Source: Zobellia galactanivorans (lineage in GTDB: Bacteria > Bacteroidota > Bacteroidia > Flavobacteriales > Flavobacteriaceae). From it: a DNA stretch of 64,000 nt. The notes beneath the pieces are model-generated. The model saw nothing but the letters and a program-made list of their open reading frames with translations, ran no database searches and was not told where the DNA came from. The translations under genes and the position numbers were made by a program. The stretch spans positions 2,724,501 through 2,788,500 of the forward strand of contig NC_015844.1 of the NCBI RefSeq assembly GCF_000973105.1, in the 5' to 3' direction. Shown piece after piece: positions 1 through 64,000 of this stretch. Numbering within the stretch: the stretch's first letter is position 1; each line of letters starts with the position of its first letter.

Positions 1-878
1 TCGCGTAAGTGGTTGTTGGCGATGTTGGAGTAGAGCGTGGTCTTTTTTGTGAACGCTCCGGCCAGTCCTAAGATCTTGTCCTTTTTAATGGTATGGGGTG
101 CCAAAACGTATTTGAGGTTTTTTGGGGCGTTGTTGATGTGGTCGATCAATATGGCTTCGTCTTCGGGCCATGTGCTTCCGGCTACAAAACAAAGCTTATC
201 GCTTTTGAAGGCCGCCATAAAGTCTAAGCTGTTATCTCGGTCTAATATTTCAGAAACGCGGTCTAGACGGGTATCCCCGCTAATGGTTACATTAGTGATC
301 CCGATGGATTCTAGTAGTGTTTTTGAATTTTCGTCCTGAACAAAATAATACGAGAATTTTTTGAGCGTATTTCTCATGAATCCACCGTAGGCCTTAAAAT
401 AGGCTTGGTTCTTTTTGAATAGGGCGGAAATCAATATTGATGGAACCTTTTTGGTGTCCAAGGCACGCATATAATTGGGCCAAACCTCGTACTTGATAAA
501 AATGGCCAGGTCAGGATGTACCATTTTTATAAAACGTGCGGCATTTTTTGCCGTATCCATGGGAAGGTAGGCTACGACATCGGCCGCTGTTGTGTTCTTT
601 TTTACCTCGTATCCCGAGGGAGAGAAAAACGTAAGTACGATTTTGTGCGATGGATATTCGGTTTTGAGTCTTTCGATAATAGGAAGCCCTTGTTCGTACT
701 CGCCCAAGGAGGCGGCATGAACCCAGAGGGTGTTGTCTTCCTTCGAAATGGCATTGCCGAGCACCTCAAAAGATTGCTTTCGGCCGTCAACGAACAGCTT
801 GAGCTTTGAACTGAAAAGGGACAAGACTTTCAAGATATACCAAGAAATCTGAACAATCACATTATAGATGCCGCGCAC
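1..878 (-). CDS. waaA: 3-deoxy-D-manno-octulosonic acid (Kdo) transferase, 3' end cut off by window
   Basis: Partial: the gene runs off the left edge, leaving about 292 N-terminal residues. It transfers Kdo from CMP-Kdo to lipid A at the cytoplasmic face of the inner membrane. The start has a hydrophobic anchor (about residues 5-24), then FVDGRK and HAASLGEYEQG; the Glu in SLGE (about residue 60) matches the family's catalytic Glu. Later motifs include FIKYEVWP and TTLYSNIANNHLR near the cut. No ATG is available: an in-frame TAA lies just upstream, and GTG at 878 gives the expected N-terminus. It diverges from the aminotransferase gene at 970. Identity is firm, the GTG start fairly so. Confidence 0.88.
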   Translation of the reverse strand, partial: MRGIYNVIVQISWYILKVLSLFSSKLKLFVDGRKQSFEVLGNAISKEDNTLWVHAASLGEYEQGLPIIERLKTEYPSHKIVLTFFSPSGYEVKKNTTAADVVAYLPMDTAKNAARFIKMVHPDLAIFIKYEVWPNYMRALDTKKVPSILISALFKKNQAYFKAYGGFMRNTLKKFSYYFVQDENSKTLLESIGITNVTISGDTRLDRVSEILDRDNSLDFMAAFKSDKLCFVAGSTWPEDEAILIDHINNAPKNLKYVLAPHTIKKDKILGLAGAFTKKTTLYSNIANNHLR

Positions 879-937
879 TGATCGATATTTTGGGCTAAAT
901 TACGCTTCTTTACAGAAAATAGTACTGCTTGGTTTCG

Positions 938-945
938 TATTTTTG
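938..945 (+). promoter_or_regulatory. -7 box TATTTTTG for the DegT aminotransferase gene
   Basis: TATTTTTG fits the Bacteroidota -7 consensus TAnnTTTG and ends 24 nt before the ATG at 970. No good -33 TTG is seen at the usual spacing, so the call rests on the box and its position in the divergent gap between waaA and this gene. Confidence 0.5.
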
Positions 946-969
946 CTGTGATCTATTTAATTCATCACG

Positions 970-2124
970 ATGAGAAAAATTCAAATGGTCGACTTGGGCG
1001 GCCAATACGAGGGGATAAAGGAACAAGTTAATTCGGCCATTGCCACCATTATGGAAACTTCCGCTTTTATAAACGGTCCGGAAGTACGGTCCTTTCAAAA
1101 AGAGTTGGAGGACTACCTTGGGGTAAAACACGTTATCCCTTGTGCCAACGGTACCGATGCCTTACAAATAGCGATGATGGGCCTAGGTCTGAAACCGGGC
1201 GATGAGGTAATTACGGCAGATTTTACATTTGCGGCAACGGTAGAGGTCATCGCACTTTTGCAATTGACCCCGGTCTTGGTCGATGTCGATATGGATTCGT
1301 TCAATATCAATATAGAGGCCGTAGAAAAGGCAATTACCCCAAAAACGAAGGCTATAGTGCCGGTACATCTATTCGGGCAATGCGCCAATATGGATGCCAT
1401 TATGCAATTGGCCGAGAAACATAACCTTTTTGTTATAGAGGATAACGCACAGGCTATAGGGGCCGATTATACTTTTGACGACGGTAGAAAACAAAAGGCC
1501 GGTACGATTGGCCATGTAGGGGCTACCTCCTTTTTTCCTTCAAAGAATCTAGGGGCCTATGGTGATGGCGGTGCCATTTTTACCAATGATGATAAACTTG
1601 CGCATACCCTAAGGGGTATCGTAAATCACGGCATGTACGAAAGGTACCATCACGATGTAGTAGGCGTTAATTCGAGATTAGATTCCATTCAGGCAGCTGT
1701 CTTAAGGGCGAAATTGCCAAAATTGGATGGGTATTGCGATCGAAGGAGGGCCGCGGCCCGAAGTTATAACCAGGCCTTTAAGGGACAGTCGAATATAGTA
1801 ACGCCCCAAACGGTCAAGTGTGAAAAGGAAATATGTGATGATTGTAGTTGTCACGTCTTCCATCAGTATACCTTACGGATCACCAATGGCAAACGCGACG
1901 GACTTGTGAAGCATTTGGCGGAGAACGATATTCCTTGTGGCGTGTATTACCCTATTCCGTTACACCTACAAAAAGCCTATGTGGATGAGCGTTATGACGA
2001 AGCCGATTTTCCGGTAACCAATCAGTTGGTAAAAGAGGTCATTTCGTTGCCGATGCATACCGAGTTAGATGATGAGCAAATAAATTTTATTACAAAAACG
2101 GTATTGGAGTTTGTGAACGGATAG
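970..2124 (+). CDS. DegT/DnrJ/EryC1/StrS family sugar aminotransferase
   Basis: A 384-residue PLP-dependent aminotransferase of the nucleotide-sugar class (fold type I), probably adding an amino group to a keto-sugar used in surface polysaccharide or LPS. The family core is clear: CANGTDALQIAM (about 58-69), DVDMDSFN, HLFGQCANM, VIEDNAQAIGA (155-164), SFFPSKNLGAYGDGG with the PLP lysine at K192, and NSRLDSIQAA (about 234-242). It resembles WbpE/WlbC-type enzymes, which act on UDP-3-keto-GlcNAcA, but the substrate cannot be read from the sequence. A cysteine cluster (C284, C289, C292, C294) lies in a loop before HVFHQYTL. It is followed by galE, and waaA diverges upstream, supporting a surface-sugar role. 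Confidence 0.9.
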   Translation: MRKIQMVDLGGQYEGIKEQVNSAIATIMETSAFINGPEVRSFQKELEDYLGVKHVIPCANGTDALQIAMMGLGLKPGDEVITADFTFAATVEVIALLQLTPVLVDVDMDSFNINIEAVEKAITPKTKAIVPVHLFGQCANMDAIMQLAEKHNLFVIEDNAQAIGADYTFDDGRKQKAGTIGHVGATSFFPSKNLGAYGDGGAIFTNDDKLAHTLRGIVNHGMYERYHHDVVGVNSRLDSIQAAVLRAKLPKLDGYCDRRRAAARSYNQAFKGQSNIVTPQTVKCEKEICDDCSCHVFHQYTLRITNGKRDGLVKHLAENDIPCGVYYPIPLHLQKAYVDERYDEADFPVTNQLVKEVISLPMHTELDDEQINFITKTVLEFVNG

Positions 2125-2231
2125 GCAAGGTCGTATTTTCGTGCCCTTCATTGGGCGTCCCGCCCAACCAATAACTATAAATAATACAATTGCATTCTTG
2201 CGGTACTAAGAATGTGGAAAAGCTAAAAGAT

Positions 2232-3248
2232 ATGAAGATATTAGTGACCGGAGGTCTTGGTTTTATTGGGTCTCACACTGTTGTAGAACTTCAGGACAAG
2301 GGTTTTGAGGTGGTTATAATCGATGATTGTTCAAATTCGTCGGAAAAGGTGTTGGAGGGAATTACCTCCATTACGGGAAAAATGCCCTTGTTCGAAAAAA
2401 TTGACCTAAAGGAAAAATCGAAAGTAGAAGCTTTTTTTAAGAAGTACCAAGATATAGAAGGGGTTATTCATTTTGCCGCTTCCAAGGCGGTGGGCGAGAG
2501 TGTAGAGAAACCGTTGTTGTACTATGAGAACAATATCGGCACCTTGGTGTATCTGTTGAAAGAACTTTCAAAAAAGAATACGTCGAACTTTATTTTTAGT
2601 TCGTCGTGCACCGTTTACGGTCAGGCCGACAAGATGCCGATCAGTGAAACCGCTCCTGTTAAGCCTGCAGAATCGCCATACGGCAATACCAAGCAGATGG
2701 GCGAAGAGATTATTCGTGATACCTGTGCGGTTACCCAGGGGTTGAACGCTATCGCTTTGCGGTATTTTAACCCTATGGGGGCGCACCCGAGCGGTCATAT
2801 TGGGGAATTGCCGATAGGGGTGCCCCAAAACTTAGTGCCCTTCATTACCCAGACAGGGGTAGGCCTTAGGGAGCAGTTATCGGTTTTTGGCGACGATTAT
2901 CCTACGGAAGACGGCACTTGTATTCGTGACTATATCTATGTGGTAGATTTGGCCAAGGCCCACGTTCAAGCATTACAGCGACTATTGGAGGGGAAGAACG
3001 AAGAGAACTACGAGGTCTTTAATCTGGGTACCGGAAAAGGAAGCTCGGTGCTAGAGGTCATTCATAGTTTTGAACGTGTATCCGGAAAAAAATTGAACTA
3101 TAAAATTGTCGACCGACGTCCCGGTGATGTGGTCTCTGCCTACGCGGATACGAAAAAGGCCAATGAGGTTTTAGGTTGGAAGGCCGAGTATACCTTGGAT
3201 GAGGCTATGAAGTCCGCTTGGGAGTGGGAACAAAAAATAAGGGCCTGA
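2232..3248 (+). CDS. galE: UDP-glucose 4-epimerase
   Basis: A 338-residue extended short-chain dehydrogenase that interconverts UDP-glucose and UDP-galactose with bound NAD. The N-terminal Rossmann motif is MKILVTGGLGFIGSH (GxxGxxG at residues 7-13). The active site is SSSCTVYG followed by SPYGNTK (Y150, K154). Other epimerase signatures are ALRYFNPMGAHPSG, YPTEDGTCIRDYI and VVSAYAD near the C-terminus. An earlier in-frame ATG at 2190 would add 14 unlike residues, so the start at 2232 is preferred. A short perfect hairpin without a T tract lies just upstream (2151-2167). It probably supplies sugar nucleotides for the same surface-glycan work as its neighbour. Confidence 0.95.
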   Translation: MKILVTGGLGFIGSHTVVELQDKGFEVVIIDDCSNSSEKVLEGITSITGKMPLFEKIDLKEKSKVEAFFKKYQDIEGVIHFAASKAVGESVEKPLLYYENNIGTLVYLLKELSKKNTSNFIFSSSCTVYGQADKMPISETAPVKPAESPYGNTKQMGEEIIRDTCAVTQGLNAIALRYFNPMGAHPSGHIGELPIGVPQNLVPFITQTGVGLREQLSVFGDDYPTEDGTCIRDYIYVVDLAKAHVQALQRLLEGKNEENYEVFNLGTGKGSSVLEVIHSFERVSGKKLNYKIVDRRPGDVVSAYADTKKANEVLGWKAEYTLDEAMKSAWEWEQKIRA

Positions 3249-3328
3249 TATAAGGTTTAGACGGGATTTTGTATTTTTTTTAGGAGTCGAGGTCGAACCA
3301 AAACCCAAATTGGGAACGTAGATAATTC

Positions 3329-3682
3329 ATGGTTTTAAATTTTGACGATAGTAACGACCTCCTTCAAAATGCAGAGGCCCAACAGTTATACGACAAGTTG
3401 GTGGCCCAATTGGAAAAGGATTTTAGTCTGGCCAATGTTCATGTAGATTTGTTTCAAGGGATTTCCCCGAACGATTTGGTGACAGTGTTGCGTGAGAAGG
3501 TGTATTACCTGATTATGGAGCGCTTTTCGGAGTATCTGAATCTTTTGTACATCATTGATGTGCCCGAAAAGGCCTTTAAGGAAATTAAAGTTACCGATGC
3601 GGTAGAGGTGGCCGACCAAGTTTCTTTTTTAGTGTTGAAAAGGGAACTCCAAAAGGTATGGCTCAAAGCTAAATACTCCTAG
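3329..3682 (+). CDS. Conserved hypothetical protein, 117 aa
   Basis: An acidic, apparently soluble 117-residue protein rich in Leu, Val, Asp and Glu, predicted mostly helical. It has no signal peptide, membrane segment or cysteine, and I recognise no catalytic motif. Its reading frame is clean and its composition protein-like, with a tail rich in charged helix-formers. It lies between galE and the convergent gene below. The two stop codons interlock in the palindrome CTAG at 3679-3682, so the genes meet with a 4-bp overlap. Function unknown. Confidence 0.7.
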   Translation: MVLNFDDSNDLLQNAEAQQLYDKLVAQLEKDFSLANVHVDLFQGISPNDLVTVLREKVYYLIMERFSEYLNLLYIIDVPEKAFKEIKVTDAVEVADQVSFLVLKRELQKVWLKAKYS

Positions 3683-4215
3683 AAATACACCCGTACAAAG
3701 GGTAGCCAGGCACTCGCATAAATACTTTTGTTGTTGTCGTAAAGCACATCGTAGCGTATACCTATCGTAAAGTTTCGGTCCGTATAGCCCAGTCCTAGAA
3801 ACAGGCCTGGCGACCAATAGTTTTCGCTGATCGTAGGGAGTCCGTTATAGGAAATGTTCTGATTGATGCGAAGTTGTTCCAGCTCTGCCGAAATCTGTAA
3901 AAAGGGAATGGGGTTGTAGAGTGATAAAATGCTTCCGCCGTAAGCATATCGGTGATTGGCGTCGAATTTGGCGTAGTTGAACGTCAGGCTGACCCCGCTG
4001 GCAAATTGCTCGTTGAACTGATAAATGGCACTCGGTGATACCGATGCATTAAAGCCTCCGTTCGTAAATCCCAGACCCAATCCTCCACCAAATCGAACAT
4101 TGTTCCAGAAATTCGTAGGTGTATTCGTGTTTTGTGCGGAACCACTTATTGCGAAAACTATAAGAAATAGACCTAAAAAAGTATTTTTTGGGGTCTTAAA
4201 AAGTTTTTTAATCAT
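3679..4215 (-). CDS. Small exported beta-barrel-like protein next to sucA
   Basis: A 178-residue protein with a signal peptide (MIKKLFKTPKN, hydrophobic core, cleavage after SGSAQ near residue 28). The mature part consists of alternating aromatic/polar strands rich in Gly, Tyr and Phe (FGGGLGLGF, NYWSPGLFLGLGY, TIGIRYDVLY) and ends in a Phe, as in small outer-membrane barrels. The start at 4215 is chosen over 4287 because the longer form would bury the signal peptide. From memory, homologues in Flavobacteriaceae are often labelled alpha-ketoglutarate decarboxylase, apparently because they sit beside sucA; I see no thiamine or decarboxylase motif. It diverges from sucA with about 97 bp between. 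Confidence 0.72.
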   Translation of the reverse strand: MIKKLFKTPKNTFLGLFLIVFAISGSAQNTNTPTNFWNNVRFGGGLGLGFTNGGFNASVSPSAIYQFNEQFASGVSLTFNYAKFDANHRYAYGGSILSLYNPIPFLQISAELEQLRINQNISYNGLPTISENYWSPGLFLGLGYTDRNFTIGIRYDVLYDNNKSIYASAWLPFVRVYF

Positions 4216-4272
4216 TATCTTTAATTTTTCAATATTGCATACTAAGATACGTTCCAGAAATAGGAAATATTG

Positions 4273-4280
4273 TATTTTTG
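4273..4280 (+). promoter_or_regulatory. -7 box TATTTTTG for sucA
   Basis: TATTTTTG matches TAnnTTTG and ends 32 nt before the sucA ATG at 4313, a normal leader length. A -33 TTG is not clear. It lies in the divergent gap to the small exported protein. Confidence 0.5.
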
Positions 4281-4312
4281 TACCCATTTATTTGCATGAC
4301 AGAGAATCTTCT

Positions 4313-7126
4313 ATGGACAAATATTCCTTTCTAAATACCGCGCACACCTCTTTTTTTGCGGATTTATACGATAAATACCTCAAGAACCCCGATAGCGTAG
4401 AGCCAAGTTGGCGCGCCTTCTTTCAAGGTTTTGATTTTGGAACCGAAACAGCTCTTGATGAGTTGGATGTGGAAAGTCTAATGACCGCGAAAGCGGGAGA
4501 GAACGGTGTGGCGCAACAAATGCCGGAGTCCTTGCAAAAGGAGTTTCAAGTGATCCGCCTGATAGACGGTTATCGAAGCAGGGGGCATTTGTTTACCAAA
4601 ACGAACCCGGTTCGCGAGCGAAGACAATATGAGCCGAGCCTTGATCTCGAGAATTTCGGACTCTCACAGGCCGATTTGGATACGGTCTTCAGCGCAGGTG
4701 AAATCATTGGCATCGGTGCGAACAGCTTGAGGGAGATTATTGAGCACCTGAAGCGTATTTATTGTGATGCCATAGGGGTTGAATATATGTATATTCGAAA
4801 ACCTGAGCGCGTCGAATGGATCCAGAACTGGCTCAATGTTAACGATAACCATCCGAAATTCAATGCGGAGCACAAGCGTCGCATCTTAAAGAAATTAAAC
4901 CAAGCGGTCTCTTTCGAAAGCTTTTTGCATACCAAGTACGTTGGACAAAAACGCTTTTCATTGGAAGGGAACGAATCGTTAATACCGGCCCTTGATGCCG
5001 TGGTGGAGCGGGCCGCCGAATTGGGTGTAGAGCAGTTTGTTATGGGTATGGCCCACAGAGGTCGACTTAACGTGCTTACCAATATTTTCGGAAAGGCCGC
5101 CAAGGATATTTTTAGCGAATTTGATGGCAAGGATTACGAGCAGGAAATCTTTGACGGTGATGTAAAATATCATTTAGGGTGGACGTCGGAACGCAAGACC
5201 GATAACGGTAATCGAATAAAAATGAATATTGCGCCCAATCCATCGCATTTGGAAACCGTGGGTGCGGTCGTCGAGGGTATAACACGGGCCAAGCAAGATG
5301 CCCATTTCCCTGACGATTTTTCAAAAGTACTTCCTATTGTAGTCCACGGTGATGCGGCTATTGCGGGTCAAGGCTTGGTGTACGAAGTAGTGCAAATGGC
5401 CAATCTTGATGGTTATAAAACCAATGGTACCATACATATCGTGGTCAATAACCAAATCGGTTTTACGACCAATTACCTTGATGCACGTAGTTCTACCTAT
5501 TGTACTGACGTGGGTAAGGTGACCCTGTGTCCTGTGTTGCACGTCAATTCCGATGATGCCGAAGCTGTGGTACATGCGTCTTTATTCGCTTTGGAATACC
5601 GTATGCGTTTCAATAGGGATGTATTTATCGATTTATTAGGATATAGAAAATATGGGCATAACGAAGGTGATGAGCCTCGTTTTACCCAACCCAAATTATA
5701 CAAGGCCATTGCCAAGCATCAAAACCCGCGTGATATTTATGCGGAAAGATTGCTTAAGGAAGGGGTTATTGAGGCCGATTTTGTCAAAGGTCTTGAAGAA
5801 GAGTACAAAGCTTCCTTGGAAGAGGAACTTGAAGATTCGCGTAAAGAGGATAAAACGGAGATTACCCCGTTTATGGCCGATGAATGGAAAGGCTTTGCCA
5901 ATGTTCGGGAGTGGGAGATGATGGAGCGCGTCGATACGACTTTCGATAAAAAGGAACTGACCAAAATTGCAAAGGTGCTCACTGAGCTTCCTTCCGATAA
6001 GAAGTTCTTGCGAAAGGTTGAAAAATTGGTGCGCGACCGTAAAAAAATGTTCTTCGAAACCGATAGGTTAGACTGGGCAATGGGCGAATTGTTGGCCTAT
6101 GGTACCTTGTTGCAAGAAGGCTATGCGGTTCGTATGTCAGGTCAAGATGTGGAGCGAGGTACCTTTTCGCACAGACATGCCGTAATGAAGGTTGAAGAGA
6201 GTGAGGAGGAAGTAATGCTGTTGAACCATATCGGTGAGAAGCAAGCTAAATTCCAAATCTACAACTCCTTATTGTCGGAATACGGTGTAGTTGGTTTTGA
6301 TTACGGATATGCCATGGCGAGCCCGAATACGTTGACCATTTGGGAGGCGCAGTTTGGTGATTTTAGCAACGGTGCCCAAATCATGATCGACCAATACATT
6401 TCGGCGGCCGAAGACAAGTGGAAGTTGCAGAACGGATTGGTGATGTTGCTTCCCCATGGGTATGAGGGGCAGGGAGCGGAGCATTCTTCCGCCCGTATGG
6501 AGCGATATTTACAGCTTTGTGCCCGTGATAACATGTATATAGCCGATGTTTCTACCCCGGCCCAAATGTTCCATATCTTAAGAAGGCAAATGAAGGTCAA
6601 TTTTAGAAAACCTTTGATTGTCTTTACGCCCAAAAGTCTGTTGCGTCACCCAAAGGCCGTGTCTACGGTAGATGAATTGGCTTCGGGTTATTTTCAGGAA
6701 GTGATCGATGATGCTACGGCCAACGTAGATAAGGTAAAGACCTTGGTGTTCTGTACCGGTAAGTTTTATTATGACTTGCTTGCGGCCAAGGAAGAGCAAG
6801 GAAGGGATGATGTGGCCTTGGTTCGTGTGGAACAGTTGTTCCCCTTGCCATCGGAGAAAATGAAAGAGGTGATAGCGAAATATACGAAGGCCGATGATTT
6901 GGTCTGGGCACAAGAAGAGCCTCGAAACATGGGGGCCTGGAGTCACATGATGATGCATTTTAGCGATTCTGATAAATTCAGGGTGGCTTCTAGAAGATTC
7001 TATGCTTCGCCGGCCGCGGGTAGTGCCGTTCGTTCCAAAATGAGACATCAACAAGTGATAGATTATGTGTTCGATAAGAGCAAGAATAATATGTCAAAAC
7101 CAATGCCCAAGCCAAGCAAGGGTTAA
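4313..7126 (+). CDS. sucA: 2-oxoglutarate dehydrogenase E1 component
   Basis: A 937-residue thiamine-diphosphate enzyme that decarboxylates 2-oxoglutarate in the TCA cycle and passes the succinyl group to the E2 lipoyl arm. The N-terminus has the E2-binding helix (DKYSFLNTAHTSFFADLYDKYL). Family motifs follow: MAHRGRLNVL (about 245), NPSHLETV, HGDAAIAGQG (about 345, ThDP/Mg), VNNQIGFTT, YRKYGHNEGDEP (about 445), and in the C-terminal half HRHAV, VVGFDYGYA, GYEGQGAEHSSAR and the RHP region near SLLRHPKA. Length matches the family. An in-frame extension upstream to 4025 overlaps the divergent exported-protein gene and is not family-like, so ATG 4313 is chosen. sucB follows after 48 bp; E3 (lpd) is not in the window. 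Confidence 0.97.
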   Translation: MDKYSFLNTAHTSFFADLYDKYLKNPDSVEPSWRAFFQGFDFGTETALDELDVESLMTAKAGENGVAQQMPESLQKEFQVIRLIDGYRSRGHLFTKTNPVRERRQYEPSLDLENFGLSQADLDTVFSAGEIIGIGANSLREIIEHLKRIYCDAIGVEYMYIRKPERVEWIQNWLNVNDNHPKFNAEHKRRILKKLNQAVSFESFLHTKYVGQKRFSLEGNESLIPALDAVVERAAELGVEQFVMGMAHRGRLNVLTNIFGKAAKDIFSEFDGKDYEQEIFDGDVKYHLGWTSERKTDNGNRIKMNIAPNPSHLETVGAVVEGITRAKQDAHFPDDFSKVLPIVVHGDAAIAGQGLVYEVVQMANLDGYKTNGTIHIVVNNQIGFTTNYLDARSSTYCTDVGKVTLCPVLHVNSDDAEAVVHASLFALEYRMRFNRDVFIDLLGYRKYGHNEGDEPRFTQPKLYKAIAKHQNPRDIYAERLLKEGVIEADFVKGLEEEYKASLEEELEDSRKEDKTEITPFMADEWKGFANVREWEMMERVDTTFDKKELTKIAKVLTELPSDKKFLRKVEKLVRDRKKMFFETDRLDWAMGELLAYGTLLQEGYAVRMSGQDVERGTFSHRHAVMKVEESEEEVMLLNHIGEKQAKFQIYNSLLSEYGVVGFDYGYAMASPNTLTIWEAQFGDFSNGAQIMIDQYISAAEDKWKLQNGLVMLLPHGYEGQGAEHSSARMERYLQLCARDNMYIADVSTPAQMFHILRRQMKVNFRKPLIVFTPKSLLRHPKAVSTVDELASGYFQEVIDDATANVDKVKTLVFCTGKFYYDLLAAKEEQGRDDVALVRVEQLFPLPSEKMKEVIAKYTKADDLVWAQEEPRNMGAWSHMMMHFSDSDKFRVASRRFYASPAAGSAVRSKMRHQQVIDYVFDKSKNNMSKPMPKPSKG

Positions 7127-7174
7127 GAAAAAGGTTGTTCAAATAGTTTAGATAACATAGCAAATAAGAATAGC

Positions 7175-8392
7175 ATGATATTAGAAATGAAAGTCCCATC
7201 TCCGGGCGAATCTATCACCGAAGTTGAAATAGCGGAATGGTTGGTAGAAGATGGCGATTACGTTGAAAAAGACCAGGCCATTGCCGAAGTAGATTCCGAT
7301 AAGGCTACTTTAGAGCTTCCGGCCGAAGCGAGCGGGGTAATTACCCTTAAGGCTGAAGTTGGCGATGCTGTTGCCGTTGGTGAAGTGGTTTGTTTGATCG
7401 ATACCGATGCGGCCAAGCCTGAAGGTGCGGGTAAAGAAACAAGTGAACCGAAAAAAGAGCAGCCTAAGCAAGAGGAGGCTAAAGCTCCACAGCCGGCTCA
7501 GGCCAAGGAAACCTATGCTTCCGGAGTGGCTTCGCCCGCTGCTAAAAAGATATTAAGTGAAAAAGGTATAGACGCTTCCGCAATAAAAGGTAGTGGAAAA
7601 GATGGTCGTATAACCAAGGATGATGCGGTCAAGGCCGTGCCTTCAATGGGTAGCCCAACAGGAGGAAATAGGGGTGAGAGCCGTTCAAAATTATCTATGT
7701 TACGTAGAAAGGTCGCCGAACGTTTGGTGTCCGCCAAGAACGAAACGGCTATGCTTACCACCTTTAACGAGGTTGATATGTCGCCTATTTTCGAACTTAG
7801 AAAACAATATAAGGAAGACTTTAAAAGTAAGCACGGCGTAGGTTTGGGCTTTATGTCCTTCTTTACCAAAGCGGTGGTTCGTGCGTTACAAATGTATCCT
7901 GCCGTGAATTCTATGATAGACGGAAAGGAAATGATTACTTACGATTTCTGTGATATCAGTATTGCGGTCTCTGGGCCTAAGGGATTGATGGTTCCTGTTA
8001 TCAGGAATGCGGAGAACCTTACATTCAGGGGGATTGAGGCGGAAGTGAAAAGATTGGCCATCCGTGCTCGAGAAGGCGAGATTACGGTTGATGAAATGAC
8101 CGGTGGTACGTTTACGATTACCAATGGTGGTGTTTTTGGTTCAATGTTGTCGACTCCGATAATCAACCCGCCACAAAGTGCTATTTTAGGAATGCACAAT
8201 ATTGTGGAAAGACCTATCGTAAGGGATGGAGGTATTGCCATTGCTCCGATAATGTACGTTGCCTTGTCTTATGATCACCGTATCATTGATGGTAAGGAGT
8301 CCGTAGGATTTTTGGTAGCGATCAAGGAAGCTTTGGAGAGTCCTGAAGAATTGTTGATGGACGGTAACGTGAAGAAAGCTTTGGAGATGTAG
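7175..8392 (+). CDS. sucB: 2-oxoglutarate dehydrogenase E2, dihydrolipoyl succinyltransferase
   Basis: A 405-residue E2 subunit. Domains in order: a lipoyl domain with the lipoylated lysine in [10 protein letters not shown] (K43); a charged Pro/Ala/Lys/Glu linker (about 88-112); a peripheral subunit-binding domain ([15 protein letters not shown] to GRITKDDAV, about 118-152); and the catalytic acyltransferase domain (about 175-405) with [19 protein letters not shown] and the active-site motif SYDHRIIDG. It forms the core of the 2-oxoglutarate dehydrogenase complex with SucA. It lies 48 bp behind sucA, so the two are likely co-transcribed, and it ends just before a strong terminator at 8417-8452. 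A second ATG four codons in is possible as start. Confidence 0.97.
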
Positions 8393-8416
8393 GAATACAG
8401 CTCTTTATATAATATG

Positions 8417-8452
8417 GCCCCGAAGATGATATGCATTTTCGGGGCTTTTTTT
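8417..8452 (+). terminator. Rho-independent terminator after sucAB
   Basis: An 8-bp perfect stem, GCCCCGAA (8417-8424) with TTCGGGGC (8438-8445), followed directly by a run of seven T. It lies 25 bp after the sucB stop and ends the sucAB transcript. Confidence 0.88.
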
Positions 8453-8490
8453 ATGCGAAGTTTTGATATGTCCGGCTGGGGTGGGCCCGG

Positions 8491-8931
8491 CTATTTCCTT
8501 AAATAGACACAGTATTTTTCGTAGTCGATAATGGCTTTGCCTTGTTTTAAGACATCGGCGCCGATAATGCCGTCTACGGGCAATGCGTTTTGTGCGCTTA
8601 GCGCTTCGTTGACATGTACGAGGTCAAAGAGTACGATTTTTAGGTTTTTCTTTTTCCATTGGCCTATTTCAATTTTGTTTTTTGAAGAGATAAGGGTTTC
8701 CATGTTGGTGGCCCCGGCCCCGGCCGCTTTTACCTCCGAAGCCTCGGATGCTAGTCCGAATCGGCTTATCTTGTCTATGCCGATGCAGGTGTTCGATGCG
8801 CCGGTGTCGAGGATGAACCTTCCTGAAATGCCATTTATTTTGGCCGATATTTCAAAGTGGTCGGTATTTGTAAGTCTTAGGGTGATCGGGGTGTAGTTTT
8901 TTTTCCGAAGAAATCTTTTCAGGGAAGACAT
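8491..8931 (-). CDS. Retropepsin-like aspartyl protease (clan AA)
   Basis: A 146-residue single-domain aspartyl protease-like protein. The catalytic motif is FILDTGASNTCI (DTGA, about residues 39-42), and the flap/second-half signature of the fold appears as VDGIIGADVLKQGKAIIDY near the C-terminus. Enzymes of this type act as homodimers, each chain giving one DTG. There is no signal peptide: the N-terminus is basic (SSLKRFLRKKN), so a cytoplasmic location is likely. Substrate unknown. It diverges from tatD across a 37-bp gap that contains -7 boxes for both genes. Confidence 0.85.
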   Translation of the reverse strand: MSSLKRFLRKKNYTPITLRLTNTDHFEISAKINGISGRFILDTGASNTCIGIDKISRFGLASEASEVKAAGAGATNMETLISSKNKIEIGQWKKKNLKIVLFDLVHVNEALSAQNALPVDGIIGADVLKQGKAIIDYEKYCVYLRK

Positions 8932-8944
8932 GTATTCTTTTTGT

Positions 8945-8952
8945 CAAAGATA
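8945..8952 (-). promoter_or_regulatory. -7 box TATCTTTG for the aspartyl protease gene
   Basis: Read on the minus strand this is TATCTTTG, matching TAnnTTTG, 13 nt before the ATG at 8931. It lies 4 bp from the divergent tatD box, so the two promoters are back to back. Confidence 0.6.
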
Positions 8953-8956
8953 AGGC

Positions 8957-8964
8957 TATTTTTG
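8957..8964 (+). promoter_or_regulatory. -7 box TATTTTTG for tatD, 4 nt before the start codon
   Basis: TATTTTTG ends 4 nt before the tatD ATG at 8969. The start of TatD is fixed by its N-terminal metal-binding HxH motif, so transcription from this box would begin at or beside the ATG and give a leaderless or nearly leaderless mRNA. Confidence 0.6.
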
Positions 8965-8968
8965 CAGC

Positions 8969-9736
8969 ATGATACTAACGGATACCCATACACATTTATA
9001 CAGTGAAGCCTTCGATGAAGATAGGGAGGCTGTTATTGAAAAGGCCATGGCGCTTGGTGTTAAACGGTTTTTTATACCGGCCATCGATTCTACGTATACC
9101 CAAGCCATGCTTGAGCTGGAAAAGTCATATCCTCAGAGTGTTTTTTTGATGATGGGCCTCCATCCTACACACGTAAAGGAAAGCTATAAGGAGGAATTAC
9201 GGCATGTTGAGGAAATGTTGGCCCAGCGAAAGTTTTATGCTGTCGGTGAAATAGGGATTGACCTGTATTGGGATAAAACTTTTATCAAGGAACAGCAAGA
9301 GGCCTTTCGTACGCAGATACAGTTGGCAAAAAAATATAAACTTCCTATAGTTATCCATTGTCGGGATGCCTTTGATGAGGTTTTTGAAGTGCTTGAAAGC
9401 GAAAAGGGTGACGGACTCTATGGTGTTTTTCACTGTTTTACCGGAAATTTGGAACAGGCGCAAAAAGCCATTAGTTATAATATGATGCTCGGGATCGGTG
9501 GGGTCGTGACTTTTAAGAATGGAAAGATCGATACCTTTTTGGCCGAGATTCCATTGAAAAATATCGTATTGGAGACCGATTCGCCCTATTTGGCACCGGT
9601 TCCCTATCGAGGGAAAAGAAATGAAAGTGCCTATTTGATGCAGGTGGTCGAGAAGCTTGCGGACTTATATGGGCTTCCTGTCGAGACGGTGGCCGAGCTT
9701 ACCACGGAAAATTCGAAGCGTGTTTTCGGGGTCTGA
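8969..9736 (+). CDS. tatD: TatD family metal-dependent hydrolase (DNase)
   Basis: A 255-residue TIM-barrel metal-dependent hydrolase. Metal ligands are visible in order: THTH (H7, H9), AVGEIGIDLYWD (Glu near 93), VIHCRDAF, VFHCFTGN and LETDSPYLAPVPYRGKRNE. Members of the family are 3'-5' DNA exonucleases linked to DNA repair and cleanup; the natural substrate here is not certain. Length is typical. The start is firm because the HxH motif lies at residues 7-9. ansA follows after about 31 bp and is probably in the same transcript. Confidence 0.93.
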   Translation: MILTDTHTHLYSEAFDEDREAVIEKAMALGVKRFFIPAIDSTYTQAMLELEKSYPQSVFLMMGLHPTHVKESYKEELRHVEEMLAQRKFYAVGEIGIDLYWDKTFIKEQQEAFRTQIQLAKKYKLPIVIHCRDAFDEVFEVLESEKGDGLYGVFHCFTGNLEQAQKAISYNMMLGIGGVVTFKNGKIDTFLAEIPLKNIVLETDSPYLAPVPYRGKRNESAYLMQVVEKLADLYGLPVETVAELTTENSKRVFGV

Positions 9737-9767
9737 GATAGGGCTTGAATCGAAAAATTATGAGACG

Positions 9768-10799
9768 ATGAAAAAAAGTAGTATCCTATTAATATATACC
9801 GGGGGAACCATTGGTATGGTAAAGGACTATGCCTCCGGAGCGTTAAAGGCGTTCAATTTTGATAAGTTACTGGAGAGTATACCGGAAATCAAGCAACTTG
9901 ATTGTCATGTCGATTCGGTTTCTTTTAAGGAGCCGATCGATTCTTCGAATATGAATCCCTCGCACTGGGTGCAGATCGCTACCTTGATCGAGGAAAATTA
10001 TGATTCGCACGATGGTTTTGTAGTGTTGCACGGTAGCGATACCATGAGTTATACGGCTTCGGCCTTAAGTTTTATGCTTGAAAATTTAGGCAAGCCCGTG
10101 ATTTTTACGGGCTCTCAATTGCCTATTGGCGACTTAAGGACGGATGCCAAGGAAAACCTGATAACCTCTATTCAGATTGCGGCCTTGCGAAAGAAAAACA
10201 AACCTGTGGTTCAGGAAGTGGGACTTTATTTTGAATATAAGCTGTACCGGGGCAACCGAACCACTAAAATAAATGCCGAGCATTTTCAGGCGTTTGCCTC
10301 GTTAAATTACCCTGAGTTGATCGAATCTGGGGTGTTTTTGAAGGTGAGTGAAGAATATCTTTTGCGAAATAAGGGTCGAAAAAAGTTTACGGTACACAAG
10401 GAAATGGATCAAAATGTGGCGATTTTGAAGTTGTTTCCCGGTATTGGGCCGCTTGTATTGCAAAGTGTAGTGCGTATTCCGGGTCTGAAAGCATTGGTTT
10501 TGGAGACTTATGGTGCCGGAAATGCCCCAACGGAACCTTGGGTAATCGATATTCTAAGGGAGGCGAAAGAAAAAAATATTCATATTGTAAATGTTACCCA
10601 GTGTTCTGGGGGCAGTGTTTCAATGGGGCGCTATGAAACGAGTAAGCAGTTGGAGGAGCTGCAAGTGATTAATGGTAAAGACATTACGACCGAGGCGGCC
10701 GTGGCCAAGCTGATGTATCTGTTGGGCAGTAATGTTTCCCCGAAACTGTTCAAATCGATATTCGAGACCTCCCTGCGCGGTGAAATCGAAGAAAATTAG
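9768..10799 (+). CDS. ansA: Type I L-asparaginase
   Basis: A 343-residue asparaginase that hydrolyses L-asparagine to aspartate and ammonia, probably in the cytoplasm since there is no signal peptide. The first catalytic motif is IYTGGTIGM (Thr14) and the second is VLHGSDTMSYTASAL (about 86-100), with the TD pair and later lysine region (DAKENL). The C-terminal domain has LETYGAGNAP and CSGGSVSMGRY. A longer in-frame reading from 9657 overlaps tatD in another frame and adds unlike sequence, so ATG 9768 (MKKSSILLIYTGGT) is used. It follows tatD by 31 bp. Confidence 0.94.
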   Translation: MKKSSILLIYTGGTIGMVKDYASGALKAFNFDKLLESIPEIKQLDCHVDSVSFKEPIDSSNMNPSHWVQIATLIEENYDSHDGFVVLHGSDTMSYTASALSFMLENLGKPVIFTGSQLPIGDLRTDAKENLITSIQIAALRKKNKPVVQEVGLYFEYKLYRGNRTTKINAEHFQAFASLNYPELIESGVFLKVSEEYLLRNKGRKKFTVHKEMDQNVAILKLFPGIGPLVLQSVVRIPGLKALVLETYGAGNAPTEPWVIDILREAKEKNIHIVNVTQCSGGSVSMGRYETSKQLEELQVINGKDITTEAAVAKLMYLLGSNVSPKLFKSIFETSLRGEIEEN

Positions 10800-10908
10800 C
10801 AATTTTAATTTCTTCAACTAATATTTTTTTTGTTATTTGGGCACCCCTTAAAAAGGGTGATCTTGTCTGGTCTGTTTTTGTTTTGAAATGGATGGGCGGG
10901 GTAAATTT

Positions 10909-10996
10909 AGAGAGGTGGCCGAGTGGTCGAAGGCGCACGCCTGGAAAGTGTGTATACACCAAAAGTGTATCGAGGGTTCGAATCCCTTCCTCTCTG
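10909..10996 (+). tRNA. tRNA-Ser, anticodon GGA
   Basis: An 88-nt class II tRNA. The acceptor stem is AGAGAGG (10909-10915) with CCTCTCT (10989-10995) and discriminator G. The D arm starts GGCCGAGTGGTC, the anticodon loop is CTGGAAA with GGA at 10943-10945, a long variable arm follows (GTATACACC/AAAAGTGTATC region), and the T arm contains GGTTCGAATCC. The long variable arm plus GGA identifies serine. CCA is not encoded, as is common in this phylum. Confidence 0.95.
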
Positions 10997-11247
10997 CGAG
11001 AACAAAAAAGGAATTTTCAGTGTATAATAGAATAGTTTAGACTGGAAATTTTGTAAGTTTAGTTTCTGTATGTAAAATGGAAGTCTGCGCTTGGTCCTAT
11101 CAAGTCGCTATAATAGTGCGAAAGGCCTATTAGGATGTCTTGTGCTGTATTTGGCCCTACTTCCCCGATGCAACGAAGTTTTACTTTTTTTATTGTGATT
11201 TTTTTTTATCTTTAACCCTATTAAATAACTAATTTAAGTTTGAACAA

Positions 11248-11994
11248 ATGAAAAAATTATCCTCTATCCTAGCCGTGGGCGGGTTGTTTGTAATGAGTAC
11301 AAATACTGTTAATGCAATGGCTACTGCAGCAACAATGCTACAAGATGCCCCTGCCGAAGCTGAAGCAGGTTTTACCCAAGTGTTGAAAGAAATGTTTATA
11401 CAAGGTGGTGCCGGCTTCATGGGTATTGTTCTTTTGTGTTTGATTCTTGGTTTGGCCGTGGCCATCGAAAGAATCATCTATTTGAATATGGCAACTACAA
11501 ACACCGCTAAACTTAGACAACAAGTTGAAGATGCTTTGGCATCCGGAGGTGTTGAGGCTGCAAAAGAAGTTTGTAGAAACACAAAAGGTCCTGTTGCTTC
11601 TATTTATTACCAAGGTTTGGATAGAGCTGGAGAGAGTATCGAATCTGCTGAGAAAGCCGTTGTTGCTTACGGTGGTGTTCAAATGGGTCAATTGGAGAAA
11701 AACGTTTCTTGGTTGTCTTTGTTTATCGCTGTTGCGCCTATGCTTGGTTTCATGGGTACGGTAATCGGTATGATTCAGGCCTTCCAGAAAATTAGTGCTG
11801 TTGGTAACTTGAGTGCATCCCTTATTGCAGGTGATATCCAGGTAGCGTTATTGACAACTGTATTTGGTCTTATTACTGCTATTATCCTTCAGATTTTCTA
11901 TAACTACATCATTGCTAAAATCGATAGCATTGTTAATGATATGGAAGATTCTTCTATCGTTTTGATAGATATGTTGGTGGATCACAAAAAATAA
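11248..11994 (+). CDS. exbB: MotA/TolQ/ExbB proton channel family protein
   Basis: A 248-residue inner-membrane protein that with ExbD uses the proton gradient to drive TonB-type (or related) work at the outer membrane. It has a signal-like N-terminal hydrophobic stretch (about 4-24), a first TM helix (GGAGFMGIVLLCLILGLAVA, about 50-70), a cytoplasmic domain, and the two hallmark TM helices APMLGFMGTVIGMIQAF and LLTTVFGLITAIILQIF. It is the first gene of a four-gene run: exbB, a 146-aa membrane protein, exbD, exbD, spaced 15-25 bp. A weak box (TATCTTTA) lies about 35 bp upstream. The extra N-terminal hydrophobic segment is common in Bacteroidota homologues. No tonB gene is seen nearby. Confidence 0.92.
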   Translation: MKKLSSILAVGGLFVMSTNTVNAMATAATMLQDAPAEAEAGFTQVLKEMFIQGGAGFMGIVLLCLILGLAVAIERIIYLNMATTNTAKLRQQVEDALASGGVEAAKEVCRNTKGPVASIYYQGLDRAGESIESAEKAVVAYGGVQMGQLEKNVSWLSLFIAVAPMLGFMGTVIGMIQAFQKISAVGNLSASLIAGDIQVALLTTVFGLITAIILQIFYNYIIAKIDSIVNDMEDSSIVLIDMLVDHKK

Positions 11995-12019
11995 GTCGCA
12001 CAACTTAATACCTTAAATT

Positions 12020-12460
12020 ATGCACAAAATAATAAAGATTATATTGGTCGTTGTGGGCTTGATAGGCGCTGCCTTGTGGTTCATGCTTCCAGAGTCTGAA
12101 ATGCCTGCTTCCGAAGCGATCAATAACGGAGCGCTTAACGCGATGTTCATGATTACATGGTTGCTATTGGGAATAGCCATAGTGTCCAGCGTTGTGTTCG
12201 CCCTTAAGAATCTATTTTCGAATCCTGCTAGCTTAAAGAAATCCCTTTTCGTAGTCGTAGGTTTTCTTTTGGTGATCGGTATCGGCTATGTAATGGCCAG
12301 TGGTACTGATGTCAATATTCAGGAAATGGCTGATAGGGGTGTATCTACCAATGAGTCTGAAATCAAGCAGATCGGAGCTGGTATAAATGTGTTTTTCATA
12401 TTGACCCTTGTAGCCGTAGGAGCTATGCTTTGGGGCGGTGTGAGAAAGATGATAAAATAA
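12020..12460 (+). CDS. Hypothetical four-helix membrane protein between exbB and exbD
   Basis: A 146-residue inner-membrane protein with about four hydrophobic segments: an N-terminal helix (IIKIILVVVGLIGAALWFML), a second (AMFMITWLLLGIAIVSSVVF), a third (SLFVVVGFLLVIGIGYVM) and a fourth near the end (AGINVFFILTLVAVGAMLWG). A short soluble stretch (ASGTDVNIQEMADRGVSTNESE) lies between helices 3 and 4. I recognise no known catalytic motif. Placed 25 bp after exbB and 15 bp before exbD, it is very likely a partner of this motor complex in Bacteroidota. Function unknown. Confidence 0.8.
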   Translation: MHKIIKIILVVVGLIGAALWFMLPESEMPASEAINNGALNAMFMITWLLLGIAIVSSVVFALKNLFSNPASLKKSLFVVVGFLLVIGIGYVMASGTDVNIQEMADRGVSTNESEIKQIGAGINVFFILTLVAVGAMLWGGVRKMIK

Positions 12461-12475
12461 TTAAAAGATAAAACT

Positions 12476-13102
12476 ATGCCAAGAAGAGGAGCACCACCAG
12501 AGGTAAACGCCGGTTCCATGGCAGACATAGCATTCTTACTGCTTATATTTTTCTTGGTCACCACGACCATTGAAACAGATGCAGGTTTGGATCGTATGTT
12601 GCCACCTATAGAGCCGCCTACCGAAGCACCGCCAATCATTAAGGAGAAGAATATCTTTACGGTGAACATTAACCGTAACGGTCAACTGTTAGTTGAAGAC
12701 GAGCTTACCGATATCAAAAGTTTGAGAGAAAAAGCGATCGCTTTTCTTGATAACGGTGGCGCGCCATCAGGTTCTCCTGACTACTGTAGCTACTGTAAAG
12801 GCAAAAGATTATCCGATTCATCGGATAACCCTACTAAGGCGATTATCTCTCTTAAAAACGACCGTGAAACAAAGTACGGTACCTATATAACGGTTCAAAA
12901 CGAATTGGTAGGGGCTTACAATGATTTGCGTAACCGTGAGGCACAACGTCTTTATAAAAGGGACTTTACCGATATGGAAGCAGAGTACCTTAACCCAGAA
13001 ACCGAATCTAGTAGAAAAGAGGATCTTAAAGAGAAGGTGAAGCGGATTCAGGAATTGTTTCCACAGAAGTTGTCCGAGGCGGAGACTGATTCAAGTAATT
13101 AA
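12476..13102 (+). CDS. exbD: ExbD/TolR family protein with long periplasmic domain
   Basis: A 208-residue biopolymer-transport protein with one TM helix near the N-terminus (MADIAFLLLIFFLVTTTIE). The membrane Asp needed for proton translocation is D17. The periplasmic part is longer than the usual ~140-aa ExbD: after the ExbD fold there is a CxxC segment (YCSYCKG, about 102-108) and a C-terminal charged helical extension ending SEAETDSSN. The extra length suggests a Bacteroidota-specific variant. It is 15 bp after the 146-aa membrane gene and 21 bp before a second exbD, so the motor may use a heterodimeric ExbD pair. Confidence 0.9.
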   Translation: MPRRGAPPEVNAGSMADIAFLLLIFFLVTTTIETDAGLDRMLPPIEPPTEAPPIIKEKNIFTVNINRNGQLLVEDELTDIKSLREKAIAFLDNGGAPSGSPDYCSYCKGKRLSDSSDNPTKAIISLKNDRETKYGTYITVQNELVGAYNDLRNREAQRLYKRDFTDMEAEYLNPETESSRKEDLKEKVKRIQELFPQKLSEAETDSSN

Positions 13103-13123
13103 TAAGAGCTTAAAACAAAATAT

Positions 13124-13606
13124 ATGTCAAAGTTTGCAAAGAAAAAAGACGCCGGTTTACCAGCTGTAAACACTGCATCGTTACCTGATATTGTATTTAT
13201 GCTTTTATTTTTCTTCATGACCGTAACGGTGATGAAAGACAATACCTTGAAAGTAGAGAATACTCTGCCAAACGCCAGTGAGACCAAGAAACTGGAAAAG
13301 AAAGATAGGGTTATATACATTTACGTTGGGGAACCAACTTCTCAGTATAAGGCTCAGTTCGGTGAAGAGGCAAGAATTCAATTGAACGATAAGTTCTCAT
13401 CGCCTAACGAAGTAGGTGACTATATTTTGCAGGAAAGAGCTAAGAAGCCTCAAGAATTGCAGAATGTATTGACTACTGCTTTGAAAGTGGATAAGAATGC
13501 TAATATGGGACTCATTTCCGATATTAAGCAAGAATTGAGAAAGGTTAACGCCCTTAAGGTCAATTATACGACTTATGACGGTGACGCCTTCAACAATTTG
13601 CAATAG
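13124..13606 (+). CDS. exbD: Second ExbD/TolR family protein
   Basis: A 160-residue ExbD-type protein. A basic N-terminus (KFAKKKDAG) precedes the single TM helix LPDIVFMLLFFFMTVTVMK, whose Asp (D22) is the proton-carrying residue. The periplasmic domain ends in KVNYTTYDGDAFNNLQ. It is the last gene of the exbB operon and is followed by a strong terminator at 13637-13668. Its difference from the ExbD just upstream suggests the two are not interchangeable. Confidence 0.9.
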   Translation: MSKFAKKKDAGLPAVNTASLPDIVFMLLFFFMTVTVMKDNTLKVENTLPNASETKKLEKKDRVIYIYVGEPTSQYKAQFGEEARIQLNDKFSSPNEVGDYILQERAKKPQELQNVLTTALKVDKNANMGLISDIKQELRKVNALKVNYTTYDGDAFNNLQ

Positions 13607-13636
13607 TATTTTTTCAAACTATAGTTAGAATATATG

Positions 13637-13668
13637 AACGCTTCGGATTCTTTTCCGAAGCGTTTTTT
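13637..13668 (+). terminator. Terminator of the exbB-exbD operon
   Basis: An 11-bp perfect stem, AACGCTTCGGA with TCCGAAGCGTT, 6-nt loop, followed by a T run. It lies 31 bp after the second exbD stop. Confidence 0.9.
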
Positions 13669-13675
13669 ATTTGCT

Positions 13676-13683
13676 TATTTTTG
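13676..13683 (+). promoter_or_regulatory. -7 box TATTTTTG 4 nt before an ATG
   Basis: TATTTTTG ends 4 nt before the ATG at 13688, just after the exbD operon terminator. As for tatD, the implied transcript starts at or next to the start codon. If the second ATG (13691) is used the gap is 7 nt. Confidence 0.5.
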
Positions 13684-13687
13684 ACCC

Positions 13688-14374
13688 ATGATGAAGCCTT
13701 GTTTTTATGTGCTGATGTTTTTGTGCTGTGCGAACGTAATGGCGCAAGCGGTCAATGATTCTGTCGTTTCCGATGAGCGATATCTAGAGGATCAGTTTTA
13801 TATTGGTATTACCTATAACTTTCTTGTGGCCCAGCCTGAGAGTGTAAGCCAGCGTAACCTGTCTTACGGCTTACAAGCGGGTTTTATAAAGGATATCCCT
13901 CTTAACCATAGTAGAACTACCGCACTTGGAATTGGCTTTGGATACGGCGTTTATTCGTATTATACTAACCTTTTGGCAAGCGAGACGGCCGATGGTGTTG
14001 TCTATAGTGTGATAGACGATGATTTTAAGCGAAATAAGGTAGAGACCCACATGTTGGAGGTGCCGTTTGAGGTCAGATGGCGTAACTCTACACCTTCGGA
14101 GTATAAGTTCTGGCGTTTATATGCGGGAGTGAAATTCGGTTATGTGTTCGGTGGTAGGTCTAAACTCGTACCGAACGATACTCCTAAAGTCTCCTTTTAC
14201 AATAATGATATCAGGGATTTTCATTATGGTGTTACCTTAAATTTTGGGTATAACACCTTCAATCTGCATGCGTATTACGCATTGAACAGTCTCTTTAACG
14301 ATGGGGTGGTTTTGGGTGACGAAAGCTTGAATTCAAAGCCGCTTAGAATAGGACTCATCTTCTATATCCTATAA
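13688..14374 (+). CDS. Outer-membrane beta-barrel protein (porin-like, OMP_b-brl_2 type)
   Basis: A 228-residue exported protein with a signal peptide (MMKPCFYVLMFLCCANVMAQ, cleavage after about residue 19). The mature part shows alternating strands with Gly and aromatic residues (YIGITYNFLVAQ, LGIGFGYGVYSYYTN, FWRLYAGVKFGYVFGG, YGVTLNFGYNTFNLHAYYALN) and ends in a strand LRIGLIFYIL. This is typical of the small 8-10 strand barrels frequent in Bacteroidota. The specific job is unknown. It starts just after the exbD terminator, has its own promoter box, and overlaps the convergent gene by 6 bp at the 3' end. Confidence 0.8.
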   Translation: MMKPCFYVLMFLCCANVMAQAVNDSVVSDERYLEDQFYIGITYNFLVAQPESVSQRNLSYGLQAGFIKDIPLNHSRTTALGIGFGYGVYSYYTNLLASETADGVVYSVIDDDFKRNKVETHMLEVPFEVRWRNSTPSEYKFWRLYAGVKFGYVFGGRSKLVPNDTPKVSFYNNDIRDFHYGVTLNFGYNTFNLHAYYALNSLFNDGVVLGDESLNSKPLRIGLIFYIL

Positions 14375-14974
14375 CCAAAAACGTATCGTTAATAGTTGGG
14401 ACAGAAACCCGATAAAAAAACCTAGAACAAGTTCTATCGGGGTGTGCGCGTTTAGGTATAATCTAGAGGTGGCGACTACACCGGTGAGTAGTGTGGCGAT
14501 ACTTATTGCCAATGTGATATTTACCTCAAAGTGAATGCTTAGGCTAGTCAAGAACATGACCAAGCTACCCATGCCCATAAGATGCATGCTTATCTTTGTT
14601 TTGAAAAACAAAAGGGTCAATGCGGTCAGTGCGGCTATGACAAGACCTACAAAGTAGAAATAGAGTTCAACGATGTTGGAGTGGGGGATGATTTTATAAA
14701 TGACAAAGAGCAACAGTATGATGTGAACGTACATGGGGTATTTGCGTTCTTTCAGGTCGCTCATAAAAACACTACTGGCCAAACCGAGGTTTCTCAATAT
14801 AAAATACGTGATTATGGGAATGATTACGGTAAGTACGAAAATGGGAAAAAAGAAGGCGCCCTGAACGCTCAGGGGAGTGTATTTCGGTGTTATGAGAAAA
14901 TAGGCTGCCGTACCTGCCACCGGTATGAATAAAGGGTGGAAAACGTAGGATATGGCTTTTAAGAGAACCTTCAT
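14369..14974 (-). CDS. PAP2-like integral membrane protein
   Basis: A 201-residue inner-membrane protein with about six hydrophobic segments. The C-terminal region ATSRLYLNAHTPIELVLGFF resembles the SRxxxxxHxxxD end of the PAP2 lipid-phosphatase superfamily, although the last acidic residue is Glu (PIEL) and the earlier KxxxxxxRP motif is at best degenerate (DLKERKYPM). It may therefore be a membrane phosphatase-like protein of unproven activity. Its start codon overlaps the rpoN stop (TAATG), so the two genes are translationally coupled. The 3' end overlaps the convergent barrel gene by 6 bp. Confidence 0.72.
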   Translation of the reverse strand: MKVLLKAISYVFHPLFIPVAGTAAYFLITPKYTPLSVQGAFFFPIFVLTVIIPIITYFILRNLGLASSVFMSDLKERKYPMYVHIILLLFVIYKIIPHSNIVELYFYFVGLVIAALTALTLLFFKTKISMHLMGMGSLVMFLTSLSIHFEVNITLAISIATLLTGVVATSRLYLNAHTPIELVLGFFIGFLSQLLTIRFWL

Positions 14975-16434
14975 TAAATCTGTTTGCGCAGCCTGGCTAC
15001 CGGAATGTCTAACTGCTCCCTGTACTTGGCAACGGTTCGACGGGCAATCGGATACCCTTTTTCTTTAAGCAGTGCTGCCAATTTATCGTCGGTAAGGGGC
15101 TTTTTCTTCGATTCTTCCCCAATGACCGTTTCAAGGATTTTCTTTATTTCCTTGGTGGATACATCTTCCCCTTGGTCGTTTTTCATCGATTCGGAAAAGA
15201 ATTCCTTGATGAGTTTGGTGCCGTAAGGGGTGTCAACGTACTTGCTGTTGGCTACACGCGACACGGTAGAGACATCCATTTCTATTTCGTCGGCAATGTC
15301 CTTTAGGATCATGGGTCTCAGGTTGCGTTCGTCTCCCGTAAGAAAGTATTCCGACTGGTACTGCATTATAGCGTTCATGGTGATGAATAGGGTCTGTTGA
15401 CGTTGTCGAATGGCATCTATAAACCATTTTGCGGCATCGAGCTTTTGCTTGATGAACATAACGGTGTCTTTCTGTGATTTCGACTTCTTCTTGGCGTCTT
15501 TATATCCCTTTAACATGTTGCTGTACTCCCTCGATACGTGAAGTTCCGGGGCGTTTCTTCCGTTTAGGCTAAGCTCTAGTTCGCCGTCTACGATCCGAAT
15601 GGAAAAATCGGGAACAACGTGCTCTACCATGCGGTTGTTGCCTGAATACGAGCCACCGGGCTTTGGGTTTAGCTTTTCGATTTCACTAATGGCTTCCCTG
15701 AGCTGTTCTTCTGAAATATTATATTTCTGAATAAGCTTTTTGTAGTGCTTTTTGGTAAACTGTTCGAATGACTTTTCGAGAATGCTAATCGCTAGTTCTA
15801 TGCTTGGCGAGCTTTCTTTTCTCTTGAGTTGAATGATTAGGCATTCCTCCAATGAGCGTGCCGCAACCCCGGGAGGGTCGAGTTTCTGAACGATTTTCAA
15901 TACCCGTTCTACCGTTTCTTCGTCGGTGTATATGTTTTGGGTAAACGCAAGGTCATCGGTTATGTCTGAGAGCGGTCTTCTGATATAGCCGCTTTCGTCT
16001 ACGCTACCGACAAGAAATTCGGCAATGCTCCACTCGTCATCGCTAAGATATACGGTGTTCATTTGGCTCAACAAATACTGGTTGAACGAAGTGCCCGCCG
16101 CGTAGGGAACGTTCTTTTCTTCGTCATCGGCGCTATAATTGTTGGCCTTTGTTCTGTAGTCGGGTATTTCGTCGTCACTTAGGTAATCGTCGATGTTGAT
16201 GTCTTCGGTGGATATGATCTCACTATCGGTCTCATCGTTTTCGTAAGTGTCGGCAAATTCGTCGTCTATGGAGTCCGATTCCTCTTTGCCTCCTTCCAAT
16301 GCGGGGTTTTCTTCCAATTCTTGTTTAAGACGTTGCTCAAAGGCCTGTGTGGGCAATTGAATCAACTTCATAAGCTGTATCTGCTGGGGAGATAGCTTTT
16401 GTGATAATTTGAATTGTAAGTGTTGTTTTAGCAT
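14974..16434 (-). CDS. rpoN: RNA polymerase sigma-54 factor
   Basis: A 486-residue sigma-54. The N-terminal glutamine-rich activator-interacting region is present (QHLQFKLSQKLSPQQIQLMKLIQLPT), followed by an acidic region (about 50-110), the core-binding domain (LDPPGVAARSLEECL), the helix-turn-helix DNA-binding region (DIADEIEMDVSTVSRVANSKYVDTP, split here by residues) and the RpoN box ARRTVAKYRE close to the C-terminus. It directs transcription from -24/-12 promoters with an ATP-driven activator; no such activator is encoded in the window. The stop overlaps the start of the PAP2-like gene. asnS lies 48 bp upstream on the same strand. Confidence 0.95.
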   Translation of the reverse strand: MLKQHLQFKLSQKLSPQQIQLMKLIQLPTQAFEQRLKQELEENPALEGGKEESDSIDDEFADTYENDETDSEIISTEDINIDDYLSDDEIPDYRTKANNYSADDEEKNVPYAAGTSFNQYLLSQMNTVYLSDDEWSIAEFLVGSVDESGYIRRPLSDITDDLAFTQNIYTDEETVERVLKIVQKLDPPGVAARSLEECLIIQLKRKESSPSIELAISILEKSFEQFTKKHYKKLIQKYNISEEQLREAISEIEKLNPKPGGSYSGNNRMVEHVVPDFSIRIVDGELELSLNGRNAPELHVSREYSNMLKGYKDAKKKSKSQKDTVMFIKQKLDAAKWFIDAIRQRQQTLFITMNAIMQYQSEYFLTGDERNLRPMILKDIADEIEMDVSTVSRVANSKYVDTPYGTKLIKEFFSESMKNDQGEDVSTKEIKKILETVIGEESKKKPLTDDKLAALLKEKGYPIARRTVAKYREQLDIPVARLRKQI

Positions 16435-16482
16435 TGGGGTCTAAAATTCGTTTTGCCTGCCTTCTAAGTTAGCGAATTCCTG

Positions 16483-17916
16483 CTAAAATTCTGCATTCTG
16501 CGGTGTTCTTGGAAAAGGAATTACATCCCTAATATTGCCCATGCCTGTAGCGAACAGCACTAAGCGTTCAAATCCTAGGCCGAAACCACTATGCACCGCA
16601 CTACCGAATTTTCTCAAGTCTAGGTACCACCATAGTTCTTCTTCGTCAATACCCAATGCCGCCATCTTTTCTTTGAGGACGTCAAGGCGTTCTTCACGCT
16701 GAGACCCACCTACGATTTCACCTATACCTGGGAATAGGATGTCCATGGCACGAACCGTTTTTCCGTCTTCGTTAAGGCGCATGTAGAAAGCTTTGATCTT
16801 TGCCGGATAATCGAATAAGATTACGGGGCATTTAAAATGCTTTTCCACTAAAAAGCGCTCGTGTTCGCTCTGTAGGTCCGCTCCCCATTCATTAATGGGG
16901 TATTGGAATTTTTTCTTTTTGTTCGGTTTGCTGTTTCGCAAGATATCGATGGCCTCTGTATACGATACCCGCATAAAATTGTTCTCGGCAACGAACTTGA
17001 GCTTTTCGATTAGGGCCATCTCACTGCGTTCGGCCTGTGGTTTGGTTTTCTCTTCGTCTAAAAGACGTTTTTCAAGAAACTGAAGGTCGTCTTGACAATT
17101 GTCGAGAACGTATTTGATAACGCTTTTTATGAAGTCTTCGGCTAGATCCATGTTGGCGTCTAGGTCAAAGAAGGCCATTTCGGGCTCTATCATCCAAAAT
17201 TCGGCCAGGTGCCTTGAGGTGTTACTGTTTTCAGCACGGAATGTGGGGCCGAAGGTATAGACCTTGCCCAAGGCCATGGCGTAAGTTTCGGCTTCCAATT
17301 GGCCGGAAACCGTTAAGTTGGTTTCCTTTCCGAAGAAATCTTCTTTATAGTTTACGTTTCCATCCTCGTCTAGGGGCGGATTTTTATCGTCTAATGTACT
17401 CACCTTGAACATCTCACCGGCGCCTTCGGCATCGGATCCGGTTATGATCGGTGCGTGAAAGTAATAGAAGCCGTTTTGCTGAAAATATTGATGAATGGCA
17501 AAAGATAAGGCCGACCGTACGCGCATTACCGCAGCGAACGTGTTGGTGCGTATACGTAGATGCGCCTTTTCACGCAAAAACTCCAAAGAGTGTTTTTTAG
17601 GTTGGATAGGGTAGGTCTCCGGATCGGCGCCGCCGTGGACCTTTAGGTCCTTTACCTGGATCTCTACGCTTTGTCCCCTGCCTTGGCTTTCTACAAGGGT
17701 CCCCGATATTTTAAGGGCGGCACCCGTGTTGATTTGCTTTAGAAGACTCTCGTCAAATGATTCAAAATCGACAACACACTGAATATTGTTGATGGTGGAT
17801 CCGTCGTTTAAGGCTATGAAACGATTACTTCTGAAGGTTTTAACCCATCCGTTGACGGTTACCTCTTGTAATAAAAAATTTTCCGAAAGCAGTTCTTTTA
17901 CGCTGTACGATTTCAT
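16483..17916 (-). CDS. asnS: Asparaginyl-tRNA synthetase
   Basis: A 477-residue class IIb aminoacyl-tRNA synthetase that charges tRNA-Asn. It has the N-terminal OB-fold anticodon-binding domain ([21 protein letters not shown]), the class II catalytic core with [21 protein letters not shown] (motif 2, given in parts), and motif 3 [16 protein letters not shown]. Asn specificity rather than Asp is suggested by the overall AsnS-like insertions ([19 protein letters not shown], abbreviated) and the C-terminal [15 protein letters not shown] 17916 gives the typical N-terminus [10 protein letters not shown]; an upstream in-frame ATG (17961) adds 15 unlike residues. A -7 box lies at 17941-17948. Confidence 0.95.
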
Positions 17917-17940
17917 TTGAGTCACTTGAAAATTGAAGGG

Positions 17941-17948
17941 CAAAGATA
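17941..17948 (-). promoter_or_regulatory. -7 box TATCTTTG for asnS
   Basis: Minus-strand TATCTTTG matches TAnnTTTG, 24 nt before the asnS ATG at 17916. Its place also favours the shorter start, since the longer one (17961) would begin upstream of it. Confidence 0.55.
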
Positions 17949-17994
17949 AGTTTTTGGACAAAAGAATCCGTGCTAATGAAGGGTTAAATCAACC

Positions 17995-20391
17995 TCATTT
18001 TTTAGGGTTCTCGTCTTCACCTTGCGGTAGAATATTGATTTGTGGCTTTTTTAAGATTTTTTTACTCGCAATATTTCGCTCTAAAGACAACAAAAGTGAA
18101 GGTAATAAGATCAGGTTGGCCAGCATGGCGAACATCAAGGTGGCCGAAACTAGGGCCCCAAGGGCTACGGTACCTCCAAAGTTTGAAATGATGAATACCG
18201 AGAACCCGAAGAAAAGTACAATGGAGGTATAGAACATGCTAACCCCTGTTTCGCGCAAGGCGGCATAGACCGATTTTCGAATATGCCATTTGTTCGCTAT
18301 CAGTTCTTGACGGTATTTGGCCAAGAAGTGAATGGTGTCGTCAACCGATATTCCAAAAGCAATACTGAACACCAGTATGGTAGACGGTTTTATGGGGACA
18401 CCTACAAAGCCCATGACTCCTGCGGTAATTACCAGGGGCAAAAGGTTCGGGATCAATGAAATGACGATCATTCGGAACGAACGGAAGAGATAGGCCATAA
18501 AGAGGGCTATCAAGAATATGGCGAAGGCCAATGAGAGTACTAAGTTCTTTACGAGATACTTGGTGCCCTTTAAAAACAAAAGGGCGCTACCGGTCATGTA
18601 AACGTTATAGCGGTCAGGTGGAAAGAACTTGTTGATGTTCTCGTTCAACCTTTCTTCAATTTGCTCCATGCGATCGGTCTTCACGTCTTGCATGAAGGTG
18701 GTGATACGCGCCGTTTGACCGGTACTGTCGACGAAGTTCTTGAGCAGGTTGCCATTGCCTCCCGAGTTTTGCGCCACTTTCATTATAAAGTTGTTCTCTT
18801 GCGAAGTGGGCAATTGGTAGTACTTTGGGATACCGTTGTAAAAGGCTTGCTTGGAATATTTTACCAGGTTAACGACCGAGATGGGCTGCGATAGCTCGGG
18901 AATCTCCATGATCACATCGCCTAATTGGTCCATTCGTTTGAGGTTGGCCGGCTTTAAAACCCCCTTGGGTTTTTTGGTATCGATGACGATTTCTACGGGC
19001 ATAATACCGTCGAACTCTTGCTCGAAGAAGCGAATGTCCTTAAAGAATTGCGCATTTTTGGGCATGTCTTCGATAGGGCTTCCTGAAATCTGGATTTGAT
19101 AGATGCCGATGATACTGGTTACTAAAAGAACAATGGATACGATATAGACCGAGATCCTATGGTTTCTTACAATGCGTTCCATCCAGTTGACAAAAGCATC
19201 GATCCATTTCTTGTTGAGATGCTTAAGGTGTCTTGTCTTGGGAAGGGATAAAAAGCTATAGATGATAGGGATGATCAATAAGGAAAGTATAAATATACCA
19301 ATGATGTTGATCGAAGCTACGATTCCGAATTCCTTGAGCAGTTTACTGTCGGTAATAATAAAAGTGGCAAAACCGGAAGCCGTAGTCATATTCGTCATCA
19401 AGGTGGCATTTCCGATTTTGGAAATCACCCTTTGAAGCGAAAGGGCCTGGTTGCCGTGTTTCTTTACTTCTTGTTGGTACTTGTTGATCAAGAAAATACA
19501 GTTGGGTATACCGATAACGATGATCAAAGGCGGGATCAAGGCGGTAAGCACGGTTATTTCGTACTGTAAGAGGCCTAAAATACCAAAGGCCCACATAACA
19601 CCAATGATAACCACGCACATTGAAATTAGGGTGGCCCTAAAACTTCTAAAGAAGAAAAAGAAGATCAAGGAAGTGACCCCAAGGGCCGCCAGAATGAACT
19701 TGCCGATTTCATCTATGATGTTCTGCGAGTTCATGGTGCGTATGTAGGGCATGCCCGATACGCGTACGTCGAGGCCGGTTTCCTCTTCGAATTTTTCCAC
19801 CAAATGGGTCAGGTCCTCTAAAATGAAATCTTTACGGACCGTAGTGTTGATGATATCCTTATCTAGGTTGACAACGGTTCTTACCGTTCCACTTTCTTTG
19901 TTGAAAAGCAAATTGTCATAAAAAGGAAGGTCGTTGAAAAGATGGTTCTTTATACTGTCTATTTCCTGTTTTGACTTTACTTGCGAACGAATAAGGGGTT
20001 CGAGTATGAACTTTTGGTTTTCGTTGTCCTTTTTGAGTTCTTGCAGATTGTCGAGTGAAAGCACAAAATCAACCTCGGGAAAAGCGGCAAGTTGCTTGCT
20101 GAATTTATTCCATCTATTGATTTTGTCGGGAGTAAAAAGAGAGGAATCGCGAATGGCGAAGACTACGGCATTGCCTTCTTCACCGAATTTTTTTAGAAAT
20201 GCACGGTATTCAAGGTTGACCGGGTGGTGGTCGGGCAATAGGTTGGCCTGGGTATTGCTAAAGCGCATATTCTTCCACTGCATGCCCAAAAAGACGGTGA
20301 AAGCAATGATTAGAATAAGTATTAAAATGCGATTACGGAGAATTATACTCGCTGTCTTTTCCCAAAAACCTTGTTTAAGTTTCGCTGCCAT
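17995..20391 (-). CDS. RND superfamily (MMPL) inner-membrane transporter
   Basis: A 798-residue RND-type permease with the doubled layout of the family: TM1 (RILILILIIAFTVFLGM), a large periplasmic loop (about 40-225), a five-helix sterol-sensing-like bundle (about 225-400), TM7, a second periplasmic loop and a second helix bundle (about 625-780). Signatures include GIPNCIFLINKYQQEV and, in the second half, AFGISVDDTIHFLAKYRQE, whose acidic residues in TM10 are typical of proton coupling. It belongs to the MMPL/hopanoid-like branch rather than to AcrB, and no membrane-fusion or TolC partner is adjacent. The substrate is unknown, possibly a lipid. asnS lies downstream. Confidence 0.9.
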   Translation of the reverse strand: MAAKLKQGFWEKTASIILRNRILILILIIAFTVFLGMQWKNMRFSNTQANLLPDHHPVNLEYRAFLKKFGEEGNAVVFAIRDSSLFTPDKINRWNKFSKQLAAFPEVDFVLSLDNLQELKKDNENQKFILEPLIRSQVKSKQEIDSIKNHLFNDLPFYDNLLFNKESGTVRTVVNLDKDIINTTVRKDFILEDLTHLVEKFEEETGLDVRVSGMPYIRTMNSQNIIDEIGKFILAALGVTSLIFFFFFRSFRATLISMCVVIIGVMWAFGILGLLQYEITVLTALIPPLIIVIGIPNCIFLINKYQQEVKKHGNQALSLQRVISKIGNATLMTNMTTASGFATFIITDSKLLKEFGIVASINIIGIFILSLLIIPIIYSFLSLPKTRHLKHLNKKWIDAFVNWMERIVRNHRISVYIVSIVLLVTSIIGIYQIQISGSPIEDMPKNAQFFKDIRFFEQEFDGIMPVEIVIDTKKPKGVLKPANLKRMDQLGDVIMEIPELSQPISVVNLVKYSKQAFYNGIPKYYQLPTSQENNFIMKVAQNSGGNGNLLKNFVDSTGQTARITTFMQDVKTDRMEQIEERLNENINKFFPPDRYNVYMTGSALLFLKGTKYLVKNLVLSLAFAIFLIALFMAYLFRSFRMIVISLIPNLLPLVITAGVMGFVGVPIKPSTILVFSIAFGISVDDTIHFLAKYRQELIANKWHIRKSVYAALRETGVSMFYTSIVLFFGFSVFIISNFGGTVALGALVSATLMFAMLANLILLPSLLLSLERNIASKKILKKPQINILPQGEDENPKK

Positions 20392-20410
20392 CGTTCAATT
20401 TTACCGAGCG

Positions 20411-20418
20411 CAAAGGTA
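20411..20418 (-). promoter_or_regulatory. -7 box TACCTTTG for the MMPL transporter
   Basis: Minus-strand TACCTTTG matches TAnnTTTG and lies 19 nt before the ATG at 20391, downstream of the frr terminator. No -33 element is evident. Confidence 0.5.
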
Positions 20419-20474
20419 TAGAATGATCGGGAGTGTACCTAAAATGTAATATTTTATTAACGTATCTGTAAATG

Positions 20475-20501
20475 AAAAAAGCAACCCTAGGGCTGCTTTT
20501 T
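20475..20501 (-). terminator. Terminator of pyrH-frr
   Basis: AAAAAAGCA pairs with TGCTTTTT around a CCCTAGGG core, with T runs on both strands. It lies 26 bp beyond the frr stop and separates it from the MMPL gene on the same strand. Confidence 0.8.
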
Positions 20502-20526
20502 CTGTTTTTTATAAAAAGATGCTGAA

Positions 20527-21081
20527 TTAGACCTTCATGATTTCCGCTTCTTTTACGGTCAAAAAGGCATCTACTTTTTTAATGTATTTGTCGGTAAGGG
20601 CCTGAACGTCTACTTCTGCGTTTTTTTGTAAATCCTCGGAAACGTCTAAATCCCGAATTTCCTTATTGGCATCTTGACGGGCGCTACGTATACCGACTTT
20701 GGCGTCTTCGGCCTCGGCTTTGGCTTGTTTGGTCAGCTGAATACGACGCTCTTCGGTCAGCGGTGGAACGTTGATGATCACAAAATCACCATTGTTCATA
20801 GGGTTAAAGCCCAAGTTCGAGTTCATGATGGCTTTTTCTATCTCGTGGAGCATGTTCTTTTCCCATGGCTGTACCGATAGGGTTCGGCCGTCGGGCGTAT
20901 TGATGTTGGCTACTTGTGATAGGGGGGTCTGCGAGCCGTAATATTCGACCATCACGGAAGAAAGCATGGCGGGGCTTGCCTTTCCTGCACGTATTTTTAC
21001 AAATTCTTTCTCCAAATGCCTCATAGCGGCATCCATGTTCTCCTTTGCGGAATCAAGTATAAACTGTATCTCTTCGTTCAT
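20527..21081 (-). CDS. frr: Ribosome recycling factor
   Basis: A 184-residue RRF that with EF-G splits post-termination ribosomes. It is the standard length and shows the family pattern: HLEKEFVKIRAGKASPAML, VEYYGSQTPLSQVANI, WEKNMLHEIEKAIMNSNLG, PPLTEERRIQLTKQAK and a helical tail. The start MNEEIQFILDSAKENM is the normal RRF N-terminus. pyrH is 44 bp upstream on the same strand. Two tandem -7 boxes in that 44-bp gap suggest frr can also be transcribed on its own. Confidence 0.97.
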   Translation of the reverse strand: MNEEIQFILDSAKENMDAAMRHLEKEFVKIRAGKASPAMLSSVMVEYYGSQTPLSQVANINTPDGRTLSVQPWEKNMLHEIEKAIMNSNLGFNPMNNGDFVIINVPPLTEERRIQLTKQAKAEAEDAKVGIRSARQDANKEIRDLDVSEDLQKNAEVDVQALTDKYIKKVDAFLTVKEAEIMKV

Positions 21082-21085
21082 AATT

Positions 21086-21112
21086 CAAATATAATATAAC
21101 GGTGCAAATATA
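21086..21112 (-). promoter_or_regulatory. Two tandem -7 boxes (TATATTTG) before frr
   Basis: Two identical TATATTTG boxes on the minus strand, at 21105-21112 and 21086-21093, start 19 bp apart. The proximal box ends 4 nt before the frr ATG (leaderless if used), the distal one 23 nt before it. No clear -33 is seen. Confidence 0.5.
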
Positions 21113-21125
21113 TAGTAGACCTGTT

Positions 21126-21833
21126 TTAAAGATTTACGACCGTACCGATGTTTTCACCTTCAACCAGTTTTTTTAAGTTCCCTTTTTTGTTCATATCGAA
21201 AACAACGATCGGCAGTTCGTTCTCTTGGCTCAGGGTAAAAGCGGTGGTGTCCATAACTTTTAGGCCTTTTAGAAGAACGTCTGCAAAAGAGATAGAATCG
21301 AATTTTGTGGCGTTTTTGTCTTTTTCGGGGTCGGAGGTGTAGATGCCGTCTACGCGCGTGCCCTTTAAAATGACATCGGCCTCGATTTCAATGGCCCGAA
21401 GCACCGCCGCCGAATCGGTAGTAAAGTAGGGGTTTCCCGTTCCTCCACCAAAAATGACGACACGTCCCTTTTCAAGATGTCGCATGGCCCGTCTTCTGAT
21501 AAAGGGTTCGGCAACCTCGTTGATCTGAATGGCCGATTGTACCCTAGTCTGTACGCCTATGGTCTCAAGGGCGCTCTGTAGGGCCAAGCTGTTGATTACG
21601 GTAGCCAACATGCCCATATGGTCGCCCTGTACGCGGTCCATACCGGTTGCGGCACCTGTTAGGCCCCTAAAAATGTTTCCTCCGCCGATTACGATGGCTA
21701 CTTCTATGCCTTTTTCGGCTACCTCTTTAATTTCCTCGGCGTATTCCGCTAGACGTTTTGAGTCTATTCCGTATTGCTTTTCACCCATTAGGGCTTCACC
21801 GCTGAGTTTTAAGAGTATTCTTTTGTATTGCAT
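21126..21833 (-). CDS. pyrH: UMP kinase
   Basis: A 235-residue UMP kinase of the amino-acid kinase family, converting UMP to UDP with ATP. Motifs are [14 protein letters not shown] (N-terminal phosphate loop), [42 protein letters not shown], and [18 protein letters not shown], all standard for bacterial PyrH. Length is typical. It precedes frr as in many bacteria, but tsf and rpsB, its usual upstream partners, are cut off from it here by the M61 peptidase gene on the other strand. Confidence 0.97.
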
Positions 21834-21852
21834 GGCTAGTATTTCGTTGGGG

Positions 21853-21860
21853 CAAAAATA
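21853..21860 (-). promoter_or_regulatory. -7 box TATTTTTG for pyrH
   Basis: Minus-strand TATTTTTG, 19 nt before the pyrH ATG at 21833, in the divergent gap to the M61 peptidase gene. It would start the pyrH-frr transcript. Confidence 0.55.
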
Positions 21861-22013
21861 ATCAAAAAATCTTAGGGTTTGTTTTTGAAGGTACAGATTA
21901 AGCGAACCTTAATTATTTCCTAATAATGATGCCGTATTCTGTTAAATTTTATAATCTTGTAACCCTTTAAAAATTAGAGGGATTACTTACAATAAAGCGA
22001 TTAAATAGATACA

Positions 22014-23882
22014 ATGAGAAAAATAGGATTACTCGCATTTGCCGTACTTTTGGCGGCCTGCGGAGCGACCAAAACGGTGTTGACGGCAGACAAGGCCCCG
22101 GTCTTGGCCAAATTAGACCTAAAAAACGTGGTTGACGATAAAGTTGCCGTAACGGTCGATGCTGGTGCTTTTACTACGGATGAAGTTTTGTTTTATATCC
22201 CTAAAACGGTGCCCGGTACGTATAGTACAGATAATTACGGTCAATATATTGAAGGGTTTAAGGCCTTGGATTATGAAGGGAAGGAATTGACTTTTTCTAA
22301 ATTGGACGATAATACGTGGAAGGTTTCCAATGGAAAAAACCTTGATAAGGTGACTTATTGGGTGAATGATACCTATGATACGGAAGGCGAAGTGAAGGAC
22401 AAGGTTTTCTCCCCTTCTGGAACAAATATCAATGCGGGAAAGACCTTTATGCTCAACCTTCATGGTTTTGTCGGGTATTTCGGGGGACTGAAAGAAGTGC
22501 CTTATGAATTGTCCATCGTCAGGCCGGAAGCTTTAAAGCCTACGACCTCATTAACGCCCAAAGTACTGGAAGCTCCGGTTGCAAATGTTGATGTCTTTTC
22601 GGCTAGTAGGTATTTTGATGTTATCGATAACCCTATTCTTTACGCAAAGCCCAATACCGAAACCTTTGAGATTAATGGTATAACTGTAACCTTGAGCGTG
22701 TATTCGCCATCGGGAATCTATTCGGCCTTAAGTTTAAAGGACCGCATGGAAAAAATGATGGGTGCCCAAAAGACGTTCTTGGGTGATGTAGATGGAACCA
22801 AAATTTACAACATACTGTTGTATTTGTCTACTATGGAAGCTGATGATGCATCCGGTTTTGGTGCCCTCGAACATCATACTTCAACGGTGGTCGTGTTGCC
22901 CGAAGCCATGCCGAAAGAACGTTTGGAGCAGGCTATGGTCGATGTGGTTTCGCACGAGTTTTTTCATATAGTTACTCCTTTGAACGTACATTCGGAAGAG
23001 GTGCAGTATTTCGATTTTAACGATCCAAAAATGTCACAACACTTGTGGATGTATGAAGGGACGACCGAATACTTTGCCAATCTTTTTCAAATTCAGCAAG
23101 GACTCATCGATGAAGGGGAGTTTTATCAACGGATGATGGATAAGATCAATAACGCTAAGTCATACGATGATGCCATGTCTTTTACCGAGATGAGTAAGAA
23201 CATTTTGGTGGACCCCTATAAAAAGAACTATGCCAATGTCTATGAAAAAGGCGCCTTGATAAATATGGTTCTCGATATTCAGTTGCGTCAATTGAGCAAT
23301 GGGGAAAAAGGGGTGCTTTGGTTGATGAAGGAGCTTTCTAAAAAGTACGGGAACGACACGCCTTTTGAAGATGATAAGCTGATTGATGAAATCGTTGCCA
23401 TGACCTATCCTGAAATACGGACTTTCTTTGATACCTACGTTATTGGCGATACGCCTATTGATTACAACTCTTATTTGGGTATGGTAGGGTTGTCGACTGA
23501 TTTAATTGAGCAGGAAACCGGTTATTTTCTAGATGGTGATAACCCCTTTATAGATGTGGAACAAGGCAATGAGAATGTTGTTTTTATTCGAAAGGGCATT
23601 CAATTGAATAGCTTCTTTAAGGGGCTGGGCGCCGAAGGAGGTGATATAATCAAGGAAATTAACGGAACTGCGGTAACCTTGGAGTCGATTCGGCCCATTA
23701 TAGGAAAGAGTTTTGGTTGGTCTCCCGATACCGAAATCAGTATGGTGGTTGATCGTGACGGCAAAGAGGTATTGTTGGAAGGAAAGGTTGGTGCGCCTAC
23801 CGTAAATGTGGAAACCATAGTTCCCGTTGAAAATGTATCTGATGAAGTTTTGGAATTGCGTCAAGCCTGGTTGAAAGGTTAG
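22014..23882 (+). CDS. M61 family metallopeptidase, lipoprotein, with PDZ domain
   Basis: A 622-residue lipoprotein: signal MRKIGLLAFAVLLAACGATK with lipobox LAAC and lipid-bearing C16. The central catalytic domain has the zinc motif HEFFH (H314, E315, H318), followed by MYEGTTEYFANL, whose Glu would be the third ligand. The C-terminal third (about 520-590) looks like a PDZ domain (GDIIKEINGTAVTLESIRP). M61 enzymes such as glycyl aminopeptidase cut short peptides; here the site would be the periplasm or outer membrane. It lies between the tsf and pyrH ends of a translation cluster but on the opposite strand, with its own terminator after it. Confidence 0.92.
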   Translation: MRKIGLLAFAVLLAACGATKTVLTADKAPVLAKLDLKNVVDDKVAVTVDAGAFTTDEVLFYIPKTVPGTYSTDNYGQYIEGFKALDYEGKELTFSKLDDNTWKVSNGKNLDKVTYWVNDTYDTEGEVKDKVFSPSGTNINAGKTFMLNLHGFVGYFGGLKEVPYELSIVRPEALKPTTSLTPKVLEAPVANVDVFSASRYFDVIDNPILYAKPNTETFEINGITVTLSVYSPSGIYSALSLKDRMEKMMGAQKTFLGDVDGTKIYNILLYLSTMEADDASGFGALEHHTSTVVVLPEAMPKERLEQAMVDVVSHEFFHIVTPLNVHSEEVQYFDFNDPKMSQHLWMYEGTTEYFANLFQIQQGLIDEGEFYQRMMDKINNAKSYDDAMSFTEMSKNILVDPYKKNYANVYEKGALINMVLDIQLRQLSNGEKGVLWLMKELSKKYGNDTPFEDDKLIDEIVAMTYPEIRTFFDTYVIGDTPIDYNSYLGMVGLSTDLIEQETGYFLDGDNPFIDVEQGNENVVFIRKGIQLNSFFKGLGAEGGDIIKEINGTAVTLESIRPIIGKSFGWSPDTEISMVVDRDGKEVLLEGKVGAPTVNVETIVPVENVSDEVLELRQAWLKG

Positions 23883-23903
23883 GCGGGTGAATTTAACCTA
23901 TAA

Positions 23904-23937
23904 AAAAACCGTGATGCTGAAAAGTGTCACGGTTTTT
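23904..23937 (+). terminator. Terminator of the M61 peptidase gene
   Basis: AAAAACCGTGA pairs perfectly with TCACGGTTTTT around a 12-nt loop. It lies 22 bp after the peptidase stop; the T run serves the plus strand. Confidence 0.85.
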
Positions 23938-23970
23938 ATTTGAAATACCTAAGTAGTATATGTTAAAAAG

Positions 23971-24007
23971 AAAACCGCACTAACGATGAAGTTAATGCGG
24001 TTTTTCT
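23971..24007 (-). terminator. Terminator of the rpsB-tsf transcript
   Basis: AAAACCGCActAAC pairs with GTTAatGCGGTTTTT (one internal mismatch), with a T run for the minus strand. It lies 21 bp beyond the tsf stop. The two convergent genes thus have separate terminators 34 bp apart. Confidence 0.82.
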
Positions 24008-24027
24008 TGTATGTGTTGAATATAGGG

Positions 24028-24993
24028 TTATCCTACTGTAGCACGTTTGAATCCGGTAACGGATACATCGCCGTAAGAAGCAACGTATTTTGCAACGTTG
24101 ATTTTCTCATCTTTGATGAAGTTTTGGTCCAATAAACATTGTTCTTGGTCCAAAGTTGTGTTGTCAGAAATGAATCTTTCCATTTTACCGGGAAGAATTT
24201 TGTCCCAAATTTGTTCTGGCTTGCCTTCGGCTTTCAATTGTGCTTTCGCATCTTCTTCGGCTTGGGCTAAAACTTCGTCAGTTAATTGGGCCATTGAAAT
24301 GTATTTAGGAACGTTTTTAAGTGTCTTTCCTAAACGACCAAGTTCTTCATTGTCCTTTTCGATAACGGCGATTCTAGCTTCTGTTTCGGCGGCAACGAAT
24401 GCAGGGTCAAAATCTTTGTAAGACAAAGTTGTTGCTCCCATTGAAGCTATTTGCATAGAAAGGTCTTTTGCAAGCACTTCGGCAGAATCTACTCGAGACG
24501 AAAGACCGACTAAAGCGGCAATTTTGTTAATGTGAACGTAAGTTCCAACATATGGGGCCTCTAGTTTTTCGAAAGCGGTGATTTCTAATTTCTCACCGAT
24601 AACCCCAGTTTGCTCAATTAATTTTTCAGCAACGGTCATTCCTCCAAAATCAGCTTCTAAAAGAGCTTCTTTAGAATCACAGTTCAAAGCTATATCGGCA
24701 ATTTGGTTTGCTAATGCTAAGAAGTTTTCGTTTTTTCCAACAAAGTCGGTTTCACAACCTAATACGATTGCAACGCCAACGGTTTGGTCAGCATTCAATT
24801 TAGAAACTGCAGCACCTTCAGAGGACTCTCTGTCAGATCTTTTTGCGGCTACTTTCTGTCCTTTTTTACGAAGAACTTCAATTGCTTTGTTAAAATCTCC
24901 TTCAGCTTCAACCAAAGCATTTTTGCAGTCCATCATTCCTGCGCCAGTAGCTTTTCTTAATTTGTTTACTTCTGCGGCTGTAATTTTTGCCAT
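24028..24993 (-). CDS. tsf: Elongation factor Ts
   Basis: A 321-residue nucleotide-exchange factor for EF-Tu. The N-terminal UBA-like domain is KLRKATGAGMMDCKNALVEA, then IEVLRKKGQKVAAKRSDRES, and the EF-Tu contact motif ETDFVGKNENF. Two core subdomains follow, with the Bacteroidota-type long form (about 320 rather than 280 residues), and the end reads VAKYVASYGDVSVTGFKRATVG. It is 109 bp downstream of rpsB on the same strand, the standard rpsB-tsf order. Confidence 0.97.
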   Translation of the reverse strand: MAKITAAEVNKLRKATGAGMMDCKNALVEAEGDFNKAIEVLRKKGQKVAAKRSDRESSEGAAVSKLNADQTVGVAIVLGCETDFVGKNENFLALANQIADIALNCDSKEALLEADFGGMTVAEKLIEQTGVIGEKLEITAFEKLEAPYVGTYVHINKIAALVGLSSRVDSAEVLAKDLSMQIASMGATTLSYKDFDPAFVAAETEARIAVIEKDNEELGRLGKTLKNVPKYISMAQLTDEVLAQAEEDAKAQLKAEGKPEQIWDKILPGKMERFISDNTTLDQEQCLLDQNFIKDEKINVAKYVASYGDVSVTGFKRATVG

Positions 24994-25102
24994 TTTGTGT
25001 TCTATTTTTCAATTTGCCCCCAAGATAGAGCCATTTTACGACTCTATCTTAAAGCAAATGTTATGTTATTATTTCGTTTACTATATAAGTAAGGAAAGAA
25101 AT

Positions 25103-26176
25103 CTATTCTACCCCTCCTTTAACGCTGTCTTGCCATTCTTTTAGCTCGTCCCATTTGCCATCGGCAGCCATTTTGGCTTGCTTTGGCCATGAGGTAGGAT
25201 CTAAATGGGCCATTCTAGAGCTGGCCTCGTTCAAGATTTCCTTGATTTTTTCAGGGTCACCTTCGGCTAATTTAGCGTAAGAATCAAAGCCGGCGTTTAC
25301 CAAAGCTTCTGCGGCTTTTGGGCCAACACCTTCTATTTTGGTAAGGTCAACGGCCTCTGCTGGGGCTTCCGTAGCGGCAGCTGGGGCTTCAGCTACTGGA
25401 GCTTCAGCTTTAGGAGCTTCTGCGGCAGCTTTTTTAGGCTGCTCTTTTTGGGTTTCTTCAGCGCCCTCTTTGTCTGCTTGTTTTTCGGATTTACGTTCGG
25501 CCAAGCCTTCTGCGATAGCATTGGTTACTTGCGTCATGATAATATCGATAGATTTTGAGGCATCATCGTTAGATGGAATCAAATAATCGACATCTCTTGG
25601 GTCGGAGTTGGTATCGACCATTGCAAAAATAGGGATGTTCAATTTTTGGGCTTCCTTTACCGCAATGTGCTCACGCATGGTATCGATGATAAACAAGGCG
25701 CCAGGTAGACGGGTCATGTCGGAAATAGAACCTAAGTTCTTTTCCAATTTGGCACGAAGACGGTCTACTTGAAGACGTTCTTTTTTAGATAAGGTCATAA
25801 ACGTACCGTCTTTTTTCATACGGTCGATAGATGCCATTTTCTTTACCGCCTTACGGATGGTAACGAAATTGGTCAACATACCACCGGGCCATCTTTCTGT
25901 GATGTAGGGCATGTTTACGTTCGCTACTTTTTCGGCAACGATGTCCTTTGCTTGTTTTTTTGTGGCTACGAAAAGAATTTTTCGTCCAGATGCTGCAATC
26001 TTCTTGAGGGCCTCATTGGCCTCATCTAATTTTGCAACAGTTTTGTAAAGGTTGATAACGTGGATACCGTTACGCTCCATGTAGATGTAGGGCGCCATGT
26101 TAGGGTTCCACTTTCGTGTAAGGTGGCCAAAATGCACACCAGCTTCCAATAATTGTTTTACTTCGACTTTCGCCAT
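25103..26176 (-). CDS. rpsB: Ribosomal protein S2 with C-terminal helix-hairpin-helix extension
   Basis: A 357-residue S2, about 100 residues longer than usual. Residues 1 to about 229 are a normal S2 (LLEAGVHFGHLTRKWNPNM, FVATKKQAKD, RWPGGMLTNFVTIRK, PGALFIIDTMREHIAVKEA, DTNSDPRDVDYLIPSNDD). Then comes an acidic, Ala/Pro/Glu-rich linker (about 230-275) and a separate C-terminal domain (276-357) starting DLTKIEGVGPKAAEAL, which looks like a helix-hairpin-helix (H3TH-like) fold. The same kind of domain ends ActC in this window. The S2 part is part of the 30S subunit; the tail's role is unknown. A 260-bp region upstream contains three hairpins. tsf follows. Confidence 0.96.
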   Translation of the reverse strand: MAKVEVKQLLEAGVHFGHLTRKWNPNMAPYIYMERNGIHVINLYKTVAKLDEANEALKKIAASGRKILFVATKKQAKDIVAEKVANVNMPYITERWPGGMLTNFVTIRKAVKKMASIDRMKKDGTFMTLSKKERLQVDRLRAKLEKNLGSISDMTRLPGALFIIDTMREHIAVKEAQKLNIPIFAMVDTNSDPRDVDYLIPSNDDASKSIDIIMTQVTNAIAEGLAERKSEKQADKEGAEETQKEQPKKAAAEAPKAEAPVAEAPAAATEAPAEAVDLTKIEGVGPKAAEALVNAGFDSYAKLAEGDPEKIKEILNEASSRMAHLDPTSWPKQAKMAADGKWDELKEWQDSVKGGVE

Positions 26177-26246
26177 TTGAATTTAGTTTACGTTCTTTTG
26201 AATAGGCAATGCCCAAGTGGTATACCGATATAATCGACAAGCCTCA

Positions 26247-26333
26247 AGCATTTAGATGCTAAACTAACGGTGCCTTTGAACATGAGATGTTCTTGGGTCT
26301 CCCGAATAACTATTCCCTAAACGGAAAATAGTT
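26247..26333 (-). promoter_or_regulatory. Structured leader upstream of rpsB
   Basis: Three short perfect hairpins lie in the region between rpsI and rpsB: AACTATT/AATAGTT (26308-26333), GAACAT/ATGTTC (26278-26292) and AGCAT/ATGCT (26247-26260). None has a T tract. They lie 71-157 nt ahead of the rpsB start. A 5' UTR that binds S2 for autogenous control is plausible; this is inference from position and structure only. Confidence 0.4.
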
Positions 26334-26396
26334 TTTAATTTATTCGCTCGATGCGAACTTTCAATGAACTTTGATTAAAGAAAAAAATATAAAGGT

Positions 26397-26420
26397 GATA
26401 CCCACCGATCGGTGGGTATC
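26397..26420 (-). terminator. Perfect 24-bp palindrome after rpsI, probable terminator
   Basis: The palindrome reads GATACCCACCGA and its exact complement with no loop. It begins 15 bp beyond the rpsI stop. Minus-strand sequence after it is ACC and then a T-rich stretch, so it can act as a terminator or partial terminator between rplM-rpsI and rpsB-tsf. A protein-binding site is the alternative. Confidence 0.6.
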
Positions 26421-26435
26421 AATAAAATTGTACTC

Positions 26436-26822
26436 TTAACGTTTAGAGAACTGGAATTTCTTACGAGCTTTCTTCTGTCCGAATTTCTTACGCTCAACCA
26501 TTCTCGGGTCACGGGTCAATAAGCCTTCTGGCTTAAGAACCAATCTGTTTTCAGCGTCTACTTCACAGATAGCTCTCGAAAGAGCTAAACGGATAGCTTC
26601 GGCTTGACCGGTAATACCGCCACCGTAAACGTTTACATTTACATCGTAAGCATCTTCGTTTTCAGTAAGGGCAAAAGGTTGCTTTACTTTGTACTGAAGA
26701 GTGGCTGTTGGAAAATAATCGTTAAGATCTCTCTGGTTAACGGTAATGTTTCCTTTTCCTTCTGAAACATATACACGGGCAACCGCTGTCTTTCTTCTGC
26801 CGATTTTATGAATGATTTCCAT
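26436..26822 (-). CDS. rpsI: Ribosomal protein S9
   Basis: A 128-residue S9, standard length. Motifs are IGRRKTAVARVYVSEGKGNITVN at the start (given in part), VYGGGITGQAEAIRLALSRA in the middle, and the basic C-terminal tail GQKKARKKFQFSKR that reaches the ribosomal P site. It overlaps rplM by one base (TAATG), so the pair is translationally coupled as in most bacteria. Confidence 0.98.
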   Translation of the reverse strand: MEIIHKIGRRKTAVARVYVSEGKGNITVNQRDLNDYFPTATLQYKVKQPFALTENEDAYDVNVNVYGGGITGQAEAIRLALSRAICEVDAENRLVLKPEGLLTRDPRMVERKKFGQKKARKKFQFSKR

Positions 26823-27277
26823 TACTTGAATTCTTTTAAGTTGATAACCTGTGGTTTTTGAGCTTCATGGTTGTGCTCAGGACCTACAAAAACCTTAAGG
26901 TTTCTGAAAAGGTCTGCACCCAATCTGTTCTTAGGAAGCATGCCTTTAACCGCTTTTTCAACGATATGCCCAGGTTTCTTGGCCAAAAGTTCTTTTGCGC
27001 TAGTCGCACGCTGACCACCAGGGTAACCTGTGTAACGCAAATAGGTTTTGTCTTCCCATTTGTTACCGGTCATGTCGATTTTTTCTGCATTGATAACAAT
27101 AACGTTATCGCCACAATCAACGTGGGGCGTGAAATTTGGCTTATGTTTTCCTCTAAGCATTTTGGCAACTTTAGAAGCCAATCGGCCTAAAGTCTCTCCT
27201 TCTGCATCAACTAACAACCACTGTTTGTTAACAGTCGCCTTATTGGCAGAAACGGTCTTATAACTCAATGTATCCAC
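26822..27277 (-). CDS. rplM: Ribosomal protein L13
   Basis: A 151-residue L13. Recognisable motifs are [50 protein letters not shown] and [12 protein letters not shown], plus a conserved HNHEAQKPQ-type end ([17 protein letters not shown]). It starts the rplM-rpsI unit. A strong promoter (TTG-N19-TACATTTG) lies 47 nt upstream, and a small perfect hairpin (27308-27320) sits in or at the very start of the leader. Confidence 0.98.
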
Positions 27278-27642
27278 TACGGTTACTTTTTAATTAAACA
27301 CTTCAATCCCGTCAAACGGGCTGCAAATGTACACTAATTCTATTGAAAAACAAGTGGTGATTTACGATTATTTTTAGTTAAAAATACTCTTTTTCAATTT
27401 CTTGGGCCAAATTTAAATAAAATTAATGCTTCGACTTTAAGGGGAAAGTGAGGAGGGAGGTAACTCGTGATGAGACCATGGGGCGATCTGTTGTTTTTCC
27501 GATGGCAAACTTTAACGGGAAACTTTTTGTCTTCCTTTTTGCAATTCGGAATGGGCTGCTAGGTTTATAAAGCCTATTTAAAAGAGGGGGTCGGGAAAGC
27601 GTATTATTGTAAAATATGGTTTGTTTTAGGGTGGTGCAGTTG
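27278..27642 (-). other. Gap of 365 bp between rplM and the T9SS-tail gene
   Basis: The rplM half (27278-27360) holds the rplM promoter and leader hairpin. The rest (27361-27642) holds nothing I can name: an 80-codon minus-strand frame (27423-27665) is Ser/Thr/Lys-rich, overlaps the small exported gene by 23 bp and does not look like a real protein. Confidence 0.5.
27324..27353 (-). promoter_or_regulatory. rplM promoter, TTG-N19-TACATTTG
   Basis: On the minus strand a -33 TTG (27351-27353) is separated by 19 nt from TACATTTG (27324-27331), a full match to the Bacteroidota promoter consensus. The rplM ATG is 46 nt further on. A CCCGT/ACGGG hairpin (27308-27320) begins almost at the expected transcription start. 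Confidence 0.8.
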
Positions 27643-27990
27643 CTACTGCTTGTAGAATTTGACACATACCTTTTGTTCTTTGGAATTCACGGTGACCGTG
27701 TATACACCGGAATCTAAAGAGGGAATGGGGATATTAATGGCATTGCGCCTGATTTCCCATTCGTATATCAGAACCGTGTTGCCATAGATGTCCATTATGG
27801 ATATATGTGCCTTGTCCGTATTTTCTAGGCCTAGTATGTTTACGACATTACTGGCGGGGTTTGGGAAGACCTTTACTTTTTTTGTTGAAGTAATGCTGGT
27901 ATTCTGGCGCCCATTGTTTTCCGCGCTGTCCTGTGCTTGGGCGGTGCAGATAAAAAAAAGAAGGCAGATAAGTGATACGAAGGTTTTCAT
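27643..27990 (-). CDS. Very short exported protein made mainly of a T9SS sorting tail
   Basis: A 115-residue protein. A signal peptide (MKTFVSLICLLFFICTAQAQ, cleavage near residue 20) is followed by only about 18 polar residues and then a type A T9SS C-terminal domain: KVKVFPNPASNVVNI (about 38-52), ISIMDIYGNTVL, and SLDSGVYTVTVNSKEQKV ending CVKFYKQ. In known T9SS cargo this domain directs secretion of a large N-terminal enzyme or adhesin; here there is almost no cargo. It could be a remnant, a decoy/regulator or a tiny surface protein. A hairpin (28006-28026) lies just upstream of the start. Confidence 0.78.
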   Translation of the reverse strand: MKTFVSLICLLFFICTAQAQDSAENNGRQNTSITSTKKVKVFPNPASNVVNILGLENTDKAHISIMDIYGNTVLIYEWEIRRNAINIPIPSLDSGVYTVTVNSKEQKVCVKFYKQ

Positions 27991-28005
27991 ATGAACGTTG
28001 CTAGA

Positions 28006-28026
28006 CCCTGTTCCGTTTGGAACGGG
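28006..28026 (-). terminator. Hairpin between polA and the T9SS-tail gene
   Basis: CCCtGTTCC pairs with GGAACGGG around GTTT, with one bulged T. It lies 67 bp past the polA stop and has no T tract after it on the minus strand. It may be a weak terminator or mRNA end structure. Confidence 0.3.
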
Positions 28027-28092
28027 AGTGTAAAAGTAATTATGAAAAAGGCTTTAATCCAAAAAATGTTGTGAAAAGGAGGGTTTTGTATG

Positions 28093-30924
28093 TCAATGTG
28101 CTTCCAACCAATCTTGTCCGATTCCGACTTCTACATCTAAAGGTACTGATAGGGTATAGGCGTTTTCCATCTCCGATTTGATAAGCGATTTCAATTCGTC
28201 CAATTCGGGTTTAAAGATGTCGAATACCAATTCATCATGTACTTGTAACAGCATTTTAGATTTGTAGTTGCCTTCGGTCAGCTTTCTGTGGATGTTGATC
28301 ATCGCTATTTTTATGATGTCGGCGGCACTGCCCTGGATAGGGGCGTTGACGGCGTTTCGCTCTGCGGCTCCGCGAACCACTTGATTGCTTCCGTTGATGT
28401 CCTTTAGATAGCGGCGACGGCCCAAGACGGTTTGTACGTAGCCGTTTTCACGGGCGAAATCGATCTGTTCGCTCATGTAGTTGCGAAGCTTGGGGTAGGT
28501 TTTGTAATAGGTGTCGATCAGTTCTTTGGCTTCCGAACGCGATAGGTCGGTTTGGTTGCTAAGTCCGAAGGCCGAAACCCCATAAATGATTCCGAAGTTT
28601 ACGGTCTTGGCGTTGCTTCTTTGTTCACGGGTAACTTCTTCAATGGGTACGTTAAAAACTTTGGAAGCGGTAGAGGCGTGAATGTCTTCGCCGTTTTTAA
28701 AGGCTTCGATCATAGTGGTCTCTTCACTTAGGGCGGCAATGATGCGCAATTCGATTTGAGAGTAATCCGCCGCCAATAAAATATAGTTTTCATTGCGGGG
28801 CACAAAAGCTTTACGTACTTGACGGCCCCTTTCGGTACGAATGGGGATGTTCTGTAAATTCGGGTTATTGCTGCTTAAGCGGCCGGTTGCGGCTACGGTT
28901 TGCATATAGTCGGTATGGATTCTTCCGGTGGAAGGCTCCACCTGTTCGGGCAAGGCGTCGACATAGGTGCTTTTTAGCTTGGCCAATCCACGATACTCCA
29001 ATACATTCCTTATGATCTCATGGTCTTTGGCCAGGTACGATAATACGTCTTCCGAGGTAGAGAACTGTCCCGTTTTAGTCTTTTTGGGTTTGTCGACCAG
29101 CTTCATTTTGCTGAACAGTATTTCCCCGAGTTGTTTGGGCGATCCTATGTTGAACTCTTCGCCTGCATCTTGGTAGATTTTTTGCTCAAGGGTCTTGATA
29201 TCGTTGTTCAGGTCTTCGGAAAGGGAGTTCAGAAACTTTTCGTCAAGCTTGATGCCTTCCAGTTCCATATCGGCCAAAACACGTAATAAGGGGATCTCGA
29301 TGTCTTTAAAAAGTACATCTGTTTTTGCCTCGGCCAGTTCGGGTCTGAAGTGTTCTGCCAATTGAAAGGTGATGTCGGCATCTTCTACCGCGTACTCCGT
29401 TTGTTTTTCTAACGGCACATCGCGCATATTTAATTGGTTCTTTCCTTTTTTACCTATAAGCTCGGTGATTGAAATAGGGGTGTAGTTCAAATAGGTTTCC
29501 GAAAGCACGTCCATATTATGGCGCATATCGGGGTTGATAAGGTAGTGGGCCAACATGGTGTCGAAAAAAGTACCTCGTACCTTAATATGGTATTTGTCGA
29601 GAACCTTGATGTCGTATTTTAGGTTCTGGCCTATTTTTTCAATGGTTTCCGATTCAAAGAAAGGTCGAAGTATTTCGATGAGTCCTTGGGCTTCCTCTTT
29701 GTTTTCCGGAAAAGGAATGTAGTATCCTTTGGTGGCCTCCCAAGAAAATGCAATACCTACAAGTTGGGCCTCAAGTGGATTCAAGGATGTGGTTTCGGTG
29801 TCAAAGCATACCGAGGGCTGTTTCATCAGGTTCTGCATAAAGAGCTTCATGGCCATGCCCGGTGCTACGCTTTGGTAGACGTGGGCTACGTCTTTTATGG
29901 TCTTGCGGCTCGAGCTGTCTTTTATGGTTGCCGGTGAGGCCCCATCGCCACCGAAGAGTGAAAACTGACCGCTTCCGGCCGACGAGGATTGTTTTTTGCC
30001 GGTATCGGTACTACTAACTTGGGTCGGTGTTTCCGCTTCGCCCGAAAATATTTTTATAAATTGGTCTTTGAGTCTTCTGAATTCCAGTTCTTCAAAGATT
30101 TCCTGTACCTTCTCGCTGTCGGGTACCGAAAGTTCGTAGTCTTCCGCGTTGAAGGTTACGTCGCAATCGGTGCAGATGGTCGCTAGTTTTTTAGAGAGTA
30201 GGCCTAGTTCTTTATTGGCTTCGACCCGCTCTTTCATTTTCCCTTTTAATTTATCGGTGTTGGCCAATAGCTCTTCCATAGACCCGAACTGTTCAATAAA
30301 TTTCTTGGCGGTTTTATCGCCTACACCAGGCAAGCCGGGAATGTTGTCACTGGCATCGCCCATCATACCGAGATAGTCGATGACTTGTTCGGGGCGTTCA
30401 ACGCCGAAACGTTTCTGTATTTCTGGAATGCCCCATATTTCGATTCCGTTACCCATTCGGGCAGGGCGGTACATGAATATGTTTTCGGAGACCAATTGGC
30501 CAAAATCTTTGTCGGGGGTAACCATGAATACTTTATAGTCTTCTTTTTCGGCCTGTTTTGCCAAGGTACCTATGATGTCATCGGCTTCCCATCCTTCTAG
30601 GACTACGGAAGGAATATGCATGGCCTTGAGAATGTTCTGTATATAGGGAATGGCTATTTTTATGGCATCGGGCGTTTCGTCGCGGTTGGCCTTGTATTCA
30701 GGAAATAATTCGGTGCGTTCGGCACTCCCTCCCTTATCGAAGCAAACGGCCAAGTGATCGGGTTTTTCACGCTTGATTACGTCAAAAAGCGAATTCATGA
30801 ATCCCATGATGGCAGAGGTGTCCATGCCTTTGGAATTGATTCTTGGGTTTTTTATAAGGGCATAATAGCCGCGAAAGATTAGTGCGTAGGCGTCTAAAAG
30901 GAAGAGTCGTTTTTGTTCTGGCAT
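28093..30924 (-). CDS. polA: DNA polymerase I
   Basis: A 943-residue DNA polymerase I with three domains. The 5' nuclease (about 1-300) has FLLDAYALIFRGYYAL, CFDKGGSAERTELFPEYK, EGWEADDIIGTLA and the helix-hairpin-helix GLPGVGDKTAKKFIEQFGS. The 3'-5' proofreading domain looks intact: CFDTETTSLNP, GQNLKYDIKVL and YAVEDADIT. The polymerase domain has SSNNPNLQNIPIRTERGRQ, LLAADYSQIELRIIAALS (motif A), the O-helix RSNAKTVNFGIIYG and LQVHDELVFD (motif C). It fills gaps in repair and lagging-strand synthesis. ATG 30924 (MPEQKRLFLLDAYAL) is preferred; an ATG five codons earlier is possible. Confidence 0.97.
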   Translation of the reverse strand: MPEQKRLFLLDAYALIFRGYYALIKNPRINSKGMDTSAIMGFMNSLFDVIKREKPDHLAVCFDKGGSAERTELFPEYKANRDETPDAIKIAIPYIQNILKAMHIPSVVLEGWEADDIIGTLAKQAEKEDYKVFMVTPDKDFGQLVSENIFMYRPARMGNGIEIWGIPEIQKRFGVERPEQVIDYLGMMGDASDNIPGLPGVGDKTAKKFIEQFGSMEELLANTDKLKGKMKERVEANKELGLLSKKLATICTDCDVTFNAEDYELSVPDSEKVQEIFEELEFRRLKDQFIKIFSGEAETPTQVSSTDTGKKQSSSAGSGQFSLFGGDGASPATIKDSSSRKTIKDVAHVYQSVAPGMAMKLFMQNLMKQPSVCFDTETTSLNPLEAQLVGIAFSWEATKGYYIPFPENKEEAQGLIEILRPFFESETIEKIGQNLKYDIKVLDKYHIKVRGTFFDTMLAHYLINPDMRHNMDVLSETYLNYTPISITELIGKKGKNQLNMRDVPLEKQTEYAVEDADITFQLAEHFRPELAEAKTDVLFKDIEIPLLRVLADMELEGIKLDEKFLNSLSEDLNNDIKTLEQKIYQDAGEEFNIGSPKQLGEILFSKMKLVDKPKKTKTGQFSTSEDVLSYLAKDHEIIRNVLEYRGLAKLKSTYVDALPEQVEPSTGRIHTDYMQTVAATGRLSSNNPNLQNIPIRTERGRQVRKAFVPRNENYILLAADYSQIELRIIAALSEETTMIEAFKNGEDIHASTASKVFNVPIEEVTREQRSNAKTVNFGIIYGVSAFGLSNQTDLSRSEAKELIDTYYKTYPKLRNYMSEQIDFARENGYVQTVLGRRRYLKDINGSNQVVRGAAERNAVNAPIQGSAADIIKIAMINIHRKLTEGNYKSKMLLQVHDELVFDIFKPELDELKSLIKSEMENAYTLSVPLDVEVGIGQDWLEAH

Positions 30925-30946
30925 TTTATAGTTTTTCAAAAGGTTT

Positions 30947-30954
30947 CAAAGCTA
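30947..30954 (-). promoter_or_regulatory. -7 box TAGCTTTG for polA
   Basis: Minus-strand TAGCTTTG fits TAnnTTTG and lies 22 nt before the ATG at 30924. It sits in the short gap after the glycosylasparaginase gene on the same strand; no -33 TTG is found at the right spacing. Confidence 0.4.
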
Positions 30955-30982
30955 ATCAAGTTTTTGATTTCTTTTTAGTGTT

Positions 30983-31972
30983 TTACGATTTGATATAGCT
31001 TTCCGAAGGATTATTAACATGTCCTTCCTCCGAATACGACCGAAAGGTAAAGCCCGGGTGAATACAGTAACTGCCTGTTTCGCCCTTTTTATTGATAGCG
31101 ATAAATCCGATTTGAAAATCGTCCCTACCTTTATTTTTGGCCATAATGCGTTTCACCCCTTCTTCACAGGCTTCTTGGGGCGATTTCCCCTGGCGCATCA
31201 ATTCAACAATGAGAAAGCTGCCTACGGTACGTACGACTTCTTCGCCCATTCCGGTTGCCGTGGCGCCCCCAATTTCGTTGTCGACAAAAAGTCCGGCCCC
31301 TATAATCGGGGAATCGCCTACGCGTCCCGCCATTTTGTATCCCATGCCGCTGGTGGTACAGGCTCCTGAAATATCCCCCTTCTTGTCAATGGCCAGCATG
31401 CCGATGGTATCGTGGTTTTCAATGTTTATAATAGGTTTGTATTGTGAGGTCTTCTTCCATTCCAGCCATTCTTGTTTTGATTTCTCGGTAAGGAGATTGG
31501 TTTTTTTGAACCCCATTTCATAAGCGAATTGTTCGGCGCCTTTTCCCGCGAGCATCACATGGGGTGTTTCTTCCATGACCTTGCGGGCTACTAAGATCGG
31601 GTTGGCGATGTTCTGTAGGGCCAGTACGGCACCGCAATTGCCGTCCTTGTCCATAATACAGGCGTCAAGGCTTACGTTTCCGTCGCGGTCCGGTCTGCCG
31701 CCCACCCCAACGGTCTGGTTGCTCGTGTCGTTTTCTTCTACCATTACGCCTTGGGTAACGGCATCTAAAGAAGAGCCGCCCTCTTTTAATACTTCCCATG
31801 CTTTTGAGGATGCATTGAGAAAATTCCAGGTGCATATAACGATAGGTTTTACCGGCTTATGATTTTTTTCGATGGTCGGGCCGGTGATATTTTGTGGGGA
31901 AGCCAATATCGGACCTGAAATCAGTCCCGCGGTAGCCGCGGTAGATTTTTTTAGGAAGTTTCTTCTTTGCAT
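30983..31972 (-). CDS. Tat-exported N4-(beta-N-acetylglucosaminyl)-L-asparaginase (glycosylasparaginase)
   Basis: A 329-residue Ntn-hydrolase that cleaves the GlcNAc-Asn bond left after N-glycoprotein digestion. The precursor should cut itself at HDTIGM to expose the nucleophile T189, giving alpha and beta chains. A twin-arginine signal (MQRRNFLKKSTAATAG) suggests folded export to the periplasm. Substrate-pocket signatures are VGVGGRPDRDGNVSLDACIM in the alpha chain and RVGDSPIIGAGLFVDNEIGG plus GMGEEVVRT in the beta chain. It diverges from cutC (64-bp gap). polA lies 58 bp downstream on the same strand but is probably separately expressed. Confidence 0.93.
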   Translation of the reverse strand: MQRRNFLKKSTAATAGLISGPILASPQNITGPTIEKNHKPVKPIVICTWNFLNASSKAWEVLKEGGSSLDAVTQGVMVEENDTSNQTVGVGGRPDRDGNVSLDACIMDKDGNCGAVLALQNIANPILVARKVMEETPHVMLAGKGAEQFAYEMGFKKTNLLTEKSKQEWLEWKKTSQYKPIINIENHDTIGMLAIDKKGDISGACTTSGMGYKMAGRVGDSPIIGAGLFVDNEIGGATATGMGEEVVRTVGSFLIVELMRQGKSPQEACEEGVKRIMAKNKGRDDFQIGFIAINKKGETGSYCIHPGFTFRSYSEEGHVNNPSESYIKS

Positions 31973-32036
31973 GGTCTAAGGATTTCTATTTTAGGCGTAG
32001 TTTTAAAAAAACGTTTGGGCATTAAATATAAGTAAA

Positions 32037-32759
32037 ATGCTAGTAGAAGTCTGTGCCAATTCATTGCAATCTGCGCTAAACGCCCAAAGGGCGGGGGCGG
32101 ATAGAATCGAACTTTGTTCCGAACTTGCCGTCGGGGGGATTACCCCTTCCTATGGTCTCTTAAAATCGGTTCGCGAAATGATTTCGATACCCGTTCATGT
32201 CTTGGTGCGCCCCCGTAGCGGTGATTTTACTTATACTTCCAATGAGCTGGAAATCATGAAAGAGGATATCGCCCTTTGTGTGGAACTGGGTTTTGATGGA
32301 ATTGTTTCAGGGGTTTTAAAGACGGATTTTTCTTTGGATATAGATCGGACCAAGAAACTGATAGAGGCTTCCGGAAGCTTGAAGTTTACCTTTCATCGGG
32401 CCTTCGATTGGGTTCGGGATCCTCGGGGAGCCTTCGGACAACTTCAATCTTTGGGAGTGGACTATGTGTTGACTTCGGGGCAGCGGCCAGCGGCCGTTGA
32501 GGGAATGGCCTTGCTGAAAGAACTCCTAAAAGACGAATCGAACTGTGTTCTTATGCCCGGTGGAGGGGTGAAGCCGACCAATGTTGAAACCTTTATGGCC
32601 GAGGGCTTTAAGGCCGTGCATTTGTCGGGAACCAAATTTTTTAGGACCTTGCCCGAATCCGATAGGGTTTCTATGAACTCGGCCTCCTTTTTAAGCGATA
32701 CGGAAATAGCCCTTACCGACCTTAATACTATAGAAGATGTTGTAAATAGGGTTAAATAA
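32037..32759 (+). CDS. cutC: CutC family protein (so-called copper homeostasis protein)
   Basis: A 240-residue TIM-barrel protein of the CutC family: MLVEVCANSLQSALNAQRAG, RIELCSELAVGGITPSYG, VHVLVRPRSGDFTYT, ALCVELGFDGIVSGVL, FHRAFDWV and LTSGQRPAAVEGM, with a short LMPGGGV phosphate-loop-like motif near 180. The link to copper comes from old E. coli genetics and is disputed. The sequence has no metal-site cysteine cluster beyond C7, C27 and C83. It diverges from a glycosylasparaginase gene, a pairing that suggests a role in sugar or glycan metabolism. It has no signal peptide. Confidence 0.9.
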   Translation: MLVEVCANSLQSALNAQRAGADRIELCSELAVGGITPSYGLLKSVREMISIPVHVLVRPRSGDFTYTSNELEIMKEDIALCVELGFDGIVSGVLKTDFSLDIDRTKKLIEASGSLKFTFHRAFDWVRDPRGAFGQLQSLGVDYVLTSGQRPAAVEGMALLKELLKDESNCVLMPGGGVKPTNVETFMAEGFKAVHLSGTKFFRTLPESDRVSMNSASFLSDTEIALTDLNTIEDVVNRVK

Positions 32760-32794
32760 AAACTAAATGGGGCGATCTTGGCGTTAGATTGAAA

Positions 32795-32802
32795 TATCTT
32801 TG
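32795..32802 (+). promoter_or_regulatory. -7 box TATCTTTG 5 nt before the metallophosphoesterase ATG
   Basis: TATCTTTG ends 5 nt before the ATG at 32808, so its transcript would be nearly leaderless. A TTG lies 14 nt upstream of the box, shorter than the usual 17-23. Confidence 0.5.
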
Positions 32803-32807
32803 CGGCT

Positions 32808-34031
32808 ATGCTACGTTGGATTATATTTATTGTCGTTTATATTGTAATGGGCCTCTATACTTTGCAGGCACTGAAAACCGTAACCCGATACCCTTGGGTA
32901 TACTATCTGTTTATAACGGTCGCCGTACTGGTGCTGGGTAATTTTGTTTATCAATTTACCTTGGGAGAAGAAGAAGGTAGGGTGTTGAGTCGGTCAAAAA
33001 GTTACGCTTTTGGCTTTTTGCTCACCGTGTTGTCTTTTCAATTGGTCACCATTCTATTTCTTTTTTCAGAGGATATCTTTCGGTTTTTCTCTAGTGTCTA
33101 CTTCAAGTTTTCGGGTCGGTCAAAAGAATTTACCTTGCCGGAACGCCGGAAGTTTTTGAGTATGATAGGGCTTGGGTTGGCGGCGATTCCGTTTGGGGCC
33201 CTGCTTTACGGAATGTACAAAGGCAAGTATAACTTTAAGGTATTGAAGTATAATTTAGAGTTCGACGATTTGCCGGAAGCCTTCGATGGGTATCAGATTA
33301 CCCAAATATCCGATGTACATAGTGGTAGTTTTGACAATAGGGAAAAAATAGAATATGCCATAGACCTTATCAATAAGCAAAAGAGCGATGTGATTTTGTT
33401 TACGGGGGACATGGTCAATAACAAGGCCGAGGAAATGCTTCCTTGGGCGGATTTGTTTTCGACCCTTGAGGCTGCCGATGGTAAGTTTTCGGTTTTGGGA
33501 AATCACGATTACGGAGATTATGTAGATTGGGAAACCGAAGAGGCCAAGCATAAAAACTTAGAAGATCTAAAGGCGCTACAGCGCGATATGGGCTTTGATC
33601 TATTGCTCAACGAAAATCGATATTTGCAGAAAGGCGATGACAAGATTGCCTTGGTCGGAGTCGAGAACTGGGGGCGTGGCGGATTTAAAAAGGCCGGTGA
33701 CCTTAGAAAGGCCGTGGCCCATGTGAATCAAGAGGACTTTAAGATCTTGATGAGCCATGATCCTTCGCATTGGGAAGATGTGGTCCTTCATGATGACTAC
33801 CATTATCACCTTACTTTGAGTGGTCATACCCATGGTATGCAGTTCGGGATTGAAATTCCCGGTTGGGTCAAGTGGAGCCCGGTAAAATGGCGTTACAAAT
33901 ACTGGGCGGGCATCTATAATGAGCTGGGCCAATACATTAATGTAAACCGGGGTTTTGGCTTTTTAGGCTATCCGGGAAGGGTTGGTATATGGCCGGAAAT
34001 AACCGTAATTACACTTAAAAAGAGGGCTTAA
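32808..34031 (+). CDS. Membrane-anchored calcineurin-like metallophosphoesterase
   Basis: A 407-residue protein with about three to four N-terminal TM helices (residues 1-20, 28-50, 62-85 and about 112-130) and a cytosolic or periplasmic phosphoesterase domain (about 150-405). The metal-site motifs are all present: ISDVHSG, FTGDMVNN, LGNHDYGDY, LMSHDPSHW and LSGHTHGMQFG. The layout matches the YkuE/YaeI-like branch, some members of which cut lipid-linked pyrophosphates. Substrate unproven. Gap to cutC is 48 bp, and it has its own promoter box. Confidence 0.9.
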   Translation: MLRWIIFIVVYIVMGLYTLQALKTVTRYPWVYYLFITVAVLVLGNFVYQFTLGEEEGRVLSRSKSYAFGFLLTVLSFQLVTILFLFSEDIFRFFSSVYFKFSGRSKEFTLPERRKFLSMIGLGLAAIPFGALLYGMYKGKYNFKVLKYNLEFDDLPEAFDGYQITQISDVHSGSFDNREKIEYAIDLINKQKSDVILFTGDMVNNKAEEMLPWADLFSTLEAADGKFSVLGNHDYGDYVDWETEEAKHKNLEDLKALQRDMGFDLLLNENRYLQKGDDKIALVGVENWGRGGFKKAGDLRKAVAHVNQEDFKILMSHDPSHWEDVVLHDDYHYHLTLSGHTHGMQFGIEIPGWVKWSPVKWRYKYWAGIYNELGQYINVNRGFGFLGYPGRVGIWPEITVITLKKRA

Positions 34032-34097
34032 CACGATTTTAACGCCGCGTAAAGTCTATAAAATTTGGGCTATAGGTGGCTATTTAACATTTTTTCT

Positions 34098-34105
34098 TAC
34101 TTTTG
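34098..34105 (+). promoter_or_regulatory. -7 box TACTTTTG for the thioredoxin-like gene
   Basis: TACTTTTG matches TAnnTTTG and lies 22 nt before the ATG at 34128. A TTTG upstream is 30 nt away, too far to be a normal -33. Confidence 0.5.
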
Positions 34106-34127
34106 GATCCTAACCCAATAACTACGT

Positions 34128-34424
34128 ATGTCAAAGTTTGGTGAACTTATAGATTTGAAAATCCCTGTTCTTTTGGATTTTTATGCGGATTGGAACGAGC
34201 AATCGAATACCATGCACGCCGTTCTGCGCGATGTTGCGGCTGCTTTGGGTGACAAGGGAAAGGTCATAAAGATCGATGTGGACAAGAACAAGGAGCTTGC
34301 CCAGGCACTTCGTGTTAAAGGTCTTCCTACCTTGATGATTTACAAAAAGGGCGAAATGGTATGGCGGCAGAGCGGTGAACAAGATGCCAATACGCTTATC
34401 GGTATTCTAAAGGAATACGTTTAG
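34128..34424 (+). CDS. Thioredoxin-fold protein lacking the CxxC active site
   Basis: A 98-residue thioredoxin-fold protein. The order of elements is that of thioredoxin: VLLDFYADW, helix 2, VIKIDVDKNKELAQ, the cis-proline loop VKGLPTLMIY (P67), and GEMVWRQSGEQ. Where thioredoxin has WCGPC this protein has W22-NEQS, and there is no cysteine in the whole chain. It therefore cannot do thiol-disulfide exchange, and may be a binding or chaperone-like protein. It has no signal peptide. It stands alone, with its own promoter box and a strong terminator downstream. Confidence 0.82.
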   Translation: MSKFGELIDLKIPVLLDFYADWNEQSNTMHAVLRDVAAALGDKGKVIKIDVDKNKELAQALRVKGLPTLMIYKKGEMVWRQSGEQDANTLIGILKEYV

Positions 34425-34501
34425 AAGTTATATATAGTGAATTGTTTTGCTGAAATTCAGCTTAGGCAATTCTAAGGTAATTCTGTCGATGGCAGAAATA
34501 G

Positions 34502-34539
34502 AAAAAGCCGGTGTGAACATTGTTCGCACCGGCTTTTTT
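34502..34539. terminator. Bidirectional terminator
   Basis: AAAAAGCCGGTGtGAAC pairs with GTTCgCACCGGCTTTTT around a 3-nt loop, one internal mismatch, T runs on both strands. It lies between the convergent thioredoxin-like gene and the DUF2723 gene and can serve both. Confidence 0.88.
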
Positions 34540-34555
34540 AGTGATATAAAACGCA

Positions 34556-37500
34556 TTAATTGGTTTCGGGTATCAGCACTGTGTCTTTTATGGTTTCTAA
34601 CCCGTTTACGGCATCCTTGGCGGTTGTGTCGGAAATAGGGGTGCTGTCTTCCAAGTCGGGGTTCTGTCCTGGTTCTAGCTCGTCTTCCTCCAATAGGCTG
34701 TTTTTGTAGAAATGTTCGAACTTTTCAATGTATTCATTGAAAATCAAAGTTTCCTTTTCTGCCATTTCACGGTCGTTGTTACCGATCAAGATGTCGATGT
34801 TTCTGCGGTAACCTTCCATGTCGCCTATAATTTCATCTATCTTTTTATACTGCTCATCCAAAGGTATGCCAGCATAGTAATCCAAGCGGTCTTGGTAGAT
34901 GTATTTTAATTTTCCGAAAAGTTCCCTGGCTTTGTTAGTTTCGCCAACTTTGTAATAGCCATCAACGAAAGGTTCGACAAAGGTGTAGTACCCGAAATAC
35001 TCTACAGGGAGGTTTTTCATGGTAATGTCGATAATGTTCTTCGCCTTTTCAATTTTCTCTTCTTTCAGCAATTGTTCGAGTAGTCTCGCCAGATTACTTC
35101 GGTACGATAGCCCTTGGATACGGGTCTGTGGATCGTGATAGATGTCAGGGCTTCCTGAGTTGCCCCAGTCCCAGTTGGTCACCACTTCGTACATTAGGTC
35201 AGAATCTATCCTTCCCATTTCAAAAGAATTCTTTCGTTTTGTTTCTATGGGAACCAACTTATAGGCCATGCCGTCAAGCTGTAAGTAGTCTTTCATCCAA
35301 ATAAATTCGGCATCGTCAAAACTTCCTCCTGAAAAGTAAATCGGGCGCTTCCAGTCGTTGTTGGCAATGATGTCAAGCATCATCATACTCTTTTTGGTAA
35401 TGGCGCTCTTTGGCAATTCGATATCGATATAGTCAACGATAAGTGCCGAGTCCTTTTCTTTGACCAAGCCGGTCTCCAAAACGTTTTTCTTGTTTACCGG
35501 TATGCGAAGCTTGTTCGTCGGGTAGTAAACAATGTTCTGGCTGCTTTCCGAATAGGCGCCTAAATCTATGTTCTCTTGCCTTTCTAGAATATATTTTAGC
35601 TTGGTTTGCGGGTTGTCGCTATCGACCCATTTGATGAAATCTTGAATAGACCATCGGCTTTCCGATATCTTTTTGTTGAAAAGCGGGTCAACCGTTTGGT
35701 AGTACAGAACGTCACGCGATCCCCATCGGTACTTGTCGTGGGAAATCTGTGAGGGTATGGCCTCGCTCTCATAGGCCTTCCTTTTCATTTGGTCAATATA
35801 CCAGTCGGTTTCAAAAAGGCTGGTACATACAATACGTACATCGGTGCGATAGCCTTCGATTTCTTGGGCGTACCAGAGGGGGAAGGTGTCGTTATCGCCA
35901 ATGGTAAAGAGTATGGCGCCCGCATCTTTTTGGCAAGAGTCTAAATAGGCCTTGGCCGATGAATTTGCGGTGTACCGATTAGATCGGTCATGGTCGTTCC
36001 AGTTTTGAACGGCCATTACCGTCGGAACGGCCAAAAGACAGACTATGGTTATGGCCGGGGCCAGTATTTTTGGGGCCAGGTATTTTTTCATTTCGTCAAA
36101 AAGACCGTAAACCCCCAAGCCTATCCATATGCCGAAAATATAAAATGAGCCTACAAGCGAATAGTCGCGTTCACGGGGTTGGAAAATGTAGGGGTTGGTA
36201 TAAAACTGAATGGCCAGACCCGTGAATAAAAAGAAAACGAGTAAGACCCAAAATTGTTTAGGGTTCTTGCTGATCTGGAATAGAATGCCTACAATACCCA
36301 GTATAAGGGGCAATAAAAAATAAGTGTTTCTAGCTTTATTGTTTTTTACTTCGTCGGGCAGGTTGTTTTGGCTTCCCAAGCGCGCGCTGTCAACGAGGTC
36401 GATGCCGCTAAGCCATTCGCCATTACCGTTGTAGCGCCCTTGTACATCGTTGTTTTTACCGGCGAAGTTCCACATAAAATACCTCCAGTACATATATCCA
36501 AACTGAAACTCTACCATGTAAACGATGTTCTGCCAGATCGATGGGGGTTGGACTTCAAGGTAGTCGCCAAACCTTCTTAGGAAGCTAATGTATTGCTCGG
36601 CGTCTATTTCGCCTTTGGCAAAACCTTCCTTTACTTGGGTAGCTGCTTGTCTCAGTTCTTCGTTGGATTGTTTCAATTTGAAATCTAAAGGACCGAAGTA
36701 GCGCATGTAATTTTCGGCATGTTGGCCGCTCCACATACGGGGCAGGAAGCCAATGTGTTTGGGGTCGTCGCCCGGTACCGCACCTTTGTAGTGGTTTACG
36801 ATAACGTACTTGCCCAGTTTTTCGTCTTTTTCATATTTGGGGGCTTCGTCTTTGTCTTCACCGCCCTCGCCAAAGGTATTGGAATAGTAGGTTCCGAAAA
36901 AAGGGCTGTCTACCCCGGGATATTGCTCCCTGTTGTAGTAAGCCAATAAGGCACGGGCGTCTTCAGGGTTGTTCTCGTTGATGACCACCCTGGCGTTCGC
37001 ACGGATAGGAAGCATCATCCATGATGAGAATCCTAAAAAGAGAAACATTAGGCAAAGCACGATGGTGTTTGCCGTTTTGTAGTTGTTTTGTCGGGTATAT
37101 CTCAATCCGAAGTAGAATGCGGCAATAAAAATAAGCCCCATGATTATGGTACCCGAATTAAAGGGAAGGCCGATAGTGTTGATAAAAAAGACTTCGCTCC
37201 AGCCAAAAAGTTTTAAAACGTAGGTCAGGGAAAACTTGTACACCAACATTAATACCGCAATCACGGCAAGATTCGCCACTAAAAAGTTCTTTACGGTCGT
37301 CTTTTCGTAGGTCTTGAAGTAGTAGAGGAGTCCTATGGAAGGTATGGCCAAAAAGCCCATGAACTGTACCCCGAACGTCAGTCCGACAACGAATGAAATA
37401 AGAACGAGCCACTTATTGCCCCTAGGGTTTTGAAGGTCGTCGGTCCATTTCAGTCCGAGCCATAACAAGAGGGCCATGAGTAAACTCGCGGTGGAGTATA

Positions 37501-37942
37501 CTTCGGTCTCAACGGCATTGAACCAGAAACTATCGGAATAGGTGAAAGCCAGTGAGCCAACGATGCCGCTGCCAAAAATGGCAATGGCCTTACTGTTGGT
37601 AATGACATCGTCCTTTCCTTTTATAAGTTTTTGGGTGAGATTGGTAATCGTCCAAAACATAAAAAGAATGGTAAAGGCACTCGATACGCCCGAAACATAA
37701 TTTACCATACGGGCCACCTGGTCGGGTTCGATGGCGAACATGGCGAAAAATGCGCCGATCATTTGTAACAGTGGTGCCCCTGGGGGGTGACCGACCTGCA
37801 GTTTGGCCGAAGTGGCTATGTATTCACCGGCATCCCAAAAGCTGTTCGTGGGTTCAACGGTAATGGCATAAGTGATAAGGGCTATAAAAAAGACGGACCA
37901 TCCAAGAAGATTGTCCCATTTTTCGAAGTTCTTTGAAAACAT
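34556..37942 (-). CDS. DUF2723 membrane protein, probable GT-C glycosyltransferase
   Basis: A 1128-residue protein. About the first 660 residues hold roughly a dozen TM helices. The first extracytoplasmic loop has SFWDAGEYIATSAKLQVGHP, an acidic motif like that of GT-C glycosyltransferases that use lipid-linked sugars. A large soluble part follows (about 660-1100) with IGDNDTFPLWYAQEIEGY and a helical-repeat-like region near the end, and the C-terminus is polar (EDELEPGQNPDLED). Proteins of this class are proposed to glycosylate exported proteins in Bacteroidota; the donor and acceptor here are unknown. It stands alone between a terminator and tRNA-Gln. Confidence 0.85.
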   Translation of the reverse strand: MFSKNFEKWDNLLGWSVFFIALITYAITVEPTNSFWDAGEYIATSAKLQVGHPPGAPLLQMIGAFFAMFAIEPDQVARMVNYVSGVSSAFTILFMFWTITNLTQKLIKGKDDVITNSKAIAIFGSGIVGSLAFTYSDSFWFNAVETEVYSTASLLMALLLWLGLKWTDDLQNPRGNKWLVLISFVVGLTFGVQFMGFLAIPSIGLLYYFKTYEKTTVKNFLVANLAVIAVLMLVYKFSLTYVLKLFGWSEVFFINTIGLPFNSGTIIMGLIFIAAFYFGLRYTRQNNYKTANTIVLCLMFLFLGFSSWMMLPIRANARVVINENNPEDARALLAYYNREQYPGVDSPFFGTYYSNTFGEGGEDKDEAPKYEKDEKLGKYVIVNHYKGAVPGDDPKHIGFLPRMWSGQHAENYMRYFGPLDFKLKQSNEELRQAATQVKEGFAKGEIDAEQYISFLRRFGDYLEVQPPSIWQNIVYMVEFQFGYMYWRYFMWNFAGKNNDVQGRYNGNGEWLSGIDLVDSARLGSQNNLPDEVKNNKARNTYFLLPLILGIVGILFQISKNPKQFWVLLVFFLFTGLAIQFYTNPYIFQPRERDYSLVGSFYIFGIWIGLGVYGLFDEMKKYLAPKILAPAITIVCLLAVPTVMAVQNWNDHDRSNRYTANSSAKAYLDSCQKDAGAILFTIGDNDTFPLWYAQEIEGYRTDVRIVCTSLFETDWYIDQMKRKAYESEAIPSQISHDKYRWGSRDVLYYQTVDPLFNKKISESRWSIQDFIKWVDSDNPQTKLKYILERQENIDLGAYSESSQNIVYYPTNKLRIPVNKKNVLETGLVKEKDSALIVDYIDIELPKSAITKKSMMMLDIIANNDWKRPIYFSGGSFDDAEFIWMKDYLQLDGMAYKLVPIETKRKNSFEMGRIDSDLMYEVVTNWDWGNSGSPDIYHDPQTRIQGLSYRSNLARLLEQLLKEEKIEKAKNIIDITMKNLPVEYFGYYTFVEPFVDGYYKVGETNKARELFGKLKYIYQDRLDYYAGIPLDEQYKKIDEIIGDMEGYRRNIDILIGNNDREMAEKETLIFNEYIEKFEHFYKNSLLEEDELEPGQNPDLEDSTPISDTTAKDAVNGLETIKDTVLIPETN

Positions 37943-38167
37943 GTACTACGTGGTTTAACCAATGTGGCGAATTTACTAATTAATATACATATGCAAGGCC
38001 ATTTTTGATAAACCTTTAACAGGCAATTTGTAGGAGGAATACGAATTTCTATGTCGTCAAGGCTTTGCGGGCAAGTCTTGTGTTTATAAAAATGTGTCAA
38101 ATTGTAGATTTTATGGTGTTGAAAATCTGTAAGTTGTGTAGATTTTAAATTATTGTAGCAGAAAATG

Positions 38168-38198
38168 TTTGTGCAAACCAAACTTTGTTTTAAATTTG
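38168..38198 (+). promoter_or_regulatory. tRNA-Gln promoter, TTTG-N19-TAAATTTG
   Basis: A -33 TTTG (38168-38171) and a -7 TAAATTTG (38191-38198) are separated by 19 nt, a full consensus match. The mature tRNA begins 43 nt after the box, leaving a short 5' leader for RNase P. Confidence 0.8.
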
Positions 38199-38240
38199 CA
38201 CGCTCAAATGCTGAACTTGTTTCAGTGACAATTACGGTAA

Positions 38241-38312
38241 TGGCCTATGGTGTAATTGGCAACACAGCTGGTTTTGGTCCAGTCGTTCTAGGTTCGAGTC
38301 CTAGTAGGCCAA
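38241..38312 (+). tRNA. tRNA-Gln, anticodon TTG
   Basis: A 72-nt tRNA: acceptor TGGCCTA (38241-38247) with TAGGCCA (38305-38311) and discriminator A, D loop TGTAATTGGCAACA, anticodon arm GCTGG-TTTTGGT-CCAGT with TTG at 38274-38276, and T arm CTAGGTTCGAGTCCTAG. CCA is not encoded. The rest of the gap back to 37943 shows only the promoter. Confidence 0.95.
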
Positions 38313-38321
38313 CAAAAATTA

Positions 38322-38354
38322 AAAAACCCGATACTGCAAAGTATCGGGTTTTTT
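38322..38354. terminator. Terminator after tRNA-Gln, shared with the antiporter gene
   Basis: AAAAACCCGATAC pairs with GTATCGGGTTTTT around a 6-nt loop, with T runs both ways. It ends tRNA-Gln and, on the other strand, lies only 4 bp past the antiporter stop. Confidence 0.9.
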
Positions 38355-38357
38355 GTG

Positions 38358-39725
38358 TTAAGCCGTTTCGTTCCCGTAATCGGGCGGGTCTTTCTTGTCG
38401 TAAGGGGTTTCAAAGGTGTGTTCTTCGGGAGTTTCCGTTTCAAGGGATTCGTTTTGAAGTTCGTTGAGTTCGTCTTCGGCCGCGTTGCGGGCCAGCATTT
38501 CTTCGTCTATTTCGTCTAGCATGGTGCCCATTTTCTTCTTGTCGCGAATCATGGCCCAGGTCATGATCAGGCTGGTGGCTATGATGACAAAGAGTAGGAT
38601 GCCCGATTCAAAACCCGCCACTTCTGCTTTTTTGGGAATGGCGTAGAAGAGTAAAATGGTAATCAATCCCCGTGGGGCGATAAAAACCTGGGGGAAAATG
38701 TCCTTGCCGATAAAAAGCCTTAGCATGCCATATCGAATGACGTAGATAGAGGCGATGATCAATATGCTGACTAGGGCAACGTTAATGCTAAAAAGCGAAG
38801 AAAGAACGATGGTTATACCAAAGATGACAAAGAAAAAGGTGCGAACGATAAAGGCGGTCTCGAGGGTGATGATATGTAGCTCATGGTAAATCTGCTGCAT
38901 CTTTTCCTTTTCGAGAAAAATAGCGGTCTTACCCGGAAAAAAGAGCTTGACGTTGGCGATGACCAATCCGAACACTAAAATAATGATCAAGGAAGACAGG
39001 TGCATTTTCTTTCCGATGGCGTAAAGCAATAAGAGTACCGCAATCAATAAAAATTGCTTGGCCTGGCTTTTTATTTTTTGAAAAATAAGTACTAGGGCAT
39101 AGCTGGCAACAATGGCGATGACAATGGTGAGAACGATATTTCCGCCGAAGGCCAGGGCGCCCGTGTCGGTCTCGGGGTCTAGGGTTCCGGTCAGGAAATA
39201 GAACATCATGATTCCCATAATATCGGAAAAGGTGCTTTCGTAAATATGGAATTCCTTTTTGTCTTCGCGTAGTCCGCTCACGCTGGGTATGATTATGGCG
39301 CTCGATAATATCGATAGTGGGGTGGCATAGAGCCAGGCCGATTGCATGCTCATGCCGTCGATGAATTGATGGAGTACAAGGGCTGCTACCCATGCCGAGG
39401 CGACCAGGCCGACCAGGGCAATGGCCATAGATTTTAGAATGGGTATCAGTTTTTCTTTTTTGAGTTCGAGTTCTAGCGCGGCTTCGAGCACGATCATGAT
39501 CAGGCCGACGGTTCCGATAATTTCAAGGGTGCCGCGTAGGTTCTTTTCAAAATTGATCTCGGCGCCCATAAGGTGTTTTAGGCCGAATTGTAAGAGAACG
39601 CCTAAGACGATCAGCATGAGAACGGAGGGGATGTTGGTCTTTTTCGAGATGCCGTTAAACCAGAATGATATGATCACAATGGCCGAGGCTCCGATGATCA
39701 TATTGTAAGAAGATAAGATTTCCAT
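38358..39725 (-). CDS. Cation:proton antiporter (CPA family, NhaP-like)
   Basis: A 455-residue inner-membrane antiporter with about 11-12 TM helices (first one near ASAIVIISFWFNG). Signatures include VLLQFGLKHLMG, the LESALE-like TM segment (IMIVLEAALELELKKEKLI), PLSILSSAIIIPSV, the acidic motif EFHIYESTFSDIMGI near 165-180 expected for the ion site, and PRGLITILLFYAIP. The C-terminal tail (about 400-455) is cytoplasmic, acidic and Glu/Asp-rich, with no recognised RCK domain. It likely exchanges Na+ or K+ for protons, a useful trait in sea water. Ion specificity is not decided by sequence. Confidence 0.88.
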   Translation of the reverse strand: MEILSSYNMIIGASAIVIISFWFNGISKKTNIPSVLMLIVLGVLLQFGLKHLMGAEINFEKNLRGTLEIIGTVGLIMIVLEAALELELKKEKLIPILKSMAIALVGLVASAWVAALVLHQFIDGMSMQSAWLYATPLSILSSAIIIPSVSGLREDKKEFHIYESTFSDIMGIMMFYFLTGTLDPETDTGALAFGGNIVLTIVIAIVASYALVLIFQKIKSQAKQFLLIAVLLLLYAIGKKMHLSSLIIILVFGLVIANVKLFFPGKTAIFLEKEKMQQIYHELHIITLETAFIVRTFFFVIFGITIVLSSLFSINVALVSILIIASIYVIRYGMLRLFIGKDIFPQVFIAPRGLITILLFYAIPKKAEVAGFESGILLFVIIATSLIMTWAMIRDKKKMGTMLDEIDEEMLARNAAEDELNELQNESLETETPEEHTFETPYDKKDPPDYGNETA

Positions 39726-39820
39726 GGGCTGTTGATTGGGTTGGGTGTTTTGAATCTATTGTAAAATTGTTAATTTTATATGAATAACTATGATATAAAA
39801 CTCTTTAAGTGAAAGCTATA

Positions 39821-39849
39821 TTGTCGGAAATAAAAAAATCGTATATTTG
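39821..39849 (+). promoter_or_regulatory. rimP-nusA-infB promoter, TTG-N18-TATATTTG
   Basis: TTG (39821-39823) and TATATTTG (39842-39849) are separated by 18 nt, matching the consensus. The rimP start is 68 nt further, leaving room for the hairpin at 39879-39904. Confidence 0.8.
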
Positions 39850-39878
39850 CATCACTGAAAGGATATAAAAGTATTCAT

Positions 39879-39904
39879 GAGGGGACAATTTGGTCCTCTT
39901 TTTT
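39879..39904 (+). terminator. Terminator-like leader hairpin before rimP (possible attenuator)
   Basis: GAG-GAC (39879-39886, with a GG bulge) pairs with GTC-CTC (39893-39898), then six T. It sits between the promoter and the rimP ATG at 39918. Placed inside the leader of an operon that makes NusA, which affects hairpin pausing and termination, it may be an attenuator that NusA or other factors sense. This is inference. Confidence 0.55.
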
Positions 39905-39917
39905 ATTTCTAAATATT

Positions 39918-40379
39918 ATGTTGAAGGACAAGGTCAAGGCACTTTTAGACGATGCGCTGGCAGCGGATGACACGTTATTTTTAATCGATTTTTCGATGTC
40001 TGCCGATAACCATATAAAAGTGGTTTTAGATGGCGATGAAGGTGTAACGGTGCAAGACTGTATGAAAATTAGTCGTGCAATAGAACATAATTTAGATCGC
40101 GATGAATACGATTTTTCATTGGAGGTCGCTTCGGCCGGTGCGGCATCGCCGATAGTGATGCCTCGTCAGTATACTAAGAATATAGGTCGAAAGCTCATGG
40201 TGAGAACCGAGGCGGAGACCTTTGAAGGAAATTTAACCGGAACTACCGATGAAGGTATTGTGCTGGAATGGAAGGCACGGGAACCCAAACCCATTGGAAA
40301 AGGGAAAGTTACAGTTCAGAAAAAAGAGGAAATCAATTTTTCTGACATCAAGGAAGCAAAAGTCATTTTAAAATTTTAA
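39918..40379 (+). CDS. rimP: Ribosome maturation factor RimP
   Basis: A 153-residue RimP, needed for 30S subunit maturation. Motifs are LIDFSMSADNHIKVVLDGDEGVTV (in part), the conserved CMKISRAIEHNLD and YDFSLEVASAGAASPIVMPRQY, then a C-terminal SH3-like domain (LMVRTEAETFEGNLTGTTDEG). The rimP-nusA-infB order is universal in bacteria. nusA starts 16 bp downstream. Confidence 0.95.
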   Translation: MLKDKVKALLDDALAADDTLFLIDFSMSADNHIKVVLDGDEGVTVQDCMKISRAIEHNLDRDEYDFSLEVASAGAASPIVMPRQYTKNIGRKLMVRTEAETFEGNLTGTTDEGIVLEWKAREPKPIGKGKVTVQKKEEINFSDIKEAKVILKF

Positions 40380-40395
40380 TGGTAATAGTAGCGTA

Positions 40396-41628
40396 ATGGA
40401 AAATATTGCACTGATTGAGTCTTTTTCGGAATTTAAAGACGATAAATTCATAGATAGGGTAACGTTGATGGCCATTTTGGAAGATGTATTTCGAAGTGCC
40501 CTCAAGAAGAAATTTGGCTCTGATGACAATTTCGATATCATTATCAATCCAGATAAAGGCGATTTGGAAATATGGAGAAATCGTGTAGTAGTCGAAGATG
40601 GAGAGGTTGAAGAGCCTAACGAAGAGATATCGCTTTCCGAAGCGCGTAAGATCGAGCCCGATTTTGAGGTCGGGGAAGATGTTTCCGAAGAGGTAAAGTT
40701 GATCGACTTGGGTAGAAGGGCTATTTTGGCACTGCGCCAAAACTTGATATCTAAGATACACGAGCATGATAATACTACTATTTACAAGCAGTTTAAGGAT
40801 TTGGAAGGTGAAATTTACACCGCCGAGGTCCACCATATTCGTCACAAGGCCATTATTTTGTTGGATGATGAGGGAAATGAGATTATTTTGCCAAAAGATA
40901 GGCAGATACCTTCCGACTTTTTCAGAAAGGGAGATAATGTGCGAGGTGTGATCGAAAGTGTGGAGTTGAAAGGAAGCAAGCCTACCATCATAATGTCTAG
41001 GAGCTCCCCTAAATTCTTGGAACAATTGTTTTTTCAGGAGATTCCAGAGGTGTACGACGGACTTATCACCATTAAAAAAGCGGTTCGTATTCCTGGGGAA
41101 AAGGCAAAGGTTGCCGTTGACTCGTATGATGACCGTATCGACCCTGTAGGTGCCTGTGTGGGTATGAAGGGTTCGAGAATTCATGGCATAGTTCGTGAAT
41201 TGGGTAACGAAAATATCGATGTAATCAACTGGACGGCTAACCCTCAGTTGATGGTAACCAGGGCGTTGAGTCCGGCAAGGGTGTCTTCGGTAAAGTTGAA
41301 CGACGAGAAGATGACCGCCCAGGTGTACTTAAGACCCGAAGAGGTTTCAAAGGCCATTGGTAGGGGAGGACACAATATTCGTCTCGCGGGTCAGTTAACT
41401 GGTTATGAAATAGATGTATTCAGGGAAGGGGTCGAGGAAGATGTGGAATTGACCGAGTTTACCGATGAAATCGATGCATGGATTATAGAAGAATTTAAGA
41501 AAATAGGATTGGATACAGCTCGTAGTATATTGGAGCAAGATGTTGATGATCTTGTTAAGCGTACCGACCTCGAAGAGGAAACAATTTTGGAAGTTGTGCG
41601 CATTCTTCGGGAAGAATTGGAAGAATAG
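40396..41628 (+). CDS. nusA: Transcription termination/antitermination factor NusA
   Basis: A 410-residue NusA with the N-terminal polymerase-binding domain, an S1 domain (about 130-200, EIYTAEVHHIRHKAIILLDD), the KH1 and KH2 RNA-binding domains (VGACVGMKGSRIHGIVRELG and IGRGGHNIRLAGQLTGYEID) and a short acidic C-terminal helical region. It lacks the two acidic repeats of E. coli NusA, which is normal outside the gammaproteobacteria. It modulates pausing, termination and antitermination. infB follows 122 bp later; that gap has a small perfect hairpin at 41693-41707 but no terminator. Confidence 0.96.
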   Translation: MENIALIESFSEFKDDKFIDRVTLMAILEDVFRSALKKKFGSDDNFDIIINPDKGDLEIWRNRVVVEDGEVEEPNEEISLSEARKIEPDFEVGEDVSEEVKLIDLGRRAILALRQNLISKIHEHDNTTIYKQFKDLEGEIYTAEVHHIRHKAIILLDDEGNEIILPKDRQIPSDFFRKGDNVRGVIESVELKGSKPTIIMSRSSPKFLEQLFFQEIPEVYDGLITIKKAVRIPGEKAKVAVDSYDDRIDPVGACVGMKGSRIHGIVRELGNENIDVINWTANPQLMVTRALSPARVSSVKLNDEKMTAQVYLRPEEVSKAIGRGGHNIRLAGQLTGYEIDVFREGVEEDVELTEFTDEIDAWIIEEFKKIGLDTARSILEQDVDDLVKRTDLEEETILEVVRILREELEE

Positions 41629-41750
41629 CTATGAACTAGTCAAGGGTTTTTAATACTTTAGCGGAAAATTCTGCTTCTGTATTGGTTTGTGAAACCTGGC
41701 CAAGGTTCTGTATATTAGCAAGGATTAAAGAGAATTAGGAGAAAGTATTT

Positions 41751-44612
41751 ATGGCAGACATTGCAAAAATAAGGCTTAACAAAGTCCTCAAAGAGTTTAA
41801 TATTTCTTTGGATAGGGCTGTGGATTTTCTTGCCTCGAAAGGGCACGAAATAGATGCACGGCCGACAACGAAGATTTCTGACGAGGTCTATGAAGTGCTT
41901 CAACAAGAATTTCAGACCGATAAGAGCAAGAAAGTTGCCTCTAAGGAAGTCGGTGAAGAAAAGCGTAAAGAAAAGGAGGCCCTGCGATTGCAATTAGAGC
42001 AAGAGCAAGAGGAACGACGTTTGGCCCGTGAAAAACGTGCAGCTGCCGCAGAAAAGACTTTGGTTGGCAAGGTGGAACTTCAAGGCCCCAAAACGATTGG
42101 TAAAATCGATTTGGATGGTGGGAAGAAAGCCAAGGAAACGCCGGCACCGACTCCAACTCCAGCTCCAGTTGCTAAGAAGGAAGAGCCGAAGGTTGAGGAG
42201 AAAGCTGTGGTCGAAGAAGTGAAACCACAGGTAGAGGCTCCAAAGGAACCTAAAAAGGTAGAGGAGAAGCCAGTTGAAAAGGTGGTCGAGAAAGTAGAGG
42301 AGAAGAAACCGGAGAAGCTAGGGAAGGAAGAAACTCCTAAGGAAGAGCCTAAGGTTGAGGCCAAACCGGAAAAAGCGGAAAAAGAGGAAACTGCTGCGAA
42401 GACAGAAGCTGAAGTCCCTAAGGATGACGGTATACTGGCTACCAAGTACAAGAAACTTACCGGTCCTAAGATTACGGCCAAAATTGACCTTTCGCAGTTC
42501 AATAAGCCCAAGAAGAAAAAAGAAGAGCCCAAGACTGGCTCCGATGCGGGCAATGACCGTAAGAAGAGAAGAAAACGTATTGTAAGCAATAATTCGGGCG
42601 GTAATACCGGAAATGCGCCTAGACAAAGAGGTACGGGCCCAGCTGCCAGAAAAGGCGGTGGCGGTGGTAACCCACGTTATGGAGCTCCAAAAGTAGAGCC
42701 TACCGAAGAAGATGTACAAAAACAGATTCGGGAGACCCTAGAGAAGTTACAGGGTAAATCGAAGAAGGGCAAAGGTGCCAAATATAGAAGGGATAAAAGA
42801 GATCAACACCGTCAACAGACCGAGAAGGATCTTGAACAACAAGAACTGGAAAGTAAGGTGTTGAAGGTTACCGAGTTTGTAACCGTTGGTGAGGTCGCTA
42901 CCATGATGGAGGTGTCTACCACTGAAATTATATCGGCATGTATGTCTTTAGGTATCATGGTCACCATGAACCAGCGTCTGGATGCCGAGACTTTGTCTAT
43001 CGTAGCCGATGAGTTTGGTTATGAGGTTGAGTTTGTAACTGCCGAATTAGAGGAATCTATAGAAGTTGAGGCCGATGCGCCTGAAGATCTTGAGCCAAGA
43101 GCGCCCATCGTAACCGTTATGGGTCACGTGGATCACGGTAAAACCTCATTGTTGGATTATGTTAGGGAAGCTAATGTAATTGCAGGCGAAAGTGGTGGGA
43201 TTACCCAGCATATCGGTGCTTATGGTGTTACGTTGGAAGACGGACAAAAAATTACCTTCTTGGATACTCCGGGTCACGAAGCCTTTACGGCGATGCGGGC
43301 CAGGGGTGCGCAGGTTACCGATATAGCGGTAATCGTTATTGCGGCGGACGATGATATTATGCCCCAGACCAAAGAAGCGATAAGCCATGCCCAGGCGGCA
43401 GGTGTTCCTATTGTTTTTGCGATAAATAAAATCGATAGGCCTACGGCTAACCCTGATAAAATAAAAGAAGGATTGGCTCAAATGAACCTTTTGGTCGAAG
43501 ACTGGGGGGGTAAAATACAATCACATGACATATCGGCAAAAACAGGTGAGGGCGTAAAAGAACTTTTGGAAAAAGTCCTGCTTGAAGCTGAACTGTTAGA
43601 GCTTAAGGCCAATCCGAACAAGATGGCCCATGGTACTGTTGTAGAAGCCTTCTTGGATAAGGGCCGTGGATATGTATCTACGATCTTGGTGCAGGGTGGT
43701 ACGCTTAAAATAGGTGACTATGTGCTTGCCGGAACAAATAGTGGTAAGGTCAAGGCTATGCAAGATGAGCGGGGAAACATCGTGAAAACTGCAGGTCCTG
43801 CAACACCGATATCCATATTGGGGCTTGATGGTGCGCCACAGGCCGGTGATAAGTTCAATGTGCTTGAAGATGAAAGGGAGGCAAAACAAATTGCCACCAA
43901 GCGTTCGCAATTACAGCGTGAGCAATCGGTCAGGACACAAAGGCATATTACCCTTGATGAAATCGGAAGACGTATCGCATTGGGTGACTTTAAGGAGTTG
44001 AACATCATTCTTAAAGGTGATGTGGATGGTTCTGTTGAAGCATTGACCGACTCTTTCCAGAAATTGTCTACTGAAGAAATTCAAGTGAACATCATTCATA
44101 AAGGTGTAGGTGCCATTACCGAATCCGATGTGTTGTTGGCTTCTGCATCCGATGCAATTATTATCGGGTTTAATGTAAGGCCGATGGGTAATGCAAGGGA
44201 TGTTGCTGAAAAAGAAGAGATCGATATCAGAATGTACTCCATTATATATGATGCGATCAATGACCTTAAGGATGCGATGGAAGGTATGTTGTCTCCAGAG
44301 ATCAAGGAAGAGATTACCGGTACGGCCGAGATACGAGAGACCTTTAAAATCTCTAAAGTCGGTACCATTGCAGGTTGTATGGTTACCAATGGTAAGATTC
44401 TTCGTAACGCCGGTATACGTTTGATACGTGATGGTGTGGTGGTCTTTACCGGGGAGCTGTCTTCGTTGAAACGTTTCAAAGACGATGTCAAGGAAGTTTC
44501 CAAAGGATATGACTGTGGTCTTCAGGTGAAGAATTACAACGATATCAAGGAAGGGGATATCGTAGAGGCCTTCCAAGAAGTAGCCGTTAAGAAGAAGCTT
44601 AAGACGAAATAA
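41751..44612 (+). CDS. infB: Translation initiation factor IF-2
   Basis: A 953-residue IF-2, a GTPase that brings initiator tRNA to the 30S subunit. The N-terminal IF2_N domain ([20 protein letters not shown]) is followed by a low-complexity Lys/Glu/Pro/Val region of about 220 residues (about 110-330), then a second IF2_N-like domain ([20 protein letters not shown]), and the GTPase (G1 [14 protein letters not shown] near residue 457; [13 protein letters not shown]), domain II ([20 protein letters not shown]) and domains III-IV. The region after RPMG is the fMet-tRNA-binding C-terminal domain. It ends in a basic tail KKKLKTK. Confidence 0.97.
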
Positions 44613-44660
44613 GTGATTTGAAATAGGTCCTTGTGACCTGTGAAGTAATAATAAGAATAA

Positions 44661-44689
44661 AAAAATCGACCTAACGGGTCGATTTTTTT
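44661..44689 (+). terminator. Terminator of rimP-nusA-infB, inside the 3' end of the SPOR gene
   Basis: AAAAATCGACC pairs with GGTCGATTTTT, followed by a T run. It starts 49 bp after the infB stop. The SPOR gene on the other strand ends at 44671, so its last codons and stop (TAG at 44671-44673) are part of this hairpin, which may end both transcripts. Confidence 0.85.
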
Positions 44690-45042
44690 GGTTTTAACAA
44701 CATGGCATCGGGATATTTCTGCCGTACCTCGCGAAATTTCCGCTCGGCGTCCAATTTGTTGGCGAACCTTCCGACCCTTACGCGGTAGGTAGGGGAGTCA
44801 AAATCGATTTTAGAAGGAAGGTCGGGGAAATCTTGTTCTACTTTCGCTTGAATGTTTTGGGCTTTGTTATAAGAACCAAAGCCGACTTGAATGCGGTAAT
44901 AGTCCGAACTTTCGTTTGAAGTCTTGTAGATTTCTATGAGATCGGTGATTTTTTGGTCTTGTTCTATATGAACTTGGCCCTGTTGTGCGTGGCCAATGGC
45001 TAATGACGCTATGGTGAGACTAAGGGTGAAAAATGTTTTCAT
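44671..45042 (-). CDS. Exported SPOR domain protein
   Basis: A 123-residue exported protein with a signal peptide (MKTFFTLSLTIASLAIGHAQ). The C-terminal two-thirds is a SPOR domain (YYRIQVGFGSYNKAQNIQAK, VRVGRFANKLDAERKFREV, DAMLLKPKK), a fold that binds denuded peptidoglycan at division sites. Domain size is normal. An upstream in-frame ATG (45099) is not used because the signal peptide starts at 45042. The last codons and stop are inside the infB terminator hairpin. The gene diverges from the act operon. Its exact role, in division or cell-wall remodelling, is not proven. Confidence 0.85.
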   Translation of the reverse strand: MKTFFTLSLTIASLAIGHAQQGQVHIEQDQKITDLIEIYKTSNESSDYYRIQVGFGSYNKAQNIQAKVEQDFPDLPSKIDFDSPTYRVRVGRFANKLDAERKFREVRQKYPDAMLLKPKKSTR

Positions 45043-45075
45043 TGTCGTGAAATAATTGGGTTTTAATATTTTATG

Positions 45076-45083
45076 CAAAAGTA
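45076..45083 (-). promoter_or_regulatory. -7 box TACTTTTG for the SPOR gene
   Basis: Minus-strand TACTTTTG, 33 nt before the ATG at 45042. It supports the shorter start, since the longer one would begin upstream of it. Confidence 0.5.
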
Positions 45084-45182
45084 AATTATTATGAGGCATA
45101 GAAAGCCCTTCCGATTTATTTAGAACTATTATAAATTAGAAATTATCAATCCGCTAACATTTAAAGAATAAAGTGTATTACG

Positions 45183-45190
45183 TATTTTTG
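45183..45190 (+). promoter_or_regulatory. -7 box TATTTTTG for the act-cox operon
   Basis: TATTTTTG matches TAnnTTTG and lies 87 nt upstream of the actA ATG at 45278. No good -33 is seen. If real, the leader is about 80 nt. Confidence 0.45.
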
Positions 45191-45277
45191 CCATCAATTT
45201 TAGCACTGATAAAAACAAGGTGTCGTTCCTTGCAACTGAAATTATCGTGCCAAGATCTCGATAGAAATAAGATTCAT

Positions 45278-46648
45278 ATGAAAAAGGTTCCGTACCGCCA
45301 TTCGATTTCTAAGGTTTTAGGTGTATCTCTAATTGTATTCCTGCTATTTTCCGTTTCTATATTCGCTCAAGATGGAGGTTCCGCTGAGGGGGCTTCTGCC
45401 GAGGTTGCGGATTCGGGAGATTCCTCTGGGGATCCGGCGAAAGGTAAAGCACTGTTCAATCAGAATTGTGCCGCATGTCACTCATTAACTCGAAAAATGA
45501 CCGGTCCGGCTTTGGCTAATGTTGAGTCAAGGTTGTCGGATGATGAAGGTCTGGATCGTGAATGGCTTTACAATTGGATTAAAAACAGTCCGGGCTTGAT
45601 TGCTTCCGGGGATGCGTATGCCAATAAGGTGTACAGTGAGTACAACCAGGCTGCAATGACTCCTTTTCCGACTTTGTCGAATGAGGATATCGATAATATT
45701 TTGGCCTATACTGCCGCTCCGCCGAAAACGGCCGCTCCTGCTGCCGCTGCCGCTGGGGAAGCTTCCGGTTCGGGTAGTGGTTCTTCCGGTGATGGGGTTT
45801 CAAATGAGTTGGTGCTTGGTGCCTTGGCCCTGGTTTTTGCCTTGTTGGTGGTGATGTTGTTCTTGGTGAACAAAACGCTAAGAAGAATCGCTGAGGCAAA
45901 TGGTGTGGATTTAAGTCAAGAAGAGTCGGCAAAAAGACTTCCGCTTTGGAAGGCCTTTGCTAAAAACCAATTTTTGGTTTTGGTGACCGTTGTCTTCTTG
46001 TTGTTGGGAAGTGCGTATTTTGCCTATGGGTGGATGATGCAGGTAGGTGTTGATCAGGGTTATGCCCCGGTTCAGCCTATTCATTACTCGCACCGTATCC
46101 ACGCCGGTGACAATAAAATAGAGTGTAAGTACTGTCATTCTTCCGCTAGGGTTTCCAAAACTTCCGGAATTCCATCCTTGAATGTTTGTATGAACTGTCA
46201 TAAGTCGATCTATCAAGTGGCCGATGAAACCTTGGAAGAAGGTAAAAGGGAGTACGGTATCGACTATAATAAAGAAATCAAGAAGCTTTATGCTGCCGTT
46301 GGTTGGGATGAAGAAAATCAAAAGTATACCGGGGAAAGCCAGCCTGTAAAATGGGTGCGTATCCACAACTTACCTGATTTTGCTTACTTTAACCATTCTC
46401 AACACGTGAGTGTTGCGGGTATTGAGTGTCAGCAATGTCACGGACCGGTTGAGGAGATGGAGGTTATGTATCAGTATTCGCCATTGACCATGGGTTGGTG
46501 TGTGAACTGTCACCGTGAGACCGATATCAAGGTAGAAGGGAATGCTTACTATGAAAAAATTCATGCCGAACTTTCCAAGAAGTATGGGGTGGATAAGTTG
46601 ACCGCTGCTCAAATGGGTGGTCTGGAATGTGGAAAGTGTCACTATTAA
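45278..46648 (+). CDS. actA: Alternative complex III subunit ActA: multiheme cytochrome c with an extra N-terminal heme domain
   Basis: A 456-residue multiheme subunit of the quinol:cytochrome c oxidoreductase alternative complex III. A signal peptide (1 to about 30) is followed by a mono-heme cytochrome c domain (CAACH at 64-68, MTPFP as likely Met-ligand region), a Pro/Ala/Gly/Ser linker, a TM helix (about 176-198), a second TM helix (about 229-251) and the pentaheme domain: CKYCH 283-287, CMNCH 304-308, CQQCH 384-388, CVNCH 408-412, CGKCH 451-455. So six CxxCH motifs in all. The start ATG 45278 begins a plausible signal peptide; an earlier ATG (45173) would not. actB follows after 34 bp. 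Confidence 0.92.
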   Translation: MKKVPYRHSISKVLGVSLIVFLLFSVSIFAQDGGSAEGASAEVADSGDSSGDPAKGKALFNQNCAACHSLTRKMTGPALANVESRLSDDEGLDREWLYNWIKNSPGLIASGDAYANKVYSEYNQAAMTPFPTLSNEDIDNILAYTAAPPKTAAPAAAAAGEASGSGSGSSGDGVSNELVLGALALVFALLVVMLFLVNKTLRRIAEANGVDLSQEESAKRLPLWKAFAKNQFLVLVTVVFLLLGSAYFAYGWMMQVGVDQGYAPVQPIHYSHRIHAGDNKIECKYCHSSARVSKTSGIPSLNVCMNCHKSIYQVADETLEEGKREYGIDYNKEIKKLYAAVGWDEENQKYTGESQPVKWVRIHNLPDFAYFNHSQHVSVAGIECQQCHGPVEEMEVMYQYSPLTMGWCVNCHRETDIKVEGNAYYEKIHAELSKKYGVDKLTAAQMGGLECGKCHY

Positions 46649-46682
46649 TCGAACTAGAAAGTAGCTAATTACATAAAAACGT

Positions 46683-49600
46683 ATGGCATCAAACAAAAAA
46701 TACTGGAAAAACGAAGCGGAGTTAAATCCGAACGATTCCATTGTTGAGACGCTAAGACAGAACGAATTTGTTGAGCAAATTCCCGTAGATGATTTTTTGG
46801 GTGATAAAGAAGGTTTGTCCGCTACATCTACCAATAGAAGGGATTTCCTTAAATACGTCGGTTTTAGTACGGCAGCGGCCACATTGGCGGCTTGTGAGGG
46901 TCCTGTTCATAAATCCATTCCTTATGTGGTTCAACCGGAGAATATTATTCCTGGTGTTGCGAACTACTATGCTACTACCATAGCGGATGGTTTTGATTTT
47001 GCAAGTATCCTTGTAAAGACTCGGGAAGGTCGACCTATAAAGGTTGAGAATAATAAAGATGCCAAGGTTGCGGGTTCTGCCAATGCCAGGGTTCAGGCTT
47101 CTGTGCTTTCGTTGTATGATAGTACGCGTTTGCAAGGTCCAATGGCCAACGGTGAGCCTGTGGAATGGTCGGTGCTTGATGCGGCGGTAAAAGCCAAGTT
47201 GGGTAGTCTTAAAGGTTCAGGACAACAAATCGCTTTGTTGACCCAGACATATGCCAGTCCGTCTACCGATAGATTGATAGCTGATATGAAGGCCGAGTTC
47301 GGCAATGTGAACCATGTGGTTTACGATGCCATAGCCGAAGATGCCGCAGCCAGTGCTTTTGAAGCAAGATATGGTGAGCGTGCGTTGGCCGATTACGATT
47401 TTGAAAAAGCGGATCTTATTGTTTCCTTCGGAGCGGATTTCTTAGGGGATTGGCAAGGAGGCGGTTATGATTCGGGTTATGCCAAGGGTAGAATTCCTAA
47501 GAAGGGCAAAATGTCGCGTCACGTACAGTTTGAGGCGAACATGACTTTGAGTGGGGCTAATGCCGATAAGCGTGTTCCCTTGACTCCAATGCAGCAAAAA
47601 ATCGCCTTGGCCAAGTTGTACGCCGAATTGAACGGTAGCAGTGTTGGTGGTGAGCTTTCGGAAGGGGTGTTGAAGGCGATAAAAGATGTTGCCGCGCAGA
47701 TAGCTAAGAATAAAAATGGTGCCGTAGTGGTTACGGGGCTTGATGATATAAATGCACAGACCGTTGTATTGGCCATCAACGAAATGTTGGGAAGTAAGGC
47801 TTTTGATGCGAAGTCGCCCCGTTATGTAAGACAGGGTAACGTAAAATCGGTTCAGAAGTTGATTGCCGACATGAAGGCCGGTAAGGTGGGTGCTTTGATA
47901 ACCGATGGGGTCAACCCAATGTATACCTTGCCCAACGCCGCCGATTTTAAGGAAGGTGTTGAGAAAGTAGGGCTTTCAGTTGCTTTTTCTACCAATTGGA
48001 ACGAAACTACCGAGGTGATGCAGTACACTGCTGCTGCGAATCACTTCCTTGAGTCGTGGGGTGATGTTCAGGTGAAAAAAGGGCATTATAGTTTAATGCA
48101 GCCTACTATTCAAGAGTTGTTCGATACAAGGCAGTTTCAAACGGCCTTGTTGAACTGGTTGGGTAGTGATAAAAGTTATTACGATTATATTAAGGAGACT
48201 TGGTCAAATTCAATATTGGCCGGGAACGATTGGAATAAGGCGCTTCATGATGGTGTGTATTCGGGTGCTGCTGTTGTCTTTACAGCTGGAAACGATGCTG
48301 ATCCACAGGATGAGGCCGCTTCGGAAGAAGATAAGGAAACTGTCAATGCGAGTGAGGCCGAGGAAGTTGTTGCTTCCGGTGTTTCTATTGCCGCGGCCAT
48401 TAATAGTTTGGTCAATGCTACAAGTGGCGGGGGTATGGAATTGGAGCTTTATTCAAAAACAGGAATGGGTGCCGGTCATCAGGCTAACAACCCATGGTTG
48501 CAAGAGTTCCCTGATCCTATAACAAGGGTTTCCTGGGATAATTACGTAACGGTTTCCAAGGATGATGCCGAACGATTGGGCTTCGAAAACTATCATGTGG
48601 CCAACGGTGGCCTTGATGGTAGCTATGCCAATATTACGGTCAACGGTGTTACGGTAAGCAACGTTCCTGTAATAATACAGCCTGGTCAGGCAGTGGGTTC
48701 AATCGGACTTTCCTTTGGTTATGGAAGAAAGGTCGGTATGAAGTCTGAAATGCAGACCGGGGTAAACGCTTATCCATTATATCAAGATTTTAAGAGCGTT
48801 CAGTCGGCTACTATAGAAAAAGCTTCAGGTACACACGAGTTTGCTTGTATTCAGTTGCATAAAACCTTGATGGGTAGGGGTGATATCATTAAAGAAACTA
48901 CCTTGGAGATATTCAACACCAAAGATCATTCGGAGTGGAATGTTCAACCGATGGTGTCCTTAGACCATAAAGAGGTTCCTGCTACTTCTGTGGATTTGTG
49001 GGATAGTTTTGATCGTTCTATCGGTCATCATTTCAACATGTCCATTGACCTTAATGCGTGTACCGGTTGTGGTGCCTGTGTTATTGCTTGTCATGCGGAG
49101 AACAATGTTCCTGTAGTAGGTAAGGAAGAAGTGCGAAAAAGTAGGGATATGCACTGGTTGCGTATCGATAGATATTATTCTTCGGAGGATACCTTTGAGG
49201 ATGACAATACCAAAAAGGATAATTTCGACGGTCTTTCCGGAGATAATGGTTCTTTAGGTGGTTTTGGTGAGTTGGAGCATCCAGCGGCCAACCCACAAGT
49301 GGCCTTTCAGCCTGTAATGTGTCAGCACTGTAACCATGCGCCGTGTGAAACGGTATGTCCGGTTGCTGCAACATCGCATAGCCGTCAAGGTCAGAATCAC
49401 ATGGCGTATAACCGTTGTGTAGGTACGAGATACTGTGCTAACAACTGTCCGTATAAAGTAAGAAGGTTCAACTGGTTCTTGTATAGCAACAATGATGAGT
49501 TCGATTACCACATGAACAACGATTTGGGTAAAATGGTATTAAACCCAGATGTAAACGTTCGTTCAAGAGGGGTTATCGAAAAATGTTCGATGTGTATCCA

Positions 49601-49844
49601 AAAAACACAAAAAACCATTTTAGATGCCAAGAGAGATGGTCGCCTTGTAAAAGATGGCGAGTTTCAAACGGCCTGTTCGTCTGCCTGTAGTACTGGAGCT
49701 ATCGTTTTCGGTGATGTCAACGATAAGGAAAGTAAAGTTGCCAAATTGGCCGAGAGCGACCGCATGTACCATTTATTGGAGCATGTAGGAACAAAACCAA
49801 ATGTGTTCTACCATGTTAAGGTCAGAAACACGAACGAAGCATAA
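46683..49844 (+). CDS. actB: Alternative complex III subunit ActB: molybdopterin-like and iron-sulfur protein
   Basis: A 1053-residue periplasmic subunit. A Tat-type signal (TNRRDFLKYVGFSTAAATL, RR at 52-53) ends in LAAC, so C71 may be lipid-modified. The long middle part resembles molybdopterin oxidoreductases (family known to have lost the cofactor in ActB), with an acidic insertion near 540-560. The C-terminal part (about 790-1005) is a ferredoxin-type domain: CTGCGACVIACHAENNVP, CQHCNHAPCETVCP, CVGTRYCANNCPYKV and CSMCIQKTQ with CSSACSTGA further on, enough cysteines for four clusters. It should carry electrons from quinol toward ActA. Confidence 0.95.
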   Translation: MASNKKYWKNEAELNPNDSIVETLRQNEFVEQIPVDDFLGDKEGLSATSTNRRDFLKYVGFSTAAATLAACEGPVHKSIPYVVQPENIIPGVANYYATTIADGFDFASILVKTREGRPIKVENNKDAKVAGSANARVQASVLSLYDSTRLQGPMANGEPVEWSVLDAAVKAKLGSLKGSGQQIALLTQTYASPSTDRLIADMKAEFGNVNHVVYDAIAEDAAASAFEARYGERALADYDFEKADLIVSFGADFLGDWQGGGYDSGYAKGRIPKKGKMSRHVQFEANMTLSGANADKRVPLTPMQQKIALAKLYAELNGSSVGGELSEGVLKAIKDVAAQIAKNKNGAVVVTGLDDINAQTVVLAINEMLGSKAFDAKSPRYVRQGNVKSVQKLIADMKAGKVGALITDGVNPMYTLPNAADFKEGVEKVGLSVAFSTNWNETTEVMQYTAAANHFLESWGDVQVKKGHYSLMQPTIQELFDTRQFQTALLNWLGSDKSYYDYIKETWSNSILAGNDWNKALHDGVYSGAAVVFTAGNDADPQDEAASEEDKETVNASEAEEVVASGVSIAAAINSLVNATSGGGMELELYSKTGMGAGHQANNPWLQEFPDPITRVSWDNYVTVSKDDAERLGFENYHVANGGLDGSYANITVNGVTVSNVPVIIQPGQAVGSIGLSFGYGRKVGMKSEMQTGVNAYPLYQDFKSVQSATIEKASGTHEFACIQLHKTLMGRGDIIKETTLEIFNTKDHSEWNVQPMVSLDHKEVPATSVDLWDSFDRSIGHHFNMSIDLNACTGCGACVIACHAENNVPVVGKEEVRKSRDMHWLRIDRYYSSEDTFEDDNTKKDNFDGLSGDNGSLGGFGELEHPAANPQVAFQPVMCQHCNHAPCETVCPVAATSHSRQGQNHMAYNRCVGTRYCANNCPYKVRRFNWFLYSNNDEFDYHMNNDLGKMVLNPDVNVRSRGVIEKCSMCIQKTQKTILDAKRDGRLVKDGEFQTACSSACSTGAIVFGDVNDKESKVAKLAESDRMYHLLEHVGTKPNVFYHVKVRNTNEA

Positions 49845-49877
49845 TCGTATTTAAGTAAACAACTATAACAGAATTTT

Positions 49878-51629
49878 ATGGCGTCGCATTACGAAGCACC
49901 TATTCGAAAGCCCTTAGTTGTCGGGGATAAAGGTTACCACGATGTTAGTGTGGACATCTCTGCCCCCGTAGAAGGAAGGGCCAATAAGCATTGGTGGATT
50001 GTGTTTTCCATTGCCTTGGTAGCATTCCTATGGGGTGTAGGTTGTATCATTTATACCGTATCAACAGGTATTGGAACTTGGGGATTGAACAAGACCGTTA
50101 ACTGGGCTTGGGATATTACAAACTTTGTATGGTGGGTAGGTATCGGTCACGCCGGTACGTTGATATCCGCGGTACTTTTATTGTTCCGTCAAAAGTGGAG
50201 AATGGCCATTAACCGCTCTGCGGAGGCTATGACCATCTTCTCGGTGGTACAAGCGGGACTTTTCCCGATCATACATATGGGACGTCCTTGGTTGGCGTAC
50301 TGGGTATTGCCTATTCCGAACCAATTCGGTTCGCTTTGGGTGAACTTTAACTCTCCCTTGCTTTGGGATGTGTTCGCGATCTCTACTTACCTTTCCGTAT
50401 CCTTGGTTTTCTGGTGGACAGGTTTGCTTCCCGATTTCGCCATGATACGTGATAGGGCGGTACTTCCTTTTCAAAAGAAAATATACAGTCTATTGAGTTT
50501 CGGATGGAGTGGTCGTGCAAAAGACTGGCAACGTTTCGAAGAGGTGTCTTTGGTATTGGCCGGTTTGGCAACGCCACTTGTACTTTCCGTACACACCATC
50601 GTATCTTTTGACTTTGCTACTTCGGTAATTCCTGGATGGCATACAACGATTTTCCCTCCATACTTTGTGGCAGGGGCTATCTTCTCCGGATTTGCCATGG
50701 TGAACACGCTTTTGATCATTATGCGTAAAGTGTGTCATCTAGAAGCTTATATAACCGTTCAGCATATTGAATTGATGAACATCGTAATCATGATTACAGG
50801 TTCTATCGTAGGTTGTGCTTATATTACAGAGCTCTTTATGGCTTGGTATTCAGGTGTGGAGTACGAACAATATGCCTTCTTGAACAGGGCTACGGGGCCT
50901 TACTGGTGGGCCTACTGGTCAATGATGACTTGTAACGTGTTCTCCCCACAGTTCATGTGGTTCAAAAAATTACGTACCAGTATCATGTTCTCTTTCTTTA
51001 TATCTATTGTCGTGAACATAGGTATGTGGTTCGAACGTTTCGTGATCATCGTTACATCTTTGCATAGGGATTACCTTCCATCATCTTGGACGATGTTCTC
51101 TCCTACCTTTGTCGATATCGGTATCTTCGTGGGTACGATAGGGTTCTTCTTCGTATTGTTCCTGCTTTATGCTAGAACGTTCCCCGTGATTGCACAGGCA
51201 GAAGTAAAATCTATTTTGAAATCCTCAGGCCAACGTTACAAAGATCTTAGGGATGCAGGTAAGCCATTGTATCAGATAAAAAAGATGGATGCCTCAAAAA
51301 TAAAGGAAGCTGTTATTACGGATGATGTGTTGATGGGAGAGGTTGTTCCTCAAAAAGATGCTAGTGAGAGCGTATCCGAGCTTTTGAGTACTATCGGTAC
51401 TTTCGATGCGACCAAGGAAACGGCTGACGACCTTAAGCAAATTAAGGGTGTTGGACCTCAAATGGAAGCTACCCTTAATGAAATCGGTATCTTCACTTTT
51501 GCCCAGGTGGCAAGAATGACCGCTAAGGAATACGATTTGTTGGATTCAATTACCGAATCTTTCCCAGGTAGGGCACAACGAGACGATTGGGCCGGACAGG
51601 CAAAATTATTAAATAACAAGAAACAGTAA
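49878..51629 (+). CDS. actC: Alternative complex III subunit ActC (NrfD-like) with a C-terminal helix-hairpin-helix extension
   Basis: A 583-residue inner-membrane subunit, NrfD-like, with about ten TM helices (about residues 35-445), including WWVGIGHAGTLISAVLLLFR and HTTIFPPYFVAGAIFSGFA. It is the likely quinol-oxidising, proton-path subunit. After the last helix a charged linker (about 450-515) leads to a domain at 516-583 starting ADDLKQIKGVGPQMEATLNE and ending DDWAGQAKLLNN, homologous to the tail of ribosomal protein S2 in this window. This extension is not part of the NrfD core. actD starts 2 bp after the stop. Confidence 0.95.
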   Translation: MASHYEAPIRKPLVVGDKGYHDVSVDISAPVEGRANKHWWIVFSIALVAFLWGVGCIIYTVSTGIGTWGLNKTVNWAWDITNFVWWVGIGHAGTLISAVLLLFRQKWRMAINRSAEAMTIFSVVQAGLFPIIHMGRPWLAYWVLPIPNQFGSLWVNFNSPLLWDVFAISTYLSVSLVFWWTGLLPDFAMIRDRAVLPFQKKIYSLLSFGWSGRAKDWQRFEEVSLVLAGLATPLVLSVHTIVSFDFATSVIPGWHTTIFPPYFVAGAIFSGFAMVNTLLIIMRKVCHLEAYITVQHIELMNIVIMITGSIVGCAYITELFMAWYSGVEYEQYAFLNRATGPYWWAYWSMMTCNVFSPQFMWFKKLRTSIMFSFFISIVVNIGMWFERFVIIVTSLHRDYLPSSWTMFSPTFVDIGIFVGTIGFFFVLFLLYARTFPVIAQAEVKSILKSSGQRYKDLRDAGKPLYQIKKMDASKIKEAVITDDVLMGEVVPQKDASESVSELLSTIGTFDATKETADDLKQIKGVGPQMEATLNEIGIFTFAQVARMTAKEYDLLDSITESFPGRAQRDDWAGQAKLLNNKKQ

Positions 51630-51631
51630 TT

Positions 51632-52162
51632 ATGGCATCTAAAGCGATACACGCATATTATGACGATGATGATGTGCTAATGCTTGCCGTTAAGAAGGTA
51701 AAAGCAGCCAAGCATCACATTGAAGAGGTATATTGCCCATTTCCGGTTCACGGTTTAGACAAGGCTATGGGGCTTGCCCCTACGCGTATAGCCATTACAT
51801 CGTTTCTTTACGGTTGTGTTGGTTTGACAGTGGCAACTTTGATGATGAATTACATTATGATCGAAGATTGGCCCCAAGATATTGGAGGTAAGCCTAGTTT
51901 TAGCTATCTAGAGAATATGCCGGCTTTTGTACCGATTATGTTCGAGCTTACCGTATTCTTTGCAGCTCACTTAATGGTTATCACGTTTTACCTAAGAAGC
52001 CGGTTGTGGCCTTTTAAAGATGCTGAGAATCCTGATCCGCGTACTACCGATGACCATTTTTTAATGGAGATCGATATACACGATAACGAAAAAGAATTGA
52101 GAGATCTGTTGTTGGATACAGGGGCAGTCGAAATAAATATAGTGGAAAAAAACAGTCATTAA
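51632..52162 (+). CDS. actD: Alternative complex III subunit ActD (DUF3341)
   Basis: A 176-residue membrane subunit of the DUF3341 family. The N-terminal soluble domain has the sequence KHHIEEVYCPFPVHGLDKAM, then two TM helices (about 58-78 and about 103-127: AITSFLYGCVGLTVATLMM and FVPIMFELTVFFAAHLMVI). The C-terminal tail is cytoplasmic or periplasmic with TTDDHFLMEIDIHD. Homologues sit between ActC and ActE in Bacteroidota. It begins 2 bp after actC and ends 2 bp before actE, so translation is coupled. Confidence 0.95.
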   Translation: MASKAIHAYYDDDDVLMLAVKKVKAAKHHIEEVYCPFPVHGLDKAMGLAPTRIAITSFLYGCVGLTVATLMMNYIMIEDWPQDIGGKPSFSYLENMPAFVPIMFELTVFFAAHLMVITFYLRSRLWPFKDAENPDPRTTDDHFLMEIDIHDNEKELRDLLLDTGAVEINIVEKNSH

Positions 52163-52164
52163 AT

Positions 52165-52725
52165 ATGAACAGTTTTAGCAAAATAGGAATTGTTTTCGGG
52201 TTGCTACTGTGCGTTACGGCTTGTGCCGATAAAAACAGTCCCAACTATCAGTATATGCCTAATATGTACGAACCAGTAGGCTATGAAGCCTATGGGGAAG
52301 TCGATTTTCTGCCAAATGGGCAAGAGGCCATGGTGCCTCCTGCAAATACGATTTCGCGGGGATGGATTCCTTATGGTTACGAAAACACACCGGAAGGTAA
52401 AGAGTTGGCCAGGGTACAAAAGAGCCCCTTAGATTCGTTGAACATTGAATCTGATTTGGCGGTTGGTGCCGAGTTGTATACCATTTATTGTGCGATTTGT
52501 CATGGTGACAAGGGCGACGGTCAGGGTACATTGGTAAAAAGAGAAAAGATTTTAGGGGTACCGAGTTACGCCGATGAGGCGCGTAACATTACTATAGGTA
52601 CGGCTTACCATACAATTCAGTACGGTTTGAACTCAATGGGGTCTTATGCATCTCAATTGGATACCAAAGAGATGTGGCAGGTTTCGGAGTACGTGATGAA
52701 ATTGAAACAAGACTTAACGAAATAA
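52165..52725 (+). CDS. actE: Alternative complex III subunit ActE: mono-heme cytochrome c lipoprotein
   Basis: A 186-residue lipoprotein cytochrome. The signal (MNSFSKIGIVFGLLLCVTAC) ends in a lipobox with C20 as the lipid-bearing residue. The heme motif is YCAICHGDKGDGQG (C109-H113). The downstream Met ligand is probably in the NSMGSYASQL region. In complex III this subunit passes electrons onward toward cytochrome c or the terminal oxidase. Confidence 0.93.
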   Translation: MNSFSKIGIVFGLLLCVTACADKNSPNYQYMPNMYEPVGYEAYGEVDFLPNGQEAMVPPANTISRGWIPYGYENTPEGKELARVQKSPLDSLNIESDLAVGAELYTIYCAICHGDKGDGQGTLVKREKILGVPSYADEARNITIGTAYHTIQYGLNSMGSYASQLDTKEMWQVSEYVMKLKQDLTK

Positions 52726-52741
52726 TACTTAGAAAAGGGAT

Positions 52742-54070
52742 ATGTATACGTTTTCAAACAAATTAAAGATCGGTTCCTTTGTTTTAATGGCGCTTGGAAT
52801 ACTTGGTATTGCAATCGGATTCATTTCGGCACCGAGTACCGTTGAAGAAGCAAAAGCTATTGTTGCCAGCCATGGTGACGCACACGGTGATGCTCATGGT
52901 GCTACGGACGCACATGCCGCGGTTGCTGCCGATGCGCATGGTGAAGCGGCAGAAGCGCACGATGCCTCGCATGACGAGCATGTTTTTCACCAATTAAGGA
53001 ACAAGCCATGGGCGGCGCTTTACGTTGCGGCATTCTTTTTCTTTATGATCGCATTGGGAGTATTGGCCTTTTATGCCATTCAACGAGCGGCCCAAGCGGG
53101 TTGGTCGCCATTGCTATTTCGTGTGATGGAAGGAATTACCGCCTATTTGGTGCCGGGTGGTATAATAGTATTTGTAATATTGGTACTTTCCGTATTGCAC
53201 ATGAATCACCTATTTGTTTGGATGGATCCCGAAGTGGTGGCGCATGATCACCTTTTACAAGGAAAATCCGGGTATTTGAACCCTACTTTCTTCTTGATTC
53301 GTGCCGCTATATTCTTAGGCGGATGGATATTCTATAGGGAATACTCTAGAAAGCTTTCACTTAGACAAGATGAATCGGATGATAATTCCAATTTTAAATT
53401 GAACTTTAGATGGTCTGCCGCTTTCTTGGTATTCTATTTGGTTTCCGAGTCTATTATGTCTTGGGATTGGATCATGAGTGTTGACCCACACTGGTTCAGT
53501 ACACTTTTTGGATGGTATGTGTTTGCAAGTATGTTCGTGTCGGGTATTACGGTAATCGCTATGATAACCATATACTTGAAATCGAAAGGATACTTACCAG
53601 ATGTTAATGATAGCCATATTCATGATTTGGCCAAGTTTATGTTCGGTATCAGTATTTTCTGGACCTATCTTTGGTTCTCTCAGTTTATGTTGATCTGGTA
53701 TTCTAATATTCCTGAGGAAGTTACGTATTACGTAACTCGAATTGCCGATTATAGATTACCGTTTTTCGGAATGGTCGCTATGAACTTTTTATTCCCAGTA
53801 TTGCTCTTGATGAATAGTGATTACAAACGTTTGAATTGGTTTGTGGTTCTTACGGGTATCGTTATTCTAGCAGGGCACTATATGGATATCTTTAATATGA
53901 TAATGCCATCTACGGTGGGTGATCAATGGTTTATCGGTATTCCTGAGATAGGATCGATACTATTCTTTGCTGGAGCCTTTATTTTCTGGGTTTTCCGTGC
54001 CTTGAGCAGTGCGCCTTTACAACCGAAACGAAATCCGTTTATAGAAGAAAGCAGGCATTTTCATTATTAG
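52742..54070 (+). CDS. actF: Alternative complex III subunit ActF
   Basis: A 442-residue membrane subunit, paralogous in fold to ActC, with about ten TM helices. The first TM (about 10-30) is followed by a loop rich in His, Ala, Asp and Glu (44-83, nine histidines, with repeats of DAHG) and then the helical bundle. Recognised parts are SWDWIMSVDPHWFSTLFGWY and NIPEEVTYYVTRIADYRLP. It is the last act gene; coxB begins 30 bp later, suggesting one transcript for the quinol-oxidising complex and the oxidase. Confidence 0.94.
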   Translation: MYTFSNKLKIGSFVLMALGILGIAIGFISAPSTVEEAKAIVASHGDAHGDAHGATDAHAAVAADAHGEAAEAHDASHDEHVFHQLRNKPWAALYVAAFFFFMIALGVLAFYAIQRAAQAGWSPLLFRVMEGITAYLVPGGIIVFVILVLSVLHMNHLFVWMDPEVVAHDHLLQGKSGYLNPTFFLIRAAIFLGGWIFYREYSRKLSLRQDESDDNSNFKLNFRWSAAFLVFYLVSESIMSWDWIMSVDPHWFSTLFGWYVFASMFVSGITVIAMITIYLKSKGYLPDVNDSHIHDLAKFMFGISIFWTYLWFSQFMLIWYSNIPEEVTYYVTRIADYRLPFFGMVAMNFLFPVLLLMNSDYKRLNWFVVLTGIVILAGHYMDIFNMIMPSTVGDQWFIGIPEIGSILFFAGAFIFWVFRALSSAPLQPKRNPFIEESRHFHY

Positions 54071-54100
54071 TAATTTTAACGTATAATAGTAGAACGTACG

Positions 54101-55210
54101 ATGACTACATTATTGACTTTAGTGGTTTTGGCCCTTGTGGCAATAGCGATTTGGCAGATGACGAAGATTTTCGAACTGTCCCAGCTCAAGGCCGAAAATT
54201 CTCAAATAGCTAACGATTCAGATAACAAGACGAACGGATATCTACTGTTTGCGTTTCTTATCTTTATCTATGGTATAACCATTTTCAGCTTTTGGAATTA
54301 TGGTAAATACTTACTACCGGAAGCTGCATCCGAGCACGGTGGCGATTACGACTCCCTAATGTTGGTGTCTATGGTGATCATTTTCATCGTACAGACCTTG
54401 ACTCAGGCTTTACTTCATTATTTCGGATACAAATACAGGGGTGTTAAAGGAAGAAAGGCACTTTTCTTTGCCGATAACGACCGTTTGGAGTTTATTTGGA
54501 CGATTATTCCTGTAATTGTATTGGCAGGTCTTATCCTTTGGGGATTGTACACGTGGACCAATATTATGGATATCAATGACGAGGATGATCCTATTGTTGT
54601 AGAACTATATGCACAGCAGTTTAGCTGGACGGCCAGATACGCCGGTGATGATAATGTCTTGGGGAAGGCCAACGTTAGAATGATCGACATCAACAAGGCC
54701 AATGTTCTTGGGTTGGATGAATCTGACACCTATGCGGCCGATGATATCATCGTAAAAGAATTGCACTTGCCCGTGGGTAGAAAGGTGAATTTCAAAATGC
54801 GTTCACAAGATGTGTTGCATTCTGCTTACATGCCTCACTTTAGGGCGCAAATGAACTGTGTACCCGGTATGATTACCGAGTTCTCTTTTACACCGATTTA
54901 CACAACTGAGGAAATGCGTCAGAATCCCGATGTTGCCGCGAAGGTAAAACGAACCAACGAAATCAGGGCTGAGAGAGCCGCTAGGGGTGAAGATAATTCT
55001 GATCCTTGGGAATTCGATTATGTCTTGCTTTGTAACAAGATTTGTGGAAAGTCGCATTACAACATGCAAATGAAAATTATCGTCGAGACCCAAGAAGAGT
55101 ATGACGCTTGGATTGCCGAACAGAAAACTTTCGGTCAAAACATGGGGCAGGCCGATGCGGGTTCGACTGAGGATTTTGGTAAACTAGAAACGGCTACGGC
55201 AAGTCACTAA
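54101..55210 (+). CDS. coxB: Cytochrome c oxidase subunit II
   Basis: A 369-residue subunit II of a heme-copper oxidase. N-terminal TM helices (about 1-20, about 45-65, about 83-107, about 130-152) precede the CuA domain. CuA ligands are visible: a His in QDVLHSAYMPHF, then CNKICGKSHYNM (CxxxC, H and M). TIIPVIVLAGLILWGLYTW is the typical last TM helix before the cupredoxin domain. The N-terminal region has an extra TM segment compared with the mitochondrial type. It is linked to actF by 30 bp and to coxA by 66 bp. Confidence 0.95.
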   Translation: MTTLLTLVVLALVAIAIWQMTKIFELSQLKAENSQIANDSDNKTNGYLLFAFLIFIYGITIFSFWNYGKYLLPEAASEHGGDYDSLMLVSMVIIFIVQTLTQALLHYFGYKYRGVKGRKALFFADNDRLEFIWTIIPVIVLAGLILWGLYTWTNIMDINDEDDPIVVELYAQQFSWTARYAGDDNVLGKANVRMIDINKANVLGLDESDTYAADDIIVKELHLPVGRKVNFKMRSQDVLHSAYMPHFRAQMNCVPGMITEFSFTPIYTTEEMRQNPDVAAKVKRTNEIRAERAARGEDNSDPWEFDYVLLCNKICGKSHYNMQMKIIVETQEEYDAWIAEQKTFGQNMGQADAGSTEDFGKLETATASH

Positions 55211-55276
55211 GTCTTTATACGGAAGGCGTACTTGCTAGTTAGAAAAGGAAAATTTTATAATTAAAGAATAACAAAT

Positions 55277-57106
55277 ATGTCTGTTACTGCAAATGCACAG
55301 GTTGATGATCATGCACATGACGATCATGAGCATCACCACAAACAAACCTTTGTAACCAAATATATATTTAGTCAGGATCATAAAATGATCTCTAAACAAT
55401 ATTTGATTCTTGGTGTATTCGTTATGGGGGCAATAGGTATTGCAATGTCTCTTTTGTTCCGGATGCAATTGGCTTGGCCAGGTGAATCCTTTTCGGTTTT
55501 CGAAGCTTTATTGGGTAAGTGGGCACCAGAAGGTGTTATGGATGCCGATGTATACCTTGCTTTGGTGACCATCCACGGTACCTTAATGGTATTTTTCGTA
55601 CTTACACAGGGGTTGAGTGGTACCTTTAGTAATTTACTTATTCCATTGCAGATTGGCGCGCGTGATATGGCATCTGGTTTTATGAACATGTTATCGTTCT
55701 GGATGTTCTTTGTTTCGTGTATTATAATGTTATCTTCTTTATTTTTAGAAGCAGGTCCTGCGGCAGCGGGATGGACAATCTATCCGCCTTTAAGTGCTTT
55801 GCCAATGGCGCAGCCTGGTTCTGGTATGGGTATGACACTTTGGTTGGTCGCAATGGCAATATTCATTGCTTCTTCTCTTATTGGGTCTTTGAATTATGTA
55901 GTGACCGTAATTAACCTTCGTACCAAGGGAATGTCTATGACTAGATTGCCATTGACTATTTGGGCATTTTTTGTAACTGCTATTATTGGTATTATATCTT
56001 TCCCGGTATTATTGTCTGCAGCATTGCTGTTGATAATGGATAGAAGTTTTGGAACATCCTTTTTCTTGTCCGATATATTTATACAAGGTGAAGTTTTGCA
56101 TTACCAAGGTGGTTCTCCTGTATTATATGAACACCTTTTCTGGTTCTTGGGTCACCCTGAAGTTTACATTGTGATCTTACCGGCAATGGGTATCGTATCT
56201 GAAGTGATGGCGGTAAATGCAAGAAAGCCGATTTTTGGTTATCGAGCGATGATCGCTTCTATTTTGGCAATCGCATTCTTGTCGACCATTGTTTGGGGTC
56301 ACCATATGTTTATCTCTGGTATGAACCCGTTCTTGGGATCGGTATTTACCTTTACTACCTTGTTGATCGCTATTCCTTCTGCGGTAAAAGCGTTTAACTG
56401 GATAACCACTCTTTGGAAAGGTAACTTGCAGTTGAATCCGGCGATGCTGTTTTCAATCGGTATGGTTTCTACCTTTATTACTGGGGGTCTAACAGGTATC
56501 ATCTTAGGTGATAGTACTCTTGATATCAATGTTCATGATACTTATTTTGTAATTGCCCACTTCCACTTGGTAATGGGTATATCTGCACTATACGGGATGT
56601 TTGCCGGTATTTACCACTGGTTCCCGATAATGTTCGAAGGTAAGATGATGAATAAGAACCTAGGTTATGTTCATTTTTGGATTACCGCAGTTGGTTCTTA
56701 TGGTGTTTTCTTTCCGATGCATTTTGTCGGAATGGCAGGTGTACCTAGACGTTATTATGAGAACACCGCTTTCCCGATGTTCGATGAATTGACCGATATT
56801 CAAGTATTGATGACCGTGTTCGCCATCATCACGGCAGCGGCACAGCTTGTATTTGTATTCAACTTTGTAAGAAGTATATTCTACGGTAAGGTTGGTCCTA
56901 TAAACCCTTGGAAGGCGACTTCCTTGGAATGGACTGCTCCACAGAAACACATTCATGGGAACTGGCCAGGTGCCATTCCTGAAGTTCACCGTTGGGCCTA
57001 TGATTATAGTAAGGTCGACGCGAACGGCGAGTACATTATTCCGGGACAGGATTTTATCCCACAGACCGTACCGCTTCAAGAAGATGAAGAAGAACTTCAG
57101 CACTAA
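55277..57106 (+). CDS. coxA: Cytochrome c oxidase subunit I
   Basis: A 609-residue heme-copper oxidase core with twelve TM helices. Ligands are recognisable: low-spin heme His in ALVTIHGTLMVFF; CuB and the Tyr cross-link in EHLFWFLGHPEVYIVIL; VWGHHMFISG; and NVHDTYFVIAHFHLVMG for heme a3 and heme a. The N-terminus is histidine- and aspartate-rich (DDHAHDDHEHHH, 10-21). A transcription terminator at 57130-57162 closes the act-cox run. This is the terminal oxidase of the aerobic chain fed by complex III. Confidence 0.97.
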   Translation: MSVTANAQVDDHAHDDHEHHHKQTFVTKYIFSQDHKMISKQYLILGVFVMGAIGIAMSLLFRMQLAWPGESFSVFEALLGKWAPEGVMDADVYLALVTIHGTLMVFFVLTQGLSGTFSNLLIPLQIGARDMASGFMNMLSFWMFFVSCIIMLSSLFLEAGPAAAGWTIYPPLSALPMAQPGSGMGMTLWLVAMAIFIASSLIGSLNYVVTVINLRTKGMSMTRLPLTIWAFFVTAIIGIISFPVLLSAALLLIMDRSFGTSFFLSDIFIQGEVLHYQGGSPVLYEHLFWFLGHPEVYIVILPAMGIVSEVMAVNARKPIFGYRAMIASILAIAFLSTIVWGHHMFISGMNPFLGSVFTFTTLLIAIPSAVKAFNWITTLWKGNLQLNPAMLFSIGMVSTFITGGLTGIILGDSTLDINVHDTYFVIAHFHLVMGISALYGMFAGIYHWFPIMFEGKMMNKNLGYVHFWITAVGSYGVFFPMHFVGMAGVPRRYYENTAFPMFDELTDIQVLMTVFAIITAAAQLVFVFNFVRSIFYGKVGPINPWKATSLEWTAPQKHIHGNWPGAIPEVHRWAYDYSKVDANGEYIIPGQDFIPQTVPLQEDEEELQH

Positions 57107-57129
57107 ATGCTGGACTAACTCAAATGTAC

Positions 57130-57162
57130 AATGCCTAACTTTTATAGTTAGGCATTTTTTTT
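57130..57162 (+). terminator. Terminator of the act-cox operon
   Basis: AATGCCTAACT pairs perfectly with AGTTAGGCATT around a 5-nt loop and is followed by a T run. It begins 24 bp after coxA. Confidence 0.9.
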
Positions 57163-57194
57163 GACCCTTATATTTAACATTTACACTACTTTTG
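57160..57194 (+). promoter_or_regulatory. Promoter of the GIN-domain gene, TTTG-N23-TACTTTTG
   Basis: A TTTG at 57160-57163, in the tail of the coxA terminator, and TACTTTTG at 57187-57194 are 23 nt apart, at the upper edge of normal spacing. The ATG at 57264 is 69 nt further. Confidence 0.55.
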
Positions 57195-57263
57195 ATAATT
57201 GAAATCTGCGGGCGTTTCAAAATCCAATTTCTTTTTAACGACCTGTGTTAACGATGTTTTAGG

Positions 57264-58085
57264 ATGAAGAATCTGGTTTTTCTATTTGTTGTTCTTTTCG
57301 TTTGTCAAGGTTTCTCCCAACGTAAGCCTAAAATAAAGGGAAACAAAAGTGTTATTGAGGTCTATCAAGGCCTACCCCCTTTTCATGCGATAGAGTTGCG
57401 TGACGGACTTGAAATCAAGCTCCATGATGCAACGGAAGAAGGGGTGTCTATTGTAGCCGATGACAACCTAATCGATGTTTTGAGGTTTAGGGTAATCGAT
57501 AGTGTTTTGCAGATCAGTTCGTTTTACAATATTACAAGAAAGAAGAAACTTGAAATCACGGTCGACTACATCTACCTTGAGGGGATTACCATGTATGATG
57601 GAAAGATAGATATGGACGGGGCCATCAACTCAAAGGACCTCTACGTAGATTTGCATGAATCCGCAAGGCTCAACTTAAACGCCGATGCCGAAATCCTCAA
57701 TATCAATATGGAAGGGAATAGTTCGGGAGATTTTAATATTGCGGGAAGGGAAATGAACCTAGTGCTAAAGGATAGGGTCGATGTTGAGATTTATGCAAAT
57801 ACCCATCTGAACAATATCAAGATGTATAAGAACGCTACCGCTATTCTTGAAGGAACGGCCATTGAGTTATATGCCAATCTTCTTGAGAACTCTAAGTTAA
57901 AGGGGGAGAAGCTGGAAGCTGAATCCATATATTTGACCGTAGAGGAATCGGCTACGGCCGAAGTGCGGCCCACCCAAAATATTCAACTGTCTTCAAGTGG
58001 CAATGCCAAGACCTACCTGTTCGGTGAAGGAAAAGTCGAAATTATCGATTTCCTCGACACTTCTGAATTGCATAAGGAAAAGTAA
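57264..58085 (+). CDS. DUF2807/GIN domain exported protein
   Basis: A 273-residue protein with a signal peptide (MKNLVFLFVVLFVCQGFSQ). The rest resembles the GIN (DUF2807) fold, a right-handed beta-helix-like head: repeats of alternating strands with LNLNADAEILNINMEGNSSG and AILEGTAIELYANLLENSKL. Such domains occur in many exported Bacteroidota proteins and are suspected adhesin or sensor parts. No catalytic residue is recognised. It stands alone between the cox operon and a convergent acyl-CoA oxidase gene, ending 21 bp from it. Confidence 0.82.
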   Translation: MKNLVFLFVVLFVCQGFSQRKPKIKGNKSVIEVYQGLPPFHAIELRDGLEIKLHDATEEGVSIVADDNLIDVLRFRVIDSVLQISSFYNITRKKKLEITVDYIYLEGITMYDGKIDMDGAINSKDLYVDLHESARLNLNADAEILNINMEGNSSGDFNIAGREMNLVLKDRVDVEIYANTHLNNIKMYKNATAILEGTAIELYANLLENSKLKGEKLEAESIYLTVEESATAEVRPTQNIQLSSSGNAKTYLFGEGKVEIIDFLDTSELHKEK

Positions 58086-58106
58086 ACAATTCCTAAGAAT
58101 ACTTTT

Positions 58107-60371
58107 CTACTGGGTAATGGGTGCCGTCATGCAGTGCTCGGGTATGCCAAAGCCGTCGACCAAAACGCCTATATGGGGTCTTAGCTCGGTGCATAGCCGC
58201 TCTACGCGCTGCCGTATGGCCTTTGATTTCGTTCCGCCGATATAACCTTGTTCCAAGTACCATTCCGCATCCTGCCTGATGGTATGAAGTGCGTGGAGCG
58301 TGCCTAGTTTCTGAAAGAGTGTACGGTTTTTGTCGTCCTCGATGTCTTGGATAAAATCAATGAAGGTGTTATAGGCCAATTCATTGCTGTAGGCCTTGCC
58401 CAATGCCAAAAGGTGGGTCTGCACTTTTAGGAAGGCTTGATAGGAAGGTACCCCTTGTTTTATGTAGTCACGGATGCGCATGGCCAGGGTGTAGGTCAGC
58501 CGTCTTGTGCGATACTCCAAGGCGTGTTTGTGAAACTTTGGATTGTACAAGTGGTCTTTGTCTACCTTGTTGGAGTATATCGGGTTAATCGTCGTTAGCT
58601 TGTCGTTGATCTGCATGCCCAATATTTTTAGTACGGCCGAAAATCCTGCGCTATTGAATTCCGATTTGAAATCGGACAACACCCCTTTTGCCGCCAATAA
58701 AAGAAGAACGGTATTGTCGCCTTCAAAAGTGGTGAAGATATCCACGTCGCCTTTCAGGTCGGCGATTCGGTTTTCAAGAAGATAGCCTTTTCCGCCACAG
58801 GCTTCGCGACATTCTTGAATGCTGTCGTTGGCGTACCAGGTGATGATCGATTTTAAGCCTGCGACCTGGGTCTCTACCTTTCTTTTGTCCGGTTCTGAAG
58901 GGTCGCAATAGAGCTGCATCATCTTATCAAGGGTTACGTGATATACATAGGCGCTTGCTACTAACGGCGTTAGTCGTAATTGGTGGGAGGGGTAATCCAT
59001 TAATAGGTCTTCCTGTATTTTAACGCTGTCATTGAACTGTCTTCTTTTTAGGGCGTGTTTGATGGCTACGGCCAGGGCAAATTTCGCCCCTCCGAGTCCT
59101 GCTCGGGCGACGCAAATTCTTCCCCCTACCAAGGTGCCGAGCATGGTAAAGAAGCGTTTGTTCGGATTTTTGATTTCGGAATAGTAAGAGCCGTCTTCCT
59201 TGATGTCTCCATATCTGTTGAGTAGGTTCTCCCTGGGAACGGCAACTTGGTCAAACCATATTTTACCGTTGTCCACCCCGTTGAGTCCTAGTTTGTATCC
59301 ATTATCCTCTACGGTTACCCCAGGCAGAAGTTCGTGCTCCTTATTCCTAAGTGGGACCAGAATGGCGTGAACGCCTTCGTTTTTTCCGTTAACTATGAGT
59401 TGGGCGAATACCGTGGCCATTTTAGAGTGCAGGGCATTGCCAATATATTCTTTGTTGTCGTTTTTGCCAGGGGTATGGATTACAATCTCGTCGGTCGCTT
59501 TGTTATAGGTTGCGGTGGTTTTTATTCCACGCACATTGGAGCCGTGCCCCGTTTCCGTCATGGCAAAGCATCCTAAGAGTTCGGTCTTTCCTGTCTTTGT
59601 AAGGTATTGGTCGTGATGTTTTTTAGTGCCTAGTTTTTGTATGCTCCCACCGAATAGTCCGAATTGAACACCGAATTTGATAGATAGGCTACCGTCGGCG
59701 AACATCATGTTTTCGAACATATAGGCATAACCTTCCATGTCATCGGTGCCTCCGTAGGCCTCTGGGTATGCCATGGCCCCATAACCCTTATCCGCCAAAA
59801 ACTTCACTTGCTTCAAGACGGTTTCCCTGAATTTTTCTTTGTTACGATGTACTTCCCATTTAAAAATGGGGTCGGCCAATGTCTTTCTAAAGCTATCGAC
59901 TACCGTGGCGTGCTTTCCCTTTAAGATCGTATCGATGGCATCGGCACTGTAGAAATCCGAAGTAGATTTGTGCACTACCTCCACGTCAAAGAGGTGGTTG
60001 TAATGGTTGGGTTGAATGCCCAATTGTATTTCAATGTGTTTCAGTTGGTCGTTAAACGGGCACTCTTTCTTGTAATGACATACTATTTTTTGACTAAAGG
60101 AGGTCAGGGGATAGGTTTCGCTTTCGGTCAATTTTACGGAGGAATTCGAAATGGTCCGTTTCCATTTTTTTAGTTCCGAATTGGCTGGGGGATTATTGGT
60201 GTTGAGCCATGTAAGCAACTGCGCACGACTCCTTTCCGATAGGGAGTTATCTGCATCTATAGCATTTTGTACTACGTCGATTTCAGACGTCGTAAGTAGG
60301 TCGTCGGACCAGATGACATAGAAAAAGGGAATGTACTGAAGTATTTCTGAGGAGTAAGTGGAGTCTTGCAT
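58107..60371 (-). CDS. Acyl-CoA dehydrogenase/oxidase family flavoprotein
   Basis: A 754-residue flavin enzyme of the acyl-CoA oxidase-like branch. The FAD/acyl-CoA dehydrogenase middle domain has GCFAMTETGHGSNVRGIKTT, then LGLNGVDNGKIWFDQVAVPR and the C-terminal helical part ACGGKGYLLENRIADLKGD with the catalytic Glu in TTFEGDNTVLL. Residues 1-110 are an extra N-terminal domain and the C-terminus resembles ACOX (two helical domains). It oxidises acyl-CoA in fatty acid breakdown; whether electrons go to O2 or to an electron-transfer flavoprotein is open. It is convergent with the GIN gene and diverges from ruvB by 119 bp. Confidence 0.9.
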   Translation of the reverse strand: MQDSTYSSEILQYIPFFYVIWSDDLLTTSEIDVVQNAIDADNSLSERSRAQLLTWLNTNNPPANSELKKWKRTISNSSVKLTESETYPLTSFSQKIVCHYKKECPFNDQLKHIEIQLGIQPNHYNHLFDVEVVHKSTSDFYSADAIDTILKGKHATVVDSFRKTLADPIFKWEVHRNKEKFRETVLKQVKFLADKGYGAMAYPEAYGGTDDMEGYAYMFENMMFADGSLSIKFGVQFGLFGGSIQKLGTKKHHDQYLTKTGKTELLGCFAMTETGHGSNVRGIKTTATYNKATDEIVIHTPGKNDNKEYIGNALHSKMATVFAQLIVNGKNEGVHAILVPLRNKEHELLPGVTVEDNGYKLGLNGVDNGKIWFDQVAVPRENLLNRYGDIKEDGSYYSEIKNPNKRFFTMLGTLVGGRICVARAGLGGAKFALAVAIKHALKRRQFNDSVKIQEDLLMDYPSHQLRLTPLVASAYVYHVTLDKMMQLYCDPSEPDKRKVETQVAGLKSIITWYANDSIQECREACGGKGYLLENRIADLKGDVDIFTTFEGDNTVLLLLAAKGVLSDFKSEFNSAGFSAVLKILGMQINDKLTTINPIYSNKVDKDHLYNPKFHKHALEYRTRRLTYTLAMRIRDYIKQGVPSYQAFLKVQTHLLALGKAYSNELAYNTFIDFIQDIEDDKNRTLFQKLGTLHALHTIRQDAEWYLEQGYIGGTKSKAIRQRVERLCTELRPHIGVLVDGFGIPEHCMTAPITQ

Positions 60372-60475
60372 AGAATGAAATTACGAAAATTATTTTCACG
60401 GTAAGATGGAATCCGACCATTTGGAAAACGATGTATTCCCCTTGTAAAGTATAGTGGGCTTGTTTCTTTTTCCAT

Positions 60476-60483
60476 TATCTTTG
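60476..60483 (+). promoter_or_regulatory. -7 box TATCTTTG 7 nt before ruvB
   Basis: TATCTTTG ends 7 nt before the ruvB ATG at 60491. The start of RuvB is typical of the family, so the transcript would have almost no leader. A TTG lies 13 nt upstream of the box, tighter than normal. Confidence 0.5.
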
Positions 60484-60490
60484 TTTTGAT

Positions 60491-61513
60491 ATGAACGAGT
60501 ACCTAGACCCCGTAGGGGAGAATTTTACCCCAGAGGAATTTGATATAGAAAGAGCCTTGCGCCCCATAAGTTTCGACGATTTTACGGGGCAAGAACAGGT
60601 CTTGGAAAATTTAAAGGTTTTTGTAGAGGCAGCCAATCAAAGGGGTGAGGCATTAGACCATACCTTGTTTCACGGTCCACCGGGACTTGGAAAAACGACT
60701 TTGGCACATATTCTGGCGAATGAGTTGGGGGTGGGGATAAAGATCACCTCTGGGCCAGTACTCGACAAACCTGGTGACCTGGCCGGCCTGCTTACGAATC
60801 TCGAAGAGCGCGATGTGCTTTTTATCGATGAGATCCATCGGTTGAGCCCTATTGTCGAGGAGTACCTCTACTCGGCCATGGAAGATTATAAAATAGATAT
60901 TATGATCGAAACGGGCCCCAACGCCCGATCGGTTCAAATAAATCTAAATCCCTTCACCTTGATAGGGGCTACTACCCGCTCGGGACTATTGACTTCGCCT
61001 ATGCGCGCCCGATTCGGCATCCAGAGCCGCTTACAGTACTATTCAACCGAGCTGCTCTCTACCATTGTAGAGCGTAGTGCCGAAATATTGAAGGTGCCTA
61101 TTAGTCAAGAGGCCGCCATAGAGATTGCGGGCAGAAGTAGGGGGACGCCCAGAATCTGCAATGCCTTGCTCCGTCGTGTACGCGATTTTGCCCAGATCAA
61201 AGGGAACGGGACGATAGATATGGAGATTTCTAAGTTCAGTCTAAAGGCATTGAATGTCGATGCCCACGGATTGGATGAAATGGACAATAAAATTCTTTCC
61301 ACCATCATTGATAAGTTCAAAGGTGGTCCGGTGGGAATTACAACCTTGGCCACTGCAGTTTCGGAAAGTGCCGAAACCATTGAGGAGGTATACGAACCTT
61401 TTTTGATACAACAAGGCTTTATCATGCGTACCCCACGTGGGCGTGAAGTTACCGATTTGGCCTATAAACACTTGGGAAAGCTTAAAGGAGGAGTACAGCC
61501 CGGGTTGTTTTAA
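60491..61513 (+). CDS. ruvB: Holliday junction branch migration helicase RuvB
   Basis: A 340-residue AAA+ motor of RuvAB. The sequence shows [21 protein letters not shown], Walker [14 protein letters not shown], Walker B LFIDEIHR, sensor 1 [12 protein letters not shown], the arginine finger region SPMRARFG and the C-terminal winged-helix [10 protein letters not shown]. Length and order match the family. queG starts one base after the stop, so the two are coupled. Confidence 0.97.
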
Positions 61514-61514
61514 T

Positions 61515-62435
61515 ATGGACTCCAAGGCGAAATATTCAGAACTTATAAAAACCGAAGCCAAACGCCTCGGTTTTTTGTCATGTGGTATTTCCAAAGCCGA
61601 TTTTTTAGAGGAAGAGGCCCCGAGACTTGAAAGCTGGCTCAACAATAATATGCACGGTGAAATGTCGTACATGGCCAACCATTTTGATAAGCGGTTGGAT
61701 CCGCGTTTGCTGGTAGATGGTGCCAAGTCCGTTATTTCCTTATTGCTCAATTACTATCCCAAGGAAACGCAAAAAGAAGATACGTACAAAATATCGAAGT
61801 ACGCCTACGGGCAAGATTACCACCACGTCATTAAATCGAAGTTGCGCGAACTGCAGAATTTTATGACGGAGCATATTGGTGAAGTCGGGGGCAGGGCCTT
61901 TGTAGATTCCGCACCGGTACTCGATAAGGCATGGGCCGCTAAAAGTGGTTTGGGGTGGATCGGTAAGCACAGCAATCTACTCACCCAACGTGTAGGTTCG
62001 TTTTATTTTATAGCCGAACTTATCGTCGATGTCGATTTGGAATATGACCACCGGGTCACGGATCACTGCGGAACCTGTACTGCCTGTATCGATGCATGCC
62101 CAACGGAAGCTATTGTTGAGCCCTATGTGGTCGATGGCAGTAAATGCATTTCATACTTCACTATTGAGCTTAAAAATGAGATTCCGACCGAGGTTAAGGG
62201 TCAGTTTGACGATTGGGCCTTCGGTTGTGATGTGTGCCAAGATGTGTGTCCATGGAACCGTTTTTCCAAACCCCACCAAGAACCGCTGTTCGACCCCCAT
62301 CCCGAGCTATTGTCCATGACAAAAAAAGATTGGGAAGAGATTACCGAAGATGTATTTCGAAAGGTGTTTCAAAAATCGGCGGTCAAGCGGACTAAATTTT
62401 CTGGTTTACAACGAAATATCAAATTTTTGAAGTAA
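61515..62435 (+). CDS. queG: Epoxyqueuosine reductase
   Basis: A 306-residue enzyme that makes queuosine from epoxyqueuosine in tRNA, the last step of the pathway. It has the cobalamin-binding N-terminal part ([20 protein letters not shown]), [16 protein letters not shown], the iron-sulfur motifs [16 protein letters not shown] and [12 protein letters not shown] (two 4Fe-4S clusters), and the short form lacking the HEAT-repeat extension seen in E. coli. ATG 61515 is chosen; a longer frame from 61437 overlaps ruvB. The neighbour ruvB is functionally unrelated, and pairing is by proximity. Confidence 0.94.
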
Positions 62436-62557
62436 TAGAGGGGGCGGTCCTCAAACCTTAGAGTTGGCCAACTTTTGAAAATTCCACTAAAGTTCTTTCG
62501 GGCCGAAGATATATTGTGTTATCTTGTTAGGTAGTTTTTGTACCAAACCTCCTTGTA

Positions 62558-63883
62558 ATGCACTTGATAAAAAAACCAAGCTTAAGTTTTTGGCAGATTT
62601 TTAATATGAACGTTGGCTTTTTGGGCATTCAGTTCAGTTTTGGCCTACAGCAAACCGCTATCAATCCTGTTTTTTTGTTCTTGGGGGCGTCTGAAGATAT
62701 GTTGCCCATTTTGAATATAGCGGGTCCGGTTACGGGTCTGGTCATTCAGCCTATTATCGGGGCGATATCGGATAAGACTTGGTCTCCCCGTTTTGGTCGT
62801 AGAAAACCTTTTTTCTTGATCGGGGCCATTATTGGCAGTCTGTGTTTATTCGCATTTCCACTTAGTCCCGCCTTATGGTTCGCCGTTGGCCTACTTTGGA
62901 TTTTAGATGTGGGGAACAATATGGCCATGGAACCCTATCGTGCCTTTGTAGGCGATAAACTCCCCGAAAAGCAGTTGAGTCTCGGGTATCAAATGCAAAG
63001 TCTGTTCGTGGGAGCGGGTATTGTTTTGGCCAATGCTTCCATTTTCTTGTTTCAAGATTGGTTTGGGGGCGGCGATGTTGCCGATGTGGCAGGGTCTATT
63101 CCGAAATGGTTGTACTATTCCTTTTTTATAGGGGCCTTTTTATCGGTAGCCACTATTCTTTGGTCCGTATTGAAAACGCCGGAGATTCCGCCAACGGAAA
63201 ATGAAATGAGGGAAATAAAGGAGCATAATGCACTGTCCTTCGTTCAGCGTTTCAATATGCCTTTCGTGGAAATATCCAAGGCAATCAAAGAAATGCCTCC
63301 CTTTATGTGGAAGCTTTCCGTAGTTTATCTTTTTCAGTGGTATGCACTTTTTGTGTATTGGCAGTTTATAACCCCTTTGTTTATGCATACCATGGGGTTT
63401 GATCTTTCCGAGGCCGCCGCCCAATCGGCAAAAATGAGTACTACCTACAATATATCTACCATGGTCGTGGCTTTAGCTTTGGTACCCTTGGTCCTTAAAA
63501 TCGGAAGCAAAAAGGTTTATGCGGCCAGTTTGTTAGGTACCGGTTTGGCACTGTTTGCTATTCCGTATATCTCCGACCCTATATACGTCTTATTGCCCAT
63601 GGTGTTTTTTGGTATAGGCTGGGCGGCTATGATGGGTATACCTTATACCATGGTGTCTAAAATCGTACCGCAAGATAGGCGGGGGGTTTATATGGGCATT
63701 TTGAATATGATGATCGTTATTCCCATGGGGATAGAGACCCTTACTTTCGGACCTATTTTTAAAAGTCTTTTAGGGGGCAATGCGGTTAATGCCATTTTGT
63801 TCGCTGGCGTGTTTTTTGTACTTGCCGCTGTGTTTTCGCTGCGCTTGAACGTAAAGGGCGAAAAGGAAGAAAAAATGGGCTAG
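62558..63883 (+). CDS. MFS transporter, SLC45/GPH-like sugar permease
   Basis: A 441-residue permease with 12 predicted TM helices. The loop between helices 2 and 3 carries GAISDKTWSPRFGRRKPF, the D-x4-G/R-RR-P signature of the sucrose/maltose SLC45-type carriers. Other parts are LDVGNNMAMEPYRAFVGD and YTMVSKIVPQDRRGVYMG. Such genes in this phylum often start clusters for maltose or glucan use; the next gene, which would help, begins at 63997, outside the window. Substrate unproven. Confidence 0.85.
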   Translation: MHLIKKPSLSFWQIFNMNVGFLGIQFSFGLQQTAINPVFLFLGASEDMLPILNIAGPVTGLVIQPIIGAISDKTWSPRFGRRKPFFLIGAIIGSLCLFAFPLSPALWFAVGLLWILDVGNNMAMEPYRAFVGDKLPEKQLSLGYQMQSLFVGAGIVLANASIFLFQDWFGGGDVADVAGSIPKWLYYSFFIGAFLSVATILWSVLKTPEIPPTENEMREIKEHNALSFVQRFNMPFVEISKAIKEMPPFMWKLSVVYLFQWYALFVYWQFITPLFMHTMGFDLSEAAAQSAKMSTTYNISTMVVALALVPLVLKIGSKKVYAASLLGTGLALFAIPYISDPIYVLLPMVFFGIGWAAMMGIPYTMVSKIVPQDRRGVYMGILNMMIVIPMGIETLTFGPIFKSLLGGNAVNAILFAGVFFVLAAVFSLRLNVKGEKEEKMG

Positions 63884-63965
63884 TTGAGATGTTTTCCCTC
63901 TTTAATATGGCTAAATCGTAGAAATTTATACGCTTAACGGGCTACACATATCCGAAGAATACCCT

Positions 63966-63973
63966 TAAATTTG
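63966..63973 (+). promoter_or_regulatory. -7 box TAAATTTG for the next gene
   Basis: TAAATTTG matches TAnnTTTG and lies 23 nt before an ATG at 63997, where the window ends. It probably starts the next gene after the MFS transporter, which suggests that gene is transcribed separately. Confidence 0.45.
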
Positions 63974-64000
63974 TCTCCTTAAAACAGAATAATCCTATGG

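Follow-up and report, generated by a model that had tools for sequence, protein, structure and literature searches.

What does a helix-hairpin-helix (HhH) domain do at the end of a ribosomal protein? The question is raised by the rpsB-type open reading frame at positions 25103-26176 (minus strand) of the window, by which we mean the whole stretch of 64,000 nucleotides from contig NC_015844.1 of Zobellia galactanivorans that was analysed. The frame encodes a uS2 of 357 amino acids with no internal stops and, by reading of its neighbours, has rplM and rpsI upstream and tsf (EF-Ts) directly downstream. Residues 9-224 match Pfam Ribosomal_S2 over model positions 1-216 of 216, and the protein is also a member of the full-length S2 family TIGR01011, with a score over the cut-off. 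Behind this ordinary body the reading frame continues as follows:

25502-26176, minus strand: ordinary S2 body of uS2, residues 1-225 (PF00318, 1.7e-90; TIGR01011, 5.2e-90)
25352-25501, minus strand: Ala/Pro/Glu/Lys linker, residues 226-275, predicted to be disordered from about residue 238 and hypervariable
25103-25351, minus strand: predicted C-terminal HhH domain, residues 276-357 with the stop codon (HHH_5, 1.3e-10; structural model; purifying selection)
25301-25336, minus strand: HhH hairpin core IEGVGPKAAEAL, residues 281-292, whose G, G, P and K columns are invariant in two alignments
25112-25198, minus strand: second half of the domain PTSWPKQAKMAADGKWDELKEWQDSVKGG, residues 327-355, the subfamily marker, with W, Q, L and Q invariant in both alignments

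The order of S2 body, low-complexity linker and HhH-type C-terminal domain had been proposed in a sequence-only reading of this DNA, and profile matches and models bear it out; the bases 25103-25351, which that reading had given to the domain, do encode residues 276-357 plus the stop codon. Neither a sequencing frameshift or assembly artefact, which could have joined two genes into such a protein, nor chance explains the fusion, because many genomes share the architecture: the fetched loci yield 47 distinct uS2 proteins that have it, from the genera Zobellia, Maribacter, Muricauda, Arenibacter and Robiginitalea. Length alone is no marker: uS2 open frames run from 242 to 356 amino acids among about 150 listed in a scan of 296 Bacteroidota genomes, and other long uS2 tails are without the HhH domain. 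We suggest, and give about an even chance to the idea, that the tail is a portable, tethered HhH docking module that takes ribosomes to a common partner, probably a protein.

Fold and conservation of the tail

The tail is predicted to form a folded HhH-type domain. Pfam HHH_5 matches uS2 residues 277-314 above its gathering score of 27 bits, with 42 bits (1.3e-10) for the tail alone and 38.1 bits (2.1e-9) in the whole protein, and it is found in all 57 aligned domains. Modelled alone from a 57-row alignment, the domain has six helices (mean pLDDT 81.9, pTM 0.64). The model of full-length uS2, built with 31 close relatives, is poorer overall (mean pLDDT 67.9, pTM 0.47, with values under 50 in parts of the S2 body), with a pLDDT of 34 over residues 241-270 and of 86-91 over residues 281-350. 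The G.GPK hairpin is kept, and its glycines are invariant in both alignments. The second half of the domain, with W..QA and a later L...Q, lies outside the HHH_5 match, which ends at residue 314. The Zobellia tail belongs to a subfamily in which a helix pair with W..QA comes after the HhH, and which it shares with the tails found on protein-O, NuoE, L21 and phasin.

Relatives by sequence or structure are the HhH regions of RadA, Pol beta, topoisomerase V, DNA polymerase theta and NusA, and archaeal eL32. The nearest folds by VIA are those of DNA polymerase theta, RadA and NusA, at Z scores of 6-9 that are middling on the VIA scale; Foldseek returned no match under 0.001 for the domain model, so the structural neighbours rest on these VIA scores. 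A special likeness to the H3TH of flap nucleases had been suggested from the letters alone, and no H3TH family is among the matches listed, although absence there proves nothing. The tail has no match in the phage collection, with weak PHROGs only (best 0.0038), and PADLOC gave no match that would link it to defence.

The three parts of the fused protein vary very differently. Across 37 full-length proteins (666 pairs), mean pairwise identity is 0.92 in the body, 0.37 in the linker and 0.76 in the domain, and the gapped fractions in the same proteins are 0.002, 0.35 and 0.004. Pooled pN/pS is 0.03 in the body, 0.32 in the linker and 0.11 in the domain, over 13 close pairs that were picked by hand, two of which share a member and one of which is nearly identical. 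On these comparisons the uS2-borne HhH domain is under purifying selection and the linker is hypervariable. The linker is also long, with a mean of 59 residues (range 18-112) on uS2 and of 36 (range 13-66) where the domain sits on bL21.

Carriers of the domain

The genome of Z. galactanivorans (5,521,712 bases) holds four copies of the domain: on uS2, on bL21, on a membrane-anchored protein of 187 amino acids that by reading has a hydrophobic start and then a coiled coil, and on an NrfD/ActC-like protein. Within the genome the S2 tail is 55% identical to the L21 tail and 37% identical to the membrane copy, while the nearest named tail in the scan of named genomes, from Zobellia barbeyronii, is 91% identical.

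A family set of 60 genomes from 59 genera, taken as Flavobacteriaceae from the names of relatives, gave 57 strong matches (profile E under 1e-30), namely 9 on uS2, 28 on bL21 and 20 on the membrane protein; uS2 and bL21 were assigned by coordinates, and 17 of the 20 membrane proteins were read, the other three (G001, G026 and G032) being assigned by frame length alone. Both ribosomal copies occur together in six genomes, uS2 alone carries the domain in three (G018, G032 and G056) and bL21 alone in 22. Because 25 of the 60 genomes are without a ribosomal or membrane copy at the strong cut-off (some of them incomplete, some with an NrfD/ActC copy), the domain is not generally needed, a point against the docking module.

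The wider scan found matches at 1e-4 in 47 of 296 Bacteroidota genomes. By number of genomes, the strong ribosomal matches there fall on uS2 (5), bL21 (11), bL27 (3), bL17 (2), bS1 (2) and uL16 (1, the weakest of them at 2.9e-17); the best 80 of 511 loci in the named-genome scan contribute one further bS16 and three of bL17. Seven ribosomal proteins of both subunits, uS2, bL21, bL27, bL17, bS16, bS1 and uL16, thus carry the domain at the C-terminus; they were identified by reading the proteins, and Pfam backs at least one example of each. It is unusual for one small domain family to occur on seven such highly conserved proteins of both subunits, and this points to a ribosome-linked need beyond a single site. 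Among the strong non-ribosomal carriers, membrane proteins are numerous; the others are NrfD/ActC-like proteins, two AMPK1_CBM-type proteins (one of them checked) and one AMP-binding enzyme. More diverged carriers are under-counted because the profile was built from uS2, bL21 and membrane copies, and weak rows on varied proteins with a diverged HhH (e.g. L199, L200 and L271) were left out of the counts.

With ribosomal and membrane copies in one genome, the copies might simply pair with each other and so cluster ribosomes, the membrane protein and respiratory complexes at the inner membrane. The membrane copy is indeed found in 16 of the 31 genomes with a ribosomal copy and in 4 of the 29 without (Fisher p 0.0025), and an OmpA-like gene in the fetched flanks of most membrane-copy loci would fit such a location. 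Nevertheless, 15 of the 31 genomes with a ribosomal copy are without the membrane copy, the copies within one genome have diverged as described above, and in the 8 independent pairs on the uS2 tree the association is absent (median p 1, with too few informative pairs to weigh much either way). We consider self-association quite unlikely. Docking to the membrane copy in particular, attractive as that partner would be, finds no support in the independent pairs, the raw p value notwithstanding. As for the neighbourhood of the membrane-anchored protein, the OmpA-like gene adjoins it at L003:278-1782 (G000:C1 near 1765000), and an OmpA-like frame lies inside the fetched flanks at 34 of 44 loci.

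The bL21 tails offer a second pattern. Among the 60 bL21 genes of the family set, 28 carry the HhH domain, 22 carry Rho_N in its place (loci L207 and L272 are examples of such bL21), one (G042) carries a divergent HhH subtype and nine carry neither (G048 is a fragment; in G016 and G033 the protein stops just behind the body). Rho_N is a family separate from the HhH domain, with weaker HeH/LEM and SAP matches. The two tails occur together on bL21 in none of the 60 genomes, and all three genomes in which only uS2 carries the HhH domain have Rho_N on bL21. A weakly resolved uS2 tree requires bL21 tails to have changed at least 16 times from HhH to Rho_N or back, and this swapping at one place of bL21 amounts to a natural experiment.

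On the history of the fused uS2 the trees allow some room, since they are poorly resolved (starred inner branches: 21 of 170 in the domain tree and 5 of 65 in the uS2-body tree). A quick domain tree, cut from 183 to 177 rows by excluding six membrane rows with E above 1e-25, groups 43 uS2 tails, while the other four (L027, L147, L154 and L160) fall beside a bS16 tail and a bL21 tail from Saprospiraceae (supports 90 and 78). Forcing all 47 uS2 tails together improves the likelihood, and the test does not reject this arrangement (p 0.62). The uS2-body tree, built from 43 fused and 25 plain proteins, needs two changes and likewise does not reject a single clade (p 0.62). On these grounds the idea that uS2 gained the tail twice was dropped. 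As neither tree rejects one clade, the simplest reading, though no proof, is that the tail may have arisen once, in the branch of Zobellia, Maribacter, Muricauda, Arenibacter and Robiginitalea.

These histories bear on the idea that the tail is a neutral or self-spreading decoration, added where exposed C-termini tolerate it and moved by recombination, with no job on the ribosome. The carrier ribosomal protein differs between lineages and bL21 tails have switched repeatedly, as decoration would predict. Yet the uS2 copy is held by purifying selection relative to its linker, and a single fused-uS2 clade that is not rejected is what one expects of an inherited and kept tail; decoration is, in our judgement, very unlikely.

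A proposed tethered module and its partner

We return to the docking module. Its flexible linker would tether the folded HhH domain to the ribosome, and the domain would recruit the whole ribosome to a common partner rather than work at one ribosomal site; action at one site appears improbable because the carrier varies by lineage and because the linker is long. The sequence-only reading had tied the function to the place of S2 near S1, and this is weakened by the presence of the domain on bL21, bL27, bL17, bS16, bS1, uL16 and membrane proteins. On the docking reading, loss of the tail would spare basic translation and change the position of ribosomes or the factors that travel with them.

The nature of the partner is less sure. 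The net charge of the uS2 domains is negative in 47 of 47 cases (mean -5.0, range -11 to -1), and the bL17, bS1 and uL16 copies range from -7 to -15; bL21 copies (mean -2.7) and membrane-protein copies (mean -1.0) reach maxima of +4. The acidity of every uS2 copy argues against general binding of RNA or DNA. NusA provides a parallel, as its C-terminal acidic repeats are likewise HhH units that end a protein belonging to a large machine; they lie at Z 6.4-6.7 by VIA, although their sequence match to the uS2 tail is weak (0.016). The C-terminal repeats of NusA bind proteins. Since every uS2 copy is net acidic and these repeats are among the neighbours of the domain, a protein would be the favoured partner.

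The main competitor is that the HhH contacts mRNA, rRNA or nucleoid DNA, holding mRNA or placing ribosomes near DNA. The domain is after all of HhH type with an invariant G.GPK hairpin, its sequence relatives include RadA, Pol beta, topoisomerase V and archaeal eL32, and its bL21 and membrane copies are not all acidic. Rho_N is usually regarded as a nucleic-acid fold, so that its appearance at the same place of bL21 in 22 of 60 genomes, with its weaker HeH/LEM and SAP matches, favours an RNA or DNA reading. Against this stand the charges given above and carriers such as the NrfD/ActC-like proteins, NuoE and phasin, which do not suggest RNA or DNA. Hairpin and Rho_N together make nucleic acid a rival to be taken seriously, even if we regard it as somewhat unlikely. 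Of the original suggestion that the tail may bind mRNA, rRNA or a partner, it is the partner that makes the best reading, while mRNA and rRNA are unproven; that interpretation is partly supported, right about the HhH type and too narrow in scope.

Relatives in other complexes

A second subtype of the domain is found within the window itself, on the NrfD/ActC-like protein:

49878-51629, plus strand: NrfD/ActC-like membrane subunit that bears a divergent domain copy (NrfD PF03916, 2e-18; tail by profile and NCBIfam models)
51402-51626, plus strand: the divergent domain copy at the C-terminal end of that protein (NCBIfam tail matches)

NCBIfam models that hold relatives of the domain are those for S2, L21, NuoE and phasin, and the NrfD/ActC tail matches the tails of all four (NuoE 9.9e-23, L21 6.6e-15, phasin 3e-14, S2 1.7e-13). 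The tail is kept in 20 of 20 fetched family relatives of the protein; the weaker profile rows with frames of 575-609 amino acids number 29, of which 20 were fetched, the window's own was read and 8 are outside the count. A first assignment of these matches of about 580 amino acids to DNA polymerase X was dropped, as the proteins read as NrfD/ActC-like.

The S2 model is NF008966 (PRK12311; 30S ribosomal protein S2, 334 positions), which likewise joins an S2 body to a tail of the same domain family and presumably describes Alphaproteobacteria. Zobellia uS2 aligns to its positions 6-328 and the NrfD/ActC tail to positions 262-332, yet with 276.4 bits against a cut-off of 526 the Zobellia protein falls outside the PRK12311 equivalog, and its tail is of the other subtype. 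The S2 "sunset domain" variant (NF051451) is, to judge by the model name, a uS2 that likewise has a domain added at its C-terminus; Zobellia uS2 scores 255.4 against its cut-off of 710, and we take the sunset domain to differ from the HhH tail.

The best sequence relative in the PDB is the RC-LH1 protein-O of Dinoroseobacter shibae (8yy9), the same domain by profile at 4.9e-11, which sits on a photosynthetic complex whereas the uS2 domain sits on the ribosome. According to its published description, the C-terminal domain of protein-O follows a long flexible loop, is invisible in the map, and resembles the C-terminal ends of an endonuclease, of NuoE and of ATP synthase subunit E, with functions called obscure (PMC12079452). 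What the domain does would also be relevant to NuoE and protein-O in other bacteria, whose tails are unexplained. More broadly, we speculate that in Bacteroidota the domain could be a general address tag that brings ribosomes and respiratory, photosynthetic and storage-granule proteins to a common hub. If this reading, which we consider unlikely, were true, ribosomes and energy complexes would share a spatial organiser.

The literature searched, which covered few subscription papers and in which bL21 is also a strain name, yielded no description of a uS2 or bL21 with a fused HhH domain, and the accessible parts of PMC10931766, PMC9976891, PMC5620080 and PMC8459023 make no mention of a uS2 tail. 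The multi-carrier pattern is therefore undescribed in that literature, yet models of tailed S2 and L21 are already in NCBIfam. As a source of ideas, uS2 is placed at the dimer face of the Staphylococcus aureus 100S particle and among the sites of RNA polymerase on the ribosome (PMC5620080). The nucleic-acid rival would operate in a phylum, Bacteroidota, that is reported not to use Shine-Dalgarno pairing (PMC10931766).

For other phyla, NCBIfam and plasmid records contain the sister subtype. The Haloferax larsenii plasmid NZ_CP078064.1 has a weak match (4e-3) at 81681-81839, under an annotated PhaC polyhydroxyalkanoate synthase, which may be compared with the phasin match. Three records of Riemerella anatipestifer filed as plasmids (NZ_CP081938.1, NZ_CP081932.1 and NZ_CP072187.1) include a gene annotated as rplU (bL21) whose product ends in the HhH tail, and these may be misfiled pieces of chromosome.
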